Shown here: in pieces, positions 1 through 64,000 of the stretch
Numbering within the stretch: position 1 is the first letter of the stretch
Layout: the number at the start of each line of letters is the position of its first letter
DNA from: Pseudoclavibacter sp. AY1H1
Lineage (GTDB): Bacteria > Actinomycetota > Actinomycetes > Actinomycetales > Microbacteriaceae
Assembly (NCBI RefSeq): GCF_002931055.1
Contig: NZ_PSXX01000002.1
Location: 124,001-188,000 of the forward strand
Direction: 5' to 3'
DNA length: 64,000 bases
The notes under the pieces: generated by a model
Database searches by the model: none
Told to the model about the DNA's origin: nothing
Seen by the model: only the letters and a program-made list of their open reading frames with translations
Made by a program: the position numbers and the translations under genes

Positions 1-67
1 GGCAGGACCCCTTGAGGAGGTTCTTCGGGTGGGTGGGGCGCTCGGCGGCGCGCGACGGGCGGATCAT
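1..67 (-). CDS. Partial early-operon phage gene (5' end only)
   Basis: An ATG at 67-65 overlaps the TGA stop of the preceding gene (ATGA overlap, 66-64). The frame stays open to the left edge, giving 22 residues beginning MIRPSRAAERP. The ATGA coupling used throughout this operon supports it as a real gene. Too little is visible to assign a function. Confidence 0.5.
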   Translation of the reverse strand, partial: MIRPSRAAERPTHPKNLLKGSC

Positions 68-414
68 TGGGTGCTCCTGTTGGCGATCCGCAACAGCACG
101 TCGGCATGGCAGAGCTGGCCGAGTGGGCACCAGCAGGCGAGGTCCTTGCCTGCGAGCTCCAAGCGGATCTCGGCGACGGTGGGCCGCGTGCTGCTCTCCG
201 CGCCCTCGTAGTCCGTCCGGCCGTCGCAGTACCTGCCCTGTTCGTCGACGGTGTTGCTGAGCCAGTTCGCGAACCACTGGATCGCTCGCTCGCGTCCGTG
301 CTCGGCGATGCGGAACGGATTCCCCCACCTCGAACCGCGGCCGACGTACACCGCACCCTCCGGCATGCGCCAACCCTTCGTGCGCTTGCGCTGGATGCGC
401 TTCGGCTCGCTCAC
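64..414 (-). CDS. DUF4326-like small phage protein
   Basis: 116 aa with a GTG start at 414-412 placed in a GTGA overlap with the upstream stop. Longer readings of the frame run back over the upstream gene and are not credible. The central YVGRGSRWGNPF block and the late LACWCPLGQLCHADVL block match the pattern I associate with DUF4326, a small domain found in phage and phage-like proteins with conserved Trp, Cys and His. Its biochemical role is not established; nucleotide or metal binding is possible. It is translationally coupled to its neighbours in the element's early operon. Confidence 0.6.
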   Translation of the reverse strand: MSEPKRIQRKRTKGWRMPEGAVYVGRGSRWGNPFRIAEHGRERAIQWFANWLSNTVDEQGRYCDGRTDYEGAESSTRPTVAEIRLELAGKDLACWCPLGQLCHADVLLRIANRSTQ

Positions 415-1148
415 GACGCTTGCTCCCCTGCTCGCCCGAACTCCTCGAACGCCGCCTGCACCTGCACCTCGAACACGAGACGCGGGTCGAACGCGGGGGC
501 CGGGAGGTGGCAGGTCTTGCACTGCACTTTCGCGGTCCCGTCGTCCTGCCAGTCCACTTCGACGGTGTTCGTGCCGCACACGATGCACGCAGCCCGCGCT
601 CGGCGGGGCCTGGCGTCGTGCATGCCCGCCAGGCTGCGGCCCTTCTTGACGGCGTCGACGACCTCGTCGTGAATGTCGCCCACGAGGTCGAGGTAGGCGA
701 CGGACTCGAGGTAGCGGAGCATCCACCCCGCGGCGTCGGCGACCGCCGCGTGTGCGTCCCGCGGGGTCATGACGGCACGGAGCCCACCAGCGTTCATGTC
801 CGCCGCGAGGCGCAGATGCGAGACCTCGGGCCCGGCGACGCCCATGATGCGGATGCACTCGTCCGTGTTGCGGGCGATGACCTCGTGGATGGTGTCGGCC
901 GCTTCGAGGTGGGCGATGGAGAACGGGAGGCGCTGCTCGTGCGACCCGTCCACGCGGATGGCTTCGAAGTCGACGGCCTGCAGGGCAGGGATGACCTCGG
1001 AGCGGAGTGTGCTGGTGACGTTCGGCGCCCACGACAGGTGATCACGGAGCCGCAGGAAGCACCACTCGCACAGCTGGCCTCGGGTGGCCTCGGACGGGCC
1101 GGACTCGTCGCCGTCCTGCCACGTGCAGCCGCGGATGCAGTCAGCCAT
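411..1148 (-). CDS. Hypothetical element protein with C-terminal zinc ribbon
   Basis: 245 aa starting at ATG 1148-1146, which overlaps the upstream stop (1143-1141) by 8 bases. An upstream in-frame ATG would overlap the previous gene heavily and is rejected. The N-terminus has a Cys cluster (MADCIRGCTW, then QLCEWCFLRL) and the C-terminal third has CIVCG followed by CKTC, a likely four-Cys zinc ribbon. The middle is helical and rich in Asp, Ala and Val. I do not recognise a named family. Zinc-ribbon proteins in phage early operons often bind nucleic acid, but that is inference only. Confidence 0.55.
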   Translation of the reverse strand: MADCIRGCTWQDGDESGPSEATRGQLCEWCFLRLRDHLSWAPNVTSTLRSEVIPALQAVDFEAIRVDGSHEQRLPFSIAHLEAADTIHEVIARNTDECIRIMGVAGPEVSHLRLAADMNAGGLRAVMTPRDAHAAVADAAGWMLRYLESVAYLDLVGDIHDEVVDAVKKGRSLAGMHDARPRRARAACIVCGTNTVEVDWQDDGTAKVQCKTCHLPAPAFDPRLVFEVQVQAAFEEFGRAGEQAS

Positions 1149-1536
1149 TGCGAGCCTCCCGATTCGCTCGCTTCCGGGCGTCGCGCTGGAAGCGGACGAC
1201 GGCGGCCTCGATAGTCGCCCGAGCGAGTAGTCGGGCACGGCGGCGGGCCTTGCGGCTGCCCTTGATGCGCTCAGTGAAGGCGTGCTCGTCCAGAACGATC
1301 GCCGCAGCGTCGATGGTTCGCGCGTTGGTAGCTGCGTCGGTGAAGTCGCCGAGCATCTTCGCGCGCTCCGCGGCCCTGACCTCGGCGTCGTGGACGGTCA
1401 GCCACCGGTCGAAGTCGGCAGCCGCGGCCGCCACCGTGTACATGCCGCCCGGGATGGACTTGTGCGGGGCCATGCCCCACGAGTAGCGGCGCTTCACGTC
1501 CGCCGTCGACAGCGGTGTCTTCTCCTGCTCAGGCAT
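1141..1536 (-). CDS. Hypothetical element protein, basic C-terminus
   Basis: 131 aa from ATG 1536-1534, overlapping the stop of the preceding gene by 8 bases. The N-terminal 30 residues contain STADVKRRYSWG; the rest is Ala- and Arg-rich helix ending in a strongly basic tail (FQRDARKRANREARNG). No catalytic motif or transmembrane segment is visible. The basic tail and position downstream of the replication genes would fit a nucleic-acid-associated accessory protein, but no function can be assigned. Confidence 0.5.
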   Translation of the reverse strand: MPEQEKTPLSTADVKRRYSWGMAPHKSIPGGMYTVAAAAADFDRWLTVHDAEVRAAERAKMLGDFTDAATNARTIDAAAIVLDEHAFTERIKGSRKARRRARLLARATIEAAVVRFQRDARKRANREARNG

Positions 1537-1822
1537 GACGTGCCCTCCTTGCTTCTCGTTCTTGCTTGCGCCTCGTGGCGCGGTTCGGTACGTACTTCGG
1601 GGCTTCGAGTGCGGTCGCCTGCTGCTGCAGGAACGCGCGGATCCGGCGCTCGGCCTCTTCGACGGTCAGCTCGGTGGTGTGGGCGAGCTTCTTGGCCGTC
1701 GCGCGGATCTGCGAGTCCTCCGCGACGAGGGCCGGGTCCGTGGTGAGTCCGCCCTCGATGAGGGGCAGCTCCTGGAAGTCGTCGCTCCCCTCGGGGGCGA
1801 AGTAGACGGTGTGGTCCTTCAT
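1529..1822 (-). CDS. Hypothetical small phage protein
   Basis: 97 aa. The start at ATG 1822-1820 is set by an ATGA overlap with the stop of the replication ATPase gene (1821-1819). The N-terminal part is acidic (FAPEGSDDFQELPLIEGG) and the C-terminus is basic (PNRATRRKQEREARRARHA). The mid-section TTELTVEEAERRI suggests a helical segment. This acidic-head, basic-tail layout recurs in actinophage tail-assembly chaperone-like and early proteins, but no family assignment is safe. Confidence 0.5.
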   Translation of the reverse strand: MKDHTVYFAPEGSDDFQELPLIEGGLTTDPALVAEDSQIRATAKKLAHTTELTVEEAERRIRAFLQQQATALEAPKYVPNRATRRKQEREARRARHA

Positions 1823-3009
1823 CGGTTCCAGTTCCCTTCCTCGGGTATCTGCCATGGGAGGCCAGTGCTGGCCTTGACCAGCCGGTGCGGCCAGAGACGT
1901 TCCTCGCGGTTCCCGCGCCACGGCACGAGCTCCGCTTCCAACGGCTTCCCCCGCGCCGGCTGCAACCCAAGGCCGAACTCCGGCCACCCCAGCAGCGCGG
2001 ACGAACCGCGAGGCGCGAGGTTCCTGGCGCCCTTCCCGTTGTCCGACTTCCCCGCGTGCGCCTCGATCAGCAGGGCGATGCCGCGGTCGCGGATCGTGTC
2101 CAGCGCGGTGAGCACGGGCGCCGCGTCGTCGTCGTTCGTGATCGACCCCGGCACCAACCGGTAGAGGGGGCCGATCATGACGATGTCGGGCTTGTGCCGG
2201 TCGATGTACTTGTGCAGCTTCGCGAGGTCGCGGGGCTTCGTGATGTCCCCGCGGGGGATCATCTTCGCCGCGAAGTGATGGTCGACGGAGGCGTGCGCCT
2301 GCGCATCCGGGATGCGCTCGGCGAGGTTGCGCAGGTTGCGTGTCCACTGCCGTTCGGTGTTCTCCGCGTCGATCACCAGCACCCGCTTGGGAGGCATCTG
2401 CTGGTAGTCGCGGAACGGGTGGATGCCGGCGGCGGCCGCGAACACGAACTGCCGGAGGAGGGCCGTCTTCCCGAACCCCTCCACACCCGTCAGCATGAGC
2501 CGGTCCTGGCGTTCGATGAGGCCCGAGATGAGCCAGTCGTGCTCCACCGGCATCGCGATGAGCTCGTTGAAGCCCAGCAGCTTTCCCTCGTCGACGACCT
2601 GCTTCTGCTCGACCGCCTCGAGGCCTTCCTTCGCGGCCCTGATCGCCTCCCCCGGGTCGCCCTCCGCGTCGTCCCGCAGCTTCACGGCGACGGCGAGGAG
2701 ATCCCGAGCGGACGCCTCACGCGCCACCTGCTCCGCGTAGAAGCCCACGTTGGAGCCCGTGAACACTTCCGACGTCCACGCGTGCAGCTCGTGCGCCTCG
2801 ATGCCGCGGATCCCCCACTCCTGCAGCTGCAGACCGACCGTCATCGCGTCGATGCCCTGACCGCGCTCCCGCATGGTCAGCATCCGCGAGTAGATCTCGC
2901 CGAGGCGCACGTCCCCGAAGTCGCTCGCCTCTACGGCCTTCATCGCCTCCGGGAAGTACTGCTCCTCGAGGAGGAGTGCAGCGATGACCGACTGCTCGAC
3001 GGTGATCAT
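1819..3009 (-). CDS. DnaB-N / RecA-like ATPase, element replication helicase or loader
   Basis: 396 aa. Residues 1-95 resemble the N-terminal domain of DnaB-type helicases (short helical bundle beginning TVEQSVIAALL). Residues 160-370 form a RecA/RepA-like ATPase (AAA_25 type) with Walker A GVEGFGKT at about 175-182 and a Walker B strand VLVIDAE near 212-218. A later IALLIEAHAGK segment fits the RecA-core strand carrying a polar sensor residue. It is probably the element's replicative helicase or helicase loader. It is coupled by ATGA overlap to the upstream winged-helix protein; the pair forms a typical replication module of temperate actinophages and ICEs. Whether it unwinds DNA itself cannot be decided from sequence. 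Confidence 0.75.
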   Translation of the reverse strand: MITVEQSVIAALLLEEQYFPEAMKAVEASDFGDVRLGEIYSRMLTMRERGQGIDAMTVGLQLQEWGIRGIEAHELHAWTSEVFTGSNVGFYAEQVAREASARDLLAVAVKLRDDAEGDPGEAIRAAKEGLEAVEQKQVVDEGKLLGFNELIAMPVEHDWLISGLIERQDRLMLTGVEGFGKTALLRQFVFAAAAGIHPFRDYQQMPPKRVLVIDAENTERQWTRNLRNLAERIPDAQAHASVDHHFAAKMIPRGDITKPRDLAKLHKYIDRHKPDIVMIGPLYRLVPGSITNDDDAAPVLTALDTIRDRGIALLIEAHAGKSDNGKGARNLAPRGSSALLGWPEFGLGLQPARGKPLEAELVPWRGNREERLWPHRLVKASTGLPWQIPEEGNWNR

Positions 3010-3716
3010 CGTGCCCAGTCCATGTCGTCGACGTAGCCACGCTGCGGAGCAGACTCCGCTCGCTGCGGCAGCGGCTCGTCATCCCAGCGGCCCTTGTTGA
3101 GCCACGACGACGGATGCGGGATGTACTGCTTCTCGGGGAGGTTCGGGTCGGCGGCGAAGCGGGCCGCGCCCTCCACGATGTACTGAGCCGGTGTCGAGCG
3201 CGCTGCCTTCGCGAACGCCTTGCGCGCATCGACCTTCCCGACCTTGCGCGGGTAGACCTCGTAGAACTTCTCGAAGAGCTCTTCTGTCCGGTCGCTCTCC
3301 CCCGGGTTCTTCTTAACGGGTTCTTCTTCTATAAGAGGAGTGGCTTGCAGGCTGTGGCCGGTCGCTACGTCTCCGGTGGCCGGTCGCTTCGGAACCGACC
3401 GGACACCCATGGCCGGTCCCTCCTGCGTTTTCCCGTTCGGGTGGAGCGTGTAGCCGTCGGGCAGTCCGTTGCCCTTTCCTCGCGAGTTCGCTCGGCGAGC
3501 GACCCGCTGGATGAGGCCACGCTCCTCGAGCTCGGCGAGCCATCGGCGCACCGACCGCTCCGACACCTCGAGCTCGCGGGCGAGGGTCGCCTGCGATGGG
3601 TGGATACCTCCGGGGCCCGATCGTGATGCGAGTGCCATGAACACGGACACCGCGCCGCGCGAAATGCTCGGGTCCCGGATGATCCAGTTCGGCACAGCCG
3701 CGAAACCCTCAGTCAT
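3006..3716 (-). CDS. Winged-helix replication initiation-like protein
   Basis: 236 aa. Residues 1-75 contain a helix-turn-helix/winged-helix domain (HPSQATLARELEVSERSVRRWLAELEERGLI), the HTH_36 pattern of phage replication initiators and DnaD-like proteins. The linker around residues 75-135 is low in structure, and the C-terminal region (YEVYPRKVGKVDARKAFAKA, then HPSSWLNKGRWDDE) matches the conserved C-terminal segment common in phage replication proteins. It likely binds the element's origin and recruits the ATPase encoded immediately downstream. It overlaps both neighbours by 4-8 bases. Confidence 0.7.
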   Translation of the reverse strand: MTEGFAAVPNWIIRDPSISRGAVSVFMALASRSGPGGIHPSQATLARELEVSERSVRRWLAELEERGLIQRVARRANSRGKGNGLPDGYTLHPNGKTQEGPAMGVRSVPKRPATGDVATGHSLQATPLIEEEPVKKNPGESDRTEELFEKFYEVYPRKVGKVDARKAFAKAARSTPAQYIVEGAARFAADPNLPEKQYIPHPSSWLNKGRWDDEPLPQRAESAPQRGYVDDMDWAR

Positions 3717-3954
3717 TGGAGCTCACCGCCAGCACGAGCAGTCCGTCTTCCCATCGAGCGAGGCCTTTGGCCAGCATCTCGCCGATGATGTTGAGCAGCT
3801 GGCCCTCCGGGAGGCCAGTGGCCAGCGACAGGAGCGTGAGACGCCCCGCTTCCCATGTGCCGTTGCTGCAGCTGGCGATCGCGACCAGCACCAGCTTCGT
3901 CAGCGGATCTTCGGTCTGCTTCCACGCCCAGGTGGTGGCTTCCGTCGAGGTCAT
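3709..3954 (-). CDS. Small winged-helix-like element protein
   Basis: 81 aa from ATG 3954-3952, chosen because it forms an ATGA overlap with the upstream stop (3953-3951). The sequence TKLVLVAIASCSNG, then LTLLSLATGLPEGQLLNIIGEMLAKGLARWEDGLLVL, has the helix-helix-turn-helix-wing rhythm of a small winged-helix domain like the N-terminal part of the next protein. It may act with that initiator-like protein. The name is by pattern only. Confidence 0.5.
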   Translation of the reverse strand: MTSTEATTWAWKQTEDPLTKLVLVAIASCSNGTWEAGRLTLLSLATGLPEGQLLNIIGEMLAKGLARWEDGLLVLAVSSND

Positions 3955-4190
3955 GCGAGCACCCCCGCCCCATCGATGAGCGCGATCTGGCTCTCGGACA
4001 TCGCGAGGTAGTTCGTCATGCCGCGGTCTTCGAGGCAGGTAGCTGCGGAGCACCAGCCGATGCGGGCCAGCGTCGGCTCCTCTGTGCCGATGAGCAAGAC
4101 GAGTCCGCGGACGGTGACGTGGCCGTCGCCGCAGACGACGCAGTCTCCCCACCCCCAGACCGGGTTCGTTGTGATCGGGATGGCGTTCAT
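3951..4190 (-). CDS. Hypothetical small Cys-containing element protein
   Basis: 79 aa. ATG 4190-4188 overlaps the upstream HNH stop (ATGA). An ATG five codons earlier exists but would give a longer overlap. It contains CVVCGDGH near residue 17 and GWCSAATC near residue 46, spacing suitable for a metal-binding fold. No family recognised. Confidence 0.45.
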   Translation of the reverse strand: MNAIPITTNPVWGWGDCVVCGDGHVTVRGLVLLIGTEEPTLARIGWCSAATCLEDRGMTNYLAMSESQIALIDGAGVLA

Positions 4191-4612
4191 GCGGCCAACC
4201 TCCATTCGTCGTATTGCGGCCCGTAGATGTCACGCATCGTTGCGAGGGCCTGCTGTTCAGTGATGTGCATGCGGGCGCCCATGATGAGGACGCACCAGAT
4301 GCGCTCGACGGCGTAGTAGACGGGCACGTCGCCCACGAGGTTCATGCCCTCGCGTTTGCCCTTCTCCTGCAGCCAGCGGGGCACCTTCCACCCGTTGAGG
4401 AGCGCCCCCGTCTGCAGGAACCCCTCGAAGGCTTCGTTGCAGATCAGGCACGCGGTGAGGAGTTCCGTGGTCGTGGGGCGGAGCTTCGTGCCGCCCATCC
4501 CGACCGCGGCCCGGTGCTGCACGGTGAGCAGCTGCTCTCCCCCACACCTCACGCACCGGAACACGTCCCGCGTGTAGACGGCCTGCCGGTCGGCCGCGGT
4601 CGGGTCGGCCAT
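4187..4612 (-). CDS. HNH-type endonuclease-like phage protein
   Basis: 141 aa beginning MADPTAADRQAVYTRD, a standard lead-in to HNH domains. It has CVRCGG (about residues 20-25), LTVQHRAAVGMGG (about 29-41), then LLTACLICNEAF (about 51-62): two CxxC-like zinc knuckles around the central His motif, in place of a canonical N-H pair. The last 45 residues form a helical extension (ITEQQALATMRDIYG). It probably nicks or cuts DNA, or is a degenerate zinc protein. The 1-base TGATG overlap with the upstream gene fixes the start. Confidence 0.6.
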   Translation of the reverse strand: MADPTAADRQAVYTRDVFRCVRCGGEQLLTVQHRAAVGMGGTKLRPTTTELLTACLICNEAFEGFLQTGALLNGWKVPRWLQEKGKREGMNLVGDVPVYYAVERIWCVLIMGARMHITEQQALATMRDIYGPQYDEWRLAA

Positions 4613-4818
4613 CAGATGACCTGACTCGGCGGGGTCGCGGCGTAGCGGGCCTCGAGGTCGTCGAGCACGAGGCGGCCTTCGAGCTCGCGGATGTAGTCGG
4701 TCTGCTCCGCGCACTCCTGCTCGAGGCGAACCGCGGTGTTGCGGGCCCGGTCGCGTTCCCCGCGGAGCTGCTTGTTCGCGTTCACGAGGTTCGCGACGCG
4801 GCGAGTGCGGGCGCTCAC
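4612..4818 (-). CDS. Small coiled-coil element protein
   Basis: 68 aa, almost entirely predicted helix with heptad-like spacing (NLVNANKQLRGERDRARNTAVRLEQECAEQ). No catalytic motifs. ATGA overlap with the upstream stop (4817-4815). Function unknown. Confidence 0.5.
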   Translation of the reverse strand: MSARTRRVANLVNANKQLRGERDRARNTAVRLEQECAEQTDYIRELEGRLVLDDLEARYAATPPSQVI

Positions 4819-5363
4819 GACTTCTCCGCCGGCGGGAAGATGCGGTGGCCCGCCGTGATGCGCTCGGCCTTGGGGTCCCAGCTGCCGCGAGTGTCGGTGG
4901 CGAACAGCAACACCCCGTTCGCCTTGCGGACGAAGGCACGATGATCCTGGCCCTCGATCGTCAGCTCCCAGAGTTCACCGAGCTGCGCGTCCACCCACGG
5001 CTTGGGTTCCGGATGGGCGCCGAAGTAGGCACGAGCCGCTTCTACGTGAGGCCAGCGTGAGGGACCACCCAAATCCTCCTCTCGTACGTAGCCCTTAGTC
5101 ATGCCATCCGACTCCCGCAGGACCACGGACTTCACGCCAGGGCCGAACATGCGCTCGAACACTGCGTCCACCGGACCGGGGTAGACGACGTAATCCGGGT
5201 TCTCCGGCCACCGCCACCGCCCCAGCTGCTCGTCGCACTCCCGCAGGAAGTGGTCACGCAGGGCCGCGATGTCTCCCTCGTAGATGAAGTCCCCGCTCGG
5301 AAGGCCGCGCAGCGTGCCATCGTCCTCGATGCGGAGCGTCTGCTCCTGTGTTTCGTTTGCCAT
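4815..5363 (-). CDS. Hypothetical element protein
   Basis: 182 aa from ATG 5363. The sequence is mixed alpha/beta and rich in Trp and Pro (LGRWRWPENPDYVVYPGPVD). Its last 50 residues look like a beta-rich domain (ELTIEGQDHRAFVRKANGVLLFATD). No membrane segment and no recognised motif. It lies between the coiled-coil gene and the RecT-associated gene of the early operon. Confidence 0.45.
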   Translation of the reverse strand: MANETQEQTLRIEDDGTLRGLPSGDFIYEGDIAALRDHFLRECDEQLGRWRWPENPDYVVYPGPVDAVFERMFGPGVKSVVLRESDGMTKGYVREEDLGGPSRWPHVEAARAYFGAHPEPKPWVDAQLGELWELTIEGQDHRAFVRKANGVLLFATDTRGSWDPKAERITAGHRIFPPAEKS

Positions 5364-5364
5364 C

Positions 5365-5724
5365 TCAGTGGCCTCTCCCGGAGCCCGAAGCCCCGTACAT
5401 CTGCATGACTGATTTCAGAACCGACTGGTATGCCGACAACCGGTCCTCCGCCGCCTTCAAGCGGCGCTTCGTCTTCTTGAAGCCCAAGGTCGCGACCTGG
5501 GCGGCCGTGCGGAGATCAGCAGTCGCGATCTCCGCACGGATGCGACGCTCAGTCGGCAAACCCTCAGCGTTGAGCCAGGCCAGGTCGTACGCCTGCCGAG
5601 CGGCTTCGGTGGCCTCCTCCGAGGCCTCCTCCCACTGCGACACCACGTCCGCGCCCGTCTCGATCTCCGCCGCGAGACGGAGGATGTGCGCCTCGACCTC
5701 GACTGGGTTCACCGGCTCGGTCAT
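5365..5724 (-). CDS. Helical phage protein next to recombination genes
   Basis: 119 aa, strongly helical (VEVEAHILRLAAEIETGADVV, then a long basic helix ending in LKSVMQMYGASGSGRGH). The start ATG 5724-5722 overlaps the RecT-like gene stop by one base (TGATG). Proteins of this size and composition commonly sit beside single-strand annealing proteins in actinophages, but I cannot name the family or activity. Confidence 0.5.
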   Translation of the reverse strand: MTEPVNPVEVEAHILRLAAEIETGADVVSQWEEASEEATEAARQAYDLAWLNAEGLPTERRIRAEIATADLRTAAQVATLGFKKTKRRLKAAEDRLSAYQSVLKSVMQMYGASGSGRGH

Positions 5725-6635
5725 CAGCTGAAGCCCTCAGGCATCTGCGCCCACTCGGCGAGCTCTTCCTTCGTCGGTTGCCCCGGGTCGCCCGTGAACG
5801 GCTCCTCCCCCTGATCGGGAGCGATGAGCGCCATCGGCGCGTCCGCATCCTGGAGCGGCTCCGCGCCCGCCTCCGGGGCTGAATCGGTCGGGGTGGCATC
5901 CTCGGACGGTGCGGGCGTCTCAGGCTCCTCAGTGGGCTCCTGCGCCTCCCGTTCGGCCTGCTCCTTGAGCGCCTGCGCCGGCTTCTTCCGCTGGATCGTC
6001 GCCCGCTTCGGCTTCGGCTTCTCCGCCTCGGCCGCCGACTCGGGCACGACCGACCCGTCCTCGAGCTCCTCCGCCGCATAGAGGCCCATGAGCATGTCCG
6101 AAGCGATCAGCCGCACGAGCTCCGACGTCGCCCTGGCGAGGAGCATCGCCTTCGGCTGCTTCTTCCAGTTGTCCTTGCTCGTGAGCTGCAGGTTCCGAGC
6201 ACGGTCCAGGTCCCACTCGGACTGCTGCACCCGGTCGTCGCCCTTGCGTCGACCAGCGACGATCGCGCGCTGCGTCGTCGACTCCTCGACCCAGATCTCA
6301 TGACCGGCCGCCTGCGCCAGGCCTCGGAGCGTGTTCGCCCGGAAGGCGGGTGTGCCCTGGATGACGTCGATCGCTCGCAGAGCGGCCATCGGATCCTTGA
6401 TGCCGACCCCCCGGGCGGCCATGATCGCGGCCGTCGCGTTGCCCGGGTTCCGCTGGTACTGCTGCGGCACGAACGGGGTCTGCACGAGCGAGCAAGCGAA
6501 CGCGTAGACGATGTGCATGTTGCGGCTGAACTCGAGGAGGTCGTTCGACGCGTACTCGACCTGCTCGAGGTACTTGACCTCGGTCGGTGCGACGGACTCC
6601 TGAGCTTCGAGTTCCGTGTTGGTGGTGTCGGTCAT
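5724..6635 (-). CDS. recT: RecT-like single-strand annealing protein
   Basis: 303 aa; ATG 6635-6633 overlaps the stop of the upstream membrane protein (ATGA). Residues 30-190 carry the pattern of actinophage RecT-like proteins: LVQTPFVPQQYQRNP, GVGIKDPMAALRAIDVIQG, AGHEIWVEEST, IVAGRRKGDD and PKAMLLARATSELVRLIASD. Residues 195-303 form a Pro/Glu-rich disordered tail, longer than usual. The protein should coat and anneal single-stranded DNA. A PD-(D/E)XK nuclease two genes upstream would supply the ends, giving a lambda Red/RecET-like pair. Assignment rests on pattern memory, not on a search. Confidence 0.65.
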   Translation of the reverse strand: MTDTTNTELEAQESVAPTEVKYLEQVEYASNDLLEFSRNMHIVYAFACSLVQTPFVPQQYQRNPGNATAAIMAARGVGIKDPMAALRAIDVIQGTPAFRANTLRGLAQAAGHEIWVEESTTQRAIVAGRRKGDDRVQQSEWDLDRARNLQLTSKDNWKKQPKAMLLARATSELVRLIASDMLMGLYAAEELEDGSVVPESAAEAEKPKPKRATIQRKKPAQALKEQAEREAQEPTEEPETPAPSEDATPTDSAPEAGAEPLQDADAPMALIAPDQGEEPFTGDPGQPTKEELAEWAQMPEGFS

Positions 6636-6841
6636 TGGCCGATCCCTTCTGTGAATGTGGTGCGGGGCGTCTCGATACCGAGCGCCTTGTTGGCGTTGAC
6701 CTTCGCGTCGACGGAGTTCCACAGCGCGCGGCCAGCGGTGACGTAGACGCCACGGATGCGGCGCCGGAGGGCGTTGATCTGGAAGCCCTGCCAGACGATC
6801 GCGGCGGCCAGGACGAGCACGAGGAAGCCGAGCGGGGTCAT
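6632..6841 (-). CDS. Small single-span membrane protein in recombination operon
   Basis: 69 aa with one N-terminal hydrophobic helix (residues 2-20, FLVLVLAAAIVWQGF) followed by a basic stretch (LRRRIR) and a polar tail. Start ATG 6841-6839 overlaps the nuclease stop (ATGA). It lies between the nuclease and RecT-like genes and is coupled to both. Role unknown. Confidence 0.5.
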   Translation of the reverse strand: MTPLGFLVLVLAAAIVWQGFQINALRRRIRGVYVTAGRALWNSVDAKVNANKALGIETPRTTFTEGIGQ

Positions 6842-7665
6842 GCCGCGACCCTCGGGCGCAGCGGCGCGCTCTTCCACGTCTCCGCCACTTCCTTGTCGGA
6901 GATCGACCGAGCAACCCCGGCCGCGTGAGCGAACGCCGCCCACGTGTCGTCCGAGCACTCCATGTCGTAGACCTCGTACCCGTCCGAGCGGATCCACACC
7001 GCCCACGTGTCCGTGATCCCCAGCTCGGAGATCAGCTGCTCGCGCTTCTCCGCGTCCAGGTAGTGGGTGGCCTTCGCGTACGCCGTCAGCTGCAGCGCCG
7101 TCTCCGGGTAGATGCCCGTGCGGTTCGTCTTCCAGTCCGCGAGGATCACCCGCCCCGGGAACAGCTTCGAGCGGAGCAGCAGGTCGAACGTGCCCCCGTA
7201 CAAGGCGCGGTCGTGGAAGACCGACGTCTCCGTGAGGATCACCTCGACCTCGAACTCGTCGAGGAACTTCACCGCCGACTCGACATGCCCGCGGATCTCC
7301 GTCGGCACCTCCACCTCCTCGCCGTGCGCGATCCGCTCGGCCAGGTCGTGCACCTCCGTACCTCGCGCCTTCGCCTCGTCGGAGATCGCGTACCTCGACT
7401 TGCGGAGCGTCTCGTTGCGCTTCGAGAGGGGAAGCTCGGCGAGCTCGTCCCAGTGGTCCGTCGCGTAGTCCGAGGTGGCGTTCGCCGCCCAGTACACGAG
7501 GGCCGGCTTCGGGATGCCGTTCGACAGGATCGTCGTGACGCCGTCGAGCTTCACCTCGGAGCCGTCAGCCTGGCGGAGGTAGTAGGCGTGGTTCTTGCCG
7601 TACTTGCGCTTGCGGAAGCGGCTCGTCGACGTGGGCTTGGGCTTGGGTGCTGTCTTCGTCGCCAT
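6838..7665 (-). CDS. PD-(D/E)XK exonuclease (RecB/Cas4-like)
   Basis: 275 aa. Residues 35-75 have the G-V-T-T-I-L pattern followed by an RGTEVHDLAER helix (about 118-128), the conserved His-containing motif of RecB-family nucleases. The active site core is GGTFDLLL (Asp, about 176) followed by VILADWKTN (Asp-x-Lys, about 191), then ETALQLTAYAKA, the Q-x-x-x-Y motif. This is a RecB/Cas4-like or lambda-exonuclease-like fold. It probably resects double-strand ends for the RecT-like annealing protein in the same operon. A 3-base gap separates it from the upstream gene. Confidence 0.7.
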   Translation of the reverse strand: MATKTAPKPKPTSTSRFRKRKYGKNHAYYLRQADGSEVKLDGVTTILSNGIPKPALVYWAANATSDYATDHWDELAELPLSKRNETLRKSRYAISDEAKARGTEVHDLAERIAHGEEVEVPTEIRGHVESAVKFLDEFEVEVILTETSVFHDRALYGGTFDLLLRSKLFPGRVILADWKTNRTGIYPETALQLTAYAKATHYLDAEKREQLISELGITDTWAVWIRSDGYEVYDMECSDDTWAAFAHAAGVARSISDKEVAETWKSAPLRPRVAA

Positions 7666-7668
7666 GGT

Positions 7669-8088
7669 CTACGCCGCCTTCGGGCCGTCGTCCTCGGGAG
7701 TGTCCGAGAAGTCAGGCGTGAGGGGCGGGAAGTCGGAGACGGTGGCTGCGGGGGCCTCGTCGATGTCCAGTTCGACGTCGTCCGTGTCCTCGTCGGTGCC
7801 GTCGAAGTCGAGCTGCGCGTCACCCGTTCGTGCCGACGTGAGCCGGTTCAGGGTCTGCACGAGGTGCTTCCGGTCGTCGCCCTCCGCCACCTCGATGCGA
7901 GTGATGCGAGCGATCGCGGACGGCTCACCCGTCACGTCGTCGTGCGCCCACTTCTTGCGCTGGATCTCGACGACAGCGATCGTCGTCTCGGTCGGCCCGC
8001 CCTGCTCGAGGAACGTGTCGTAGTGCTCCTCGAGGCCGTTCGTCTCGTTGCCGGGGAGTCGGCCGGAGAGCTGGAAGTTGCTGGTCAT
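7669..8088 (-). CDS. Hypothetical phage protein with acidic tail
   Basis: 139 aa from ATG 8088-8086 (ATGA overlap with upstream stop). Residues 1-85 look like a compact beta-rich domain (TTIAVVEIQRKKWAHD, then ARITRIEVAEGDDRKHLVQTL). The C-terminal 50 residues are very acidic (DGTDEDTDDVELDIDEAP). It sits upstream of the exonuclease gene, where phages often encode nuclease accessory or SSB-like proteins, but no OB-fold signature is clear. Confidence 0.5.
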   Translation of the reverse strand: MTSNFQLSGRLPGNETNGLEEHYDTFLEQGGPTETTIAVVEIQRKKWAHDDVTGEPSAIARITRIEVAEGDDRKHLVQTLNRLTSARTGDAQLDFDGTDEDTDDVELDIDEAPAATVSDFPPLTPDFSDTPEDDGPKAA

Positions 8089-8639
8089 GGGGTTTCTCCT
8101 TGGGTCGAGACCAGTCGCTTGTGCGCCTGGTCGAACTTGCGGTGGCACGACGTGCACCGCGGGTCGTAGTTGCTGATGTCGAGCGAGTAGGCGACCGTGA
8201 ACCGGCCTCGTGTCCGCCCGGAGATTTCGGCCGTCAGTTCGTCGGGGTCGGCGTTGTTGTAGGACCACTCGCGGGCGGGCCCACCGCAGTCGACGCAGTC
8301 GTGTTCCGACGCGCGCCCGAGGGTTCGCGTGAGCCGCTTGTGGATGGCCGCGAAGGTCGGGTGCTCGCCGTCGAGGGGCCTGCCCCGCCGAGGCTCGATG
8401 TGAAGGGGGTCGCCGTGCTTCTGGAAGCGAGTCAGGTGCATGGTGCAGAAGCCGTGAGCGTGAGCGGGCCGGCCGCAGTCGCCCACGCTGCAATGCGCCT
8501 TCCGCATGTAGTCGACGCCGGGACGTTTCACGACCATCGGGTCGCCGTGCTTCCGCCACCGAGCCCAGTGCTTCTGGCACAGGCCGCGCCCGCGGGACGG
8601 GTTTTCGCAGTCGTTCATCCGGCAAGGCGCGCGGTTCAC
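8085..8639 (-). CDS. Multi-zinc-knuckle protein, possible HNH endonuclease
   Basis: 184 aa with a GTG start (8639-8637) in a GTGA overlap. Residues 1-80 contain two copies of a Cys/His unit: C-R-M-N-D-C with GLCQKHWARWRKHGDP, and C-S-V-G-D-C with GFCTMHLTRFQKHGDP. The C-terminal half has DCVDCGG and RCTSCHRKFDQAH, the zinc-binding part of an HNH-like nuclease. Duplicated C-x4-C...C-x2-H units ahead of an HNH-like end occur in phage homing-type or restriction-like proteins. Function is inferred, not demonstrated. Confidence 0.55.
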   Translation of the reverse strand: MNRAPCRMNDCENPSRGRGLCQKHWARWRKHGDPMVVKRPGVDYMRKAHCSVGDCGRPAHAHGFCTMHLTRFQKHGDPLHIEPRRGRPLDGEHPTFAAIHKRLTRTLGRASEHDCVDCGGPAREWSYNNADPDELTAEISGRTRGRFTVAYSLDISNYDPRCTSCHRKFDQAHKRLVSTQGETP

Positions 8640-9061
8640 GGGTCTACCCGTTCCCCGACAGCCGAGACACGGACCCGCACGCCAGGCACTTCGCCAGGCA
8701 GCACGTAGCGCTTCCGCTCCGCCGACTCGACGATCTGCGAGTCGTCGTAGTAGACGCCGGCCTTGGTCATCGCATCGTTCGTGCTTCTCAGCGTCTTATC
8801 GAGATCAGGCGCCGTGGTTGGGAGCGCCCGCTTGACGGTCTTCCCGCGCGGCATTCGAAAAATCATCTGGACGATGACGGGGACGTGCTGCCCGTACCCT
8901 CCCTCGGGTGGGAGCGCGGCTCGAGCGGCCTTCTCGACCGCGTCCCGCCACGCCTTGAGGCTCTTCGGGTTCTTGTCGATCACGCGGGCCTTGCCGCCCA
9001 CGGTCACGGCGGTCTTCGATCCCTGCGCGCTTGGGAGGCCGTCGACCTCGAACTCGATCAC
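8636..9061 (-). CDS. rusA: RusA-family Holliday junction resolvase
   Basis: 141 aa, GTG start at 9061-9059 in a GTGA overlap. The beginning (VDGLPSAQGSKTAV) and the core APDLDKTLRSTNDAMTKAG followed by YYDDSQIVE give the RusA signature: a D-x-D-K motif, then a D-D pair that coordinates Mg for resolution of four-way junctions. Usual RusA length is 115-145 aa. It would resolve recombination intermediates made by the element's RecT/exonuclease pair or process replication forks. Confidence 0.8.
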   Translation of the reverse strand: MIEFEVDGLPSAQGSKTAVTVGGKARVIDKNPKSLKAWRDAVEKAARAALPPEGGYGQHVPVIVQMIFRMPRGKTVKRALPTTAPDLDKTLRSTNDAMTKAGVYYDDSQIVESAERKRYVLPGEVPGVRVRVSAVGERVDP

Positions 9062-9297
9062 AGCGCCACCCACACGTAGTTCGAGGGGTCGATGCGTCCG
9101 AACGCCATACGGATCGCGGTCTTGAGGACGAGCTTCCACGGGGTGTTGCGGTACTCGAACCGCCACGACGGGGCGTCGTCGGTGGAGTGGGTGGCGTCGA
9201 TGCACCATCCCGACTCGACTTGGTGAACGCGGTAGCGCCAGACGGGCAGCTTCGAAGGCTTCGGGGCCCTCGTACGGGGTGTTTTTGGGTACGACAA
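9058..9297 (-). CDS. Hypothetical small element protein (TTG start)
   Basis: 79 aa. The likely start is TTG at 9297-9295, preceded by a strong AAGGGGG ribosome-binding site about 8 bases upstream. The sequence is Trp- and Tyr-rich (VWRYRVHQVESGWCIDA) with a basic N-terminus. No family recognised. A 39-base gap precedes it, one of the few gaps in this operon. Confidence 0.45.
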   Translation of the reverse strand: MSYPKTPRTRAPKPSKLPVWRYRVHQVESGWCIDATHSTDDAPSWRFEYRNTPWKLVLKTAIRMAFGRIDPSNYVWVAL

Positions 9298-9336
9298 TTG
9301 ATGCCCCCTTCCAGAGGGGTGAGATGGGGGAACGGC

Positions 9337-9585
9337 TCAGAGAGGCCGAGAGGTGAGGATCAGATACACGGGGCCGTGAGACTGGCAGCCGGTGCACAGA
9401 GCGACGATCGAGCTAGAGGTCGAGACGAGAGAGTGGGCACTGCAGGCGGGCTTCCACGGGCGCAAGCACCCGGGCTTCCGGCAACCCACGAGCCGAGTGG
9501 CGGGGTTCGCGCAGCTTCGCGCGTCACAGACGATGGGGGTGGACTTGAAGTCGAGGGCGTCGAGCACCTCAGCCGGGTCAGCCAT
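9337..9585 (-). CDS. Hypothetical small Cys-rich element protein
   Basis: 82 aa from ATG 9585-9583 (MADPAEVLDALDF), overlapping the upstream stop by 8 bases. Cys residues at IVCDARSC, GCRKPGC, PACSAH and LCTGC suggest zinc binding. The longer frame upstream is a shadow of the next gene. Function unknown. Confidence 0.45.
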   Translation of the reverse strand: MADPAEVLDALDFKSTPIVCDARSCANPATRLVGCRKPGCLRPWKPACSAHSLVSTSSSIVALCTGCQSHGPVYLILTSRPL

Positions 9586-9823
9586 GGCGAGCCTCGAGGT
9601 CGTCATCCAACAGCTGCTGATCTCGGAAGCGGTCCGTCTCCTCGTCGATGTACCCGAACGGATCCAGGTCACGGTCGTACGGATTCACGTCGAGCTCCTC
9701 GTCATCCGCCGGGCCGTAGTCCATGACGAGCGACAGCCGCTGCAGGATCTCCGAGTAGAGCCAGACGATGAGGAACGCGAGGGCGACCATCGCCCACGAC
9801 TGGAGGGGCGTGAGGGGGATCAT
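9578..9823 (-). CDS. Small membrane-anchored element protein
   Basis: 81 aa. Residues 8-24 (QSWAMVALAFLIVWLYS) form one hydrophobic helix, followed by an acidic tail (DYGPADDEELDVNPYDRD). ATGA overlap with the upstream gene. Resembles small membrane proteins of actinophage early regions; no function assigned. Confidence 0.5.
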   Translation of the reverse strand: MIPLTPLQSWAMVALAFLIVWLYSEILQRLSLVMDYGPADDEELDVNPYDRDLDPFGYIDEETDRFRDQQLLDDDLEARHG

Positions 9824-9924
9824 GCGCGGGCCTCGTATCGAATGAGGCCGAGCGCCGCGTCGACGCCGTCGCGGTCGATGCGGTCCTGCAGCGTCTCCGG
9901 GCGGGACCAGTCGCGGGGGGTCAC
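9820..9924 (-). CDS. 34-residue ORF between excisionase and membrane gene
   Basis: GTG at 9924-9922 overlaps the upstream stop as GTGA and the frame ends at 9820 in an ATGA overlap, so it is coupled on both sides. The peptide begins VTPRDWSRPETLQDRIDRDG. Very short, but the double coupling and matching spacing argue it is translated. Function unknown. Confidence 0.4.
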   Translation of the reverse strand: MTPRDWSRPETLQDRIDRDGVDAALGLIRYEARA

Positions 9925-10157
9925 GACGCCACCTGCTGCGCGTCGAGCCATGCGGTGATGTCGCTCGGCTTGTAGCGGACGAGGCGACCGACCTTCGTGG
10001 CCTTCGGGCCTCGGTGGCCGTTGTCCTTGGCGTCGAGGTACTTCCAATTGCGGAGCGTGGACTCCTCGACGCCGAGCTGCGCAGCGACCGCCTCGGTGTT
10101 GAGGAAGGCCTCCATCGGGGCCGGCGCCGTGCCGGGGGCGGCCTCGGTCGCCCTCAT
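9921..10157 (-). CDS. Excisionase-like helix-turn-helix protein
   Basis: 78 aa; ATG 10157-10155 overlaps the Cro-like gene stop (ATGA). Residues 18-75 match the MerR-like HTH_17 fold of Xis proteins: FLNTEAVAAQLGVEESTLRNW, then a GPKATKVGRLVRYKPSDITAWLD wing and terminal helix. It should bend DNA at the attachment sites and push the integrase toward excision, or act as a regulator of the early operon. Its place as second gene of the operon divergent from int mirrors xis in ICEBs1-like elements. Confidence 0.7.
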   Translation of the reverse strand: MRATEAAPGTAPAPMEAFLNTEAVAAQLGVEESTLRNWKYLDAKDNGHRGPKATKVGRLVRYKPSDITAWLDAQQVAS

Positions 10158-10405
10158 GATGCGACCGCCTTCATGGTCGAAGCCGCGACGGCCTCTGGGA
10201 CGGCGAGGAGGCCGGGGATGTCGAGACCGAAGACGGCTGCGATCTTGCCGAGGTCTTCGAGGTCGAAGTTGACGGTGTGGCTCATTCGGCGTCCGATCCA
10301 GAAGGGGGACTTTCCGAGCTGAGCGGCGAGCCAGGACTGGTTCTTGTCGTGTGCCGCGAGCAGGAGGCGGATGGCCTGGGCTGCAGCGTCGTTGCCTGTT
10401 TGCAT
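10154..10405 (-). CDS. Cro-like XRE-family regulator, first gene of early operon
   Basis: 83 aa from ATG 10405-10403. An in-frame extension to 10441 runs through the operator repeats and is not used. Residues 8-60 form an XRE helix-turn-helix (AIRLLLAAHDKNQSWLAAQLGKSPFWIGRRM), followed by DLEDLGKIAAVFGL. The start codon lies inside one TTGCATACGC repeat and no ribosome-binding site is visible, so the transcript may start at or very near the ATG. It faces the divergent CI/ImmR-like gene; together they form the element's decision switch. Confidence 0.65.
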   Translation of the reverse strand: MQTGNDAAAQAIRLLLAAHDKNQSWLAAQLGKSPFWIGRRMSHTVNFDLEDLGKIAAVFGLDIPGLLAVPEAVAASTMKAVAS

Positions 10406-10485
10406 ACGCCAACCATTGCATACGCAAACCGCATCTCGCAAGCTAGTTTTGCACTTGACTAGCGACTAGCGCATATGCCAAGCTC
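10399..10485. promoter_or_regulatory. Operator/promoter region of the divergent regulator genes
   Basis: Between the two divergent XRE genes the sequence holds two TTGCATACGC copies (10400-10409 and 10416-10425), an inverted repeat GCTAGT (10442-10447) / ACTAGC (10458-10463), a tandem GACTAGC GACTAGC (10457-10470) and the palindrome GCATATGC (10471-10478). TATGCC at 10474-10479 ends 6 bases before the rightward ATG, fitting a -10 of a leaderless transcript. These repeats are probable binding sites for one or both regulators. Confidence 0.6.
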
Positions 10486-10869
10486 ATGGTCGTGACCCGA
10501 TACAACGACCTGACGCCCTTCTCCATCGCGTTCGCCGCAGCCTTCCGAGGCTTCATGGCAGAGAACAACGTGACCGGAAAGCAGATCGCGTCCAAGCTCG
10601 GCCGCAACACGGGCTACGTCTCCGAGCGCATCAACGGAAAGCGCGCCCTCGACACCGAAGACGTCGACGCCCTCGCGATGCTCGCCGGCGGAAGCCTCGA
10701 CGGAGGCGAGCTGCTCCTCGAGCTCGCTCGCCGCGCCGGAGACTCCATCGCCCGCCCCGACAACGTCTCGCAGTTCCCGACGCAGCCAGGCGCGAACGAC
10801 ATGACCGAGGAACAGGAGCTCAAGTACGCGGCGGACGAGTCGCCGGTCGAAGACGAGATCTTCGACTAG
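10486..10869 (+). CDS. CI/ImmR-like XRE-family repressor
   Basis: 127 aa. Residues 13-60 form an XRE helix-turn-helix (FRGFMAENNVTGKQIASKLGRNTGYVSERINGKRAL), followed by a Leu-rich region and an acidic tail (DESPVEDEIFD). It lacks the LexA-like autoprotease domain of lambda CI. The adjacent ImmA/IrrE metalloprotease gene suggests relief of repression by protease cleavage instead. It is divergent from the Cro-like gene across clustered operator-like repeats and is followed by immA and int on the same strand. Confidence 0.65.
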   Translation: MVVTRYNDLTPFSIAFAAAFRGFMAENNVTGKQIASKLGRNTGYVSERINGKRALDTEDVDALAMLAGGSLDGGELLLELARRAGDSIARPDNVSQFPTQPGANDMTEEQELKYAADESPVEDEIFD

Positions 10870-10937
10870 CTCGAGTGTCGGTGGGTCGGTGCAGACTCGC
10901 CACGCACCATCTCCCACCTTCCCCGCTAGGAGACAGC

Positions 10938-11288
10938 ATGTATGACCCCTACGAGCACGCCCGCGAACTGGGGCTGAGGATCGAAGAGGGCCGCATCCGG
11001 ACCGCCAACGCGCTCCTGATCCCCGAGAAGCACCTGATCCTCGTCCGCCCGAAGCTCCCCGCCGTGCACCGTCGCGCGACGATCGCGCACGAGATTGTCC
11101 ACTTCGAGAAGATGGATGTCGGCCGCGCCGCGTGGCAGGAGGAGCGCGCCGACCGCATCGCCGCGCAGCGCCTCATCCAGCCCGCCGACCTCCTCCGCGC
11201 CGAGCGCATGTACGAGCACCCCGAGCTCATCGCGCGCGAGGTCGGAGTGCCCACGAAGTACCTGCGCGCCTGGCTCAAGGCGGCGTAG
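10938..11288 (+). CDS. immA: ImmA/IrrE-family metallo-endopeptidase
   Basis: 116 aa from ATG 10938, preceded by AGGAG. The zinc-protease signature is AHEIVHFEK (HExxH, about residues 54-58), with the family pattern of a DUF955 core: an AILIPEKHLILV-like strand before it and EERADRIAAQRLI after it, which supplies a downstream Glu/His ligand region. Family members cleave ImmR-like repressors to induce mobile elements. It sits 68 bases after the repressor gene and 2 bases before int, an ImmR-ImmA-Int order like that of ICEBs1. Confidence 0.75.
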   Translation: MYDPYEHARELGLRIEEGRIRTANALLIPEKHLILVRPKLPAVHRRATIAHEIVHFEKMDVGRAAWQEERADRIAAQRLIQPADLLRAERMYEHPELIAREVGVPTKYLRAWLKAA

Positions 11289-11290
11289 GC

Positions 11291-12394
11291 ATGGCGACGA
11301 TCGCGAAGTACGAGACCGACGCTGGCCTCCGCTACCGGGTGCGATACCGGAAGCCGGACGGCAAGCAGACCGACAAGCGCGGGTTCCGCACGAAGAAGGA
11401 AGCCGAGGCGTTCGCGAACACCGTCGAGGTGTCGAAGCTGCGCGGAGAGTTCGTTACCGAGGCTGCAGGACGGGTCACTGTCGGCGAGCTCTGGCCGCGG
11501 TGGATCGCGACGAAGCAGGGCATGAAGGAGTCGTACAAGCGCACCCTCAACGTCGCCTACTCGACGCACGTCGAAGCGAAGTGGGGTGCTGTCCCGGTCG
11601 GCAAGGTGAAGCGCTCCGAGGTGCGCGAGTGGGTGCACGGCATGGCGAAGTCGGCCAGCGTCTCGCGCCGCGCACACGGCATCCTCGCCGGAATCCTGGA
11701 CCTCGCCGTCGACGACAAGGCGGTGCACGCGAACGTCGCTCGAGGCATCCCACTGCCGCGCAAGGTCCGCCAGAAGCACGCCTACCTCACCGTTCCGCAG
11801 CTGGCGACCCTCGCCTCCCACGCGAAGGCCAACGCCGGCATGGTGTGGTTCCTCGGCACAACGGGCCTGCGCTGGGGTGAGGCGGTCGCGCTGCGCGGCA
11901 AGCACGTCGACCGTGAGCGGCGTCGCATCCGCGTGGAGGTGTCGGCGACGATGGTCGGGTCGACGCTCGTCCCAGACACCCCGAAGGGCGGCGTCGCCCG
12001 CGACGTGCCCGTGACGAAGTTCGCGCTCGAGCGCATCCCCAAGGCGCTCCCCGAGGCGGTCCTGCTGCCGGTGCCGAGCACCGGCCGCATGCGCACGTAC
12101 TCCCCCGGCTCCGAGTCATGGTTCTCCGGCGCGCTCAGCCGAGCCCAGGCGGAGGATCCGAAGATTCCCGACCTCGTCATCCACGACCTGCGGCACACCG
12201 CGGCGTCCATCGCGATCTCGTCAGGCGCGAACGTGAAGGCCGTGCAGCGGATGCTCGGGCACACCTCGGCGGCGATGACCCTCGACGTCTACAGCGACCT
12301 GTTCGAGGCGGATCTCGACGCGGTGGCGGATGCGATCGAGGCGAAGCTCGCCGCAGAGTGTGGGCAGAATGTGGGCACTGGGGCTGCGTCCTAG
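11291..12394 (+). CDS. int: Tyrosine-family site-specific integrase
   Basis: 367 aa; the ATG at 11291 follows the immA stop by 2 bases. Longer in-frame starts run inside immA and are rejected. N-terminal AP2-like arm-binding domain (residues 1-60, YRVRYRKPDGKQTDKRGFRTKKEAE), a SAM-like core-binding domain (60-160), and the catalytic domain with Arg194 (TTGLRWGEA), Lys232, His298-x-x-Arg301 (HDLRHTAAS), His324 (LGHTSAAMT) and Tyr334 (VYSDL). All active-site residues are present. It would catalyse integration at the adjacent tRNA-like site. Confidence 0.9.
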   Translation: MATIAKYETDAGLRYRVRYRKPDGKQTDKRGFRTKKEAEAFANTVEVSKLRGEFVTEAAGRVTVGELWPRWIATKQGMKESYKRTLNVAYSTHVEAKWGAVPVGKVKRSEVREWVHGMAKSASVSRRAHGILAGILDLAVDDKAVHANVARGIPLPRKVRQKHAYLTVPQLATLASHAKANAGMVWFLGTTGLRWGEAVALRGKHVDRERRRIRVEVSATMVGSTLVPDTPKGGVARDVPVTKFALERIPKALPEAVLLPVPSTGRMRTYSPGSESWFSGALSRAQAEDPKIPDLVIHDLRHTAASIAISSGANVKAVQRMLGHTSAAMTLDVYSDLFEADLDAVADAIEAKLAAECGQNVGTGAAS

Positions 12395-12441
12395 GCTCGA
12401 CGGCCCCGTCTCGCCTGCTATTCCGGGGCAGTCAGTGAGAA

Positions 12442-12473
12442 GCCCCGTAGGGTTCGAGTCCCTCCAGGGGCAC
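12442..12473 (+). other. Putative attR: tRNA 3'-end-like segment
   Basis: About 50 bases after int the sequence reads as the 3' part of a tRNA: T-stem and loop AGGG-TTCGAGT-CCCT (12449-12463) followed by an acceptor-like CAGGGGC-A. No D-arm or anticodon arm precedes it, so only the 3' fragment is present, as expected at the attR of an element integrated into a tRNA gene. The intact tRNA should then lie at the far left end, outside the window. The tRNA identity cannot be read. A CGGGGC...GCCCCG inverted repeat (12424-12447) adjoins it. Confidence 0.5.
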
Positions 12474-12547
12474 TGTTCATTCCGTGCGGCAGTCTGCGCA
12501 TGTGCCAGACTCACGGCTCGCCAGATGGCGGTGCCTAGACTCGCACG

Positions 12548-13090
12548 ATGACGACGATCTTCGACGCGCAGGACCGCCCAGAGCCGCCCCTCGGTGAGGA
12601 CGAGTGGTCGACGCTCAACGGCTTTCTCGATTTCCACCGGGCGACGCTCGCCTGGAAGCTCTCGGGCCTCGGCTCCGCCGAGCTGTCGAGGACGCTGCCG
12701 CCGAGCAGCATGACGCTCGGGGGCCTCGTCAAGCACCTCACGTACGTGGAGGACGACTGGTTCGGGGTTGTCCTCTTCGGCGAGGAGCAACGCGAGCCGT
12801 GGGCGTCCGTCGACTGGACGAAGACGCCCGACTGGGAGTGGGACGCCGCGAGCGCGCAGCAGCCAGCCGAGCTGCTCGCCGAGTGGGAGGCGTCGGTTGC
12901 ACGCGCGCGGGCCGCCGCGGAGCGCGCGTTCCGCGCCGGGGGCCTCGCCTACCCCGCCGCGAAGGGGTTCTCGGACGGCCGGATTCCTCGCCTGCGGTGG
13001 ATCCTCATCCACATGGTCGAGGAGTACTCCAGGCACAACGGCCACGCCGACCTGCTGCGCGAGGCGATCGACGGGAGCGTCGGCGAGTAA
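12548..13090 (+). CDS. DinB/DUF664-family protein
   Basis: 180 aa. The helical bundle carries the His pattern of DinB-like metal-binding proteins: TLGGLVKHLTYVEDDW (His about residue 63) and HMVEEYSRHNGHADLLRE (about 155-172). Many members are mycothiol-, bacillithiol- or glutathione-dependent S-transferases, others are uncharacterised. A TAGACT -10 at 12536-12541 ends 6 bases before the ATG, so the mRNA is probably leaderless. This is the first host gene after the integrated element. Confidence 0.7.
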   Translation: MTTIFDAQDRPEPPLGEDEWSTLNGFLDFHRATLAWKLSGLGSAELSRTLPPSSMTLGGLVKHLTYVEDDWFGVVLFGEEQREPWASVDWTKTPDWEWDAASAQQPAELLAEWEASVARARAAAERAFRAGGLAYPAAKGFSDGRIPRLRWILIHMVEEYSRHNGHADLLREAIDGSVGE

Positions 13091-13164
13091 GGGGTCCAGC
13101 GCCGGGGCTCGGCTCGGCTGCGTCGATACACCGTGCGGGGAGGATCATCGCCTAGCGTCGAGCT

Positions 13165-13992
13165 ATGAGCACAGCGCAGACCTGGCTGATCACTGGCGCG
13201 AACCGCGGACTCGGACGCGCCCTGACCCTCGCCGCACTGGGCGCGTCGCACAACGTCGTCGCGACGGTGCGCGGCGAGCACTCACTCCCGGAGCACGACA
13301 GACTGCTGGTCCTCCCGCTCGATGTCCGTGACCGAGCGGCGGCCTTCGACGTCGTCGAGCGGGCCTCCTCGCATTTCGGGGCGGTCGACGTTCTCGTCAA
13401 CAACGCCGGGTACGGCCTTATCGCCGCGGCGGAGGAAGTCACTGAGCCGGAAGCTCGCAGCATCATCGACACCGATCTCCTCGGACCGCTCTGGCTCAGC
13501 CAGGCGGTGCTGCCCGGGATGCGGGCACGCGGCGCCGGCCACATCGTGCAGATCTCGACGGTCGGCGCGGTCGGCACTGTGCCGACGCTCGGCCTCTACA
13601 ACGCGGCCAAGTGGGGGCTCGAGGGCTTCAGCGAAGCACTGGCCGCCGAGGTCGCCGCCTTCGGCATCCGCGTGACGATCGTGCAGCCGGGCGAGCTCTG
13701 CACGGACTGGGCCGGAGGCAGCATGCAGTTCAGCGCGCCTATCAGCGCGTACGACGACCTGCGAACGCAGCTCTTCGGAACGCCGAGCGTCCCCTGGCCT
13801 GCGCCGCCGGCCGGTGTGGAACCGAGCGGCACCTCCCCCGCGTCTGCGGCGGAGGCGATCCTCTCGCACGTCGGCGACCCCGGCGACACTCGACTGCGTG
13901 TGCTCATCGGCGACGACGCACCACCCCAGGTGCACGCCGCCCTGACCGCCCGCCTCGACGACTACAGCCAGGACCCTCGCTTCCCCCAGTGA
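13165..13992 (+). CDS. Short-chain dehydrogenase/reductase
   Basis: 275 aa. Classical SDR: cofactor motif TGANRGLG (about residues 10-17), NNAGYG (about 88-93), a Ser region at ISTVGA and the catalytic YNAAK (Tyr/Lys about 149-153), then the PG motif in VQPGEL. The VATVRG segment after the second beta strand, with Arg, favours NADP. The substrate is unknown. TAGCGT at 13153-13158 ends 6 bases before the ATG, suggesting a leaderless message. Confidence 0.85.
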   Translation: MSTAQTWLITGANRGLGRALTLAALGASHNVVATVRGEHSLPEHDRLLVLPLDVRDRAAAFDVVERASSHFGAVDVLVNNAGYGLIAAAEEVTEPEARSIIDTDLLGPLWLSQAVLPGMRARGAGHIVQISTVGAVGTVPTLGLYNAAKWGLEGFSEALAAEVAAFGIRVTIVQPGELCTDWAGGSMQFSAPISAYDDLRTQLFGTPSVPWPAPPAGVEPSGTSPASAAEAILSHVGDPGDTRLRVLIGDDAPPQVHAALTARLDDYSQDPRFPQ

Positions 13993-13995
13993 GAT

Positions 13996-14031
13996 TCGGC
14001 CCCACCGCAGCGATAGCTGGGGTGAGGCCGA
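13996..14031. terminator. Bidirectional hairpin between convergent genes
   Basis: Imperfect stem TCGGCC...GGCCGA with inner CAGC-GATA-GCTG, located between the SDR (+) stop and the MFS gene (-) stop. There is no long T-run, so termination is a likely but unproven role. Confidence 0.5.
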
Positions 14032-14062
14032 TGCGCTGCGCACACGGCCCTCGCGCCCGACC

Positions 14063-15316
14063 TCAGCGCGGGGCCTCCTCGTCATCGACGCTCGCCCCGG
14101 TCACGATGAGCAGCGCGGCCGCGAGCACCGCCGCGTTCGCCCACAGGATGACGCTCACGCCGAGCGGCCCGGCGACCGCACCGATGCCGAGCGGCAGCAC
14201 GATCTGCGCGAAGCGGTTCGCCGTCATGCGCAGGCCGAGCGCCTGCCCGTGCACCTCCTTCGGCGTGATGCGCACCACCCACGACATCGTGAGCGGCTGC
14301 GGGATGCCGAGGGCGACGCCCAGCGCGACCATGACGGGAATCGCGCCGAGCGCGGCGACGAACGGCAACGCGACGAGCGCACCCACGCCGCAGCCGATGG
14401 AGACGAGCAGCAGCGCCTTGCGCCCGAAGCGGGACACGAGCCGGCTGAGCCCGACCCTCGAGACGACGGACACGAGGGCCCTGACGGCGAGCAGCGCACC
14501 CACGGCGACGCTCGACACACCCTTCTCCGAAGCCCACAGGGGAACGAACGTGTACAGGAGATCGACCGTCACGAGGACGGCGGCGCTCACGGCGACCGAC
14601 CGCCACAGGCCGTTGCCCCTGCCGAGATCGACGAGACGGGGGCGCCGCTTCGCCACCCCGCCGCTCGCATCCGTCGCGGATTCGGCCTCGGGACGCTTCG
14701 CCGCTGCGGACTGCCGGTCGGCGCGCAGCAGCGCCGGCGTGCCGAGAAGTCCGAGCACCACCAGCACGATGCAGGCGATCGCCCCGAGCACGGTGTCAGG
14801 GGCACTCGCCTCGACGGCCCCGACCGAGGCGGTCAGGGTGACGATGGGCGGACCGACGAGCTGCCCGAGGGATGCGGCGGTGGTGAGCACCGCGAACGTG
14901 CCGTCGCTGGTGCCGTCGCGTCCGCGATGGGCCGTGAATGTCTGCTGCCCGATCATGACGAAGAGGCTGCCGATCCCCGTCGTCGCCGCCGCGACCACGA
15001 GGATCCAGAGCTCGTTGGCCCAGCAGAGCAGGACTGGGCCGCTCACGAAGACGGCGACGCCGAGCAGCGCGACCCTCGCTCCCCCGATCAGGTCAGACAG
15101 CCGTCCGACCGGAAGCGCCGCCACCAGTGCAGGCGCCGCGAACGAGGCCGCGACGAGCCCGAGCGCGAACCCCGTCGCACCGAGCTCGACCGCCTTGTAT
15201 CCGATCATGAGACGCGCGCCCACCCACGCTGACTGCAGCAGCGCCGCTTGGACGCTCAGCGCGAAGCGCCACGGCTGCTCACCGCCTGCTGGGGGTCGGC
15301 GTCGCCGCCCCGTCAT
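14063..15316 (-). CDS. MFS transporter (drug-efflux type)
   Basis: 417 aa; ATG 15316-15314 overlaps the RpiR regulator stop (ATGA), so both are co-transcribed. About 12 hydrophobic helices with a central charged loop of roughly 30 residues after helix 6 (RQSAAAKRPEAESATDASGG). The GRLSD motif (about residue 75) matches MFS motif A between helices 2 and 3, and the RLVSRFGRK repeat lies in the second half. Substrate not predictable. Coupling to the regulator suggests export or uptake related to the divergent tct operon. Confidence 0.75.
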   Translation of the reverse strand: MTGRRRRPPAGGEQPWRFALSVQAALLQSAWVGARLMIGYKAVELGATGFALGLVAASFAAPALVAALPVGRLSDLIGGARVALLGVAVFVSGPVLLCWANELWILVVAAATTGIGSLFVMIGQQTFTAHRGRDGTSDGTFAVLTTAASLGQLVGPPIVTLTASVGAVEASAPDTVLGAIACIVLVVLGLLGTPALLRADRQSAAAKRPEAESATDASGGVAKRRPRLVDLGRGNGLWRSVAVSAAVLVTVDLLYTFVPLWASEKGVSSVAVGALLAVRALVSVVSRVGLSRLVSRFGRKALLLVSIGCGVGALVALPFVAALGAIPVMVALGVALGIPQPLTMSWVVRITPKEVHGQALGLRMTANRFAQIVLPLGIGAVAGPLGVSVILWANAAVLAAALLIVTGASVDDEEAPR

Positions 15317-16161
15317 GGACGCCGGGGAGCTTCCTCGGAGCCACCGAAGTGCCTGGTCAGGTCCTCGATCTGGCTGCGCACTGCGGCGTAGCGACTGCGG
15401 TCGAGGTGGAACACGGCGAGCTGGAGCGAATAGGTGAGAGCGATGGGCACCAGCGGCGTGCGGTAGCTGCTGTCGTCGCCGCGAGGAGCCGCGATGAGGT
15501 GGTCCGGGTTCGGCCGGAAATGGAACCCGGGCACGTCGCTGATGAGCACGACCTTCCCGCCTCGGCGCTGGCACTCCGACATGAGCGGGGCGAGACGGAT
15601 CGACGCCTCCCTGAGGGCGTACGCGATGAGCGTCGAATCGCCATCGAATCCGACCATGTTCTCGGCGAGGTCCTTCGCGCTGTTCTCGAGCGTGACGACC
15701 GTGAACCCGAGCCGACGCATGCGCCTCGCCGCGAGATCACGGAGGGGTCGTTCGTCGTCGGCGTCCGAGAAGACGTAGATCGTCGTCGACGCGTCGATCG
15801 CTCGAGCCGCGGCCTCCATGACGTCCTGCGGCACGTACTTCGCGAGCCGTTCGAGCGCCTCCGCTTCATCGCTCGCGAACGAGTAGAGGTCGTGGCCCGA
15901 CTCTGCCCGCATGTAGCTCTCCTGCTCGGCAGCCTCAGAGCCCTCATCCCGCTGCAGATCGGCTCGCAGGTCGGGGTAGCCGCGGTAGCCGAGCTTCTGC
16001 GCCAGACGGACGACAGTCGACTCGTGGGTGCCCGCGCGCTGCGCGATCTCGGCCGCCGGCGCCTCCGAGACGCGCTCGCCTGACAGCAGCACGGCCATGA
16101 CCTTGCGCTCTGAGCTGCTCAGCTGCTTGGTGCTGCTGGCGATGACCGATCTGAAACTCAC
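15313..16161 (-). CDS. MurR/RpiR-family transcriptional regulator
   Basis: 282 aa. The N-terminal HTH_6 domain (residues 10-75) has AEIAQRAGTHESTVVRLAQKLGYRGYPDLRADL, the family hallmark. The C-terminal SIS sugar-isomerase-like domain (120-260) includes TTIYVFSDADDERPLRDLAARRMRRLG and VVLISD. SIS domains usually bind phosphosugars. Its Ser-rich ligand loops are altered here, so the effector may differ. It is divergent from the tctBAC operon and translationally coupled to the MFS gene downstream, making it the likely regulator of both. Confidence 0.8.
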   Translation of the reverse strand: MSFRSVIASSTKQLSSSERKVMAVLLSGERVSEAPAAEIAQRAGTHESTVVRLAQKLGYRGYPDLRADLQRDEGSEAAEQESYMRAESGHDLYSFASDEAEALERLAKYVPQDVMEAAARAIDASTTIYVFSDADDERPLRDLAARRMRRLGFTVVTLENSAKDLAENMVGFDGDSTLIAYALREASIRLAPLMSECQRRGGKVVLISDVPGFHFRPNPDHLIAAPRGDDSSYRTPLVPIALTYSLQLAVFHLDRSRYAAVRSQIEDLTRHFGGSEEAPRRP

Positions 16162-16184
16162 CTGGACTCCTCATTGAGTGGATG

Positions 16185-16290
16185 CTGTTGCCCGTGCAAC
16201 TGCCGCTGCTCACAGCAACACAGTGCCAGCTTTTCTTGCTCTGCTTGACACTCTCCCACAATCCTGCAAGCATGTGCAAGGTTGCAAGTT
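16185..16290 (+). promoter_or_regulatory. Probable promoter/operators of the tct operon
   Basis: The 211-base divergent region has repeated TTGC/GCAA elements: palindrome GTTGC-CCGT-GCAAC (16187-16200), AGCAACAC near 16214, and GTGCAAGGTTGCAAG near 16274-16288. A TTGACA at 16245-16250 is a good -35; the -10 is unclear (AAGCAT region about 17 bases on). The repeats are candidate sites for the adjacent RpiR-family protein. Confidence 0.45.
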
Positions 16291-16372
16291 CCCTCGAAGG
16301 GGCGAACGCTCCGGGAGCAGGGCTTTCCCGAAACGCACCAGGATTCGAACCGCAGAGAGGCGGAGGACAACG

Positions 16373-16960
16373 ATGTCATCGAACAGGATCAGAGCCGAAT
16401 GGGGCATCGCAGCCGCCTGCGTCGTGGCGGCAATCGCCTTCGGCGGCGCCGCGGTGAGCTACGGCCTCACCGCGGATACCGGGGTCGGAGCCGGCCTCAT
16501 GCCGCTCGTCGCCGCGGTCTTCGTCGGCGGTGCCGGCCTCCTCTGGGCCCTTCGCCTCGCCGCAGAGCGAGTCCGCGGCGCGCCCCCAGCGCACCTCCCG
16601 GATCTCCCGACTGCGACCGGCTCGATCGGGACTGACGCACCCTTCGAGGCGCTCCTCGAAGGAGAAGAGAGCGACGAGATGGACGACGAGTCGCTGCCGG
16701 ACAAGGCGGCGTGGCTCCGGATCGGCACCATCGTCGGAAGCGTCGCCCTCGGCGCCGCACTCCTCCCCCTCCTCGGCTACTCGGTCGTCATGGTGCTCAT
16801 GCTCACGACCGTCCTCATCTTCGTCGGTGGGCGCCGCTGGTGGATCTCCCTCCTCGTCGCGCTCGTCGTGACGGGCCTCTCGCGCCTCGTCTTCGAGGTG
16901 TGGCTCAACACCGCGCTGCCGCACGCGAGCATCGCTCCCCTCAGCTGGATTGGACTCTGA
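16373..16960 (+). CDS. tctB: TctB-like small membrane subunit, tripartite tricarboxylate transporter
   Basis: 195 aa. The ATG at 16373 has GGAGG 8 bases upstream; an in-frame start at 16178 would place coding sequence over the promoter and is rejected. Four hydrophobic segments, two near the N-terminus (residues 8-65) and two after a charged cytoplasmic loop (about 115-180), the TctB/DUF1468 layout. It pairs with the large TctA subunit encoded one base downstream. Confidence 0.85.
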   Translation: MSSNRIRAEWGIAAACVVAAIAFGGAAVSYGLTADTGVGAGLMPLVAAVFVGGAGLLWALRLAAERVRGAPPAHLPDLPTATGSIGTDAPFEALLEGEESDEMDDESLPDKAAWLRIGTIVGSVALGAALLPLLGYSVVMVLMLTTVLIFVGGRRWWISLLVALVVTGLSRLVFEVWLNTALPHASIAPLSWIGL

Positions 16961-16961
16961 C

Positions 16962-18533
16962 ATGGGCTTCGAGAACCTCATCGGCGGCCTCATCACCGTC
17001 CTCACCCCCGAGCACCTGCTCTTCGCCCTCCTCGGCTGCGTCATCGGCATGCTCGTGGGTGTGCTCCCCGGCTTCGGCCCAGCCGCCGCCGTCTCGCTGC
17101 TGATCCCGGTCACCTTCGGCCTGGACGCGACAACAGCCATCATCATGCTCGCCGCCATCCTCTACGGAGCGGCCTACGGCGGGACGATCACGGCCGTCCT
17201 CCTTCGCATACCCGGCGAGGCCTCGTCCATCGCGACGACGCTCGACGGGTACGAGATGGCCAAGAGGGGGCGAGGAGGGCCCGCGCTCGTGATCGCAGCC
17301 CTCGCCTCGTTCGTCGGCGGCCTCATCGGGGTCATCGGATTCGTGCTCGTCGCCCCCTTCAGCAGACTCGCCCTCGAATTCGGCGCCCCCGAGCTCTTCC
17401 TCGTCTCGGTGCTGGGCATGGCGCTCGTCGCGAGCTTCGCCGGCCGCGACCCGGCCAAGGCGCTCCTCAGCGTCGGCGTCGGACTCGCCATCGCGAGCGT
17501 CGGCATCGACCAGGGCCAGGGAGTGCAGCGCTTCACCTTCGAGATGCCCGAGCTCTTCGACGGCCTCGGCCTCGTCGCGATCGTCATGGGCGTGTTCGGC
17601 ATGAGCGAGGTGCTCGCCCAGGCGCGCGGCGGCAAGGACGGCATCCGCAAGCCCATCAAGGTCGGCAAGCTCCTCCCGACGGGTACCGACCTGCGGCGCT
17701 CCGCCGGACCCTTCATGCGCGGATCCTTCATCGGGTTCGTCATGGGCCTCCTGCCCGGCTCGCCCGGCGCCGCGACCTCGCTCGCCTCCTACGCCCTCGA
17801 GAAGCGCATCTCGCGCCGGGGCGGGGAGTTCGGAAAGGGCGCCGTCGAGGGCGTCGCGGGGCCGGAGGCGGCGAACAACGCACTCGCCGTCTCCTCCATG
17901 ATCCCGCTCTTCACGCTCGGCATCCCGACGAGCGCCACCGTGGCCATCATGGCCGGCGCCTTCACGATCAACGGCCTCATCCCCGGCCCGCTCCTGTTCC
18001 GCGACAACCCTGAGGTCGCCTGGGCGATCATCGCGAGCCTGCTCGTCGGCAACGTGATCCTCCTCATCCTCAACGTGCCGCTCGCGCGAGTGTGGATCGC
18101 GGTGCTCAAGGTGCCGTTCCACTACCTGATGGCCGTCATCATCGCGTTCATGTTCCTCGGCACCTACAGCATCAACGGCTCAGCATTCGACATCTTCGTG
18201 ATGCTCGGGGCAGGCATCGTCGGCTACCTCTTCCACCTGTTCGCCGTGCCCCTCACCCCGCTGGTGCTCGCCGTGATCCTCGGGCCGATGCTCGAGGAGA
18301 ACTTCCAGCGCTCCCTCGCCCTCTCACGCGGCGACTACTCCGTGTTCCTCAGCAGCGGCATCAGCGTGACGCTGCTCATCGTGATCGTCGTCGCCGTGCT
18401 GTTCGGTGCCGCCCGCCCGCTCCTCAGCTCGCTGCTCGCGAAGCGCGTCACGCGGATGAACGCGAAGCGGCTCGCCCTGGAGCTCGAGGAGCAGACCCCC
18501 GAGATGCAGACCACCTCATCCACCAACCGCTAG
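16962..18533 (+). CDS. tctA: TctA-like large permease subunit
   Basis: 523 aa; ATG 16962 lies one base after the tctB stop. About 12 membrane helices. Family motifs include GCVIGMLVGVLPGFGPAAAV (TctA motif near the N-terminus), YGAAYGGTITAVLLRIPGEA and, in the second half, GLLPGSPGAATSLASYALEK, which form the pseudo-symmetric substrate pathway. The C-terminal tail is polar. With TctB and TctC it makes a secondary transporter for tricarboxylates or other organic acids. Confidence 0.9.
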   Translation: MGFENLIGGLITVLTPEHLLFALLGCVIGMLVGVLPGFGPAAAVSLLIPVTFGLDATTAIIMLAAILYGAAYGGTITAVLLRIPGEASSIATTLDGYEMAKRGRGGPALVIAALASFVGGLIGVIGFVLVAPFSRLALEFGAPELFLVSVLGMALVASFAGRDPAKALLSVGVGLAIASVGIDQGQGVQRFTFEMPELFDGLGLVAIVMGVFGMSEVLAQARGGKDGIRKPIKVGKLLPTGTDLRRSAGPFMRGSFIGFVMGLLPGSPGAATSLASYALEKRISRRGGEFGKGAVEGVAGPEAANNALAVSSMIPLFTLGIPTSATVAIMAGAFTINGLIPGPLLFRDNPEVAWAIIASLLVGNVILLILNVPLARVWIAVLKVPFHYLMAVIIAFMFLGTYSINGSAFDIFVMLGAGIVGYLFHLFAVPLTPLVLAVILGPMLEENFQRSLALSRGDYSVFLSSGISVTLLIVIVVAVLFGAARPLLSSLLAKRVTRMNAKRLALELEEQTPEMQTTSSTNR

Positions 18534-18562
18534 CACCCCTGGACCGACGAAGGAGTCAGTCA

Positions 18563-19627
18563 ATGTTCACCACACCCAGAATCGAGAACACCCCCGCGTC
18601 GCCGAAGCGCCGCGGCTGGGCGAGCAGGAGCACGCGCCTGACGGCGGTCGTCGCAGCCGCCGCCATCGCGTCCCTGTTGAGCGCCTGCGCGACGGGAACC
18701 GCTGGGGCCGCCGACGACGGTGCCGAGTTCCCGGAAGCCGGATCCACGATCGAGTGGATCGTGCCTTCTGCGGCCGGAGCCGGCAACGACATCCTCGCCC
18801 GCATCATGGCCCCCGCCATGGGCGAAGACCTCGGCGTCAACATCAAGGTCGTCAACAAGGAGGGCGGCAACCAGGTCATCGGCCTCAACGCCCTGGCCTC
18901 CGCCAAGCCGGACGGGCTCACGCTGGGCTTCACGAACATCCCCTCGATCTTCGGCCGCTACCTCGACCCGAGCAAGCAGGCCGGTTTCGACCGGGAGAGC
19001 TTCGCACCCGTCGGCTCGTTCGCGCTCAACGACATCGTCATCGGCGTCAACAAGGACAGCCCGTACACGAGCACGCAGGAGCTCTTCGATGCCGTCAAGG
19101 CGAGCCCCGGCACCATCACCGTCGGCACCGACTCGCGTGCGGGAGACGACCACGTCAACCTCCGCACCCTCGAGAAGGAGCTCGGCCTCGAATTCAACAT
19201 CGTGCATTACAACAGCGGGGCCGACAAGATCGCAGCTCTCGTCTCCGGCGAGGTCGATTTCGCCCTCGGGGGCGTCTCCTCGTTCATCGGGCAGGCCAAG
19301 TCAGGTGAGATCAACGTGCTCTCGGTCCTCAGCGACGTCCCGAGCCCCTTCTTCCCCGACGTCACGACGTTGAACGAGCAGGGCTTCGAAGTGGCGCCGA
19401 TGTCGAACAACTTCGCCGTCTCGGTCCCGGCCGGAACGCCAGCCGCAACGGTCGCCGCGCTTGAGGCAGCCCTCCAAGCCGCAACCGAGGATCCCGACGT
19501 CGTCGCCGCGCTCGAGAATGCGGGAACGGTACCCAACTGGATGCCAGCCGCAGACGTGGCCACGCTCTGGGAGGAGCGAGAAGCGACGACGAAGCCGATC
19601 ATCGCGGAGCTGATCGCCGGTGAGTAG
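18563..19627 (+). CDS. tctC: TctC-like extracytoplasmic solute-binding lipoprotein
   Basis: 354 aa. The ATG at 18563 is preceded by AAGGAG. A long, Arg-rich n-region precedes a signal peptide and lipobox LLSACATG (Cys about 38), so the protein is membrane-anchored. The mature part has the Bug/TctC fold: IEWIVPSAAGAGNDILARIMAPAM, then VVNKEGGNQVIGLNALA and PDGLTLGF, with the two-loop ligand site typical for carboxylates. It feeds substrate to TctAB; the 29-base gap to tctA and the same strand fit one operon. Confidence 0.88.
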   Translation: MFTTPRIENTPASPKRRGWASRSTRLTAVVAAAAIASLLSACATGTAGAADDGAEFPEAGSTIEWIVPSAAGAGNDILARIMAPAMGEDLGVNIKVVNKEGGNQVIGLNALASAKPDGLTLGFTNIPSIFGRYLDPSKQAGFDRESFAPVGSFALNDIVIGVNKDSPYTSTQELFDAVKASPGTITVGTDSRAGDDHVNLRTLEKELGLEFNIVHYNSGADKIAALVSGEVDFALGGVSSFIGQAKSGEINVLSVLSDVPSPFFPDVTTLNEQGFEVAPMSNNFAVSVPAGTPAATVAALEAALQAATEDPDVVAALENAGTVPNWMPAADVATLWEEREATTKPIIAELIAGE

Positions 19628-19685
19628 CACCGCCTCCACTCGACCAACCGCCCCATCAGCCGCTCGACCAGCAGGAGATCGACGC

Positions 19686-20309
19686 ATGAACAGCGAGCAC
19701 GCAAGCAGCACCGCGACGACCAGCGACCGCCTCATCGACCGCGCTCGGGGCATCCCGAGCGCCAACATCGGGGATGCGCAGGACCGGCTCGGCACGGCCT
19801 CAGGGATACGGCCGGTCTGGGATGGCGCGAAGCTCGCGGGCCGCGCGCTTCCCGTCTGGACCCGCCCGGGCGACAACCTCATCATCCACAAGGCCCTCGA
19901 CGTCGCGCAGCCGGGTGACGTGCTGGTCGTCAACGGCGGCGGCGACGTGAGCCGAGCGCTCATCGGCGACCTCATCGGGCTCCGAGCCCTGCGCCTCGGT
20001 GTCGCCGGGTTCGTCATCGACGGGGCGATCCGCGATGCCGTGGGCCTCGGCGAGATCGGGCTCCCCGTCTTCGCCCGCGCGGTGACGCCAGCCGGCCCCT
20101 ACAAGTTCGGCCCGGGTCGCATCGGCATCCCGGTCGCGATCAGCGGTGTGGTCGTCGAAGCTGGGGACCTCATCGTGGCCGACGACGACGGGGTTGTCGT
20201 TGTTCGCAGCGAAGAGGCCGACGAGGTCATCACCCGCGCCGAGGAGATCGAGGCGGGCGAGCGCCGCAAGCGGATCGCGATCGAGGAGACGGCTCGGGTT
20301 CGGGTCTAG
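19686..20309 (+). CDS. RraA-like family protein (possible CHA/HMG aldolase type)
   Basis: 207 aa from ATG 19686 with AGGAG upstream; an in-frame GTG at 19620 overlaps tctC and lacks such a site. The core GDVLVVNGGGDVSRALIGDLIGLRA, then GFVIDGAIRDAVGL (R-D pair), and GDLIVADDDGVVVV are RraA/4-carboxy-4-hydroxy-2-oxoadipate aldolase features. In the enzymes Arg and Asp bind substrate and Mg. Its position directly after tctC suggests it acts on the imported organic acid rather than inhibiting RNase E. Confidence 0.75.
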   Translation: MNSEHASSTATTSDRLIDRARGIPSANIGDAQDRLGTASGIRPVWDGAKLAGRALPVWTRPGDNLIIHKALDVAQPGDVLVVNGGGDVSRALIGDLIGLRALRLGVAGFVIDGAIRDAVGLGEIGLPVFARAVTPAGPYKFGPGRIGIPVAISGVVVEAGDLIVADDDGVVVVRSEEADEVITRAEEIEAGERRKRIAIEETARVRV

Positions 20310-20338
20310 CCGCCAGAGCCAGGACGAAGGACACACGC

Positions 20339-20369
20339 CGGCCGCAGCCCCGCAGAGGAGCTGCGGCCG
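20339..20369. terminator. Hairpin terminator between tct operon and oxidoreductase
   Basis: Perfect 10-bp stem CGGCCGCAGC / GCTGCGGCCG around an 11-base loop, in the 81-base gap between convergent genes. No T-tract; could serve both strands. Confidence 0.55.
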
Positions 20370-20390
20370 ACGTCACTGCAACCGCTGAGA

Positions 20391-21425
20391 TCAGGCCTTC
20401 TCGTCCGCGACGCGGATGAGCACCTTCCCCACGGCTCCACCCTCGACCGCGTCGTGCGCCTGGGCCGTCTCCTCGAGCGGGAACCACGTGATGGGCAGGC
20501 CAGCCGGCTCCCCCACGGGAAGCGCGCCGTCGACGAGCGCCGCCGTCACGTCCTCGGCCGCCGCGTGCAGCGCATCCGGACCCACCGTGTAGAGCAGCAG
20601 CCCCTGCCAGCGGACGTTCTTCGCGAAGCTCGCGATGATGGGCACGGTGAAGTCGTCGCCGTTGTTGTTCGCGTAGTAGGCGATGCTGCCGTGGTTGGCG
20701 ATGACCTCGACGTCGAGCGCCGCGTTCTGCGTGGGCGAGACCTCGACGATGTGGTCGACGCCGTCCGGAGCCAGTTCCCGGATGCGCTCGGCGAGCGAGG
20801 CGTCCGGGTAGCGGACCACGTGGTGCGCCCCGGCTGCGAGGGCCAGGGCTTCCTTCTCGTCGCTGCTCACCGACGTGATCACCGTCGCACCTGCCCACAC
20901 CGAGAGCTGGATGGCCGCGTGACCGACCGCTCCTGCACCGCCGTGCACCAGCACCGTGCGGCCCGCGAGCGCCTCGGGCGAGAGACGGGCGGGGCCGTGC
21001 TCGTGCACCGTGAGTGCCCGGTGCGCCGTCATGGCGGGCACGCCGAGGCTCGCGGCGACGTCGAAGTCGATGCCGTCCGGCAACGCGACGACACGGTCGG
21101 CGGGCAGCACCGTGAACTCCTGCGCCGTGCCCGTCGGCCGGTTGTGCGCCGCGAGGTACACCCAGACACGGTCGCCGACGGCGAGCGTGTCCACGCCGTC
21201 GCCGAGAGCATCGACGACGCCCGCACCATCCTGGTTCGGGACCACCTCCGGGAAGCCGAGCAGACTGCCCGCGCCACCGCCGTCGCGCGCCTTCCAATCG
21301 GTGGGGTTCACGCCAGAGGCGACGACCTTCACGCGGACTTCGCCCGGGCCAGGCTGCGCGACCTCGCGCTCGACCTGGGAGAGGACGCTGGACGGACCGG
21401 TGGCTGAGTAGACGATTGCCTTCAT
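20391..21425 (-). CDS. Zinc-less quinone oxidoreductase (NADPH-dependent MDR)
   Basis: 344 aa from ATG 21425-21423; the longer frame upstream is not credible. GroES-like N-terminal half (VRVKVVASGVNPTDWKARDG, the GVNPTD motif of QOR-like members) and a Rossmann half with VLVHGGAGAVGHAAIQLS (AxxGxxG pattern) and the late VGKVLIRV strand. Zinc-binding Cys/His ligands of alcohol dehydrogenases are absent, so it belongs to the quinone oxidoreductase/zeta-crystallin type. It reduces quinones or enones with NADPH; the true substrate is unknown. Confidence 0.85.
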   Translation of the reverse strand: MKAIVYSATGPSSVLSQVEREVAQPGPGEVRVKVVASGVNPTDWKARDGGGAGSLLGFPEVVPNQDGAGVVDALGDGVDTLAVGDRVWVYLAAHNRPTGTAQEFTVLPADRVVALPDGIDFDVAASLGVPAMTAHRALTVHEHGPARLSPEALAGRTVLVHGGAGAVGHAAIQLSVWAGATVITSVSSDEKEALALAAGAHHVVRYPDASLAERIRELAPDGVDHIVEVSPTQNAALDVEVIANHGSIAYYANNNGDDFTVPIIASFAKNVRWQGLLLYTVGPDALHAAAEDVTAALVDGALPVGEPAGLPITWFPLEETAQAHDAVEGGAVGKVLIRVADEKA

Positions 21426-21596
21426 ACCCGGGTTCAGCGAGCCGGCGCCCCGCGCTATTCCCTCCGTGGCGCGTCCACGGCGATGGCGGCATCCTGGGCC
21501 ACCGCTCACAGCACGGTCCGCTCGCCCGGACGAAGACGCCGTCTCGTTCCGACAACAACCGGGCACGGGACGGCCGGACGGTGGCACGATGGCGTC

Positions 21597-21950
21597 ATGA
21601 GCAGCGACGACGATGTGCGACGGCTGGCGCTCCGCCTGCCGGAGACCTCGGAGCGCACCGCCTACGGCACCCCGGCGTTCTACGTCGGGACGAAGATGTT
21701 CGCGCGCATCCACGACGAGCCCGGGGTGCTCGTGTGCTGGCGCGCCGACCTCGGCGAGCGCGAGGCTCTGCTCCAGGGCGAGCCGTCGGCGTTCTTCACG
21801 ACACGCCACTACGACGGCCACCCGAGCGTGCTGGTGCGGCTCGCGAACGTCCCCCCGCCGAGGCTCGGCGAACTGCTCCAGGAGGCGTGGGAGGCCAGGG
21901 CGACCAAACGCATCCTGCGCGAGGCGCGGTCCTCTCCCGAGCGGGACTGA
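21597..21950 (+). CDS. MmcQ/YjbR-family DNA-binding-like protein
   Basis: 117 aa. The pattern LRLPETSERTAYGTPAFYVGTKMFARI, then GVLVCWRADLGEREALLQ and FFTTRHYDGHPSVLVRLANV, is characteristic of the MmcQ/YjbR double-wing fold. Biological function is not established in actinobacteria. CACGAT at 21585-21590 ends 6 bases before the ATG, consistent with a leaderless message. Confidence 0.75.
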   Translation: MSSDDDVRRLALRLPETSERTAYGTPAFYVGTKMFARIHDEPGVLVCWRADLGEREALLQGEPSAFFTTRHYDGHPSVLVRLANVPPPRLGELLQEAWEARATKRILREARSSPERD

Positions 21951-22045
21951 CCCACCTCGGGCACGCACCGCCGGCCGAGGCCCGCAGGCGCCCGACGGGC
22001 CGCGTCGTGCCGCCCTGGGCCGCGCGTCCGCTCTATGATCAGCGG

Positions 22046-22189
22046 ATGGTCAAGGTCATTGCAGTCATCCGCCCAGTAGCCAGCGAGACGATCGAGGCGG
22101 AAGCCGACTCCTACGAGGCGGCGAAGGCGAAGATCGAGGCGATGGTCCCTGAGGGCTACGAGCTGCTTTCCGTGCGCTCCGCGAAGTAG
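22046..22189 (+). CDS. 47-residue conserved-type small protein
   Basis: A compact beta-alpha-beta peptide (VKVIAVIRPVASETIEAEAD, then a helix YEAAKAKIEAMVP and a final strand YELLSVRSAK). A perfect -10 TATGAT at 22034-22039 ends 6 bases before the ATG, which argues strongly that it is a real, leaderless gene. No family name known to me. Confidence 0.55.
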   Translation: MVKVIAVIRPVASETIEAEADSYEAAKAKIEAMVPEGYELLSVRSAK

Positions 22190-22261
22190 CGAGCGACGCG
22201 GCGAACGACGACGGCCGGCGGGAGCCGCGGCAGCGAGGGCCCGACCGGGGTGCCGGAGCCG

Positions 22262-23635
22262 CTAGTCGAACATCCCGTCGAGCAACCCGCCGATCATGAG
22301 GCCGCCGAGCACGCCGCCAACGACGTCGCCCATGTCTCCGCCACGTCGGCCGCCGCGACCGCCGTAGCCGCCCTGGTAGCCGCCGCCACGCGGCTGGCCC
22401 CACTCGTCGTATCCCTGCTGCTGCTGCGGACGCGACTGGTCGATGTCGCGCTGCGCGAGCTGCAGCGCCTCGCTCGCGAGCGAACCCGCCCGGCGTGCCA
22501 GCGCAAGCGCCTGCTCGCGTTCGTCTTCACCGCCCCGGAAGCTGACCAGCTCGTTGCGGATGCGCTCCGCCTCGGCAAGCCGGGTGCGCGGCGCCGAGCC
22601 GATCCAGCCACGGTGGCCGGAGATGACGTCGTTGGCGACGGCGATCTGCCGATCCGCGTCGTCGATGGCGGTCACGACCTGAGTCTGCGACGGGATGGGC
22701 CGCGCGGCCCTGTCCCTGGCCTTGGCGATCGCCTCGTCGAGTCCCGTGTTCGCGGCACGGAGCCTCGAGAGCGACGCGAACGGGTCGGTTCGCTCGCCCG
22801 CGGGAGGGAGCGCGGCGAGCGCATCGGTGAGCCGCTTCGCGGCTTCCTCGACCTCCTGGCTGCGTGGCACGTCTCTCGCCGCGACGAGATCGCCCCTCGA
22901 GTCCGCGATCACGGCAGCGAGCGTCGACTCGGCGCGGAGGGCCTCGATCTCGTAGTTCTCGACGGCGTCGAGCAGCGTATGCACGCGGCGCACGGCCTCC
23001 GTGGACGCCTCGAGGGCAAGCCGCGACTGCTCGTTCTGCCCGGCCTCACGGCGGCGCAGCGACACGTCGGCGCTGTGCTCCGCGAAGGTCAGGAGCTGGG
23101 CCGCCTCGGCGGGGTTGTCGCCCACCTGGTGCAGCGCGGCGTCCGAGTAGCGCAGCGCGAGACGATCGATGCTGGCCTGCGCGTCCGGGATGCGCGCGCG
23201 CAGCCGCTCCGAGTCCCGCTTGACGCCCTCGAGCACGGCGGGCGTCTGCCTCACCACCGCGACGGCCTCCTCGAGCACCGAGGACTTCTCTTCGAGCAGC
23301 CCCATCGCCCACTCGCAGATCTGCACGATCCGCGCGTTCCTGGTGCGCAGCTCGTCTGGCGTGTCCGGGATGTCATCGACGTTCAGCTGGTTCAAGTGGA
23401 ACGCCTCGCCCATGTACTTGCGCACGTTGACGAGCGTGTCCTTCAGATCCTGTGTCGCGCCGGAGCCCAGTTCGGCCTCCGCGAACGAGAGCTCGTCGTT
23501 CATGAGCCGGATGCGCTCATCGGCGTCGACGAGCGCAACACCCGCCTTCATCGCCAGGTCCTTGTCGTGGGCGTCGATCTCGGCCTGCTGCGCTTGCTTC
23601 GCGCGGCGAGCGCGCCCCCAGAATCCAGATGCCAT
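22262..23635 (-). CDS. Coiled-coil protein with Gly-rich tail (TPM-protein C-terminal type)
   Basis: 457 aa from ATG 23635-23633. Residues 15-390 are mostly long helices with heptad character (RIRLMNDELSFAEAELGSGA, RNELVSFRGGEDEREQALALA). The C-terminus is Gln/Gly/Tyr-rich (SRPQQQQGYDEWGQPRGGGY) and ends in GGVLGGLMIGGLLDGMFD. This resembles the C-terminal two thirds of actinobacterial TPM-domain (YgcG-like) proteins, but the signal peptide and TPM domain are absent at this start. TAGAAT (23643-23648 on -) sits 7 bases from the ATG, supporting the short N-terminus. Confidence 0.6.
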   Translation of the reverse strand: MASGFWGRARRAKQAQQAEIDAHDKDLAMKAGVALVDADERIRLMNDELSFAEAELGSGATQDLKDTLVNVRKYMGEAFHLNQLNVDDIPDTPDELRTRNARIVQICEWAMGLLEEKSSVLEEAVAVVRQTPAVLEGVKRDSERLRARIPDAQASIDRLALRYSDAALHQVGDNPAEAAQLLTFAEHSADVSLRRREAGQNEQSRLALEASTEAVRRVHTLLDAVENYEIEALRAESTLAAVIADSRGDLVAARDVPRSQEVEEAAKRLTDALAALPPAGERTDPFASLSRLRAANTGLDEAIAKARDRAARPIPSQTQVVTAIDDADRQIAVANDVISGHRGWIGSAPRTRLAEAERIRNELVSFRGGEDEREQALALARRAGSLASEALQLAQRDIDQSRPQQQQGYDEWGQPRGGGYQGGYGGRGGRRGGDMGDVVGGVLGGLMIGGLLDGMFD

Positions 23636-23710
23636 ATCGCAGATTCTAGTTGCGCGCCGCCCCGCCAAGCTGGCGATGTTCACCGTCGGCGGAGCGGCGC
23701 ACCGCGGAGC

Positions 23711-25036
23711 TCAGTACCAGATGCCCGGCGAGGGCTCCGGCGAGACCCGCAGCACGCGTCCCGCGAGCTCCGCCGCCCCGTCGCTCAGCTCATGCAGGGA
23801 GCCTGCTGCGCGGAGCGCGGCGGGCGATACACCGCCGAGGAAGAGCGACCCGAGCGCGTCCACGCCCAGGCGCACGGCTGCCGAACCCTCGGGCAGAGCA
23901 TCGACCGGCTCCGCCGCCCCAACGCCATCCGCGCCGACCGTGAGCACGAACGAGCCGCCCGCGAAGCCGAGCGCATCCTCGATCTCGAGTCCGAGCACGC
24001 CGGGCGACGAATACCGTCGCGCGTCCAGCACGGCCTTCGTGTCCAGGATGCGCAGCCACTGGTGGTCGGAGGTCGTGACGGTCGCGGCCCGCTGGTCGCC
24101 GAGCATCCACCTGATGGGCTCGTCGATGGCGAGCTGCTCCGCCTTGACGGTCGCGACGAGATCGGCCTCGAGGAAGAAGCGCCACAGCGCGGCGTAGGCG
24201 TCGTCGCTGACGGCGCGGAGGAACTCGACGTTCAGCGTGTGGCTCGCGTAGTCGTGGTCGCCGCCCTCGAGCTTGAACAGCGCTGCCCCCTCGAGGTCGC
24301 CGGCCTCCGAGGTGTAGGTGATGGCGCGGAGCTTCTTGCCATCGCCGTCCTCGTCGTGCACCGTTCCCGCGAGGCGGGGCCACATTCCGTCCCAGCCCTC
24401 GATCTCCCCGACCCGCGCCACCCTGACGCGGTCGAAGAGGCCGCCGATCTGCTCGGCCCACTGCTCCCGCCCCACGTAGTCGACGCGACCGCCCGGGGTC
24501 GGGCCGGCCCAGCGGACGCGGCGCGTGTCGATGCTGAAGCTCGCGGCGAAGGTCGCGGGCCCGAAGCCGAACCGGCCGTAGATCGTCGACTCCGACACCG
24601 TGAGGGCCGCGAGCGGGAGGCCAAGGGCCGCGGCCGTGCGCAGCTCCCCCTCGAGCAGGTTCCTGGCGATCCCGCGGCGGCGGCGAGCCTGGGAGACGGT
24701 CACCGAGCTGATCGCCCAGCTGGTCAGCTGGCTGCCGCCCGGCAGCGTGAGGTCGGCGGGCCACGAGCTCACCGTGGCGATGGGCTCGTCGACGAGGGGC
24801 GCCGAGTCGTCCCAGACGCCCGTCGTGCGGCGGTAGCCCAGGGATGCGCGCATCCCCTCGAGCTGCTTCTCGCTCGGCTCGGCGGCGAGGAATCCACGGA
24901 GGTCTGCTCGCGCCCATGCGTTGAAGGTGGCCGCGTCATCGGTATCGAGCGTCTCGTAGCGCAGGCCGGACTCGGCGAGCTTCGCCGCGGAGGTCGGGTC
25001 GATGGGATGGCGCGCGAAGTCGTCGGCTGCAGTCAT
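23711..25036 (-). CDS. eis: Eis-family GNAT N-acetyltransferase
   Basis: 441 aa from ATG 25036-25034. The N-terminal GNAT domain contains WAISSVTVSQARRRRGIARNLLEGEL (acetyl-CoA loop R/Q-x-x-G-x-G/A variant) and ALTVSESTIYGRFGFGPAT; a second degenerate GNAT and a C-terminal SCP2-like domain follow, ending in SPGIWY, which places the terminal carboxylate in the active site as in Eis proteins. Family members acetylate aminoglycosides or Lys residues. TACCCT on - (25043-25048) ends 6 bases before the start, giving a leaderless prediction. Confidence 0.8.
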   Translation of the reverse strand: MTAADDFARHPIDPTSAAKLAESGLRYETLDTDDAATFNAWARADLRGFLAAEPSEKQLEGMRASLGYRRTTGVWDDSAPLVDEPIATVSSWPADLTLPGGSQLTSWAISSVTVSQARRRRGIARNLLEGELRTAAALGLPLAALTVSESTIYGRFGFGPATFAASFSIDTRRVRWAGPTPGGRVDYVGREQWAEQIGGLFDRVRVARVGEIEGWDGMWPRLAGTVHDEDGDGKKLRAITYTSEAGDLEGAALFKLEGGDHDYASHTLNVEFLRAVSDDAYAALWRFFLEADLVATVKAEQLAIDEPIRWMLGDQRAATVTTSDHQWLRILDTKAVLDARRYSSPGVLGLEIEDALGFAGGSFVLTVGADGVGAAEPVDALPEGSAAVRLGVDALGSLFLGGVSPAALRAAGSLHELSDGAAELAGRVLRVSPEPSPGIWY

Positions 25037-25104
25037 GCATCCAGGGTAGGGGCCAGGACAGCGCCGCGCTGGGCGCGTCCTCGACGCGACACCCCCAACT
25101 ATGC

Positions 25105-25134
25105 CATTATCTGCGTATGCATGCAGATACGCAG
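25105..25134 (+). promoter_or_regulatory. ArsR-type operator overlapping promoter and start codon
   Basis: CTGCGTAT (25111-25118) and ATACGCAG (25127-25134) form an exact inverted repeat with an 8-base spacer, nested with TATCTGC (25109-25115) / GCAGATA (25123-25129). CATTAT at 25105-25110 is a plausible -10 ending 6 bases before ATG 25117. Binding of the regulator here would block RNA polymerase, so autoregulation is likely. Confidence 0.6.
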
Positions 25135-25542
25135 GAAGACGGCACGGGTTCATTCGGACACATCGAGCTCGACAACCCGACCGTCGAACTCGCCGCCGAG
25201 GTCTTCGGCATGCTCGCCGACGCGACGCGCGTGCGCATCGTGCTCGTCCTCGACGACGGGGAGCACTCCGTGAACGACATCGCCGAGGCCGTCGGCAAGA
25301 CGCCGGCGAGCGTCTCGCAGCACCTCGCCAAGCTGCGCCTCGCCCGCATCGTCGCGACCAGGCAGGAAGGCACGCGCGTCTTCTACCGGCTCATCAACGG
25401 GCACGCGAAGCGGCTCGTTGCCGACGCGCTGTTCCAGGCCGAGCACTCCGTCGCCGGGGTCGGAGGCGCCGACGCCATCCCGCCCCACCACCGGCGAGAC
25501 CCGCAGCCGAGTCGCGAGCTGCGCGGAGACGTCGATGCGTGA
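25117..25542 (+). CDS. ArsR/SmtB-family regulator
   Basis: 141 aa. Winged helix with MLADATRVRIVLVLDDGEHSVNDIAEAVGKTPASVSQHLAKLRLARIVATRQEGTRVFYRL, the canonical ArsR core. His residues occur near the N-terminus (MHADTQED, GHIELD), after the wing and in the C-terminal PPHHRRD, a pattern seen in Ni/Co- or Zn-sensing members, so metal sensing is possible but not shown. The last 8 bases overlap the MFS gene, which it probably controls. The start codon lies inside the putative operator. Confidence 0.8.
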   Translation: MHADTQEDGTGSFGHIELDNPTVELAAEVFGMLADATRVRIVLVLDDGEHSVNDIAEAVGKTPASVSQHLAKLRLARIVATRQEGTRVFYRLINGHAKRLVADALFQAEHSVAGVGGADAIPPHHRRDPQPSRELRGDVDA

Positions 25543-26767
25543 GGTCCTCGCCAACCGGGCGTTCCGGCGGCTCTTCTCCGCCCAGGTCATCGCGCTCGTC
25601 GGCACGGGGCTGCTCACGGTCGCGCTCGGCCTCCTCGCGTTCGACCTCGCGGGCGGCGACGCTGGCATCGTGCTCGGCACCGCGCTGACGATCAAGATGA
25701 TCGCCTATGTCGTGGTGTCGCCCGTCATGGCGGCGGTCACGAGCCGGTGGTCACGACGCCGTGTCCTCATCTCTGCTGACCTCATCCGCGCCCTCATCGC
25801 ACTCGGCCTCCCCTTCGTCGGCGAGGTCTGGCAGGTCTACGTGCTCGTCTTCGTCCTGCAGGCAGCGTCCGCGACCTTCACGCCCACCTTCCAGGCCGTC
25901 ATCCCCGACGTGCTCCCGGATGAGCGCCTCTACACGCGGGCGCTCTCGCTCTCGCGCCTCGCCTACGACCTCGAGGCACTCGTGAGCCCGCTGCTCGCAG
26001 CCCTGCTGCTCACCGTCGTCAGCTCCAACTCGCTGTTCGTCGGGACCGTCCTCGGCTTCGTCATCTCGGCGACGCTCGTCGGCACGACGACGTTCCCCAC
26101 CCGCACGCTCGCAGCCCCGAGCCCCTTCATCTCCCGGCTGACCTCCGGGCTGCGGGTCTTCTTGCGCACCCGCGACCTCAGGGCCCTCCTGGCGCTGAAC
26201 CTGGCGGTCGCGGCCGGCACGGCCATGGTGATCGTGAACTCGGTCGTCTTCGTGCAGGCGCAGCTCGGGCGGGCGCAGTCGGACCTCGCGATCCTGCTCG
26301 CCTCCTACGGAGCCGGCTCCCTGCTCGTGGCGCTCGCGCTGCCTCGGGTGCTCGATCGCGTCTCCGACCGCCGGGTCATGCTGGCCGGCGCTGCCCTCAT
26401 CCCGATCGGCCTCCTCGCGATGGCGGGCGTGCTCTCGACCGATGCAGCGTGGGCCTGGCCACTCGCCCTCCCCGTGTGGGGGCTGCTCGGCGCCGCGACC
26501 TCGCTGATCCTGACGCCTTCCTCGCGGCTCCTCCGGAGGGCGGCATCTGGCGAGCAGCGACCCGCGGTCTTCGCGGCCCAGTTCTCGCTCTCACACGCCT
26601 GCTTCATGCTCTGCTACCCGATCGCTGGCCTCGCGGGCGCGCAGCTCGGTCTCGCGCCGGCGGGCCTGATCCTCGGCATCGTGGCCCTCCTTGCCGTCCT
26701 CGTGGCCGGGCTGACGTGGGTGCCTCGGGGCGCTCGCGAGCCAGCCCCGCACCGCGTTCAGCTCTGA
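25535..26767 (+). CDS. MFS transporter coupled to ArsR regulator
   Basis: 410 aa, 12 hydrophobic helices. ATG 25535 overlaps the arsR-type stop by 8 bases; the longer upstream frame lies inside that gene. The N-terminus (LANRAFRRLFSAQVIALVGTGLLTVALGLLAFDLA) and SRWSRRRVLISADLIRA (motif A region) match the MFS_3/enterobactin-exporter-like class. Pairing with an ArsR-family regulator is typical of metal or metallophore exporters. It converges on the flavoprotein gene, overlapping its 3' end by 10 bases. Confidence 0.8.
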   Translation: MREVLANRAFRRLFSAQVIALVGTGLLTVALGLLAFDLAGGDAGIVLGTALTIKMIAYVVVSPVMAAVTSRWSRRRVLISADLIRALIALGLPFVGEVWQVYVLVFVLQAASATFTPTFQAVIPDVLPDERLYTRALSLSRLAYDLEALVSPLLAALLLTVVSSNSLFVGTVLGFVISATLVGTTTFPTRTLAAPSPFISRLTSGLRVFLRTRDLRALLALNLAVAAGTAMVIVNSVVFVQAQLGRAQSDLAILLASYGAGSLLVALALPRVLDRVSDRRVMLAGAALIPIGLLAMAGVLSTDAAWAWPLALPVWGLLGAATSLILTPSSRLLRRAASGEQRPAVFAAQFSLSHACFMLCYPIAGLAGAQLGLAPAGLILGIVALLAVLVAGLTWVPRGAREPAPHRVQL

Positions 26768-28671
26768 CGCTGCTGGCTCGCGAGCCGGACGATCTGCCTC
26801 GCGGCGACGTCGGCACCGGCCAGCAGCGGTGAGGGCTTGCGCGGCGTCGCCCCGATCGCGCTGCCCGGCTGCGTGCTGAGGGCCGGGATGCCGAGCACAA
26901 CCACTCGATCGTCGACGGAGCCGTCGCGCCGCACGAGATTGAGGCCGGGCTCCCCCTCCTCCAGGCTCGCGCCCGTCGCCTCCATGCTGTCCGTCTCGAC
27001 GGCCGCTCCGTCTCGCGCTCGTCGCGCGTGCACTCGAGCGCGTCCGGAGTCCAGCAGCGCGCGCAGCAGCGGGTCGTCGGTCGCAGGCACCTTCCCCTTC
27101 GACATACGAGGTTCGATGAGCGCGCGGGCGCGCACCTCGATGCCCGTGATCGCGGAGCGGGCGACGAACTCGCCGGCCTCGACATCGAGCGATACCGAGG
27201 TCTCGGGGCCGGTCAGCCGGAGCAAGCCGGCGTCGATGAGCGCGAGCACCTCACGAGTCCGCCCGGACGGTGGGCCGGATGCGAGGAACAGCCCGTCCGC
27301 GTTGAACCAGCCTTCGAAGTCGGTGACAGCCGAGCGGCCCTCGAGCACGCCGCTCACGGCGAGTCGTGCCGCCTGGCCCCGCAGAGCCCCCATCGCGCGG
27401 TTGACCGCGGCGCGAGGATGCTCGTCTGGCGAGGACATCGACCCGAGCTCGCTCTCGACGAGCTGCTCGACCTGACGCCGCCAACGCTCGGGGCTCACCT
27501 GCTGTCCCCGCGTCGGGCGTCGCAGCGAGTCGATCGTGAACGCGTGGGCACCGTCGTCAGCACGCTGGTCGATGGACGCCGTGAGGATGTCGTCGATGGC
27601 GCTGACGTTCTCGGCATCGTCGAGGGCGGCGAGGGCCTCCGGAAGCGAGACAGTGAGGGCGTGGGGTGCCCAACCCGAGAGGGCGGCGAGGTACGCAACA
27701 GCGAACTCACGCGCGATGGACGGCCAGACGTCGCCTCGGAAGTCCAACGACTCCGGCTCGGCCGCGGCGAGCGCCCTGAACCACTCCGGGTTCGCGGCGC
27801 GTGCCACGAACGGCGACGCCTCCGCCCACCCGTCCGCCTTGGCGCGGTACGGCACGCCGCGGCGCGAACCGGCGTGGAGGATGGGCTCGTTCCCGGACGG
27901 CAGGTAGCGAAGTCGCCCTCGCGCATCGCCGGCGACGGGCTCGAACCGTCCGCCGCGCCCCGCCGTGAGCACGGCGACGACGTCGAAGAAGTTCGCGCCG
28001 AGGCCGCGGACGATGACGTCCTCGCCCGCTGGCACCTTGCCCCAGTCCTGCTCGGCCGGCATGCCAGGGGCGATGTAGACCAGGCCGAGCTCTCGCGCTG
28101 CCCGCTCGAAGCGCTGTGTCTCGTCGCTCGGCAGCGTCTGCACCATGCCCTGGGCGAGCACGACGATCGGCGCCCGCAGCTCGGTGCCGTCGGCGAGCAC
28201 GACGGTGCGTGCGTCGGGGCCGTCGTCGCGCACGTCCACTGCGGTTCCCCGGATTCGGGCCAGCTCCACGTGCCCGCTCGCTTCGGCCGCTGCCAGCTGC
28301 TCGCGGAAGTAGACCCCCTGCAGCCGCCGAGAGGGGAAGCTGCCGGGGCGCACCGCGCGCGCCTCCTCGAGCACCCACGGCGTGGGGTGCTCGCCACGGT
28401 CGACGATCGCGGCCGCCCAGTCGACGAGGTCCGGGCCCGGCACGATCGGCCCGGTCATCCTGGTCGACTCGTCGGCGTGGATGGTCGTCGAGCCGGAGGT
28501 CGTGTTGTTGAGGAACTCTGCCGGCTGGTCGATGCGCCAGGTCGCTCCGGCCCCCACGTCGATCGCGTCGACGATGGCTACGCGGATGCACGCGTCTGGT
28601 CGGCGCGCCACCACCCTGAGGACCGTGGCGACGGCGCGCGGACCGCCCCCGACGATGACGGCGTCGAACAT
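26758..28671 (-). CDS. FAD/NAD(P)-binding protein (NAD_binding_9 type)
   Basis: 637 aa. N-terminal Rossmann motif VIVGGGPRAVATVLRV (residues 4-19) is the GGGPRG-type FAD site of the NAD_binding_9 family. GSTTIHADESTRMTG and a second nucleotide-binding segment VIVRGLGANFFDV (about 230) follow. The C-terminal half has no clear partner domain. The gene overlaps the stop/start of the ABC ATPase gene by one base (TGATG), so it is part of the iron-type transporter operon. It may reduce or modify an imported ferric chelate; that is inference from context. Confidence 0.7.
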   Translation of the reverse strand: MFDAVIVGGGPRAVATVLRVVARRPDACIRVAIVDAIDVGAGATWRIDQPAEFLNNTTSGSTTIHADESTRMTGPIVPGPDLVDWAAAIVDRGEHPTPWVLEEARAVRPGSFPSRRLQGVYFREQLAAAEASGHVELARIRGTAVDVRDDGPDARTVVLADGTELRAPIVVLAQGMVQTLPSDETQRFERAARELGLVYIAPGMPAEQDWGKVPAGEDVIVRGLGANFFDVVAVLTAGRGGRFEPVAGDARGRLRYLPSGNEPILHAGSRRGVPYRAKADGWAEASPFVARAANPEWFRALAAAEPESLDFRGDVWPSIAREFAVAYLAALSGWAPHALTVSLPEALAALDDAENVSAIDDILTASIDQRADDGAHAFTIDSLRRPTRGQQVSPERWRRQVEQLVESELGSMSSPDEHPRAAVNRAMGALRGQAARLAVSGVLEGRSAVTDFEGWFNADGLFLASGPPSGRTREVLALIDAGLLRLTGPETSVSLDVEAGEFVARSAITGIEVRARALIEPRMSKGKVPATDDPLLRALLDSGRARVHARRARDGAAVETDSMEATGASLEEGEPGLNLVRRDGSVDDRVVVLGIPALSTQPGSAIGATPRKPSPLLAGADVAARQIVRLASQQRQS

Positions 28672-29456
28672 CAGATGCGGTACTCCAGGTCGTCCTCGAC
28701 GACTGGCCGAACCTCGACGAAGCCTTCGCGCTCCTCGACGGTCACGCGCAGCCCGTAGACCTGCTTGAGGGTGTCCTCCTGCAGCGCCTCAGCCGGTGTC
28801 CCGCTCTTGATGATCGTACCCTGGTCGAGCATGACGATCTGGTCGCAGAAGCGGCCGGCGTGGTTGAGGTCGTGGATCGCGATGAGGGCCGTGATGCCCT
28901 TCGTGCGGGTGATGCGGCGCACGATCTGCAGCGTCTCGATCTGGTAGCGCAGGTCGAGCGCGCTCGTCGGCTCGTCGAGCAGGAGCACCTTCGGGTCCTG
29001 CGCGAGGGCCCTGGCCACGAGCACACGCTGCGCCTGGCCCCCGGAGAGCTCGGACATGTTCCTGTCCACGAGAGAGTCGAGGTTCAGGAGCGTGATCGCG
29101 TCCTGGACGTGCCGCCAGTCCTCGGCGCCTGGCGCCATCCCATAGTGGGGCGTGCGACCGAGCAGCACCGCCTCGCGCACCGTGAGGTCGAAGGGCGCCT
29201 CTCCGGACTGCGGCACGTAGGCCACCGTTCGCGCGTGCTCGCGCCTGCCGAGGCCGAGCACGTCGGTGCCGTCGAACGTGACGGTCCCCACGCTCGGCTT
29301 GTGAACGCGGGCGATGATCTTCGTGAGCGTCGACTTGCCGGAGCCGTTCGGTCCGAGCAGCGCGCAGAAGGTGCCGTCCTGCACTTCGAGGCTCACGCCC
29401 TTCAGCACCTTGTGCTTGCCGTAGGCGAACTCGATGCCGTCGATCGTCAGGCTCAT
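28671..29456 (-). CDS. FecE-type ABC transporter ATP-binding protein
   Basis: 261 aa from ATG 29456-29454 (ATGA overlap with the permease stop). Walker A GPNGSGKST (about residues 36-44), Q-loop VPQSGEAPF, signature LSGGQAQR (about 140-147), Walker B VLLLDEPTSALD and switch His in IAIHDLNHAGRFCD. The sequence closely follows the FecE/FhuC/BtuD branch that energises iron-siderophore, haem and cobalamin uptake. Confidence 0.9.
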   Translation of the reverse strand: MSLTIDGIEFAYGKHKVLKGVSLEVQDGTFCALLGPNGSGKSTLTKIIARVHKPSVGTVTFDGTDVLGLGRREHARTVAYVPQSGEAPFDLTVREAVLLGRTPHYGMAPGAEDWRHVQDAITLLNLDSLVDRNMSELSGGQAQRVLVARALAQDPKVLLLDEPTSALDLRYQIETLQIVRRITRTKGITALIAIHDLNHAGRFCDQIVMLDQGTIIKSGTPAEALQEDTLKQVYGLRVTVEEREGFVEVRPVVEDDLEYRI

Positions 29457-30553
29457 TTGAGGGCCGTCTTCCTCGTGAGGATGAGCTGGATGAAGATGGG
29501 CGCGCCGATGAAGGCGACCACGATGCCGACGGGGATGACGGCGGGTGCCAGGATCGTGCGCCCGACGGTGTCGGCGACGAGCAGCAGCAGCCCTCCCGTG
29601 AGCACCGAGAACGGGATGAGGTAGCGGTGGTCCGCGCCGATGATGAGGCGCGCGATGTGCGGGCCGACGAGTCCCACGAAGCCGATCACGCCGCAGAAGC
29701 TGACGATGACGGCGGCGAGCACAACCGCGACGACGATGAGCCCGACGCGGAGCGCCTGCACGTTGACGCCGAGGCTCTTGGCCGCGTCGTCGCCCGCGAA
29801 GGCGACGGCATTGAGGTCCTTGGCGAACCACAGCACGAACGGGATCGTCGCGAGGACGAGGATGCCGACCGTCTGCACGTCACCCCACGTCGCGTCGTTC
29901 ACGGAGCCGAACGTCCAGCGCACGATGGCCTGCAGCGTGTTCTCGTTGGCCGTGAACTGGAGCGCCGCGGTGAGCGCCTCGAAGAGCTGCGTGATGGCGA
30001 TGCCGAGGAGCAGGAGCGTGGCGATGGCCATGCCCTTGGCGGAGGCGAGCCCGAGTACGAGCGCCGAGACGGCGAGCGAGACGACCAGCGCGCTCGCGAT
30101 GATCGCCCACGAGGGCAGCGTCGTGCCACCCGCGATGGTGATCGCGAGGGCAGCGCCGAACGCGGCCGCCGGCGAGACGCCGAGCGTGAAGGGGCTCACG
30201 AGCGGGTTCCTGAGCAGCCCCTGCATGAGGACACCCGACAGCGAGAGTCCTGCGCCGGCGGCGAAGGCCAGCAGCACGCGTGGGAGGCGCAGCTCGGTGA
30301 CGATGGAGAACTTCTGCGCGAACTCGTTCTCGAGCGTCCCGCCGAAGATCGACAGGGTGACGGCCTTCCAGACGTCGCCGAAGGTCACTCCGGCCGTGCC
30401 GATGGTGACGGCGGCGACGACGGCGAGGGTGCTCACGACCACGCCGCCGATGATGGCGAGCCGCTTGACGTTCGCGCGCTTGCGCTCGCTCGAGGCGACC
30501 GCGTTCTGCTCGCCCGGGGTATCCGTGCCGGTCTTCGGCGTCGCGATGGCCAC
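29453..30553 (-). CDS. FecCD-type iron/siderophore ABC permease
   Basis: 366 aa. A GTG start at 30553-30551 overlaps the binding-protein stop (TAGTG). After a cytoplasmic N-terminus of about 30 residues come about 10 helices with the FecCD hallmarks ELRLPRVLLAFAAGAGLSLSGVLMQGLLRNPL and GFVGLVGPHIARLIIGADHR (the coupling-helix region contacting the ATPase), then ILAPAVIPVGIVVAFIGAPIF. A single permease gene implies a homodimer. Confidence 0.9.
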   Translation of the reverse strand: MAIATPKTGTDTPGEQNAVASSERKRANVKRLAIIGGVVVSTLAVVAAVTIGTAGVTFGDVWKAVTLSIFGGTLENEFAQKFSIVTELRLPRVLLAFAAGAGLSLSGVLMQGLLRNPLVSPFTLGVSPAAAFGAALAITIAGGTTLPSWAIIASALVVSLAVSALVLGLASAKGMAIATLLLLGIAITQLFEALTAALQFTANENTLQAIVRWTFGSVNDATWGDVQTVGILVLATIPFVLWFAKDLNAVAFAGDDAAKSLGVNVQALRVGLIVVAVVLAAVIVSFCGVIGFVGLVGPHIARLIIGADHRYLIPFSVLTGGLLLLVADTVGRTILAPAVIPVGIVVAFIGAPIFIQLILTRKTALK

Positions 30554-31626
30554 TACGCGGCCGCCTGGTACTGCTGGATGTACTCGCTGGCGCCAGGGAA
30601 GTCGGTCTGCTGGAAGTCGACGACCCAGCGCTCGAGGAACTCGTCGGGGTTCACGTCGGCGAACTCCTCCGGGTGCAGCCACTTGGCGAGGTAGAGGGCG
30701 CCGATGGACTTCGCGACGGCGCTGGTCGCCCAGCCGTTGGCGAGGTAGACCTCGCCGTCCTGGATGGCCGTGATGTTCGACCAGCCCGGTCGGGACGTGA
30801 TCTCGGCGCCGAGCGTGTCGAAGCGCTCCTGGCCGGTCGGCGTCGCGCTCGGCTCGAACTCGTGGACGATGACGGCCGGGTTGCGGGTGACGACCTCGGC
30901 GGGGTCGACCGTGATCTCCTCCTGCTCGTCGCCACCGCCTGCGGCGTTCTCGAAGACGTTCGTGCCGCCTGCCGCCTCGATGATGGCGTGGAAGCCGGAC
31001 CCGGGCAGCACCGTCAGGTACGGGTCGACCGTCTCCCAGTAGACGGGCACGGGCTCGACGCCCTCGGTGCGCTCGGCGACGACGTCGAGGATCTCGTTCG
31101 AGAAGTCGGTGACGGCGCTTGCTCCCTCTTCCTTCTGGAAGACCTGGCCGAGGAGGGTGACGGTCTCGTCGAACACCGCGTAGTCCCAGGCGGTCGCGAC
31201 GACGACGGGGATGCCGAACGATTCGAGCTGCTCGGCGGCCTCCTGCCAGACGGCGTTGCGGGGCATGATGACGACGTCGGGGTCGAGCTCCGCGACCGCC
31301 TCGTAGTTGATCTGGTCGAGGCCCTCGGCGATGACGTCGCTCTCGTCGACCGGCAGGTACGGAAGGCGGTTGATGGATGCGCGGTCGACGCCCACGACCG
31401 TGTCGCCGGCGCCGATCGCCCGCACGAACTCGTTGCCGTAGCTGTTGAGCACCACGGCCCGTTCGACGGGTCCGTTGATCGTGACCTCGCGGTCCTGATC
31501 GTCGACGACGGTGATGGTCTCGGCGTCGGCTCCGCCCTCGGGGGTCACCGTGCCGCAGCCGGCGAGGAGCAGGGAGCTGGCGACGAGGGCCGCGATGGCG
31601 GCGGGCAGTCGGCGTGAGATGGGCAT
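30553..31626 (-). CDS. FecB/FhuD-type iron chelate-binding lipoprotein
   Basis: 357 aa from ATG 31626-31624. Signal peptide with lipobox LLLAGCGT (Cys about 24). Two-lobed TroA/FepB-like fold: ERAVVLNSYGNEFVRAIGAGDTVVGVD, then LDPDVVIMPRNAV, joined by a long helix. Typical of periplasmic-binding proteins for siderophores or haem. The signature Glu residues that contact the permease are present in both lobes. It lies 62 bases downstream of the CMD-AhpD fusion gene on the same strand. Confidence 0.88.
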   Translation of the reverse strand: MPISRRLPAAIAALVASSLLLAGCGTVTPEGGADAETITVVDDQDREVTINGPVERAVVLNSYGNEFVRAIGAGDTVVGVDRASINRLPYLPVDESDVIAEGLDQINYEAVAELDPDVVIMPRNAVWQEAAEQLESFGIPVVVATAWDYAVFDETVTLLGQVFQKEEGASAVTDFSNEILDVVAERTEGVEPVPVYWETVDPYLTVLPGSGFHAIIEAAGGTNVFENAAGGGDEQEEITVDPAEVVTRNPAVIVHEFEPSATPTGQERFDTLGAEITSRPGWSNITAIQDGEVYLANGWATSAVAKSIGALYLAKWLHPEEFADVNPDEFLERWVVDFQQTDFPGASEYIQQYQAAA

Positions 31627-31688
31627 ATCGGTACCTCTCGGTGGCAGGTCGTGCAGAACGTTCAGGGGCGGCGCAGTGGCGCGGATGC

Positions 31689-32834
31689 TCAGCTGCTGGC
31701 GGCTGCGGCGGGCCAGTTCGGCTCGCCGAGGCTCAGCATCAGGCGGTTCGCCCAGGCGAAGAATGCCGTCGACCCAACGAGGTCGAACAGCTCGGCGTCG
31801 TCGAGGCCGAGCGCGCGCAGCTCGTCGATCTGCGCGGGCGTGGCACTCGGGCGCAGCGTCGACAGGCTCGCGGCGAAGCGGATGATGGCGCTCCAGCGTT
31901 CGTCCTGACCGTCGCTGAGCGCGTCGAGCGAGGTCGGCTGCCAGTCGGCGTCGCGAGCGAGGCCCGAGTCCAGCACCCGCTGCACGTCGTCGTGGCGCTT
32001 CGACTGGAAGGTCGCCTTCCTGGAGTGCACCGAGGCGCAGTAGATGCAGTCGTTGACCTTGCTTGCGACGGCCGCGGCGAGCTCCCGCTCGGCGCGAGGC
32101 AGCCCGCCCTTGCCGAGGAACACGGCGTTGTCGATGGCGCTGCGGGCCTTCAGCACCGCAGGAACCCTGGACAGGAGCCGGAAGTAGACGCTGTTGGTGG
32201 TCGCCTTCGCGGCGAACGAGTCGACCTGCTCGGCCGTCAGCTCCGCCTCGTCGGGGGCGGCCACCCACGGCGACCACTCGAGCTGCTCCTGCGTGTACTC
32301 GGTCGGCTTCGCCAGTCCGGCGATGGTGCGGCCCGAGAGGTCCTTCGACCGACCGGCGGCGACCGTGGCGCGGGCGGGCGCATCCACTCGCTCCGGCGCG
32401 GTTCCGGCGAGCAGCGCGTCGCCGTCCAGCATGCGTGCCAGGTAGCTCTCGAAGGCCACGAGCTGGCTCAGCAGCACGATCTCGTCCGGGGTGACACCAG
32501 CGACCGGCAGCACGTGATGGTCTTCGTGGGTGGCCAGCGCAGGCGACACCGTGATGAGGTCCACGTGCTCCACGAGCGCGCGCAGCTTCGCATCTGCGGG
32601 CAGCTCGTCGCCGAGCAGACGAGCATCGGCGCCCTGCGCCAGATGCCAGTCGGCGAGCTGCGCGTTGCCCTGCCAGCGCGCGACCGTCCTGGCGAAGCCA
32701 TGGAGCAGGCCGCTCTCGATCACCTGCGGGCTCTCGTAGAGCGCCGTGTAGGCGGCGAGCGTCTGCTCGACCACCTCGGGCTTCGCGGCCCTCAGTGAGG
32801 CGATCGACTCGGGAACGGTCGGGGAGATGCGCAC
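31689..32834 (-). CDS. Fusion of CMD domain and AhpD-like alkylhydroperoxidase domain
   Basis: 381 aa from GTG 32834-32832, which has GAGGA about 7 bases upstream; an ATG at 32885 would add 17 residues and is the alternative. Residues 1-190 resemble the CMD domain proteins of the Avi_7170 type. Residues 200-380 are an AhpD-like domain with the peroxidatic motif NDCIYCASVHSRKA (CxxC, with His 4 residues after the second Cys). These are usually two separate genes. It heads the iron-type ABC transporter operon and may handle a peroxide or a redox-active ligand. Confidence 0.7.
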   Translation of the reverse strand: MRISPTVPESIASLRAAKPEVVEQTLAAYTALYESPQVIESGLLHGFARTVARWQGNAQLADWHLAQGADARLLGDELPADAKLRALVEHVDLITVSPALATHEDHHVLPVAGVTPDEIVLLSQLVAFESYLARMLDGDALLAGTAPERVDAPARATVAAGRSKDLSGRTIAGLAKPTEYTQEQLEWSPWVAAPDEAELTAEQVDSFAAKATTNSVYFRLLSRVPAVLKARSAIDNAVFLGKGGLPRAERELAAAVASKVNDCIYCASVHSRKATFQSKRHDDVQRVLDSGLARDADWQPTSLDALSDGQDERWSAIIRFAASLSTLRPSATPAQIDELRALGLDDAELFDLVGSTAFFAWANRLMLSLGEPNWPAAAASS

Positions 32835-32984
32835 GTGGGAGTCCTCAGCAGTCGAGATCGGGGAAATCAGATACCAACCTGCCATCCCGTGCGACGCCCC
32901 GCGGAATCGCGTTACCCCGCGTGAACTCCCCCGCCGAGGCGCATCCTCACCGAGTACGTCCCGACCTCGGCCACCCGCCTGGCC

Positions 32985-33575
32985 TCAGGCGAGGCCGAGA
33001 TCCGGCCGCGTGAGGTCCGGCTGCCGCGGCCCCGCCAGGGAGGCGGTGCGCGGGATGAGCTCGATGTCGGGGACCGGGTCGAGCGTCAGTCGCGCGTGCG
33101 TCTCGACGTCGAACCGCTGCTTCCCGTAGCGGAGCTTCTGCCGCTCGATGCCCTCGGGCCTGAACCCGGCACGACTCGCGACGCGGCAGGACGCCGCGTT
33201 CCCGGTCCGGTGGCCGAGCTCGAGGCGGAAGAGGCCGAGCTCCGTGAACGCCAGGTCCGCGATCGTGGCGAGGCCACGCGTCGCGAGGCCCCTGCCGCGA
33301 GCCCCCTTCGCCAGCCAGTAGTAGGCCCACCCGGTCTGGTGCACGTGCTCGATGTTGCTCAGCCCGACGTTTCCGACCGCGATGCCGTCGACGATGATCG
33401 CCAGGTCGTGTTTCGCGGTGCCGGAGACCAGATGCTGCGCCATGTAGGAGACGAAGTCGAGCTCTGTCGAGGGCACACCTCCCGGGAACTGCGCGGCGAG
33501 GTCGGGCGACGTTCGCATGGCATTCGCAAGTGCAGGGGCATCGTCGGCCACCCATGGTCGGAGGTGTGCATCCAC
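32985..33575 (-). CDS. RimJ/RimL-type GNAT acetyltransferase
   Basis: 196 aa from GTG 33575-33573 (VDAHLRPWVADDAPALAN), where the alignment-like pattern of the family begins; upstream in-frame codons have no supporting site. Acetyl-CoA loop KGARGRGLATRGLATIADLAFTELGLFRLEL and the late GNAASCRVASRAGFRPEGIER are classical motifs of ribosomal-protein-type N-acetyltransferases. Substrate unknown. The start is uncertain by a few codons. Confidence 0.75.
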   Translation of the reverse strand: MDAHLRPWVADDAPALANAMRTSPDLAAQFPGGVPSTELDFVSYMAQHLVSGTAKHDLAIIVDGIAVGNVGLSNIEHVHQTGWAYYWLAKGARGRGLATRGLATIADLAFTELGLFRLELGHRTGNAASCRVASRAGFRPEGIERQKLRYGKQRFDVETHARLTLDPVPDIELIPRTASLAGPRQPDLTRPDLGLA

Positions 33576-33830
33576 CCCTGCAGTGTCGCACTCGCAGATG
33601 TATCGGGACCGGGGCGACGCGCAGAAGCGTCGAGTGCGACGGAACATCTACACGCTTCTGAGGCGGTGGGGGAACATCAGCGTCGGTCTGCGAGACCTTC
33701 GGAGCACACTCACCTTCGCCAGATCGGACATACTCGTGACCTCAGAGACGCACCAGCACGCGTCGAGAAGGCTGCCCCCTCGGCCCACCCGGTCTGACGC
33801 GGCACATCCGAACCATCCCCTCAACAGGTT

Positions 33831-33894
33831 TCGGGATGGGTTCCGCGCTTCCCGATGGGTTGCAACCCATCGGGAAGCGCGGAAGCCATCCCGA
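33831..33894. repeat. 64-base near-perfect palindrome
   Basis: Positions 33831-33862 and 33863-33894 are reverse complements with a single mismatch (33840/33885). The centre reads GATGGGTTGCAACCCATC and the arms repeat a GGGATGGG / CCGATGGG element. It lies in the 395-base gap 33576-33970, which otherwise holds no supportable gene. There is no T-tract on either side, so a simple terminator is doubtful; a mobile REP-like element or cruciform-forming site is possible. A 15-base direct repeat (CAGGAGCG[T/C]CCGCAC) follows at 33924 and 33942. Confidence 0.7.
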
Positions 33895-33970
33895 GATGGC
33901 CAGAGGGTGAGGCGGTGCGGGGGCAGGAGCGTCCGCACATCCAGGAGCGCCCGCACTTCGAGAAACGCCG

Positions 33971-34426
33971 CTACTTCACGCGGCGGCGCCAGCCTCCGGT
34001 CGAGTACAGCGACCACGCGATGAGCACCGGCTGGAAGAAGAGGCGCAGGAAGCGCTTCCTGTCGGTGTCGAGCCCGAACGCGTCGCGGCGACGCGCGAAC
34101 TGCGCGAGGTTGCCCGGGAAGACGGCCGTGAAGAATCCGGCTGCGATCCAGCCCACGGTCGGACGGGCCGAGCGACGCGCGAACAGGAGCGACAGGCCGA
34201 GCGCGATCTCGGCGACGCCGGACGCGAGCACGACCTGATCGGTCGAGAGCGGCGTGTGCTTGGTCACCGACTTCGGCACCTGCGCCGTGAACTCCTCGCG
34301 GGCGACCGTGAGGTGCGTGACCCCGGCAAAGACGAGGAAGCCGCCGAGCAGGATGCGCGTGAAGGTGCGCGGCCGCGAGGAGGGTGCGTCGTCGACGAGA
34401 CGGATCTTGGAGGTGATGGTTGCCAT
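33971..34426 (-). CDS. DoxX-family membrane protein
   Basis: 151 aa with about four hydrophobic segments and Arg-rich loops. The pattern RILLGGFLVFAGVTHLTVAREEF, then LASGVAEIALGLSLLF and GWIAAGFFTAVFPGNLAQF, fits DoxX/DoxD-like proteins. The role in bacteria is mostly unclear (redox or membrane stress). It lies 6 bases downstream of the HdeD-like gene and is probably co-transcribed with it. Confidence 0.7.
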   Translation of the reverse strand: MATITSKIRLVDDAPSSRPRTFTRILLGGFLVFAGVTHLTVAREEFTAQVPKSVTKHTPLSTDQVVLASGVAEIALGLSLLFARRSARPTVGWIAAGFFTAVFPGNLAQFARRRDAFGLDTDRKRFLRLFFQPVLIAWSLYSTGGWRRRVK

Positions 34427-34432
34427 GTCGGG

Positions 34433-35017
34433 TCAGGCCTTCTTCGCGTGCTTGCCGAAGCGGTACGCCATGACGAGCTGCGTGATCCCGCCGATGACGA
34501 GGATGATCGCCACGATCCACAGGGCGACGACGACGACGCCGGCAGGCCAGAGGAGGATGAGGAGGCCGGCGACGATGCTGAGCACGCCGGAGAAGATCGC
34601 GAAGCCGCGGGACTGGCCGGGAGATCCATCCGCGAGCGCCGCGATGCCCTCGATGATCCAGGTGATCGCAATGAGGATGCCGAGCGCGTCGATGAGGGCA
34701 ACGGGCTGGACGAGGGCGATGACGCCACCCGCGATGAGCAGCAGCCCGACGACGCCGTTGAAGACCCGCCAGCCGGTGGGGATGCCCTTGGAGACGACGG
34801 CGCGGATGAGGCGCAGGGCGCCCGAGAAGATGAAGAACAGCCCGAAGATCCAGGCGATGGCGGTGAGGGCCTTGATCGGGAAGGCGAGCGCGACGATGCC
34901 GAGGATGATCGCCACGGCTCCGCCGATGCCGAAGATCCAGCGCAGCGTGCTCACCTGCCTCTGGCTGAGGAGACTCGGGTCGAGGTTGAAACGAACGATC
35001 GGGGTTGACTGGCTCAT
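34433..35017 (-). CDS. HdeD-family (DUF308) membrane protein
   Basis: 194 aa from ATG 35017-35015 with GGAGC upstream. Six hydrophobic helices in three similar pairs (GGAVAIILGIVALAFPIKALTAIAWIFGLFFIFSGALRLIRA is the first unit), the DUF308/HdeD arrangement associated with acid stress in enterics. In actinobacteria the function is not defined. Paired with the DoxX-like gene. Confidence 0.8.
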   Translation of the reverse strand: MSQSTPIVRFNLDPSLLSQRQVSTLRWIFGIGGAVAIILGIVALAFPIKALTAIAWIFGLFFIFSGALRLIRAVVSKGIPTGWRVFNGVVGLLLIAGGVIALVQPVALIDALGILIAITWIIEGIAALADGSPGQSRGFAIFSGVLSIVAGLLILLWPAGVVVVALWIVAIILVIGGITQLVMAYRFGKHAKKA

Positions 35018-35089
35018 TGCGGGCTCCTTCGACGGGGATGCGCCGTGCACGGCGCCGACGCTCCTCGTCCGTGGAGCGAGGGGTAGTCG

Positions 35090-35809
35090 TCATCCTAGTG
35101 ATGCAGCGCTTCGCGCAGTCATCCGCGATTCCCCGGGGATCACGTGTCCGTCGCGCAGCGCGACGACGGTGTCCGCCGCTGCGATCTCTCCGGCGTCGTG
35201 GCTGGCGACGACAACGGCCCTGCCCTGTTCGGCGAGCGCGGCGAGGCACGCCGCGATGCGTGCACTGGATTCCGCGTCGACCCCTGCGGTCGGCTCGTCG
35301 AAGAGCAGCACCTCCGTGTCCTGCGCGATGCCCTGGGCGACGAGGGCTCGCTGCCGCTGGCCGCCGGAGAGCTGGCTGAGGAGACGTCCGCGAAGCTCGC
35401 CGAGGCCGAGCTGCTGGATGGCGGCGTCGACGAGCTCGGCGTCGCGGGTGCGGGCCTGCGCGCCTCGCCCCCAGCGCCAGCTCGAGGCGCTCGGCCGGTT
35501 TCCCGCTCTGCCCCAGCGGCCCATCGCGACGGCGGCACCGACCGTCAGGGGGAAGGCCTCGGGCAGCCGGGCGTGCTGGGGCACGTAGGCGATGCTGCCG
35601 GGCCTGGCGTCGAAATCGTGCCAGTCGAGGGTCCCCGAGGTGAGCGGGGTGGTCCCGGCGAGCACGCCGAGGAGCGTGCTCTTGCCTGAGCCGTTGTGCC
35701 CGACGATGACGGTGATCGCGGAGCGTCGCACTTCAAGCGAGACGTCGGACAGCGCGGCGTGTGCGTCGTAGCGGACAGTGACGTTCGCGAGCGTGATGAG
35801 GGCAGCCAT
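35090..35809 (-). CDS. aztA: Zinc ABC transporter ATP-binding protein (AztA-like)
   Basis: 239 aa from ATG 35809-35807. Walker A GHNGSGKST (about residues 38-46), Q-loop VPQHARLPEAFPL, signature LSGGQRQRALVAQ (about 145-157), Walker B LLFDEPTAGVD and switch His in VASHDAGE. It is divergent from the permease gene across 37 bases holding a Zur-like box, so both should be derepressed when zinc is scarce. TAGGGT on - (35817-35822) sits 7 bases from the start. Confidence 0.85.
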   Translation of the reverse strand: MAALITLANVTVRYDAHAALSDVSLEVRRSAITVIVGHNGSGKSTLLGVLAGTTPLTSGTLDWHDFDARPGSIAYVPQHARLPEAFPLTVGAAVAMGRWGRAGNRPSASSWRWGRGAQARTRDAELVDAAIQQLGLGELRGRLLSQLSGGQRQRALVAQGIAQDTEVLLFDEPTAGVDAESSARIAACLAALAEQGRAVVVASHDAGEIAAADTVVALRDGHVIPGESRMTARSAASLG

Positions 35810-35827
35810 GCGCGCCACCCTATCGGT

Positions 35828-35846
35828 AATGAGAAGCGTTTTCATT
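35828..35846. promoter_or_regulatory. Zur-like operator between aztA and aztB
   Basis: The 19-base element AATGAGAAGCGTTTTCATT is a near-palindrome (7 of 9 half-site positions pair) of the Fur/Zur type (AATGA-n-AA...TT-n-TCATT). It lies directly before the rightward ATG and 18 bases before the leftward start, so one bound repressor dimer would cover both promoters. It resembles known actinobacterial Zur boxes; binding is inferred. Confidence 0.7.
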
Positions 35847-36740
35847 ATGCTACGGTCCTTCCTCGTGCCCTTCCTCACCGATCCCCTCGAGGCGAGCTTC
35901 TTCGCCAGAGCCCTCCTCGGCGGCTCCCTCGCCGCCGTGCTGTGCGCCTGCGTCGGCACCTGGGTGGTCCTGCGCGGCATGGCCTTCCTCGGCGAGGCGC
36001 TCGCCCACGGCATCCTCCCCGGCGTCGCCGTCTCAGTCCTCCTCGGCCTCCCGCCGGTCGCCGGAGCATCCGTCTCGGCAGCCGTCATGGCCGTCGGCGT
36101 GCGCACCCTCACGAAGCGGACACGGCTCTCCAACGACACGGCCATCGGCATCCTCTTCGTCGGGATGCTCGCGCTCGGCATCGCGATCGTGTCCAGGTCG
36201 GGGAGCTTCGCCGTCGACGTCACGGCGATGCTGTTCGGCGACGTGCTCGCGATCGGGCCAGGCGAGCTCTGGCTCATCGGCGCAGCGCTCGCGCTCGCCG
36301 CCGCCGGACTCGCCCTCTGCCACCGGCCCTTCACCGCGCTCGCCTTCGACGAGCGCAAGGCGTTCACGCTCGGACTGCGGCCGGAGCGCGCGAGCCTCGC
36401 CCTCATCGCCCTCGTGGCGATCGCGGTCATCGCCTCCTACCAGACCATCGGAACGCTCCTCGTGACCGCGCTCCTCCTCGCTCCCCCGGCCGCCGCATCC
36501 CTCAGCAGGAAGAGCGTCGTCGGCATCATGGCGCTCGGCAGCGCGATCGGCATCGCCTCCGTCGTCGTCGGCCTCTACGCCTCGTGGCATCTCGCCATCG
36601 CGGCTGGTCCTGCCATCGCGCTGACCGCCGTCATCTCCGTCGGCGTCGCCTCGGTGCTGCGTGCACCGCGCTCCAGCCGCCCCATCCCCCGAACCACCGC
36701 TCCAGCAGAAAGCGACCAGTCTTGCCCCGCACACGCCTGA
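35847..36740 (+). CDS. aztB: Zinc ABC transporter permease (AztB-like)
   Basis: 297 aa starting at ATG 35847, one base after the Zur-like box; an in-frame start at 35778 would read through the operator. Eight to nine hydrophobic helices of the ZnuB/MntB (ABC-3) family: LLGGSLAAVLCACVGTWVVLRGMAFLGEALAHGILPGVA, then FDERKAFTLGLRP (coupling helix) and TIGTLLVTALLLAPPAAA. It exports nothing obvious and pairs with AztA and the binding protein AztC for zinc uptake. The last 19 bases overlap the next gene. Confidence 0.85.
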   Translation: MLRSFLVPFLTDPLEASFFARALLGGSLAAVLCACVGTWVVLRGMAFLGEALAHGILPGVAVSVLLGLPPVAGASVSAAVMAVGVRTLTKRTRLSNDTAIGILFVGMLALGIAIVSRSGSFAVDVTAMLFGDVLAIGPGELWLIGAALALAAAGLALCHRPFTALAFDERKAFTLGLRPERASLALIALVAIAVIASYQTIGTLLVTALLLAPPAAASLSRKSVVGIMALGSAIGIASVVVGLYASWHLAIAAGPAIALTAVISVGVASVLRAPRSSRPIPRTTAPAESDQSCPAHA

Positions 36741-38035
36741 TCTCCCCGCTCCCCCGAGTCCCCGCCCGAGGACTCGCACCTCGCGCATCCCTCGCCCTCG
36801 TCGGCATGCTCGCCCTCGCCGGATGCACGTCGCCGGGCTCCGAGACCGAACCGACCGCGAGCGCGCCGACCACCGAAGAGCAGGCGCACGGCTTCGTGGC
36901 GGGGGCCGAGGAGCTCGCCGAAGCCCAGACGAGCATCGGCAGCATCGGCGCGGACGGCTCCGTGAGCGTCCTCAACCTGCTCACCGGCGAGAGCACCGCA
37001 CTCGATGCCGTGGCGCCCGCGTCGTGGGCCGTCAGCGACGGCCGGTTCATCTTCTCGGGCTCCGGCGCCGCCGATGGAAAGACGGAGATCATCGACACCG
37101 GGGTGTGGACGGTGCCCCACGGGGATCACGTCCACTACTACCGTGCGACTCCTGGCCTCGTCGGCGAGCTCACCGAGACGGGAGCTGCGCGGGTCTCCTC
37201 GAACGAGGACCTCGCCGCCCTGAGCTTCGAGACGTCCGGCACGACGGTGGTGCTGGACCGGCACGCCCTCGGCCAGGGCGAGACCGTCGAGCTCACCCGC
37301 ATCGAGTCGGCGGCCCACTCCGCCGCGGCCGCGCCGCTGGGCGACGCCGTGGTCGCGAGCAGCGTCGCGTCGGCGGGCGCCTCCCCCGTCCTCACCGCCT
37401 ACTCGTCTGACGGCACGAAGCTCGGCGAGGGAGTCGACTGCCCTGGGCTGAGCGATGTGCAGCAGACGAGCCTCGGCGCGACGTTCGCCTGCGCGGATGG
37501 GCTCGTGTTCGCCGCGCCCGCCGAGGGCGAGGACACGGCCGCTGCACCATCGATCACGAAGGTCGCCTACCCGGACGCCGCGTCCGCAGACGCGGCTGGA
37601 ACTACCGCACCCGGCCAGGCGACCTCGCTCGACAGCCGACCCCACCGCCCGGCCGTGGCCGGTCCCGCTGGAGACTCCGGCATCTGGCTCGCCTCCTCCC
37701 GCTCGCAGGAGGTCACCCTCCTGCCGACGACACGCCCCATCCTGACGGCCGTCGCCGTCGGCGACGACAGCGACCGTGTCGTCGCCGTGGACGACGAGGG
37801 AACCCTGCTGGTCATCGACGGCGAGAGCGGCGAGGTGACCGGGTCGCAGGCTGGGCTGATCGGCACTCCGGAGTCCGCCTCGAGCATCCACCTCTCCGTC
37901 GACACGAGCCGCGCCTACCTGAGCACGCCGGCCTCCGCCGAGCTGCACGAGATCGACTACAAGGACGGCGCGCGCGTCGCCCGCACCCTCGAGCTGCCGA
38001 CCGCCCCGGCCTTCGCCTTCGAGACGGGAAACTGA
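36722..38035 (+). CDS. AztD-like beta-propeller lipoprotein (divergent paralogue)
   Basis: 437 aa with a TTG start at 36722, inside the aztB 3' end; no ATG or GTG gives a full signal peptide. Lipobox MLALAGCTS (Cys about 37). The rest is beta-propeller-like repeats with VPHGDHVHYY (three His, about residues 134-143), a possible zinc site, and a DCPGLSD segment that aligns with DCPGVHG in the AztD-like protein encoded at 39040, but without its His. It is probably a surface zinc chaperone that hands zinc to the adjacent AztC. Function by analogy with AztD. Confidence 0.65.
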   Translation: MPRTRLISPLPRVPARGLAPRASLALVGMLALAGCTSPGSETEPTASAPTTEEQAHGFVAGAEELAEAQTSIGSIGADGSVSVLNLLTGESTALDAVAPASWAVSDGRFIFSGSGAADGKTEIIDTGVWTVPHGDHVHYYRATPGLVGELTETGAARVSSNEDLAALSFETSGTTVVLDRHALGQGETVELTRIESAAHSAAAAPLGDAVVASSVASAGASPVLTAYSSDGTKLGEGVDCPGLSDVQQTSLGATFACADGLVFAAPAEGEDTAAAPSITKVAYPDAASADAAGTTAPGQATSLDSRPHRPAVAGPAGDSGIWLASSRSQEVTLLPTTRPILTAVAVGDDSDRVVAVDDEGTLLVIDGESGEVTGSQAGLIGTPESASSIHLSVDTSRAYLSTPASAELHEIDYKDGARVARTLELPTAPAFAFETGN

Positions 38036-38037
38036 GC

Positions 38038-38979
38038 ATGCGCGCATCGACCGCCTCACGGTTCACCCGCAACGGACTCGGCATCGTCGCCTCGCTCGCG
38101 ATCGCGGCAGGCCTCGTGTCCTGCAGCGCGACCGCAGCAGATGACCGTCCCGAGATCGTCGTCACCACCAACATCCTCGGCGACGTGGTCACCGAGCTCG
38201 TCGGCGACCAGGCGCGCGTCGTGACCCTCATGAAGCCCGGCGCCGACCCGCACTCCTTCAGTCTCACGGCCCAGGAGGCCGCCTCGATCGAGAACGCGGA
38301 CTTCGTCGTCTCCAATGGGCTCGGGCTGGAAGAGGGCGTCGCGCAGCATCTCGAGCAGGTCGATGCGGCCGGCATCCCGCACTTCGTGGCAAGCGACGCC
38401 TTCGAGCCCCTCTCCTACACGGAAGGCGACGCGGAAGGCATGGACGATCCGCACTTCTGGACCGACCCCGCGCGGATGTCCGCGGTCGTCGACGCGCTCG
38501 GCACCCGACTCGCGACCGACCTCGACGGGTTCGACGCGGCGGCCCTCGACGCCTCCGTCGCCGCCTACGAGAGCGAGCTCGACGAACTCGACGAGTGGAT
38601 GCAGGGCGAGTTCGACACCATCCCGAGCGAGTCGAAGAGCCTCGTCACCAACCACCACGTGTTCGGCTACCTCGCCGAGCGCTTCGGCTTCACGGTCGTC
38701 GGCACCGTGATCCCTGGCGGGACCACGCTCGCGGCACCCAGCGCCGCCGACTTCGCCGAGCTCAGCGCCGACATCACCGCCGCCCGCGTGCCCACGATCT
38801 TCGCCGACTCCTCCAGCCCCGACGACCTCGCCCGCGCCCTCGCGGAGGAGGCCGGCATCGACGTCCGCGTCGAGCAGCTCTTCACCGAGTCGCTCACCCC
38901 CGCGGGCGGCGGCGCAGAGACCTACCTCGAGATGATGCGCGCCAACACGGAGCGCATCACCACCGGCCTCACCTCGTAG
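38038..38979 (+). CDS. aztC: Zinc-binding ABC substrate-binding lipoprotein (AztC/ZnuA-like)
   Basis: 313 aa; the ATG is 2 bases after the previous stop. Lipobox AAGLVSCSAT. Cluster A-I metal-binding protein: zinc ligands inferred at the His of GADPHSFSL, the His of DDPHFWTDP, the NHHVFGYL His and the Asp of IFADSSSP. The His-rich loop found in ZnuA is reduced to a short acidic stretch, as in AztC, which receives zinc from AztD. It delivers zinc to AztAB. Confidence 0.88.
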   Translation: MRASTASRFTRNGLGIVASLAIAAGLVSCSATAADDRPEIVVTTNILGDVVTELVGDQARVVTLMKPGADPHSFSLTAQEAASIENADFVVSNGLGLEEGVAQHLEQVDAAGIPHFVASDAFEPLSYTEGDAEGMDDPHFWTDPARMSAVVDALGTRLATDLDGFDAAALDASVAAYESELDELDEWMQGEFDTIPSESKSLVTNHHVFGYLAERFGFTVVGTVIPGGTTLAAPSAADFAELSADITAARVPTIFADSSSPDDLARALAEEAGIDVRVEQLFTESLTPAGGGAETYLEMMRANTERITTGLTS

Positions 38980-39039
38980 CCCGCTCGACCGCGAGCGCCA
39001 ATACCCCAAGTAGCAAGCCCGAACACAGAAAGAGTCTCC

Positions 39040-40221
39040 ATGACCCTCGCCTCCCCCACCAGGACCCGCGGCGCCATCGCCGTGACGGCCCTCGGCATCC
39101 TCGCCCTCACCGGCTGCACCCAGACCGCTCCCGCCGCGACCGGAGAAGCTGCGGCGACCTCCGGCGCAGCGGCCACCGCCGAACGCGTGACGCTCACGTA
39201 CGACGGCGGACTCGTCGTCCTCGACGCGACGACCCTCGAGGTCGTCGGCGACGTCCCCATCGACGGGTTCACCCGCGTCAACCCCGTCGGCGATGGCCGC
39301 AACGTGCTCGTCACGACCGACGCCGGCTTCCAGGTGCTCGACACTCAGGAGCCGGCGCTCACGGGCGTCACGTTCGAAGGCTCGAAGGCGGGCCACGCGG
39401 TCGCGCACGCCGGCAAGACGGTGCTGTTCTTCGACGGCAGCGGCGACTCCGTGATCTTCGACACGGATGCGCTCCTCGACGACGGCACGAAGCTGCCCGA
39501 GACCGAGACGGTTGCGAGCGACGCCGCCCACCACGGCGTCTCGATCGAGCTCTCGGACGGCACCTTCGTCACGACGCTGAGCGACCGCACCGGCATCGTC
39601 GCGACCGACGCCGACGGCACCGAGCTCGCTCGCTCCACCGACTGCCCCGGCGTGCACGGCGAAGGCACGGTGAAGGACGAGGTCGTGGTCGTCGGCTGCG
39701 AGAACGGCGCGCTCGCCTACTCGGACGGCACGATCACGAAGCTCTCCTCCCCGGACGAGTTCGGCCGCATCGGCAACATGCTCACGACCGAGGACTCGGC
39801 CATCGCCCTCGGCGACTACAAGACCGACCCGGATGCCGAGGGCTACCTCCTGCAGGCCTTCGCGCTCGTCGACACGGCGAGCGGCAAGATCTCGGTCACC
39901 GAGCTGCCTGACGGCGTCGGCTACACGTTCCGCGACCTCGCACGCGGCTCCGACAACGAGGCGATCATCCTCGGCTCCGACGGCTCGCTGCACCTCTTCT
40001 CAGAGGAAGACGGCTCGCCCATCACCTCGATCCCCGTGATCGACGCGTGGGAGGGCCCCGCCGAATGGCAGGACGCGCACCCCGCGCTCAAGGTGCAGGA
40101 CGGCGTCGCCTACGTCACCGACCCGGCGACGAGCACGGTCCACGCCGTCAACCTGGAGACCGAGGAGATCACGAGCTCCGCGACGCTCCCCGGCGTTCCC
40201 AACGAGATCGCGCTGAGCTAG
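39040..40221 (+). CDS. aztD: Zinc metallochaperone AztD-like lipoprotein
   Basis: 393 aa. Lipobox ILALTGCTQ. Beta-propeller repeats with the AztD hallmarks GHAVAHAGKT, DAAHHGVSI and DCPGVHGEG plus a second Cys (VVVGCENG), forming the central metal site. AztD donates zinc to AztC in the periplasm or, here, at the outer membrane face of the single membrane. It lies 60 bases after aztC, last in the operon, before a strong terminator hairpin. Confidence 0.85.
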   Translation: MTLASPTRTRGAIAVTALGILALTGCTQTAPAATGEAAATSGAAATAERVTLTYDGGLVVLDATTLEVVGDVPIDGFTRVNPVGDGRNVLVTTDAGFQVLDTQEPALTGVTFEGSKAGHAVAHAGKTVLFFDGSGDSVIFDTDALLDDGTKLPETETVASDAAHHGVSIELSDGTFVTTLSDRTGIVATDADGTELARSTDCPGVHGEGTVKDEVVVVGCENGALAYSDGTITKLSSPDEFGRIGNMLTTEDSAIALGDYKTDPDAEGYLLQAFALVDTASGKISVTELPDGVGYTFRDLARGSDNEAIILGSDGSLHLFSEEDGSPITSIPVIDAWEGPAEWQDAHPALKVQDGVAYVTDPATSTVHAVNLETEEITSSATLPGVPNEIALS

Positions 40222-40277
40222 CCGGCCGAGCACGCCGGGAGGCCCCCGGCAATACAGCACGAGCCTGAACGGCTCCA

Positions 40278-40309
40278 GTGGCGCATGGGGAGCACTCCCC
40301 ATGCGCCAC
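40278..40309 (+). terminator. Strong hairpin terminator after the azt operon
   Basis: Perfect 14-bp stem GTGGCGCATGGGGA / TCCCCATGCGCCAC with loop GCAC, 56 bases after the aztD-like stop. No T-run follows. The remaining bases up to 40406 hold no ORF I can support and probably carry the AIM24 promoter and leader. Confidence 0.7.
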
Positions 40310-40406
40310 GCCAGCGAACGGCAATAGGATGCCGAACAGCGGGGCCACGGGCCCTGCGAATACAGCCATCGGACGTCCGAGAAACCACAGATGAGGGAGA
40401 CTCAGC

Positions 40407-41075
40407 ATGCGCAGCGAGCTATTCGCGGAAGCGAACCGGGAGAGCCAGAGCACCGAGCGTTGGGTGCTGCAATCGAAGAAGATGCTTCGCGTCGGATTCG
40501 GACCTGAGGTGCTGGCAGCCAAGGGCGCGATGGTCGCCTACCAGGGCCAGTTCGAGTTCAAGCACGAGGGCTCAGGCGGCCTCGGCAAGTTCATGAAGAA
40601 GATGGTCTCCGGCGAGGGCGGCTCGCTCATGCGCGTCGGGGGTCAGGGTGAGGTGTTCTTCGCCCGCCAGGCTGCTGACGTCTTCACGCTGGTCCTAGAG
40701 GGCGAGGGCATCACCATCAACACCGCCAACCTGCTCGCCTTCGACGCGAACCTGCAGTGGGACATCAAGATGCTCGCGAACGCGGGCATGATGACGGGCG
40801 GCCTCTTCAACCTCGAGGTCGGTGGCCACGGCACCGTCGCCGTCTCGAGCGACGGCCCGCCCATGGTCCTCGACTGCTCCGTGCAGCCGACCTTCGTCGA
40901 CCCCCAGGCTGCGATCTGCTGGTCGCAGAACCTGCAGCCCACCATCAAGAACGACTTCAAGATGGGCTCGCTCATCGGCCGCGGGTCCGGCGAGTCGTTC
41001 CAGCTCGCGTTCCACGGGCCAGGCTTCGTCGTCGTGCAGCCGAGCGAGGGTGTCCCCATCGTCACCACGGCCTGA
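40407..41075 (+). CDS. AIM24-family protein
   Basis: 222 aa. Beta-rich domain with the AIM24 pattern: MLRVGFGPEVLAAKGAMVAYQG, FFARQAADVFTLVLEGEGITIN, then LFNLEVGGHGTVAVSSDGPPMVLDC and SGESFQLAFHGPGFVVVQPSE. Named after a mitochondrial biogenesis protein; the bacterial role is unknown. ATG 40407 is preceded by GAGGGAGA. Flanked by terminators on both sides, so monocistronic. Confidence 0.85.
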   Translation: MRSELFAEANRESQSTERWVLQSKKMLRVGFGPEVLAAKGAMVAYQGQFEFKHEGSGGLGKFMKKMVSGEGGSLMRVGGQGEVFFARQAADVFTLVLEGEGITINTANLLAFDANLQWDIKMLANAGMMTGGLFNLEVGGHGTVAVSSDGPPMVLDCSVQPTFVDPQAAICWSQNLQPTIKNDFKMGSLIGRGSGESFQLAFHGPGFVVVQPSEGVPIVTTA

Positions 41076-41168
41076 GGGCGTCGCGCCGGTTCCGCGCTCA
41101 AGGGCGGCACCGAGTTCGCTGTGGATGTCGGCTCGAGTGCGCTCAGCTAGCGACCAGACCACAGCCTG

Positions 41169-41205
41169 AGGCGGGTGGCGGATCGAAGAGATCCGTCACC
41201 CGCCT
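41169..41205. terminator. Bidirectional terminator between AIM24 and HerA-like genes
   Basis: Stem AGGCGGGTGGCGGATC / GATCCGTCACCCGCCT with one G-T position and loop GAAGA, between convergent gene ends. Confidence 0.7.
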
Positions 41206-41238
41206 TCTCCGTGCTGCGCCGGGGTCTCGCGCGCCGAG

Positions 41239-43065
41239 CTAGCGGCGCTTCTTGAAGAGCGTGCCGAACACGCCGCGCACCACCTCGCGGACGATCGTCT
41301 GGCCGGTCCGGGACCCGAGCATGTCGCTCACGACGTTGCCGCTGCCCGCATCCGGACGTGACCTGGTGGTCGTGCGCGTCTGCGTGCGCGAGCGGGCCGC
41401 CTTCTCCGCCCGCTCCCGCTCCTTCGCGTCCTTCGCCGCCTGCTTCTCCGCTTCGATCGCCGCGGCCTCGGCCCGTTCGCGCTCCGCCGCGGCGTTCATC
41501 TTGGCCGTCAGCACCTCGTGCGCCGACTGCGGGTCGAGCACCTGCGAATAGCGCGGGTACAGCGACGACGAGGCGACGAGCTGGCGGAGGCCGTCCTCGG
41601 GCGTCGGCGACATCGAGGCCTGCGGGGCGCGGAGGCGAGTCCACGCAACCGGCGACGGGGCGCCCTTCTCGTTCATGACGGTGACGATCGCCTCGCCCGT
41701 CGCGAGCTGCGTGAGCACTTCCTCGAGGTCGTACCCGCTCTTCGGGTAGGTGCGCACGGTCTGGCGCAGCGCGGTCGCGTCGTCGGGGGTATGCGCGCGC
41801 AGCTGGTGCTGGATGCGCGAGCCGAGCTGCGCGAGCACATCGTCCGGGACATCCTTCGGGGTCTGCGTGACGAAGAAGATCCCGACGCCCTTGGAGCGGA
41901 TGAGCCGCACCGTCTGCGTGATCTGCTCGACGAACGCCTTGGAGGCGCCAGAGAACAGGAGGTGCGCCTCGTCGAAGAAGAAGACGAGCTTCGGCTTGTC
42001 GAGGTCCCCGACCTCGGGCAGCTCGTTGAACAGGTCGGCGAGCAGCCACATGAGGAACGTCGAGAAGAGCGCGGGGTTGCTGGCGACGCCGGGCAGCTCG
42101 AGGAGGCTGACGACGCCGCGCCCCTCGTTCGTGACCCGCAGGAACTCACGGGTGTCGATCTCGGTCTCCCCGAAGAAGATGTCGGCACCCTGCTCGGAGA
42201 AGTTCACGAGCTCGCGAAGGATGACGCCTGCCGTCTGCTTCGAGAGCCCGCCGATCCCCTCGAGCTCGAGCTTGCCCTCGGTGCTCGTGAGGTACTGCAG
42301 CACGGTCCGCAGGTCGGAGAGGTCGACGAGCGCAAGCCCCTGCTCGTCGGCGAAATGGAAGACGAGGCCGAGGCTCGACTCCTGCGTCTTGTTGAGCCCA
42401 AGCACCTTCGAGAGCATGAGCGGCCCGAAGCTCGAGACGGTCGCTCGGATGGGGACGCCGATGCCTCGCCCGCCGAGCGAGAACACCTCGGTGGGTGCGG
42501 CCGCCGGGGCCCAGTCCTGCCCGATGCCCTTCGTGCGCGCCAGGAGCTTGTCGCTCGGCTCGCCCGGCGTCGCGATCCCGGAGAGGTCGCCCTTGATATC
42601 GGCCGCGAACACGGGCACGCCGGCGGCGGAGAGCTGCTCGGCGAGCACCTGCAGGGTTTTCGTCTTGCCAGTGCCCGTTGCGCCGGCGACGAGGCCGTGA
42701 CGGTTGGTCATGGCGAGCGGGATGCGCACGGGAACGCCTGCGACCGCCTCGCCGTTGACGATCGCTCCGATCTCGAGCGCGGCACCCTCGAACGCGTAGC
42801 CGGCGCGAACCGCCTCGAGCTGCTGCGCATCCAACGGGCCGGAGGGCGCCGTGGGAGCCGCAGGAGCCGCAGGAGCCGCAGGTGCCGCAGGCGCTGGCGG
42901 CTCGGCCTGCGCCGCCGGTGCTGCCGGCTCGGGCACCACGCCCGGGCCCGCCTGAGCGGCAGTCTCGCTCTCGGTCTTCGCTTCGGCCTCGGCGGCCGCG
43001 AGCGCAGCGGTGGCCTCCTCGAGGGCTCTGCGTGCGGCTTCGATACGGGCGTCGGCATCAGTCAT
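41239..43065 (-). CDS. HerA-like ATPase (DUF853 helicase-type)
   Basis: 608 aa. N-terminal helix (residues 1-35) and an Ala/Pro linker (40-75, encoded partly by 9-base repeats) precede a HerA/FtsK-type ATPase: Walker A AGATGTGKTKT (about 127-137) and Walker B LVFFFDEAHLLF (about 357-368), with the DUF853 C-terminal region VFGTLFKKRR at the end. Related proteins are DNA pumps or end-processing partners of nucleases, but no NurA partner is adjacent. TAGCCT on - (43072-43077) ends 6 bases before the ATG, predicting a leaderless mRNA. Confidence 0.8.
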   Translation of the reverse strand: MTDADARIEAARRALEEATAALAAAEAEAKTESETAAQAGPGVVPEPAAPAAQAEPPAPAAPAAPAAPAAPTAPSGPLDAQQLEAVRAGYAFEGAALEIGAIVNGEAVAGVPVRIPLAMTNRHGLVAGATGTGKTKTLQVLAEQLSAAGVPVFAADIKGDLSGIATPGEPSDKLLARTKGIGQDWAPAAAPTEVFSLGGRGIGVPIRATVSSFGPLMLSKVLGLNKTQESSLGLVFHFADEQGLALVDLSDLRTVLQYLTSTEGKLELEGIGGLSKQTAGVILRELVNFSEQGADIFFGETEIDTREFLRVTNEGRGVVSLLELPGVASNPALFSTFLMWLLADLFNELPEVGDLDKPKLVFFFDEAHLLFSGASKAFVEQITQTVRLIRSKGVGIFFVTQTPKDVPDDVLAQLGSRIQHQLRAHTPDDATALRQTVRTYPKSGYDLEEVLTQLATGEAIVTVMNEKGAPSPVAWTRLRAPQASMSPTPEDGLRQLVASSSLYPRYSQVLDPQSAHEVLTAKMNAAAERERAEAAAIEAEKQAAKDAKERERAEKAARSRTQTRTTTRSRPDAGSGNVVSDMLGSRTGQTIVREVVRGVFGTLFKKRR

Positions 43066-43098
43066 GGCACCAGGCTAGTCACTCCTAGACTTGGTGCC

Positions 43099-43575
43099 AT
43101 GCCTCAGTTGGAAGCGTCCGTCGTCGTGCCCCTCTCCGTCGAAGCGGCCTTCGCGCTCGCGCACACCGTCGGCGAGGCCCGGAGCTGGGATCCGGGCGTC
43201 ATCCGCAGCGAGTTCATCCGCGGGGCCACGGCGCCCGTCTCCGGAGCGCACTTCTTCACGAAGACTCCGGGAGGGCGGCGCATGATCCTCGAGCTTCGAG
43301 TCGTGCACGCCCCGCTCGTGAGCTCCGCCGAGATGGTGAAGGGGCCGGCCTGGCTGACCTCGTTCGGCGAGGGCTGGCGATTCGAGGCCGTCGAGGGCGG
43401 CACGAAGGCGACGTGGAAGTTCACGTACAAGCTCGCCTCGCCTGTCTTCGCGTCCACGCTCGGGGCGGCGACCAAGCCAGCGTTCGACCGCGAGCTGCAC
43501 CAGCGCGCGGCCGCGTTCAAGGAGAGGGCAGTGGCGCTCTCGGAAGCCGGCGAGACGCTGTCAGCAACGAGCTAG
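43099..43575 (+). CDS. SRPBCC-family (START-like) protein
   Basis: 158 aa. Begins VVVPLSVEAAFALAHTVGEARSWDPGV, the typical first strand and helix of polyketide-cyclase/START-like proteins, followed by beta strands and a long C-terminal helix (FDRELHQRAAAFKERAVALS). Probably binds a hydrophobic ligand; identity unknown. TAGACT (43086-43091) lies 7 bases before the ATG. Its promoter is head-to-head with that of the HerA-like gene. The stop overlaps the convergent HNH gene by 4 bases. Confidence 0.75.
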   Translation: MPQLEASVVVPLSVEAAFALAHTVGEARSWDPGVIRSEFIRGATAPVSGAHFFTKTPGGRRMILELRVVHAPLVSSAEMVKGPAWLTSFGEGWRFEAVEGGTKATWKFTYKLASPVFASTLGAATKPAFDRELHQRAAAFKERAVALSEAGETLSATS

Positions 43576-44066
43576 GCGGCGGGGAGGTACGCCGCCCACT
43601 CGGGCAGCTCTCGTTCGACGCTTCGCGGCGACCAGCCGGTGGCCCGCGGGGGTCTCGGTGTGAGGCGAAGCCGCCACCCCATCTCCCCCGGCGTCTTGTC
43701 ACCCTTGACGTTGTTGCACCTGAGGCAGCAGGCGACGAGGTTCTCCCAGCTGTCGCGCCCGCCCCTCGACCGCGGCAGGATGTGGTCGATCGTGTTCGCG
43801 AAGCCATCGCAGTAGCCGCATCGGTTCGCGTCCCTCCGCAGCACGCCCTTGCGACTCACCGGCTGCATGCGGGCCATGGGAACGCGCACGTACCTGGTCA
43901 GCAGGATGACGCGCGGCCGCTCCCAGACGCCGCTTGAGGCCAGCACCGGGTGGTCCTCATCGACGTCGATGACGCTGGCCTTGCCGTGCAGCACGAGCAC
44001 GAGTGCCCGCCTGTCGGAGACCACCCCGAGCGGTTCGTAGCCTGCGTTCAGGACGAGGGTTCGCAT
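43572..44066 (-). CDS. HNH endonuclease-family protein
   Basis: 164 aa. N-terminal region TLVLNAGYEPLGVVSDRRALVLVLHGKA is the lead of a widespread chromosomal HNH family. The nuclease motif is CGYCDGFANTIDHILPRSRGG, then WENLVACCLRCNNVKGD: two CxxC knuckles, the central D-H and the N in NLVA. All catalytic positions are present. These stand-alone actinobacterial HNH proteins have no known cellular role. AGGTCC precedes ATG 44066. Confidence 0.85.
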   Translation of the reverse strand: MRTLVLNAGYEPLGVVSDRRALVLVLHGKASVIDVDEDHPVLASSGVWERPRVILLTRYVRVPMARMQPVSRKGVLRRDANRCGYCDGFANTIDHILPRSRGGRDSWENLVACCLRCNNVKGDKTPGEMGWRLRLTPRPPRATGWSPRSVERELPEWAAYLPAA

Positions 44067-44092
44067 GCTGGACCTGCTTTCGCATCCGTACG

Positions 44093-44126
44093 AAAAAAGG
44101 GCACCGCCCGGATCGGCGGCACCCTT
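44093..44126 (-). terminator. Rho-independent terminator on the minus strand
   Basis: On the minus strand a 12-bp stem (AAGGGUGCCGCC / GGCGGUGCCCUU, two G-U pairs) is followed by U6. On the plus strand the same positions would be C-A mismatches, so the terminator is directional. It ends a minus-strand transcript that starts upstream of the HNH gene. Confidence 0.75.
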
Positions 44127-44315
44127 GAATCGAGTAGGTAGATGGACGGACGAGACTCGTCGGCCTGTATTCGAACGGTCTGACAGGCTTCACCGCTCTG
44201 GTAGACGTCGAGGGCTGAGCACGCGCGCGCATCCTTGGCGTGGATGCCGCTGCGTGCCCTCATTGACGCTCCCGAGTGTCGTCGATCTGGCAACAGCGTA
44301 GACCACGGATGCAGA
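44127..44315 (-). ncRNA. Candidate small RNA or short transcript between two terminators
   Basis: About 190 bases lie between the NlpC/P60 terminator (44316-44385) and the directional U-tract terminator (44093-44126), both on minus. No credible ORF is visible; the open frame crossing it lacks a start signal and runs through the terminator. A CCTGT / ACAGG hairpin occurs near 44168-44192. The layout fits an independent small RNA, but no family is recognised. The gap 44067-44401 holds nothing else. Confidence 0.35.
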
Positions 44316-44385
44316 ATGCGGGAGGGGCAGCTTTCCCTGTTCACCGGCCGGAAAGACCGAAGAAAGGGAGCTGCCCCTCCCGCAT
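44316..44385 (-). terminator. Long hairpin after first NlpC/P60 gene
   Basis: About 20-bp stem: ATGCGGGAGGGGCAGCT pairs with AGCTGCCCCTCCCGCAT at the two ends, continued by TTTCCC / GGGAAA-type pairing. It lies 16 bases beyond the stop of the NlpC/P60 gene at 44402. Confidence 0.7.
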
Positions 44386-44401
44386 GTGGGAGACGCGTCG
44401 C

Positions 44402-45439
44402 TCAGAGGCGGACGAAGTAGTAGCTTCCGCCCGCGTCGAGGCCACCGAGCTCGACCATGCGGCCCTCGGTGGGAGCGTCGATCATCTGGCCGTTGCCGGC
44501 GTAGATGCCGACGTGGAAGTTCGGGAAGATGACGAGGTCGCCCGGCTGCGGGTCGGAGACGCGTGTGCCCGCCGCCGCCTGCGCGCTGACGCCGTGTGCC
44601 ACGTCGATGCCGTGGAGGCCGAACACGTACTTCACGAGCCCCGAGCAGTCGAAGCCGTCCGGGGTTGCCCCGCCGAAGACGTACGGCGAGACGCCGATGA
44701 ATTGCGATGCGGTCTCGACGACGCTTGAGCCGGCGACGCTCTGGCCTGCGGAGCTGCTGCCCGCGCCGCTCGTATCTGCGGCGGCGGCGTCTGCGGTGGC
44801 GTCGGCGGTGGGCTCTGGGGTCGCGACTGCGGCGACCTGGTCAGCGCTCATGCTCACGACCGCGGTCTCCGTGCGATCGGTCACGGTCTCCGGTGCTGCG
44901 ACGGCAGGGGTGGCATCGGCGACGGCGTCGGCGATGGCCGCTTCGACGCTCGCCTGCTCGGGCTGCGCGTCCGCGTTGGTGTCATCTGATGTGGCCACCG
45001 CGTTCGAGAGGCTGGCTTCGCTGGCGGGCGCGGGCGCTGCCATGGTGCTCGGCACAACGGCTCCGACCGCGGTGACCGCGGCGAGAGACGCGGCGGCGGC
45101 CAGGGTTCCGGCGACGCGGCGGCGGACGACGAGCTGCCTGGGGCGTGGAGCGCGAACCGTCATGGCACGCTCGCCGGCGAAGGCCGCGGGCACGCTGGGC
45201 GCCTCGGCTTCGGTCGCCGCGGTTGCGACGCGGTCTGCGGGGACGACCGAGAGGAGCGAGGTCATCGCGTTGCGCTCGATGCGGCCCGTCTCTTCGGGCT
45301 GCAGGGCGACGGGTGCTCGGGTGCCGGCGACGGAGGCGAGCGCGGCGGCGCTCAACGACTGCGTGGCGTCCGCGACTGGGCGCACACCGGTCTGGCGTTC
45401 GATGGCGCGGGCCTCGCGACGAGTCAGCGTGGTGCTCAT
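44402..45439 (-). CDS. NlpC/P60 (C40) cell-wall hydrolase, canonical active site
   Basis: 345 aa from ATG 45439-45437 with GAAGGA upstream. Residues 5-21 carry LTRREARAIERQTGVRP, shared with both downstream paralogues. A single hydrophobic segment lies late, at about 109-132, after a basic RRR stretch, so about 105 residues are predicted cytoplasmic. A low-complexity linker leads to the NlpC/P60 domain (240-345) with FDCSGLVKYVF (Cys265), NFHVGIY (His309) and a polar third residue after it. It should cleave D-gamma-Glu-diaminopimelate-type stem-peptide bonds. A phased repeat array lies upstream. Confidence 0.85.
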   Translation of the reverse strand: MSTTLTRREARAIERQTGVRPVADATQSLSAAALASVAGTRAPVALQPEETGRIERNAMTSLLSVVPADRVATAATEAEAPSVPAAFAGERAMTVRAPRPRQLVVRRRVAGTLAAAASLAAVTAVGAVVPSTMAAPAPASEASLSNAVATSDDTNADAQPEQASVEAAIADAVADATPAVAAPETVTDRTETAVVSMSADQVAAVATPEPTADATADAAAADTSGAGSSSAGQSVAGSSVVETASQFIGVSPYVFGGATPDGFDCSGLVKYVFGLHGIDVAHGVSAQAAAGTRVSDPQPGDLVIFPNFHVGIYAGNGQMIDAPTEGRMVELGGLDAGGSYYFVRL

Positions 45440-45493
45440 GGATTTCCTTCGGGTGGAGCTGAGCACCCGTTGGTGCCCTGGACTTCCACGAGC

Positions 45494-45562
45494 GTAACCG
45501 TTTATAACGAAAATGTCACGCTCAGGTCACAGTCAGGTCGCAAATCATCACATTTTGATCAC
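45494..45562 (-). promoter_or_regulatory. Phased GTnAC repeat array upstream of first NlpC/P60 gene
   Basis: Seven 5-mers at 10-11-base steps on the plus strand: GTAAC 45494, ATAAC 45504, GTCAC 45515, GTCAC 45526, GTCGC 45537, ATCAC 45547, ATCAC 45558. They lie 55-123 bases upstream of the gene's ATG, all on one face of the helix. Direct repeats with this period are bound by OmpR-family regulators. Confidence 0.65.
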
Positions 45563-45570
45563 GACGACAG

Positions 45571-45604
45571 AACGCCGCGCGCAGCAGAAGCTGCGCGCGG
45601 CGTT
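45571..45604 (-). terminator. Terminator of second NlpC/P60 gene
   Basis: Perfect 15-bp stem AACGCCGCGCGCAGC / GCTGCGCGCGGCGTT with loop AGAA, 31 bases past the stop at 45636 and directly beside the repeat array of the next gene. Confidence 0.75.
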
Positions 45605-45635
45605 GCCCACCGGAGTGAGCCGAAGCTCGAGATGT

Positions 45636-46802
45636 CTAATTGAAGGTGTAGTACACCGGGTTGCCCCACCAGATGGAGCGGTACTGGACGACCTTGCCGC
45701 CGTACCCGGGAGAGTCGATGACCATGCCGTCACCGGCGTAGATGCCGATGTGCGCGCCTGGCTGCACGACGAGGTCACCCGGCTGCGGGTTCGACGTCTG
45801 GCGTGCGCCCGCGATCTGGTTGCTGACGGACCCCGAAAGCGAGATGCCCTGCGTCGCGTAGACGGCCTTGGTCAGGTCGGTGCAGGCCGGGAAGTAGGAG
45901 CCGACGTAGCTGTGCGCCGCCGCGATGAGGCTCGAGGTGTCGACGTTGCCGGACCCACCACTCGGCGCGGCGGACCCCGAGGACGAGGACGTCTGGTTGC
46001 TCGAGCTGCCACCCGAGGACGTGTTTCCCGAGGTCGACGAGCTCGACTCTGCAGGAGCCTCGGTCTCCTCTGGCGTCGGAGTCGGTGTCGGCGTCTCAGC
46101 GACGGCAGCGAGATCGTCGCTGGAGATCGAGACGACCGTGGAGTCCGTGCGGTCGACGGCAACCTCTGGCGCAGCGACGAGGGCGACCTCCTCCACGGCG
46201 GCTTCCTCGGCAGCTGGGACTGGGTCCGATGTGGGTGCCGTCGCGGCTGCGTCTGGCGACGTGGCCGCAACCAGGTTGGCCTGGGACTGCACCTCGCTCT
46301 GCCCGTCTGCGACGGCGGCTGGGACGACCATCCCGGCAGTGGCTGCAGCTGCGACGGTTGCAGCGGCGGCGAAGCTGGCGGCGGTGCGCCGGCGGGTCCG
46401 TGCGACGAGGGCGGCCGGCTTCGCGGCGCGGATGCTCACGGAGCGCCCGGTGAAGGCCTCGGAGATGTCGGTGACGGGGGCGGGTTCCGAGTGCTCGATG
46501 AGGCCCTGGGATTCCGAGGTCGCATCTGCGGCGAGCTGCGAGAACGGCAGGACGGAAACGAGGGCACCTTGGCCGTTGCGCTCGATGCGAGCCGTGTCGT
46601 GCACCGAGGGCGCAGAGGCGACGGCAGGAGTGGAGGCGGCGGAGGCGATCTCGGCGACGGAGGCCTCGATGACGGGGGCAGAGACCCCGGCCACGGCCGA
46701 CGTGACGACGGGACGGACTCCGGTCTGCCGCTCGATCGCGCGGGCTTCGCGGCGGGTCAGCACGGTGGTGCTGTCCGTGCGCGGCGTGCTCGATGTGCTC
46801 AA
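45636..46802 (-). CDS. NlpC/P60-like wall hydrolase, divergent active-site loop
   Basis: 388 aa. A TTG start at 46802-46800 has GAGGAG 8 bases upstream; an ATG at 46868 lies too close to the array. LTRREARAIERQTGVRP is at 15-31, ARIERNGQGALVSVLP at 71-86, a hydrophobic segment at about 141-165, then a Ser/Thr/Pro/Gly-rich linker to about 285. In the C40 domain the usual GG..P..FDCSG loop is replaced by YFPACTDLTKAVY (Cys307); GAHIGIY keeps His351. Catalysis is therefore plausible but non-canonical. Paralogue of both neighbours. Confidence 0.75.
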   Translation of the reverse strand: MSTSSTPRTDSTTVLTRREARAIERQTGVRPVVTSAVAGVSAPVIEASVAEIASAASTPAVASAPSVHDTARIERNGQGALVSVLPFSQLAADATSESQGLIEHSEPAPVTDISEAFTGRSVSIRAAKPAALVARTRRRTAASFAAAATVAAAATAGMVVPAAVADGQSEVQSQANLVAATSPDAAATAPTSDPVPAAEEAAVEEVALVAAPEVAVDRTDSTVVSISSDDLAAVAETPTPTPTPEETEAPAESSSSTSGNTSSGGSSSNQTSSSSGSAAPSGGSGNVDTSSLIAAAHSYVGSYFPACTDLTKAVYATQGISLSGSVSNQIAGARQTSNPQPGDLVVQPGAHIGIYAGDGMVIDSPGYGGKVVQYRSIWWGNPVYYTFN

Positions 46803-46870
46803 GACTTCTCCTCGGTGCTTTCGAACACCGTTGGAACCGGCATCCTCGACGCGTCCGAGCCTACACAAAG

Positions 46871-46930
46871 GTCACGGAATTGTCACGGTCAGATCACAAA
46901 TGGATGCATGATCGGTCACGCGGGAGTAAC
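46871..46930 (-). promoter_or_regulatory. Phased GTnAC repeat array upstream of second NlpC/P60 gene
   Basis: Plus-strand 5-mers at exact 11-base steps: GTCAC 46871, GTCAC 46882, ATCAC 46893, a degenerate position at 46904, GTCAC 46915, GTAAC 46926. They are 69-128 bases upstream of the TTG start, matching the distance in the first paralogue. Confidence 0.65.
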
Positions 46931-46934
46931 GACG

Positions 46935-46964
46935 AAACGCGCCCAGCCGAAGCTGAGCGCGTTT
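46935..46964 (-). terminator. Terminator of third NlpC/P60 gene
   Basis: Stem AAACGCGC-CAGC / GCTG-GCGCGTTT with one mismatch and loop CGAA, 18 bases past the stop at 46983. Confidence 0.65.
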
Positions 46965-46982
46965 GCCGAGGTGGTTCGTTCC

Positions 46983-48095
46983 TTAGCGGAGCGTCACGTA
47001 GTAGGGGCTGCCCCACGAGATCGAGCGGTGCTGCACCGAGCGTCCGCCGTAGCCGGGGTCGTCGATGACCATGCCGTTGCCGGCGTAGATGCCGATGTGC
47101 TCGCCAGGCCAGACGACGAGGTCGCCGGGCTGCGGGTTGGAGGTGGGCGTGCCCATTGCCGCCTGAGCGGAGACGCCACGCGGCAGCGAGATGCCGACTG
47201 CTGCGTAGGCGGCCTGGGTGAGCAGGTCGCACGAGCCGAAGTAGCCGCCGACGTAGCTCATGGCCGCAGCGGAGACGCTCGACGAGTCGACGCTCTGTCC
47301 GCCGGTCGATGCGGTGTTGGTCTTGCCCGAGGTGCTGCCGCCCGTCGACGTCGTGCCGCCCGTGGAGGCGCTCGAGTCTGCCGTTGCGGTGGGCTCAGGC
47401 GTTGCGACGACCTCGGCGACCTGGTCGCTCGAGAGGGTCACGACGCTGGTCTCGGTGCGGTCGACCGCAACCTCTGGAGCGGCGACGAGGTCGACGGAGG
47501 CCTGCTCGACAACTTCTTCTGCCGGAGCCTCAGCGGTTGCGTCGGCCTCAGCCGTCGGTGCCTCGGTCTCGACCGTGGTGGCGGCGAGGAGGTTGGCCTG
47601 CGCCTGGCTGGCGTTGTTGCCATCGGCGACTGCCGCTGGCACGACGACGCCTGCCGTGGCGATGGCCGCGACGGTTGCTGCAGCGGCGAAGCCACCAGCC
47701 GTGCGGCGACGCTGACGAGCGACGAGCGACGCCGGCTTCGCAGCGCGGATGCTCACGGAGCGGCCCGTGAACGCCTCGGGGATGTCGATGACCTCTGCGA
47801 GCTGCTCGACGGCTTCGTCGCCGGCGACCTGCGGGAGCGCAGTGGTCGTGGGGAGCACCGACACGAGTGCGCCGAGCTCGTTGCGCTGGATGTGCGCAGT
47901 GTCGTGCACGAAGGATGCTGAAGCAGAGGGCGTCGGCACGGATGCCGAGTTGATCTCTGCGACCGAAGCCTCGATCACCGGCGCGGACACACCCGCGACA
48001 CCGACAGTCGCCACTGGGCGCTGGCCCGTGCGGCGCTCGATCTCACGAGCCTGGCGTCGCGTCAGCGGTGCCGTGGCGTTCGTCAAGTTTTCCAA
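46983..48095 (-). CDS. NlpC/P60-like wall hydrolase, third paralogue
   Basis: 370 aa. TTG at 48095-48093 has GGAGG 7 bases upstream and yields an N-terminus (LENLTNATAPLTRRQAREIERRTGQRP) equivalent to the other two; a second TTG three codons on is an alternative. IQRNELGALVSVLP (69-82) and the hydrophobic segment (about 132-156) are conserved. The C40 domain has YVGGYFGSCDLLTQAAY (Cys289) and GEHIGIY (His333), again lacking the DCSG loop. It is 65-70 percent similar by eye to the second copy over the C-terminal domain. A long structured leader precedes it. Confidence 0.75.
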   Translation of the reverse strand: MENLTNATAPLTRRQAREIERRTGQRPVATVGVAGVSAPVIEASVAEINSASVPTPSASASFVHDTAHIQRNELGALVSVLPTTTALPQVAGDEAVEQLAEVIDIPEAFTGRSVSIRAAKPASLVARQRRRTAGGFAAAATVAAIATAGVVVPAAVADGNNASQAQANLLAATTVETEAPTAEADATAEAPAEEVVEQASVDLVAAPEVAVDRTETSVVTLSSDQVAEVVATPEPTATADSSASTGGTTSTGGSTSGKTNTASTGGQSVDSSSVSAAAMSYVGGYFGSCDLLTQAAYAAVGISLPRGVSAQAAMGTPTSNPQPGDLVVWPGEHIGIYAGNGMVIDDPGYGGRSVQHRSISWGSPYYVTLR

Positions 48096-48215
48096 GTCGT
48101 TCCTCCAGCGCCTGACTCCTGGGAGCCGATCCCGCTCTTGCCTGTTACCAGGGGGAGCTAGGTCGAGGAGCGGGATACGGCGCCTCGGCCTGCCAGCTAT
48201 GCAGACTGCATAGCT
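48096..48215 (-). promoter_or_regulatory. Structured 5' leader of third NlpC/P60 gene
   Basis: On the minus strand the leader contains a perfect 21-base palindrome AGCTATGCAG-A-CTGCATAGCT (48195-48215) and a long stem ATCCCGCTC / GAGCGGGAT enclosing CCTG-GTAA-CAGG, a hairpin with a GNRA tetraloop. A GGCTCC / GGAGTC hairpin follows, just before the ribosome-binding site. Such a folded leader before a wall hydrolase recalls c-di-AMP (ydaO) riboswitches, but I do not see the conserved core clearly. Confidence 0.35.
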
Positions 48216-48252
48216 CATGACTCGGACAACACTAGTGGAAAAGCTGTGAATT

Positions 48253-48290
48253 GTCACGCTTCGGTGTCAGAACCCTAACGCCGAGGTAAC
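48253..48290 (-). promoter_or_regulatory. Phased GTnAC repeat array upstream of third NlpC/P60 gene
   Basis: Plus-strand 5-mers at exact 11-base steps: GTCAC 48253, GTGTC 48264 (weak), CTAAC 48275, GTAAC 48286. They lie 158-195 bases upstream of the TTG start, further than in the other two genes, consistent with the longer leader. Confidence 0.55.
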
Positions 48291-48371
48291 GAACCCTGAG
48301 TTTCCGGGGATGTCAGGCACGTGAAGGCCCGCAGAACGCGGAGGAGATCTTCAGCTGGCCGTGACCAGATC

Positions 48372-49109
48372 TCAGCCTAGCGCACCTTCGGGGCTCAGGA
48401 TCGCATCCACGTACACGTGCTCGGCGGTTTCGAGCGAGACCTCGACGCCGATGCCGCCAGAAGCAGGCAGCAGGCCGATCCACGCACCACGGCGCTGCAG
48501 GGTGACCTCGGTGCCGGGAAGCACGCCAGCCTCGCGCAGAAGCGTGAGCGTCTGGAGGTCGGACTGGACGGGCTCGCCGAGGCGACGCACCTTCGCGAGC
48601 ACGGGCTCCGTGGAGGTGGCTCCGCGCGCAGACTCCTCGAGGAGCGCCGAGACGCTCACGACGCCGGCGAGGAACTCCTCGGCAGGCTCGGCGCCGAACT
48701 CGACGAGTCCCGGAATCGGGGTGCCGTACGGCGATTCGCTGGGGCGACCGAGCATCTCGAAGATCCGCTGCTCGGCCTCGTCGCTCATGACGTGCTCCCA
48801 GCGGCAGGCCTCTTCGTGCACCTGGGCGAGGTCGAGGCCGATGACATTGGCGAGGAGACCCTCGGCGATCCGGTGCTTGCGCAGCACGCGCGTCGCCTTG
48901 GCACGCCCGTCGGTCGTCAGCACGAGTCTGCGGTCACCGGCGACCGAGACGAGTCCGTCGCGCTCCATGCGCGCGATCGTCTGCGACACCGTGGGACCCG
49001 AGTGCCCGAGTCGCTCGGAGATGCGAGCCCGAAGCGGGGTGATGCCCTCTTCCTCGAGGTCGAGAATGGTGCGGAGATACATCTCCGTGGTGTCCACCAG
49101 ATTGGTCAC
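48372..49109 (-). CDS. DtxR/MntR-family metal-dependent regulator
   Basis: 245 aa from GTG 49109-49107; the longer frame lacks family similarity before VTNLVDTTEMYLRTILDLEEEG. Winged helix RARISERLGHSGPTVSQTIARMERDGLVSV, then the dimerisation/metal domain HRIAEGLLANVIGLDLAQVHEEACRWEHVMSDEAEQRI, which has the Cys, Glu and His ligands of DtxR/IdeR. A C-terminal SH3-like FeoA domain ends it. It represses genes when Fe(II) or Mn(II) is bound. The target genes cannot be read, though the iron-type transporter at 26.8-32.8 kb is a candidate. Confidence 0.85.
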   Translation of the reverse strand: MTNLVDTTEMYLRTILDLEEEGITPLRARISERLGHSGPTVSQTIARMERDGLVSVAGDRRLVLTTDGRAKATRVLRKHRIAEGLLANVIGLDLAQVHEEACRWEHVMSDEAEQRIFEMLGRPSESPYGTPIPGLVEFGAEPAEEFLAGVVSVSALLEESARGATSTEPVLAKVRRLGEPVQSDLQTLTLLREAGVLPGTEVTLQRRGAWIGLLPASGGIGVEVSLETAEHVYVDAILSPEGALG

Positions 49110-49176
49110 GCCCCGCCACCCTCCGTTGCATTGGTCCGCCAAGCCTAGCGGCGAGCGAGCCCGCTTGCGCGCATAG

Positions 49177-50301
<1,125 letters not shown>

Positions 50302-50331
50302 TTCCGCCGGGTCCAACCCCGATCGAAGCGC

Positions 50332-50379
50332 AGACGAGAGGAGCGTCACCAGCAGCTGCTGGTGACGCTCCTCTCGTCT
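50332..50379 (+). terminator. 48-base perfect palindrome after serC
   Basis: Bases 50332-50355 and 50356-50379 are exact reverse complements (outer AGACGAGAGGAGCGTC). It lies 30 bases past the serC stop and runs directly into an 18-base tandem repeat. Confidence 0.75.
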
Positions 50380-50446
50380 GTCCTGCGCGTCTTGTCTGTC
50401 CTGCGTGTCATGTCTGTCCTGCGTGTCTCGTCTGTCCTGCGTGTCT
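50375..50446. repeat. Four 18-base tandem repeats
   Basis: Units at 50375, 50393, 50411 and 50429 share GTCTGTCCTGCG[C/T]GTC. The first unit overlaps the last five bases of the palindrome. The bases after it, up to the gene end at 50561, show no feature. An open frame over it on minus is only the repeat itself. Confidence 0.85.
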
Positions 50447-50560
50447 TGCTCCGCGATCCAGCGTGGCGCGTCTCCGCGCGAGCCGGGAGCTGACTTGTGG
50501 TCGCTTCGGGTGAGTTGTGACGACTACAACTCAGCCCTCGGCCACCGAGCATCCGCCGGG

Positions 50561-51826
50561 CTAGCTCTTGGCGTCGCCTTCGGGCGCTGACACCTCGGAG
50601 TCGGGCTCGAAGTCGACCCCGTCGAAGACGTCGTCCATGTCGTCGGCGAACTCCCGGATATCGGCGGCCTCACCGAACTCGGCGGCCTCCTGCGCTGGCA
50701 GCTCGTCCTCGCTGCGAGGGACCACGACGACCCGACGCCGCTTGCCCCGTGAGCTGCTCTTCTGGGGCTGCACCTCGTCTGCGAGCGCGGCGGGCGCCTT
50801 GGCGGCCCGCTTCGTCTTCGGCACGCTCGGCTCCGGAGCAACGTCGTCGCTCTCGACCGCGCCTGCCTTGGGCTCCTGGCCTGAGGTGTCGTCGGCACCG
50901 GCGTCGTCGGCACCGGATTCGCCGTCGACGGCCTTGCCCGCCTTCTTGCGCTTCCGACGCTCGGGCTTCTTCGGGGCTGCCTCGCCATCGGCGTCGCCGT
51001 GTGCTTCCGGAGTCGTCTCCTCCGCGGCGGCGTCAGGCGTCGCCTGGTCGACGCGCTTGCGACGCGACCGCTTGGGTTTCTCGGCGGGCGGCGTCTCCGC
51101 ATCGGTCACCTCGACAGCAGCCTCGTCGGCAGCCGTGTCGCTCGGAGTGCCGTCGGTGTCGACGTCCGACTTCGACTTCTTGGCCGACTTCTCCTTCTTG
51201 CGCTTCTTCTTCTTGGGCTTCTCGGCTTCTGCAGATTCGCCGACGGCAGGCTCTGAGCCAGCACCGGCTGCGACATCCTCACTCGCGGGCACCTGAGCCG
51301 ACTCGTCGTCCGCAGAACCGTCTGCGGTCGACTCGGCCTCGGCCGCACCGTCTGCACCGATGCGACGTCGTGTCCGCGTGCGCCGGATGCGCTTGCTCGA
51401 CTTGGGCGCAGCCTCCGCGCCCGCGGCCTCTGCGTTCTCGCCGTCGACGTCAACGACCTCGCCGACCTCGAGCAGCTGCGCCGCTTCGTAGTCGGCGAGC
51501 CGATCGGACCATGGCACCCACGAAGGTGCCAGCAGGGCCCCGTCGCCGGGCAGCAGCTCGGCCTCGAGGACCGTCGGCTCGGCCTGGTCGACAAGGCGAA
51601 CGAGGGAGACGTTCCATCGCCAGTCCGGGTAGCCGGGCAGGCGCGTCGTGTACTGGAGCGTGTAGACGCCCTCGTCCTCCTCGGGGACGACGGCGACGAG
51701 CTCGCCGAGCTCGGAGGCCGGCGTCACGTCCAGCAGAGCCGACCAGGCGAGCCTTCGCGAAGACTCGAGCTCGACGGCGTCAAGGGCGACCCCGAGCGGG
51801 GCTGCAAGCACGGCCTCGTTCGTCAT
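50561..51826 (-). CDS. DUF3027 protein with long Lys/Glu-rich tail
   Basis: 421 aa. The start overlaps the cold-shock gene stop by one base (TGATG). Residues 20-125 hold the DUF3027 pattern YTLQYTTRLPGYPDWRWNVSLV, then LLPGDGALLAPSWVPWSDRL. Residues 130-390 are low-complexity with repeated basic clusters (EKPKKKKRKKEKSAKKSKS, EKPKRSRRKRV, KKPERRKRKKAG), likely disordered and nucleic-acid-binding. The DUF3027-cold-shock pairing is common in actinobacteria; function unknown. Confidence 0.8.
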   Translation of the reverse strand: MTNEAVLAAPLGVALDAVELESSRRLAWSALLDVTPASELGELVAVVPEEDEGVYTLQYTTRLPGYPDWRWNVSLVRLVDQAEPTVLEAELLPGDGALLAPSWVPWSDRLADYEAAQLLEVGEVVDVDGENAEAAGAEAAPKSSKRIRRTRTRRRIGADGAAEAESTADGSADDESAQVPASEDVAAGAGSEPAVGESAEAEKPKKKKRKKEKSAKKSKSDVDTDGTPSDTAADEAAVEVTDAETPPAEKPKRSRRKRVDQATPDAAAEETTPEAHGDADGEAAPKKPERRKRKKAGKAVDGESGADDAGADDTSGQEPKAGAVESDDVAPEPSVPKTKRAAKAPAALADEVQPQKSSSRGKRRRVVVVPRSEDELPAQEAAEFGEAADIREFADDMDDVFDGVDFEPDSEVSAPEGDAKS

Positions 51827-52209
51827 CAGGCGTCCAGGTCGTCCGCGACGCGACGGAGCATCGCCGCGATCTTCGCGCCCTGCGGCTTCTCGGGGTAGCG
51901 ACCGCGACGCATCGCGCCGCCGACGGAGTCGAGCAGCTTCACGAGGTCCTCGATGATGACTGCCATGTCATCAGGCGACTTGCGCTGGATGCGCGCGACG
52001 CTCGGCGGGGCCTCGAGGACGCGGACGGACAGCGCCTGTGCACCGCGTCGTCCGTCGGCGATGCCGAACTCGAGCTTCGTTCCCGGGCGCACCGACGAGG
52101 TTCCTGCTGGCAGCGCTGTCGCGTGCAGGAAGATCTCCTGACCGTCGTCGGCCGCAATGAAGCCGAATCCCTTGTCCTCGTCGTAGAACTTCACCTTGCC
52201 GGTGGGCAT
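51826..52209 (-). CDS. Cold-shock domain protein with C-terminal extension
   Basis: 127 aa from ATG 52209-52207; the AAGGAG site 6 bases upstream decides this over two earlier ATGs. CSD residues 1-68 carry GKVKFYDEDKGFGFIAADDG (RNP1 K-G-F-G-F-I) and EIFLHATAL (RNP2). The C-terminal 55 residues are an actinobacterial extension (MAVIIEDLVKLLDSVGGAMRRGRYP). It should bind single-stranded nucleic acid. Co-transcribed with the DUF3027 gene. Confidence 0.85.
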   Translation of the reverse strand: MPTGKVKFYDEDKGFGFIAADDGQEIFLHATALPAGTSSVRPGTKLEFGIADGRRGAQALSVRVLEAPPSVARIQRKSPDDMAVIIEDLVKLLDSVGGAMRRGRYPEKPQGAKIAAMLRRVADDLDA

Positions 52210-52351
52210 GGCCATCTCCTTGTTCGGCGCACGAAGCACCAGATCGAACTTTCACAGGCGGGGCGGCGAACTTCGCTTCCCCTGGTCGGCCGCGGCGTGC
52301 GGCTGATCCGAACCAGTCTACGGTGGCGCGCATGTCGATTAGTCTGGTTCG

Positions 52352-52621
52352 GTGACCTCTTCCAACGGCGCCCCCATCGCGAAGGGCGAACGCATCCTCG
52401 CTTTCATGTCCCTCGGCATCGCGGCGATCTCCTTCATCGCGCTGCTCGTCCTGCTCGCGACGCCACTCCTCGGCATCGAGGTCGACGCGAGCAACCCGAT
52501 CTGGCCGACGCTGCTGTTCGTCACCTACATCGGCTTCCCCGTCGCGTTCCTTCTCATCCTGTCGCTCATCATCTGGCGCGTCGTCGCGAACCGACGCTCG
52601 CGGGGCAGGTCCGAGAGCTGA
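52352..52621 (+). CDS. Small two-helix membrane protein
   Basis: 89 aa from GTG 52352. Two hydrophobic segments (residues 18-40 and 50-75) with an RVVANRRSRGRS tail that is probably cytoplasmic. TAGTCT (52340-52345) ends 6 bases before the GTG, indicating a leaderless message. It overlaps the following gene in a CTGA arrangement. Function unknown. Confidence 0.65.
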   Translation: MTSSNGAPIAKGERILAFMSLGIAAISFIALLVLLATPLLGIEVDASNPIWPTLLFVTYIGFPVAFLLILSLIIWRVVANRRSRGRSES

Positions 52622-54306
52622 TAGACGCCTCCCCGAGCGCGCTGCGGATCCTCCAACTCCTTCGCAGCCTGGATCGCACCGACCTCGCCAGCCTCGCCGC
52701 CTGGCGCAGGCTGTCGATGCGCGGCTCGAGCGGTGCAATGGACATCGCCGAGGCACTCGCAGAAGAGACCGCCCTGAACGAAGCCGTCGCGCGGCTGGGC
52801 TGGCGAGACGCCTCGCGACTCGCCTCAGGCGAACCGGAGGCGCTGCAGACGGCTCGACTGCGCGGCCTCGCTGTCGGAACGCCGGAGGCACCCGAGCTCC
52901 TCTCGACCACCGCCTCCGCATTGTCCGAGCTCCTCGCGGCATCACCCGACGCCGCCGAGTTCGATGCGTCGAACCTCGCGCCACTCCCCCAGGCCACCGA
53001 GCGCGCCCACAGTGCCGCGCAGCTCGCGGCCGACGCGATCGCCTCCCTCGACCTCGCGCCGCGCGCCTACCGCGACGGACGAGGCGGGCTCCAGCTGGGC
53101 GCGACGACGGTCCGTCGCATCGCAGCAGAGCTGCACACCGAACAGGCCGTGCTGTCCCCCCTCTTCGAATGGATGCTGGACCTCGGCCTCTGCAGCCCGG
53201 TCTCCGACGCCATGCGCCCCACCTCGCTCGGGCGCGTGTTCCGCCTCAGCGCCCCGCTGTCGCGGTGGCGCCAGCTCGCCGACTGCTGGCTGGCAGAGCT
53301 CCGCGTCGCAGACAGGACGGGCCTGCTCGTCGACGCGAAGTCGCACGCGACGCCGCAGACAGAGCTCCTCGGCATCACCGTCGAGGGCCAGCTCAGCCAG
53401 CTCGGCGTCCTGCTCGCACAGGACGACCTCGACGGCGCGGCCGACCTCCTCGAAGCCTCCCTGCCGGACGAGGTTCCCGGCGTCTACCTGCAGCCGGATC
53501 TCTCGATCATCGCGCCTGGCCCGCTCGCCCCCGCCGACGAGCAGGAGCTGCAGTCCGTCGCATCCCTCGAACGACGCGGCCTGGCCTCGAGCTACCGGCT
53601 CTCCGAGGCTTCGGTCACGCACGCGCTCGGCACCGGGCTCTCGATCGGCGAGATCAAGGCCACGCTCACTCGGCTCTCGCTCACCGGCATCCCCCAGCCC
53701 GTCGAGTACCTGCTCCGCGAGGCCTCGAACCGGCACGGCCGGGTGCGAGTTCGCGAGCACCCCGTCCGCCCCGGCACCATCGTGACGAGTCAGGACCCGG
53801 CACTCATGGATGCGCTGAGGGTCGACGCGGCCGTCGCGCCGCTCGGTCTCCGCCAGTCCGGAGAGGGCGCGCTCGTCTCCTCGGCATCCCGCGACACGGT
53901 CGTGCTCATGCTGCTCGACGCCCGCTACCCGGCAAGTGCCGAGAACGCCACGGGCCAGCTCGTGCCGCTCCGCCCCCGGGAGACCGCCCCCGCGCGAGAA
54001 CGGCGTCCGAGCGAGGCCGCGCTGAGGTTTGCGGACGCCCTCCACGACGAGGCGACACGCCTGGACGCGGGAGACGATGCGCAGACGTGGGTGCAGCGTC
54101 AGCTCGAGGTGGCGCGACGAGCGAAGAGCGAGGTCACGGTGCGGGTCGACCTGGGAGGCGGCAAGGAGACCACCCTGCGCCTCGTGCCGATGAGCGTCGC
54201 GGCAGGCCGCCTCCGGGCGAGGGACCTCGCGGCCGACGTCGAGCGGACCCTCCCGATCCGCGCGATCCTCGAGGTGCAGCTCTCCGAGGTGCCCGAAGAC
54301 CAGTAG
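52618..54306 (+). CDS. Helicase-associated (XPB/Ssl2-like C-terminal) protein
   Basis: 562 aa if started at CTG 52618, which overlaps the upstream TGA as CTGA; the first ATG in frame (52717) would remove about 33 residues that fit the domain. Contains TTVRRIAAELHTEQAVLSPLFEWMLDLGL, then GVYLQPDLSIIAPGPLAPADEQELQSVASLERRGLASSYRLSEASV, the actinobacterial Helicase_C_3 pattern seen beside XPB. It has no Walker motifs. It probably partners the XPB helicase 60 bases downstream. Confidence 0.7.
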   Translation: MIDASPSALRILQLLRSLDRTDLASLAAWRRLSMRGSSGAMDIAEALAEETALNEAVARLGWRDASRLASGEPEALQTARLRGLAVGTPEAPELLSTTASALSELLAASPDAAEFDASNLAPLPQATERAHSAAQLAADAIASLDLAPRAYRDGRGGLQLGATTVRRIAAELHTEQAVLSPLFEWMLDLGLCSPVSDAMRPTSLGRVFRLSAPLSRWRQLADCWLAELRVADRTGLLVDAKSHATPQTELLGITVEGQLSQLGVLLAQDDLDGAADLLEASLPDEVPGVYLQPDLSIIAPGPLAPADEQELQSVASLERRGLASSYRLSEASVTHALGTGLSIGEIKATLTRLSLTGIPQPVEYLLREASNRHGRVRVREHPVRPGTIVTSQDPALMDALRVDAAVAPLGLRQSGEGALVSSASRDTVVLMLLDARYPASAENATGQLVPLRPRETAPARERRPSEAALRFADALHDEATRLDAGDDAQTWVQRQLEVARRAKSEVTVRVDLGGGKETTLRLVPMSVAAGRLRARDLAADVERTLPIRAILEVQLSEVPEDQ

Positions 54307-54330
54307 CGCTGCGAGAAGTCGCCGACACCG

Positions 54331-54358
54331 CTGACGCGCAGGACCCGGCGGGTATGAT
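54331..54358 (+). promoter_or_regulatory. Promoter of the XPB helicase gene
   Basis: CTGACG (54331-54336), 16-base spacer, perfect -10 TATGAT (54353-54358), then 8 bases to ATG 54367. No ribosome-binding site fits in the gap, so the message is probably leaderless or nearly so. Confidence 0.6.
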
Positions 54359-54366
54359 TGACCGCT

Positions 54367-56013
54367 ATGGCACTTGGACCGTTGATCGTACAGAGCGACA
54401 GAACTGTCCTGCTCGAAGTGGCGCATCCCGACGCCGAAGCCGCCCGCCACGCGTTGGCGGTCTTCGCCGAACTCGAGCGAGCGCCTGAGCACATCCACAC
54501 GTATCGCATCACGCGGCTCGGTCTCTGGAATGCCCGCGCGGCCGGCCACGAGGCCGACGAGATGCTCGACGTCCTCGAGCGCTTCGCGAAGTTCCCCGTC
54601 CCAGCGTCCGTCTCGGGCGAGATCCGCGAGACCGTGGCCCGCTACGGGAAGCTCGTCATCTCCCGCGACGAGGAGGGCGAGCTGGTCGTCTCGAGCGACG
54701 ACCCTGCCGTGCTCCTCCAGATCTCCAGGGCCAAGCACGTCGCACCGCTGCTCGAGGGACCGACCGGCGAGTCCGGATTCCGCGTGCAGGCCTGGGCAAG
54801 AGGTGAGCTCAAGCAGCAGCTCGTGAAGCTCGGCTGGCCCGCGGAGGACCTTGCGGGCTACACGCCTGGCACGCCGCACGCCATCGCGCTCGACGAGTCC
54901 GAATGGCAGCTGCGCGACTACCAGCGGTCGGCCGTCGACCACTTCTTCGAGGGCGGTTCCGGGGTCGTCGTGCTCCCCTGCGGCGCTGGCAAGACGCTCG
55001 TGGGCGCCGGTGCCATGGCGACCGCATCGACGAGCACGCTCATCCTCGTGACCAACACCGTCTCCGCGCGGCAGTGGCGCGACGAGCTGCTCCGCCGCAC
55101 CACGCTCACGGAAGACGAGATCGGCGAGTACTCGGGCGAGGTCAAGGAGATCAAGCCCGTCACGATCGCGACCTACCAGATCCTCACCGCGCGCCGGAAG
55201 GGCGTCTACACGCACCTCTCGCTGCTCGACGCCCTCGACTGGGGCCTCATCGTCTACGACGAGGTGCACCTGCTGCCGGCCCCCGTCTTCAAGCTGACGG
55301 CTGAGCTGCAGGCGCGACGGCGGCTGGGCCTCACGGCGACCCTCGTGCGAGAAGATGGCCGCGAGGGCGACGTCTTCAGCCTCATCGGCCCCAAGCGCTT
55401 CGACGCTCCCTGGAAGGACATCGAAGCCCAGGGGTACATCTCGCCTGCCAAGTGCTACGAGGTCCGGGTGGACCTGCCGTACGAGACGCGCATGGAGTAC
55501 GCGGCCGCGAGCGACGACGAGCGCTACCGCATCGCCGCGACGGCGCCCGCGAAGCACGAGCTCGTCAAGGCCCTCATTCGCAAGCATCGAGGCGAGAACA
55601 TCCTCGTCATCGCCCAGTACCTCGATCAGATCGACAGCATCGCCGAGGAGCTCGGAGTGCCGAAGCTCACGGGCCAGACGCCCGTCGCGGAGCGCGAGGA
55701 GCTCTTCCAGGCCTTCAGGGAGGGACGGGAGAAGGTGCTCGTCGTCTCGAAGGTCGCCAACTTCTCGGTCGATCTGCCGGATGCGTCCGTCGCCGTGCAG
55801 ATCTCCGGCTCGTACGGTTCGCGGCAGGAAGAGGCGCAGCGCCTCGGTCGGCTGCTTCGCCCGAGCTCGAGCGGCGTGACCGCGTCGTTCTACACACTCG
55901 TCTCGCGCGAGACCGTCGACCAGGACTTCGCGCAGAACCGGCAGCGCTTCCTCGCGGAGCAGGGGTACTCGTACGAGATCCTCGACGCCGACGCCATCCT
56001 CGAACCGGCCTAG
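54367..56013 (+). CDS. Prokaryotic XPB DNA helicase
   Basis: 548 aa from ATG 54367; a TTG three codons earlier is less likely. N-terminal damage-recognition-like domain (1-130), then SF2 motors: Q-x-RDYQ, Walker A LPCGAGKT (about 203-210), DEVH (motif II), TATLVREDGREGD with the RED motif typical of XPB, and the second core with QEEAQRLGRLLRP (motif VI). A thumb region follows. It unwinds DNA 3' to 5' in repair, perhaps with a Bax1-like nuclease, which is not in the window. Confidence 0.9.
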   Translation: MALGPLIVQSDRTVLLEVAHPDAEAARHALAVFAELERAPEHIHTYRITRLGLWNARAAGHEADEMLDVLERFAKFPVPASVSGEIRETVARYGKLVISRDEEGELVVSSDDPAVLLQISRAKHVAPLLEGPTGESGFRVQAWARGELKQQLVKLGWPAEDLAGYTPGTPHAIALDESEWQLRDYQRSAVDHFFEGGSGVVVLPCGAGKTLVGAGAMATASTSTLILVTNTVSARQWRDELLRRTTLTEDEIGEYSGEVKEIKPVTIATYQILTARRKGVYTHLSLLDALDWGLIVYDEVHLLPAPVFKLTAELQARRRLGLTATLVREDGREGDVFSLIGPKRFDAPWKDIEAQGYISPAKCYEVRVDLPYETRMEYAAASDDERYRIAATAPAKHELVKALIRKHRGENILVIAQYLDQIDSIAEELGVPKLTGQTPVAEREELFQAFREGREKVLVVSKVANFSVDLPDASVAVQISGSYGSRQEEAQRLGRLLRPSSSGVTASFYTLVSRETVDQDFAQNRQRFLAEQGYSYEILDADAILEPA

Positions 56014-56036
56014 CTCGACTCCGGCAATTCTCCGGC

Positions 56037-56068
56037 TTGACTCTGCACCACGGTGCAGGGTCCACGCT
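56037..56068 (+). promoter_or_regulatory. MerR-type promoter with dyad in a 20-base spacer
   Basis: TTGACT (56037-56042) and CACGCT (56063-56068) are separated by 20 bases, too long for ordinary polymerase contact but typical of MerR-activated promoters. The spacer holds the perfect dyad CTGCACC-AC-GGTGCAG (56043-56058). CACGCT ends 6 bases before ATG 56075. Confidence 0.7.
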
Positions 56069-56074
56069 GGCGTC

Positions 56075-56551
56075 ATGCCACACATGAAGCACAGCCGACT
56101 CGCCAAGGCGCACGGCCTGATCCGCCTGTCCGCCATCTATGACCTCGTCGTCACCCTCGGGTTCGCCTTCCTGCCGACCGCGTCCCTGATCTTCATCGGG
56201 CTGAAGGCCCTGCACGCCGAGCTCGGACTCAGCGGCGAACTCCCCGACGCGAGCTCTCCTTCGACCATGATGTTCGTGAACCTGATGGGCAGCGTCGTGA
56301 CGGCGTGGGCGCTCTTCCGGATCTTCCGTCCGTCCCTCGCGGCGGGAGCTGCGGACACGCTCGCACGAGCGCTGTTCTCGCTCGCGATGATCACGGCGCT
56401 GACCCAAGGCGCGAGCCCGCTGATCGTGGTCATGCTGGCTCTCGAAGTCGCGTGGGGGGTCGCACAGGCGGCCGTGCTCGTCCGAGTGCGACGACCCCGG
56501 GCTCCGGCAGATGCGGCCCAGGCCGTAGTCTCCTCAGATGCGCATCGCTGA
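56075..56551 (+). CDS. Four-helix membrane protein controlled by MerR regulator
   Basis: 158 aa with about four hydrophobic segments (IYDLVVTLGFAFLPTASLIFIG, MFVNLMGSVVTAWALFRIF, LFSLAMITALTQGA, VVMLALEVAWGVAQAAVLV). The N-terminus is His- and Lys-bearing (MPHMKHSRLAKAHGL). No family recognised. The leaderless, MerR-type promoter in front and the overlapping MerR gene behind suggest an inducible membrane protein. Confidence 0.65.
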   Translation: MPHMKHSRLAKAHGLIRLSAIYDLVVTLGFAFLPTASLIFIGLKALHAELGLSGELPDASSPSTMMFVNLMGSVVTAWALFRIFRPSLAAGAADTLARALFSLAMITALTQGASPLIVVMLALEVAWGVAQAAVLVRVRRPRAPADAAQAVVSSDAHR

Positions 56552-56981
56552 GCTCGCCGAGCGGGCAGACGTCAAGGTCTCCACCGTCCGCTTCTACGAG
56601 CGGCGCGGGGTGCTCGACAGCCCGCCCCGCACGACGGGCGGCTACCGCGACTACGACGATCGGGCGCTCACTCGTCTGCGCTTCCTCCGTCGTGGCCAGG
56701 AGCTCGGGTTCACGCTGCGGGAGCTCACCGACTTCGTGGAGCTCTCGGCGGATGCGCGGGCGGGAGCTGCCCAGCCCGAGGCCGTGCAGCGGGCCGCGAA
56801 CGACAAGCTCCTCGAGATCGACGACCGCATCCGCGACCTTGACCGGACGCGGGCCGCCATCCTCGGGCTCCTCGCCGCCCCGTGCCTCGATCCGACGGCC
56901 GAATGCCCGATCGTGGACGCGCTCGGCCGCGAAGCGCGACCGGAGGTCACACGCGGGCGAGGAGCTCCACGTGCGTCATGA
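56538..56981 (+). CDS. MerR-family regulator with Cys-containing loop
   Basis: 147 aa. MerR HTH IAELAERADVKVSTVRFYERRGVLDSPPRTTGGYRDYDD, then the helix RFLRRGQELGFTLRELTDFVEL and the dimer helix. The tail CLDPTAECPIVDAL has two Cys six residues apart with a following Pro, the metal- or thiol-sensing loop of MerR-like proteins. TAGTCT (56526-56531) ends 6 bases before the ATG. It overlaps the membrane protein gene by 14 bases and is the natural regulator of the promoter at 56037. Confidence 0.8.
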   Translation: MRIAELAERADVKVSTVRFYERRGVLDSPPRTTGGYRDYDDRALTRLRFLRRGQELGFTLRELTDFVELSADARAGAAQPEAVQRAANDKLLEIDDRIRDLDRTRAAILGLLAAPCLDPTAECPIVDALGREARPEVTRGRGAPRAS

Positions 56982-57762
56982 CGAACTCGGCGTCCTCGTT
57001 GTCCGCCCACTCCGACCAGGCATCGGCGATGCGCTGAAGGTCGCCTGACGACGCGATCCCCCGCGCCCTCGCGTCCTCGGCGAACCGCGACCTGGTGGCG
57101 CGCTCCGCCCACGTCGACCCCCACCAGGCGCGCTCCTCCGGTGTCGTGAAGATCCAAGCGCTCGCCGAGAGACGCACATCCTCCAGTCCCGCAGAGTGTG
57201 CCCATCGCCGCAGGACCCTGCCGGCGTTCGGCTCCCCGTCGTTCGAGCGCGCGACCTTGTCGTACACGGCAAGCCAATGGTCGAGTTCCGGAAGCTGCGG
57301 CGACCACACGCACGTTCCGTAGTCGACATCTCGCACCGCGACCAGTCCCCCAGGCTTCGTCACTCGGCGCATCTCCCGCAGCGCCGCGACCGGGTCGGAG
57401 AGGTGCTGCAGCACCTGATGTGCGTGCACCACGTCGAACTCGCCGTCGGCGAAGTCGAGCGAGTAGACATCGCCGAGCAGGAACTCCGTCTGCGTGTCCC
57501 CGGCTTCGAGTGCGGCGGCACGCGACGCCTCGAGGGGCTCATCCACGACCTCGATGCCGACGACACGGCCGGCGGTGCCGACCCGCCGCGCGAGATCCAG
57601 GGTGATCGAGCCCGGCCCGCAGCCGACGTCGAGCACGTGCATGCCCTCTCGCAGCTCCGGGAGGAGGTAGCCGGCGGAGTTCTCGGCCGTACGCCGCCCA
57701 TGCGAGCGGAGCACGCTCGCGTGGTGGCCATGGGTGTACCTCGGGGCTGCGGAGTCGTCCAT
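56947..57762 (-). CDS. Class I SAM-dependent methyltransferase
   Basis: 271 aa from ATG 57762-57760. SAM motif I HVLDVGCGPGSITLDLARRVG (about residues 41-61), motif II-like Asp/Glu at VVGIEVVDEPL, motif III FLLGDVYSLDFADGEFDVVHAHQVLQHL and post-motif MRRVTKPGGLVAVRD: a UbiE/Methyltransf_11 layout. The substrate is unknown. TACTGT on - (57769-57774) ends 6 bases before the start. Its 3' end overlaps the convergent MerR gene by 35 bases. Confidence 0.85.
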   Translation of the reverse strand: MDDSAAPRYTHGHHASVLRSHGRRTAENSAGYLLPELREGMHVLDVGCGPGSITLDLARRVGTAGRVVGIEVVDEPLEASRAAALEAGDTQTEFLLGDVYSLDFADGEFDVVHAHQVLQHLSDPVAALREMRRVTKPGGLVAVRDVDYGTCVWSPQLPELDHWLAVYDKVARSNDGEPNAGRVLRRWAHSAGLEDVRLSASAWIFTTPEERAWWGSTWAERATRSRFAEDARARGIASSGDLQRIADAWSEWADNEDAEFVMTHVELLARV

Positions 57763-57851
57763 GTCGGCACAGTAGCGCACCGCGCGCCCGGACCCGCGTG
57801 AGCACGACCCAGAAGATTAGCGCATCCGCACTGCCGCGACACCGCGCGCCG

Positions 57852-57882
57852 TCAGACTTCACTCAGACGGCGTCAAGATACT
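57852..57882 (+). promoter_or_regulatory. Promoter and repeat site of response-regulator gene
   Basis: TCAGAC occurs at 57852-57857 and 57863-57868, exactly 11 bases apart, the direct-repeat geometry of OmpR/PhoP-type binding. GATACT (57877-57882) ends 6 bases before ATG 57889. Autoregulation is likely. Confidence 0.5.
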
Positions 57883-57888
57883 TAGTCC

Positions 57889-58587
57889 ATGACTGATGGC
57901 CCCAAGATTCTCGTTGTTGACGACGAGCCAAACATCCGCGAACTCCTGTCGACCAGCCTGCGCTTCGCAGGGTTCATGGTGCGTGCCGTCGGCAACGGCG
58001 CCGCCGCGATCTCCGCTGTCATCGAGGAGGAGCCCGACCTCATCGTCCTGGACGTCATGCTCCCCGACATGAACGGCTTCGGCGTCACGAAGCGCCTGCG
58101 CGCGTCTGGCTACACGAGCCCCATCCTGTTCCTGACCGCCAAGGACGACACCGACGACAAGATCGAGGGCCTCAACGCGGGTGGCGACGACTACGTCACC
58201 AAGCCGTTCAGCCTCGACGAGATCGTCGCCCGCATCAAGGCCATCCTCCGCCGCACCATGCAGGCCGAGGAAGAGGCGGTCATCCGCACTGGCGAGCTCA
58301 CGATGGACCAGGACACCCACGAGGTGTTCATCGGCGACGAGCCGATCGAGCTCTCCCCCACCGAGTTCAAGCTCCTTCGCTACCTCATGCTCAACCCGAA
58401 CCGCGTGCTCTCGAAGGCGCAGATCCTCGACCACGTCTGGGAGTACGACTTCAACGGTGACGCCGGCATCGTCGAGTCCTATATCTCCTACCTGCGCCGC
58501 AAGCTCGACCAGTTCACCGAGGAGCCGCTCATCCAGACCAAGCGCGGCTTCGGCTACATGCTGAAGGTCTCCGGGGCCAAGGCATAG
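57889..58587 (+). CDS. PhoP-like OmpR-family response regulator
   Basis: 232 aa. Receiver domain with Asp11-Asp12, phosphoacceptor Asp55 (LIVLDVMLPD), a Thr in LTAKDD and Lys in VTKPFSLDE. C-terminal winged helix ELSPTEFKLLRYLMLNPNRVLSKAQILDHVWEYDF, then GIVESYISYLRRKLD and GFGYML. The GGDDYVTKPFSL and WEYDFNGDAG stretches closely follow mycobacterial PhoP by memory. It controls unknown genes together with the sensor kinase encoded 38 bases downstream. Confidence 0.9.
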   Translation: MTDGPKILVVDDEPNIRELLSTSLRFAGFMVRAVGNGAAAISAVIEEEPDLIVLDVMLPDMNGFGVTKRLRASGYTSPILFLTAKDDTDDKIEGLNAGGDDYVTKPFSLDEIVARIKAILRRTMQAEEEAVIRTGELTMDQDTHEVFIGDEPIELSPTEFKLLRYLMLNPNRVLSKAQILDHVWEYDFNGDAGIVESYISYLRRKLDQFTEEPLIQTKRGFGYMLKVSGAKA

Positions 58588-58625
58588 CAGAGGTGACCAA
58601 GCCCGACCACGAGGGGAAGTAGGCG

Positions 58626-60362
58626 GTGCCGTTCAAGGCATGGCGCTGGGATCGGCTCTCACTCCGCAACAAGCTGACGATCGTCAACATCACGCTGCTG
58701 ACGTTCGGTATCGTCGTCGCCGGAATCGGCACGACGCTGCTGCTGCGGCCGACGCTCGTCTCGCAGACCGACTCACAGCTGAGCGTGTACGCGAGTGACC
58801 CCACCCAGTTCCTCGCCGCCGACCCCTCGTCGAGGCTCATCACCTACGACGCCATCCGCATCGCCCCGTCCACGATCTACGTGGCCGTCCTCGATGCTGA
58901 CGGCCAGGTCGTCGTCGACAACTGGGGACAGTGGCAGCGGCCGCAGGCGATCGCGCCCGAGGTGCCAGCAGACGCCGCGGTCCGCGGCAGCCAGAGCCTC
59001 TTCGACATGGAGGACCCGCTCGGGGCGACCTGGCGGACCATCACCGTGCCGGAGGGAGAGTACGCCGCCGATCAGGTGCGCGGCACGCTGCTCATCGCGG
59101 CCCCGCTGACGAGCGTCAACGCGACGATGGTGAACTTCCTGGCCATCTTCTTCGGCTTCGGGCTGACGGTCGTGATCTTCGGCGCGGCCCTCACGAGAGT
59201 CCTCGTCTCCGCGACGCTGCTCCCCCTGAGGCAGGTCGAGGCCACGGCCATGCAGTTCGCCTCTGGCGACTACTCCCAGCGCCTGCCCGCCGGCACCCCG
59301 AACACCGAGGTGGGGCGCCTCTCCCGGTCGCTCAACACCATGCTCGTCCGCATCGATCACGCCTTCGACGAGCGGACGCGCACCATCGCGCAGATGCGTC
59401 GTTTCGTCGGCGACGCCAGCCACGAGCTGCGCACGCCGCTCGTCACGGTCCGCGGCTACGCCGAGCTCTACCGCATGGGTGCCCTCAACGACCCCGAGAA
59501 GGTCGGCCAGGCGATGGAGCGGATCGAGAAGGAGGCGCTCCGCATGGGGGGCCTCGTCGAGGACCTCCTGCAGCTCGCTCGACTCGACGAGACGCGCGAG
59601 CTCGTCAAGGACGTCATCGACCTCGAGCCGATTGCTGAGGACGCGGCGATGGATGCGCACGCGACCGCCAAGGATCGCGTCGTGCGGGCTCTCCCCGTGA
59701 ACATCATCCAGGAGACCCGCGACGAGGCGGAGCCCCACGGGTCCGAGACGACCGGCGAGCTGCCTGCCGCCGTCGAGGCGGACATCGTCCCGGCCGACGA
59801 GTCGGCCAGCGCTCCGGAAGGTGCGGCCGCGAAGCGCGCGCTGTGGCGACGGCGTTCGCTGCCGCGCCCGGCGCTGCGAGGCTTCCCCATCAGGCGCAAG
59901 GGGGCCGAGCCGAGTGGGATCGAGGCCGCCGACTCCGACGAGGACCTCGGAGATGTGCCCGCCATGGTGCACGCGAACGAGGACAAGGTCAGGCAGGCGA
60001 TCTCGAACCTGCTCGGCAACGCCATGCGGTACACGCCGGAGGGGTCGCCCCTCGAGGTGGGCGTGACGGTGGATCTGCAGAACCAGCTCGCCATCGTCGA
60101 CATCATCGACCACGGTGAGGGCATCCCCCCGCAGATCAGGCAGAAGATCTTCGAGCGGTTCTGGCGCGCAGACACCTCCCGCGCACGCGAGACCGGCGGT
60201 TCCGGGCTCGGCCTCTCGATCGTCTCGGCGATCATGAAGGCGCACGATGGCGAGGTCGACGTGCTCGAGACCCCCGGCGGCGGGGCGACGTTCCGCCTCA
60301 AGTTCCCGCTGCTCATGTCCGCGCCTGTGGACAGCGCTCTCTCCACAGCCCCGAACAGCTGA
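58626..60362 (+). CDS. Sensor histidine kinase partner
   Basis: 578 aa with GTG start and GGGGAAG upstream. TM1 at about 17-40, an extracytoplasmic sensor (41-166), TM2 at 168-192, a HAMP linker, HisKA with His266 (DASHELRTPLV), and an HATPase with N-box NLLGNAMRY (461-469), G1 DHGEGIP and G2 GGSGLGLSIV. Between HisKA and HATPase lies an insertion of about 80 residues (363-445), acidic then basic, absent from most kinases. Encoded with the PhoP-like regulator. Confidence 0.9.
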   Translation: MPFKAWRWDRLSLRNKLTIVNITLLTFGIVVAGIGTTLLLRPTLVSQTDSQLSVYASDPTQFLAADPSSRLITYDAIRIAPSTIYVAVLDADGQVVVDNWGQWQRPQAIAPEVPADAAVRGSQSLFDMEDPLGATWRTITVPEGEYAADQVRGTLLIAAPLTSVNATMVNFLAIFFGFGLTVVIFGAALTRVLVSATLLPLRQVEATAMQFASGDYSQRLPAGTPNTEVGRLSRSLNTMLVRIDHAFDERTRTIAQMRRFVGDASHELRTPLVTVRGYAELYRMGALNDPEKVGQAMERIEKEALRMGGLVEDLLQLARLDETRELVKDVIDLEPIAEDAAMDAHATAKDRVVRALPVNIIQETRDEAEPHGSETTGELPAAVEADIVPADESASAPEGAAAKRALWRRRSLPRPALRGFPIRRKGAEPSGIEAADSDEDLGDVPAMVHANEDKVRQAISNLLGNAMRYTPEGSPLEVGVTVDLQNQLAIVDIIDHGEGIPPQIRQKIFERFWRADTSRARETGGSGLGLSIVSAIMKAHDGEVDVLETPGGGATFRLKFPLLMSAPVDSALSTAPNS

Positions 60363-60446
60363 TCCCCGCTCCCCCGCAGCTGCTCCTAGCCTTCTCGCGA
60401 GTTGCCGCCGGAACCACCCGGCGGCCGAAGAAGGGGGAACATTCAT

Positions 60447-60737
60447 ATGGCCGTCTACATGGTCGACAGCGAGCAGCTGCAGCTCGCCGTCACGAACACG
60501 CAGTCGTCGATCGGGCGAGTGCAGGCAGAGGTCGCCGCACTGCTCGGCAACCTGACCGCACTCGAGGGGTCGTGGAGCGGGGAGGCGGCGGCAGCCTTCC
60601 AGGGCCTGGTGCAGCAGTGGCGCTCGACCCAGGCTCAGGTGGAGTCGAGCATCTCCGCCATCAATAGCGCTCTGGGCAGCGCGAGCGCCAGCTACGGCAC
60701 CGTGGAAGGCGACGTTCGGCGGCTCTTCAGCGTCTGA
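60447..60737 (+). CDS. WXG100-family secreted-type protein
   Basis: 96 aa from ATG 60447 with AAGGGGG upstream. Two helices joined by GSWSGEAAAAF, which contains the W-x-G turn, with a helical C-terminal half. Length and motif fit EsxA/EsxB-like substrates of type VII secretion. No EccC or partner WXG gene is adjacent, so it is an orphan, possibly a homodimer. Confidence 0.8.
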   Translation: MAVYMVDSEQLQLAVTNTQSSIGRVQAEVAALLGNLTALEGSWSGEAAAAFQGLVQQWRSTQAQVESSISAINSALGSASASYGTVEGDVRRLFSV

Positions 60738-60813
60738 CCGGCTCTGCACTCGGCGGCTTGGCTCGGCCGGAGCCTCGACCCATCGCGTCGAGCCGCGAGG
60801 CGGGAACGACGAA

Positions 60814-60841
60814 GCGGGCGGCTCCGTGAGGAGCCGCCCGC
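60814..60841. terminator. Bidirectional hairpin between WXG100 and groEL
   Basis: Perfect 12-bp stem GCGGGCGGCTCC / GGAGCCGCCCGC with loop GTGA, between convergent genes. Confidence 0.75.
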
Positions 60842-60862
60842 CTGTTGTCGTGCGCGTGGTGC

Positions 60863-62695
<1,833 letters not shown>

Positions 62696-62911
62696 TCAGA
62701 GTGCGCGGACGGACTCCGCCTGGGGGCCCTTGTCGCCGGCCCCGATCTCGAATTCGACCTTCTGTCCCTCTTCGAGAACGCGGTAGCCCTGCATCTCGAT
62801 GGCCTTGTAGTGCACGAACACATCCTGTGCAGCAGCGCCGTCGAGCGCATCCACAGTGATGAAGCCGTAGCCCTTGTCAGCGTTGAACCACTTCACGGTT
62901 CCGTTCGCCAT
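62696..62911 (-). CDS. cspA: Major cold-shock protein (CspA-like)
   Basis: 71 aa from ATG 62911-62909, which has GGAG 6 bases upstream; an ATG four codons earlier lacks a site. [18 protein letters not shown] (RNP1) and [27 protein letters not shown] (RNP2 region). RNA chaperone, usually highly expressed and cold-induced. Monocistronic with its own terminator. Confidence 0.92.
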
Positions 62912-63131
62912 GTTTGTCTCCATTGCTCAGTAGTACTCGCCAGCGCCAGCCGGCGGAGCCCTGCATGCGTGCGAGGGGGACGAACGATGGTGCCCAGGAC
63001 TCGAGCAAGATACTAGGTCGCGACCTGTTGAGCGTGGAAGCCGAAAACCGCGATCACGTCACCTGGCGACGTTTTGTCTCCAGATGTTCACATTCGTGGA
63101 ACACAAGGCGCGCATTCCCCGGTGAACCCCC

Positions 63132-63145
63132 GGGGCTTTCGCCCC
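63132..63145 (-). terminator. Hairpin at the LytR_C gene stop
   Basis: GGGGC-GAAA-GCCCC on minus, touching the stop codon at 63145. Short; a terminator role is tentative. The bases between it and cspA (62912-63131) hold no gene I can support. Confidence 0.4.
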
Positions 63146-63696
63146 TATCCGGCGAGGTCGAGGCCGACGATGACGACGATCGTCCCAGCGGCAGCGACGT
63201 TCGGATCCAGCACCGCGGTGCCCCCGCCGAGCGACTGCACGAGCGCCAGGGCAGCAGCCTCCTGAGCGGGGTCGTTGTAGGAGACGGTGGTCGTCGCGTA
63301 GTCGGAGGTCGGTGCATCCGCCGTCTCCGTCACGTTCCAGCCGGCGTCAGCGAGCTCGGTGGTCGTTCCGCCGGCGACGCCAGCCAGCTCGGTGCCGTTG
63401 AGCACGCGGACGGCGACGTTCGGGTCGAGCTGCGGCACGACCTCGGCAGGCGCCTCCTCGACAGGGGCGGCCTCGGCCGGCGTCTCGCTGGTCTCGGGCT
63501 CGGCGGACGGGCTGAACGAGACGGCGCCGTTGATGATCTGCATGGCAACCGCCGCGACGGCGACGATGACGACGACGGCCAGCAGGCCCCAGAGCCACGA
63601 GGCGAGCTTGGCGAGACGGGTTCGGGGCGCGCGATGCGCGCCGCGCCTGTCGAGGCCGGGTGGGATGTCGTCGAAGCGATCCTTGGGGTAGTCCAC
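63145..63696 (-). CDS. LytR C-terminal-domain membrane protein
   Basis: 183 aa from GTG 63696-63694 (VDYPKDRFDDIPPGLDRRGAHRA), where the family's usual N-terminus begins; the ribosome-binding site is weak. One membrane helix (about 34-55, LWGLLAVVVIVAVAAVAM), a Pro/Glu linker and the LytR_C domain (100-183: VAVRVLNGTELAGVAGGTTTELADAGWNV). The domain occurs in envelope proteins and its ligand is unknown. It lies 4 bases after the DUF3263 stop. Confidence 0.8.
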   Translation of the reverse strand: MDYPKDRFDDIPPGLDRRGAHRAPRTRLAKLASWLWGLLAVVVIVAVAAVAMQIINGAVSFSPSAEPETSETPAEAAPVEEAPAEVVPQLDPNVAVRVLNGTELAGVAGGTTTELADAGWNVTETADAPTSDYATTTVSYNDPAQEAAALALVQSLGGGTAVLDPNVAAAGTIVVIVGLDLAG

Positions 63697-63700
63697 GTTT

Positions 63701-63994
63701 TTACCGAATCCGTCCTGAGGTGGGAGAGGCGCTGGACATGCGCTGCTCGCGCCGCAGCTGGCGCTCATCCGCCCGCCGCTCGCGCGCACGCCGTAGGCGG
63801 CCGACGAGCATCGGCTGGTGAGCGAGCGCAGCTGGTGTCTCGATGAGCGTAGCGAGATTTCGGTAGTACTGCGTCGTCGACCAGCCGAAGCGATCCCTGA
63901 TCGCTGCCGTCTTCGCTGCGTTCTGCCGCGGATTCAGGTCTTCGAAATCCAGCAGGGCGCGCTCGAGGTCGCTGAGCTCCACGTCCCGTTCCAT
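63701..63994 (-). CDS. DUF3263-family protein
   Basis: 97 aa from ATG 63994. LSDLERALLDFEDLNPRQNAAKTAAIRDRFGWSTTQYYRNLATLIETPAALAHQPMLVGRL is the DUF3263 pattern, resembling a small helix-turn-helix; the tail is basic. It is paired with a LytR_C gene, the standard actinobacterial arrangement. The promoter lies beyond the window edge. Confidence 0.85.
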   Translation of the reverse strand: MERDVELSDLERALLDFEDLNPRQNAAKTAAIRDRFGWSTTQYYRNLATLIETPAALAHQPMLVGRLRRARERRADERQLRREQRMSSASPTSGRIR

Positions 63995-64000
63995 GCAGGA

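Follow-up and report, generated by a model that had tools for sequence, protein, structure and literature searches.

Tandem GTnAC half-sites over predicted promoters of three NlpC/P60 genes in Pseudoclavibacter sp. AY1H1 as candidate MtrA operators

The 64,000-nt stretch of Pseudoclavibacter sp. AY1H1 DNA analyzed here (the window) carries three paralogous genes on the minus strand, each with an NlpC/P60 domain (Pfam PF00877). Gene 1 (44402..45439, minus strand; E=8.2e-20) encodes an NlpC/P60 wall hydrolase and probably starts with ATG at 45439. Gene 2 (45636..46802, minus strand; E=1.5e-07) and gene 3 (46983..48095, minus strand; E=7.3e-10) probably start with TTG at 46802 and 48095, behind GAGGAG and GGAGGA, respectively. 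The PF00877 domain places all three genes in a class known as a target of MtrA, with mepA/nlpC and ripAB as precedents. In addition, the window contains a gene for a PhoP-type response regulator (57889..58587, plus strand), whose best solved relative is PhoP of M. tuberculosis (E=4.4e-78), and beside it a histidine kinase gene (58626-60362) with kinase domains. A riboswitch leader before the NlpC/P60 genes, for example of the c-di-AMP type, was rejected, as no Rfam family reached the gathering score in the window.

The first-pass annotation described arrays of GTnAC or its one-base variants before the three genes, with seven, five, and three to four half-sites; we count seven, five and four. 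Array 1 (45491..45562 including the -10 element, minus strand) consists of three exact GTnAC and four one-base variants, starting at 45494, 45504, 45515, 45526, 45537, 45547 and 45558 (steps 10-11-11-11-10-11). In array 2 (46858..46930, minus strand), the starts at 46871, 46882, 46893, 46915 and 46926 all fit a single 11-base register that skips 46904, and four of the half-sites are exact. Array 3 (48229..48290, minus strand), with two exact half-sites and two one-base variants, starts at 48253, 48264, 48275 and 48286 in steps of exactly 11. The exact spacing that had been claimed for arrays 2 and 3 thus holds for array 3, and for array 2 only if the skip at 46904 is allowed. Because GTnAC is its own reverse complement, the core carries no strand information; the flanks (CGTGAC) suggest that the arrays are read in the same direction as the genes, on the minus strand.

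When steps of 10 or 11 were allowed, array 1 was the top chain of the window, with a score of 10 against a maximum of 8 in 100 dinucleotide shuffles. With step 11 only, the four top chains of the window (scores 6, 6, 5 and 4) all lie upstream of the three NlpC/P60 genes; singly, such scores are unremarkable in 64 kb, where the shuffle maxima run from 3 to 6, and therefore the evidence is the shared location of the chains. In 5000 local dinucleotide shuffles per intergenic region, equal or better chains appeared 0, 6 and 0 times for step 11, and 0, 15 and 2 times for steps of 10 or 11. Three copies of the exact pair GTnAC-N6-GTnAC are present in the window, all within arrays 1 and 2, and three were reached in 0 of 100 shuffles. 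The arrays are beyond chance.

Read together with the genes, the arrays probably overlie sigma-A-like promoters, with one half-site per array as the probable -35 element. The half-site GTGACA would be the -35 hexamer, 17 bases from a TAnnnT -10 hexamer, so that the sequence shows the hexamer spacing of a predicted sigma-A promoter. Array 1 has GTGACA at 45519-45514 and the -10 TACGCT at 45496-45491, and its other half-sites, with the first base of GTGACA as reference, lie at -43, -32, -22, -11, +11 (in the spacer) and +21 (on the -10). Array 2 has GTGACA at 46886-46881 and TAGGCT at 46863-46858, with a spacer half-site GTGAC at +11 (46875-46871) and upstream half-sites at -11, -33 and -44, the one at -22 being absent. 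Array 3 has GTGACA at 48257-48252, TAGTGT at 48234-48229, half-sites at -11 (GACAC), -22 (GTTAG) and -33 (GTTAC), and a spacer free of sites; it is the nearest of the three to the layout of other genera. All arrays run across the -35; those of genes 1 and 2 extend further into the -35/-10 spacer, and that of gene 1 also reaches the -10. The first-pass annotation had not mentioned a -35 role for any half-site.

Within the genus, all 28 promoters before the tandem hydrolase genes in ten genomes, own genome included, have GTGAC[AT]-N17-T[AC]nnnT; 27 carry TAnnnT and one TCnnnT, the -10 pattern having been widened to TC so as to take in the last. The number of half-sites is not kept: array 1 has seven here, and four close relatives have 7 (gapped), 6, 6 and 4. 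The first-pass annotation had made its reading depend on the persistence of repeats and phasing in close relatives; the phasing persists and the repeat number varies. In five close genomes, conserved columns in half-sites and linkers amount to 13/28 versus 19/45 for gene 1, 23/28 versus 26/45 for gene 2, and 23/28 versus 38/45 for gene 3, and half-site columns are not clearly better conserved than linkers. In relatives, the same promoter layout also precedes paralogues in which M23 (two) or CHAP (one) replaces NlpC/P60.

The predicted layout is common to many related bacteria. The pattern GTGAC[AT]-N17-TAnnnT, derived from the ten genus genomes beforehand, was tried on an out-of-sample set of 61 regions upstream of homologues in 55 other genera (loci L074-L098 and L099-L134), which are those among the matches listed and not all homologues, as 114 of 150 family genomes matched. 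Four loci of genus g28 with high-scoring homologues (L072, L073, L135 and L136) were left out; in L072 and L073 the layout is visible by eye. The pattern was present in 29 of the 61 regions (shuffle mean 0.06), and in none of them at spacers of 13-16 or 18-21. With another first base, the N17 layout was found as ATGAC[AT] in seven regions and CTGAC[AT] in one, all matches being at spacer 17, and reversed and reverse-complemented pattern controls gave 0 of 61. GTGAC[AT]-N17 was also absent from 172,818 control bases searched on both strands, some of the loci overlapping. The TTGAC[AT]-N17 layout occurs in none of the 61 regions, which is weak evidence by itself because it is likewise absent from the same control DNA. 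The [A/G]TGAC[AT]-N17 layout is missing from 25 of the 61 regions, and cut loci or wrong frames are not the cause.

Other half-sites also hold fixed positions in these genera. Taking one anchored promoter per genus, an exact GTnAC stands at -33/-32 in 14 of 25 genera and at +11 in 8 of 25 (mean per offset 0.34). The pair GTTAC-N6-GTTA, present in 12 of the 61 regions, invariably lies 32-33 bases upstream (-33 or -32). GTTAC accounts for 17 of the 20 listed half-sites at -33/-32, and the 11 listed at +11 include six GTAAC, two GTTAC and one GTGAC. The periodogram of the anchored profile is not clean, period 7 being as strong as 10.5 and period 11 weaker; nevertheless, the power at period 11 was reached by just 5 of 2000 random register shifts.

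The first-pass annotation proposed an operator of the OmpR family without choosing between MtrA and PhoP; the motif, the step, the target class and the recognition helix favor MtrA as the predicted regulator. We suggest, with a probability of roughly 0.63, that each array is a tandem MtrA operator placed on the sigma-A-like promoter that serves a cell-wall hydrolase gene. Half-site type and 11-base step are as in published MtrA operators: cG[T/A]nA[C/T]c repeated with 4 bases between in M. tuberculosis, KTRACC-N5-GTKACN in Streptomyces, and [A/G]TAACAAT repeated with 3 between in Corynebacterium all give a step of 11. An MtrA above the NCBIfam cut-off is encoded by 19 of 20 genomes, the own among them, and one above the family cut-off by all 25 motif-bearing genomes from other genera. 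In the own genome, for which alone the helix was compared, MtrA aligns best with M. tuberculosis MtrA and is identical to it through TRLVNVHVQRLRAKVE, which we take to be the MtrA recognition helix. The wall hydrolase targets ripAB, mepA and nlpC of Mycobacterium, Corynebacterium and Streptomyces operators complete the likeness. Unlike the sites in the accessible parts of the published work, which are pairs or at least two motifs per promoter, those described here comprise four to seven half-sites in one register, one of them at the fixed place of the probable -35 hexamer and some within the spacer.

Published MtrA motifs disagree between studies, which counts against the MtrA reading. The Dietzia motif is given as TCG-rich and 21 bases long in the available text of PMC9599347, that of S. 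venezuelae as a 7-base half-site in which T1 and C4 alone are invariant in the part seen of PMC13189361, and a study of M. tuberculosis MtrA sites found no clear affinity motif. In addition, neither the own mtrA nor four other mtrA genes are preceded by a paired site at 7 of 8 core bases. Autoregulation was rejected as a discriminator between regulators, since paired sites are lacking before these mtrA genes and before phoP, and so was co-occurrence, which cannot separate MtrA from PhoP because both are present in 25 of 25 genomes.

A rival binder is PhoP, whose gene at 57889 is close to the hydrolase genes; that it occupies the arrays through tandem repeats of about 11 bases is in our view rather unlikely. 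The PhoP consensus in mycobacteria is a TCAC-type repeat. The core pair in Pseudoclavibacter is often GTGAC/GTGAT, equal to TCAC on the opposite strand, and resembles that repeat; however, the third base varies across genera (mostly GTTAC at -33/-32 and GTAAC at +11), so that GTnAC is kept and TCAC is not. The orthologue is 81-89% identical in 25 of 25 motif-bearing genomes, in which phoP lies on the same contig as the hydrolase gene within about 22 kb, but no paired site was found in the 400 bases upstream of the own phoP. The M. tuberculosis repeats are alike as OmpR-family direct repeats with an orthologue in the window, and unlike in half-site sequence. The half-site ACKKKYARC, as quoted in the part of PMC3413638 available, is a poor match to GTTACC. 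The PhoP-like regulator pointed out earlier is a PhoP orthologue, and as a candidate binder it fits less well than MtrA.

Binding by another OmpR-family regulator with a GTnAC-type operator, either GlnR or an unnamed one, with which MtrA may compete, also appears unlikely. GlnR boxes are 11-base direct repeats, of the form GTnAC-n6-GTnAC in S. venezuelae, and the accessible text of PMC5826061, a 2018 paper, describes as many as six half-sites (at amtB), which it calls the maximum for GlnR. The earlier remark that seven half-sites are unusually many is thus fair, yet has a parallel. According to the part of a review available to us, a structure of GlnR with RNA polymerase contains four DNA-binding domains arranged head to tail. 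Streptomyces MtrA and GlnR share target genes (PMC10704036, seen in part), and the MtrA model finds 34 matches (E<=0.001) in the own genome, that is, many related regulators. However, the long array of 11-base half-sites at S. coelicolor amtB serves a nitrogen gene and has six half-sites, and GlnR is known for nitrogen genes, whereas the array genes are wall hydrolases, a known MtrA target class. It is very unlikely that the promoter alone is functional, GTGACA being a lineage-specific -35 and the other GTnAC leftovers of promoter duplication before the three paralogues, for although the genes are paralogous, half-site number varies among close relatives, linkers and half-sites show similar conservation in two of the three arrays and the strict spacer-site composite is confined to the cluster in the own genome, this would leave unexplained both GTTAC-N6-GTTA at fixed -33/-32 and the exact GTnAC at +11.

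Returning to MtrA, its phosphorylated form would bind head to tail in 11-base steps on one helix face. The half-site at the -35 hexamer would be common to MtrA and sigma, with GTGACA replacing TTGACA, and a -35 weakened in this way may depend on, or compete with, bound MtrA. At gene 3, the half-sites at -33, -22, -11 (weak) and the -35 most likely make up an activating form, in which the last protomer of two dimers sits at the -35. Genes 1 and 2 would carry expanded forms with extra half-sites inside the spacer, and gene 1 also on the -10; these may limit output at high MtrA~P and give a graded or biphasic response. Through such arrays, the amount of enzyme is probably set by a wall-stress regulator, of which MtrA is the most likely. 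As a tentative extension, Microbacteriaceae may possess a composite promoter whose -35 is an MtrA half-site at invariant spacing and whose arrays grow and shrink as a rheostat from species to species and from paralogue to paralogue, while promoter and export module are kept and the catalytic domain is exchanged (NlpC/P60, M23 or CHAP), forming a regulated wall-hydrolase slot.

For wall hydrolase genes, MtrA is reported to act as a repressor in Corynebacterium and as an activator in mycobacteria, and we know of no settled reason for this difference. The genes concerned are mepA and nlpC, repressed in C. glutamicum, and ripAB, activated in mycobacteria according to the part seen of a preprint (PMC12338722). 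In the available portion of PMC13189361, the mtrA promoter of S. venezuelae has a site at -34 that is interpreted as activating. Similarly, at Caulobacter pilA a CtrA site overlapping the -35 drives the promoter and further upstream sites lower and delay expression; the regulator and the phylum differ, and the abstract does not mention an 11-base tandem register (PMC11264516). A regulator site fixed at the -35, combined with natural variants in the number of half-sites upstream or inside the spacer, would make Pseudoclavibacter and its actinobacterial relatives suited to testing how site position and number decide between activation and repression.

A search for three GTnAC in 11-base steps, at most two mismatches being allowed, gave 75 places in the own genome against 26 for the reversed control, among the matches listed; the triple pattern is palindromic and each place is counted on both strands. 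This excess is too mixed, and therefore regulon targets are not named from it. The strict composite with a spacer site, at one mismatch or fewer, gave two matches in the own genome (gene 2 exactly, gene 1 with one mismatch) and 0 in the control. The pattern GTTACCNNNNCGTTA gave 12 matches in five genus genomes against 2 for the reversed control. The own genome accounts for two of the 12, one at gene 3 and one between genes for a betaine/proline-type ABC ATPase and a CPBP protease; the latter site lies nearer the CPBP-protease gene and is therefore not taken as proof of an osmotic MtrA target. The pattern GTTACCNNTNCGTTA gave 40 matches in 19 of 26 genomes and 0 for the reversed control. Besides hydrolase genes, its neighbors include a recurrent gene judged MarR-like from reading its sequence. 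The version with an exact spacer site gave 9 matches class-wide in 246 genomes against 10 for the reversed control: three in 12 Microbacteriaceae (control 0) and six in 234 others, which is chance level outside Microbacteriaceae. The two further ones among the three Microbacteriaceae matches precede genes whose ends read HLHFEV, presumably an M23 peptidase-like ending.

The three NlpC/P60 genes (genes 1, 2 and 3) lie in tandem on the minus strand (44402-45439, 45636-46802 and 46983-48095, respectively) in contig C12 of the 4.2-Mb AY1H1 genome, and the genome has no other NlpC/P60 match at E≤0.001. All three close named relatives that were identified are from Pseudoclavibacter (Microbacteriaceae), with 77-80% identity for gene 2. 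In the hydrolases (44402-48095; extracted loci L049, L050, L051 and L052), a long conserved N-terminal part, LTRREAREIERRTGxRP, precedes a probable export signal, and the catalytic domain that follows is NlpC/P60, M23 or CHAP, depending on the congener. The next gene upstream, on the same strand as the cluster, encodes a DtxR-type iron regulator (48372-49217; 276.9 bits, the cut-off being 290). Elsewhere in the genome, an M23 gene on contig C20 (L062) has an N-terminal TRRELREAER stretch and is preceded by GTGAC and GTTAC at a distance of 11 bases from each other.

Each of genes 1 to 3 is preceded by a series of GTnAC half-sites. A scan of the window for chains with 11-base steps placed the four highest-scoring ones in the three hydrolase upstream regions, and 0, 6 and 0 of 5000 local shuffles matched the observed chains of arrays 1, 2 and 3. 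Read in the gene direction, each array contains GTGACA-N17-TAnnnT, with TACGCT, TAGGCT and TAGTGT at the -10 position of genes 1, 2 and 3. Counted from the first base of GTGACA, the half-sites stand at -43, -32, -22, -11, 0, +11 and +21 (gene 1), -44, -33, -11, 0 and +11 (gene 2), and -33, -22, -11 and 0 (gene 3); the one at +11 falls inside the -35/-10 spacer. On sequence grounds, the natural reading is a putative sigma-A promoter in which a half-site serves as the -35 element.

Ten genomes of the genus, AY1H1 and the fragmentary G006 included, were compared, and each carries at least two such hydrolase genes in a row. All 28 promoters compared have GTGAC[AT]-N17-T[AC]nnnT (27 with TAnnnT), and 20 have the +11 half-site, either exact or with one mismatch. 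The gene 3 half-sites do not differ among five close genomes; gene 1 has seven in AY1H1, a gapped row of seven in G007, six in each of two others and four in the last. The first-pass annotation held that loss of repeats and phasing in close relatives that keep the genes would refute its reading; the phasing is conserved, whereas the repeat number is not, since the gene 1 row varies from four to seven. In more distant congeners, M23 replaces NlpC/P60 in the third gene (two cases) and CHAP in the second (one case), with the promoter layout upstream unchanged.

Homologues found with the hydrolase-family model A1 occur in 114 of 150 Microbacteriaceae genomes, and from the matches listed the upstream regions of 61 loci in 55 other genera were taken. 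GTGAC[AT]-N17-TAnnnT is present in 29 of the 61 regions (shuffle mean 0.06), and in none at spacers of 13-16 or 18-21. At spacing 17, ATGAC[AT], CTGAC[AT] and TTGAC[AT] are found in 7, 1 and 0 regions. The first base of the -35 element is thus nearly always a purine where this promoter is present, in agreement with the half-site. Neither GTGAC[AT]-N17 nor TTGAC[AT]-N17 is present in the control DNA (172,818 bases, both strands, with some overlap between loci). With reading frames and locus ends checked, the GTGAC and ATGAC forms are both absent from 25 of the 61 regions. In a profile anchored on one promoter per genus (25 genera), 14 have exact GTnAC at -33/-32 and 8 have it at +11, against a background of 0.34 per offset; a GTTAC-N6-GTTA pair occurs in 12 of the 61 regions, at -33 or -32 every time. 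The gene 3 array is closest to this form of the other genera, and the arrays of genes 1 and 2 resemble expanded versions of it.

The MtrA of AY1H1 is nearest to mycobacterial MtrA and identical to it across a stretch that we take to be the recognition helix, and MtrA exceeds the family cut-off in all 25 motif-bearing genomes. PhoP (57889-58587), which might bind the arrays instead, is equally universal in these genomes, and in the 25 compared its gene shares a contig with the hydrolase gene, no more than about 22 kb away. MtrA is the favoured candidate on two grounds: the third base of the half-site varies (GTTAC, GTAAC, GTGAC), and wall hydrolases are a target class of MtrA. In the accessible text of published work, MtrA motifs from three genera are like this half-site type with an identical 11-base step, and those from Dietzia and some other studies are different or looser. 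GlnR boxes also resemble GTnAC arrays.

According to the accessible part of a review, MtrA sites upstream of the -35 element in C. glutamicum lead to activation and sites near the -10 element to repression. In S. venezuelae, the mtrA promoter has a site at -34 that was interpreted as activating in the accessible portion of PMC13189361. The shared form has one half-site on the -35 element and a pair located two to three helical turns further upstream, a layout that fits activation by head-to-tail stacks of dimers, an arrangement reported for GlnR with RNA polymerase. The extra spacer and -10 half-sites of genes 1 and 2 might then set a ceiling on output. MtrA, GTnAC repeats, wall hydrolases as targets and regulator sites over the -35 element are already known. 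A literature search returned no paper joining Microbacteriaceae, MtrA and NlpC and, judged by the lists of results, none on such arrays in Microbacteriaceae. As far as these searches show, what is new is that a half-site recurs as the -35 element across a family of bacteria, that the arrays surrounding it vary, and that the promoter layout persists while the catalytic domain changes.

Further GTTAC-type sites were observed. The only other GTTACC-N4-CGTTA site in AY1H1 (L181, 1501-1515; G000:C10:10741-10755) has a betaine/proline-type ABC ATPase gene on one side and a CPBP-protease gene on the other, and is the same in five genomes of the genus (AY1H1 included) amid drifting flanking sequence. 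Two opposed GTTACC-N5-GTTAT copies, 23 bases apart, occur near position 1500 of L147, L151 and L157 in three genomes, and several other genera have a lone copy, with a conserved leader of similar kind, upstream of a MarR-like gene.
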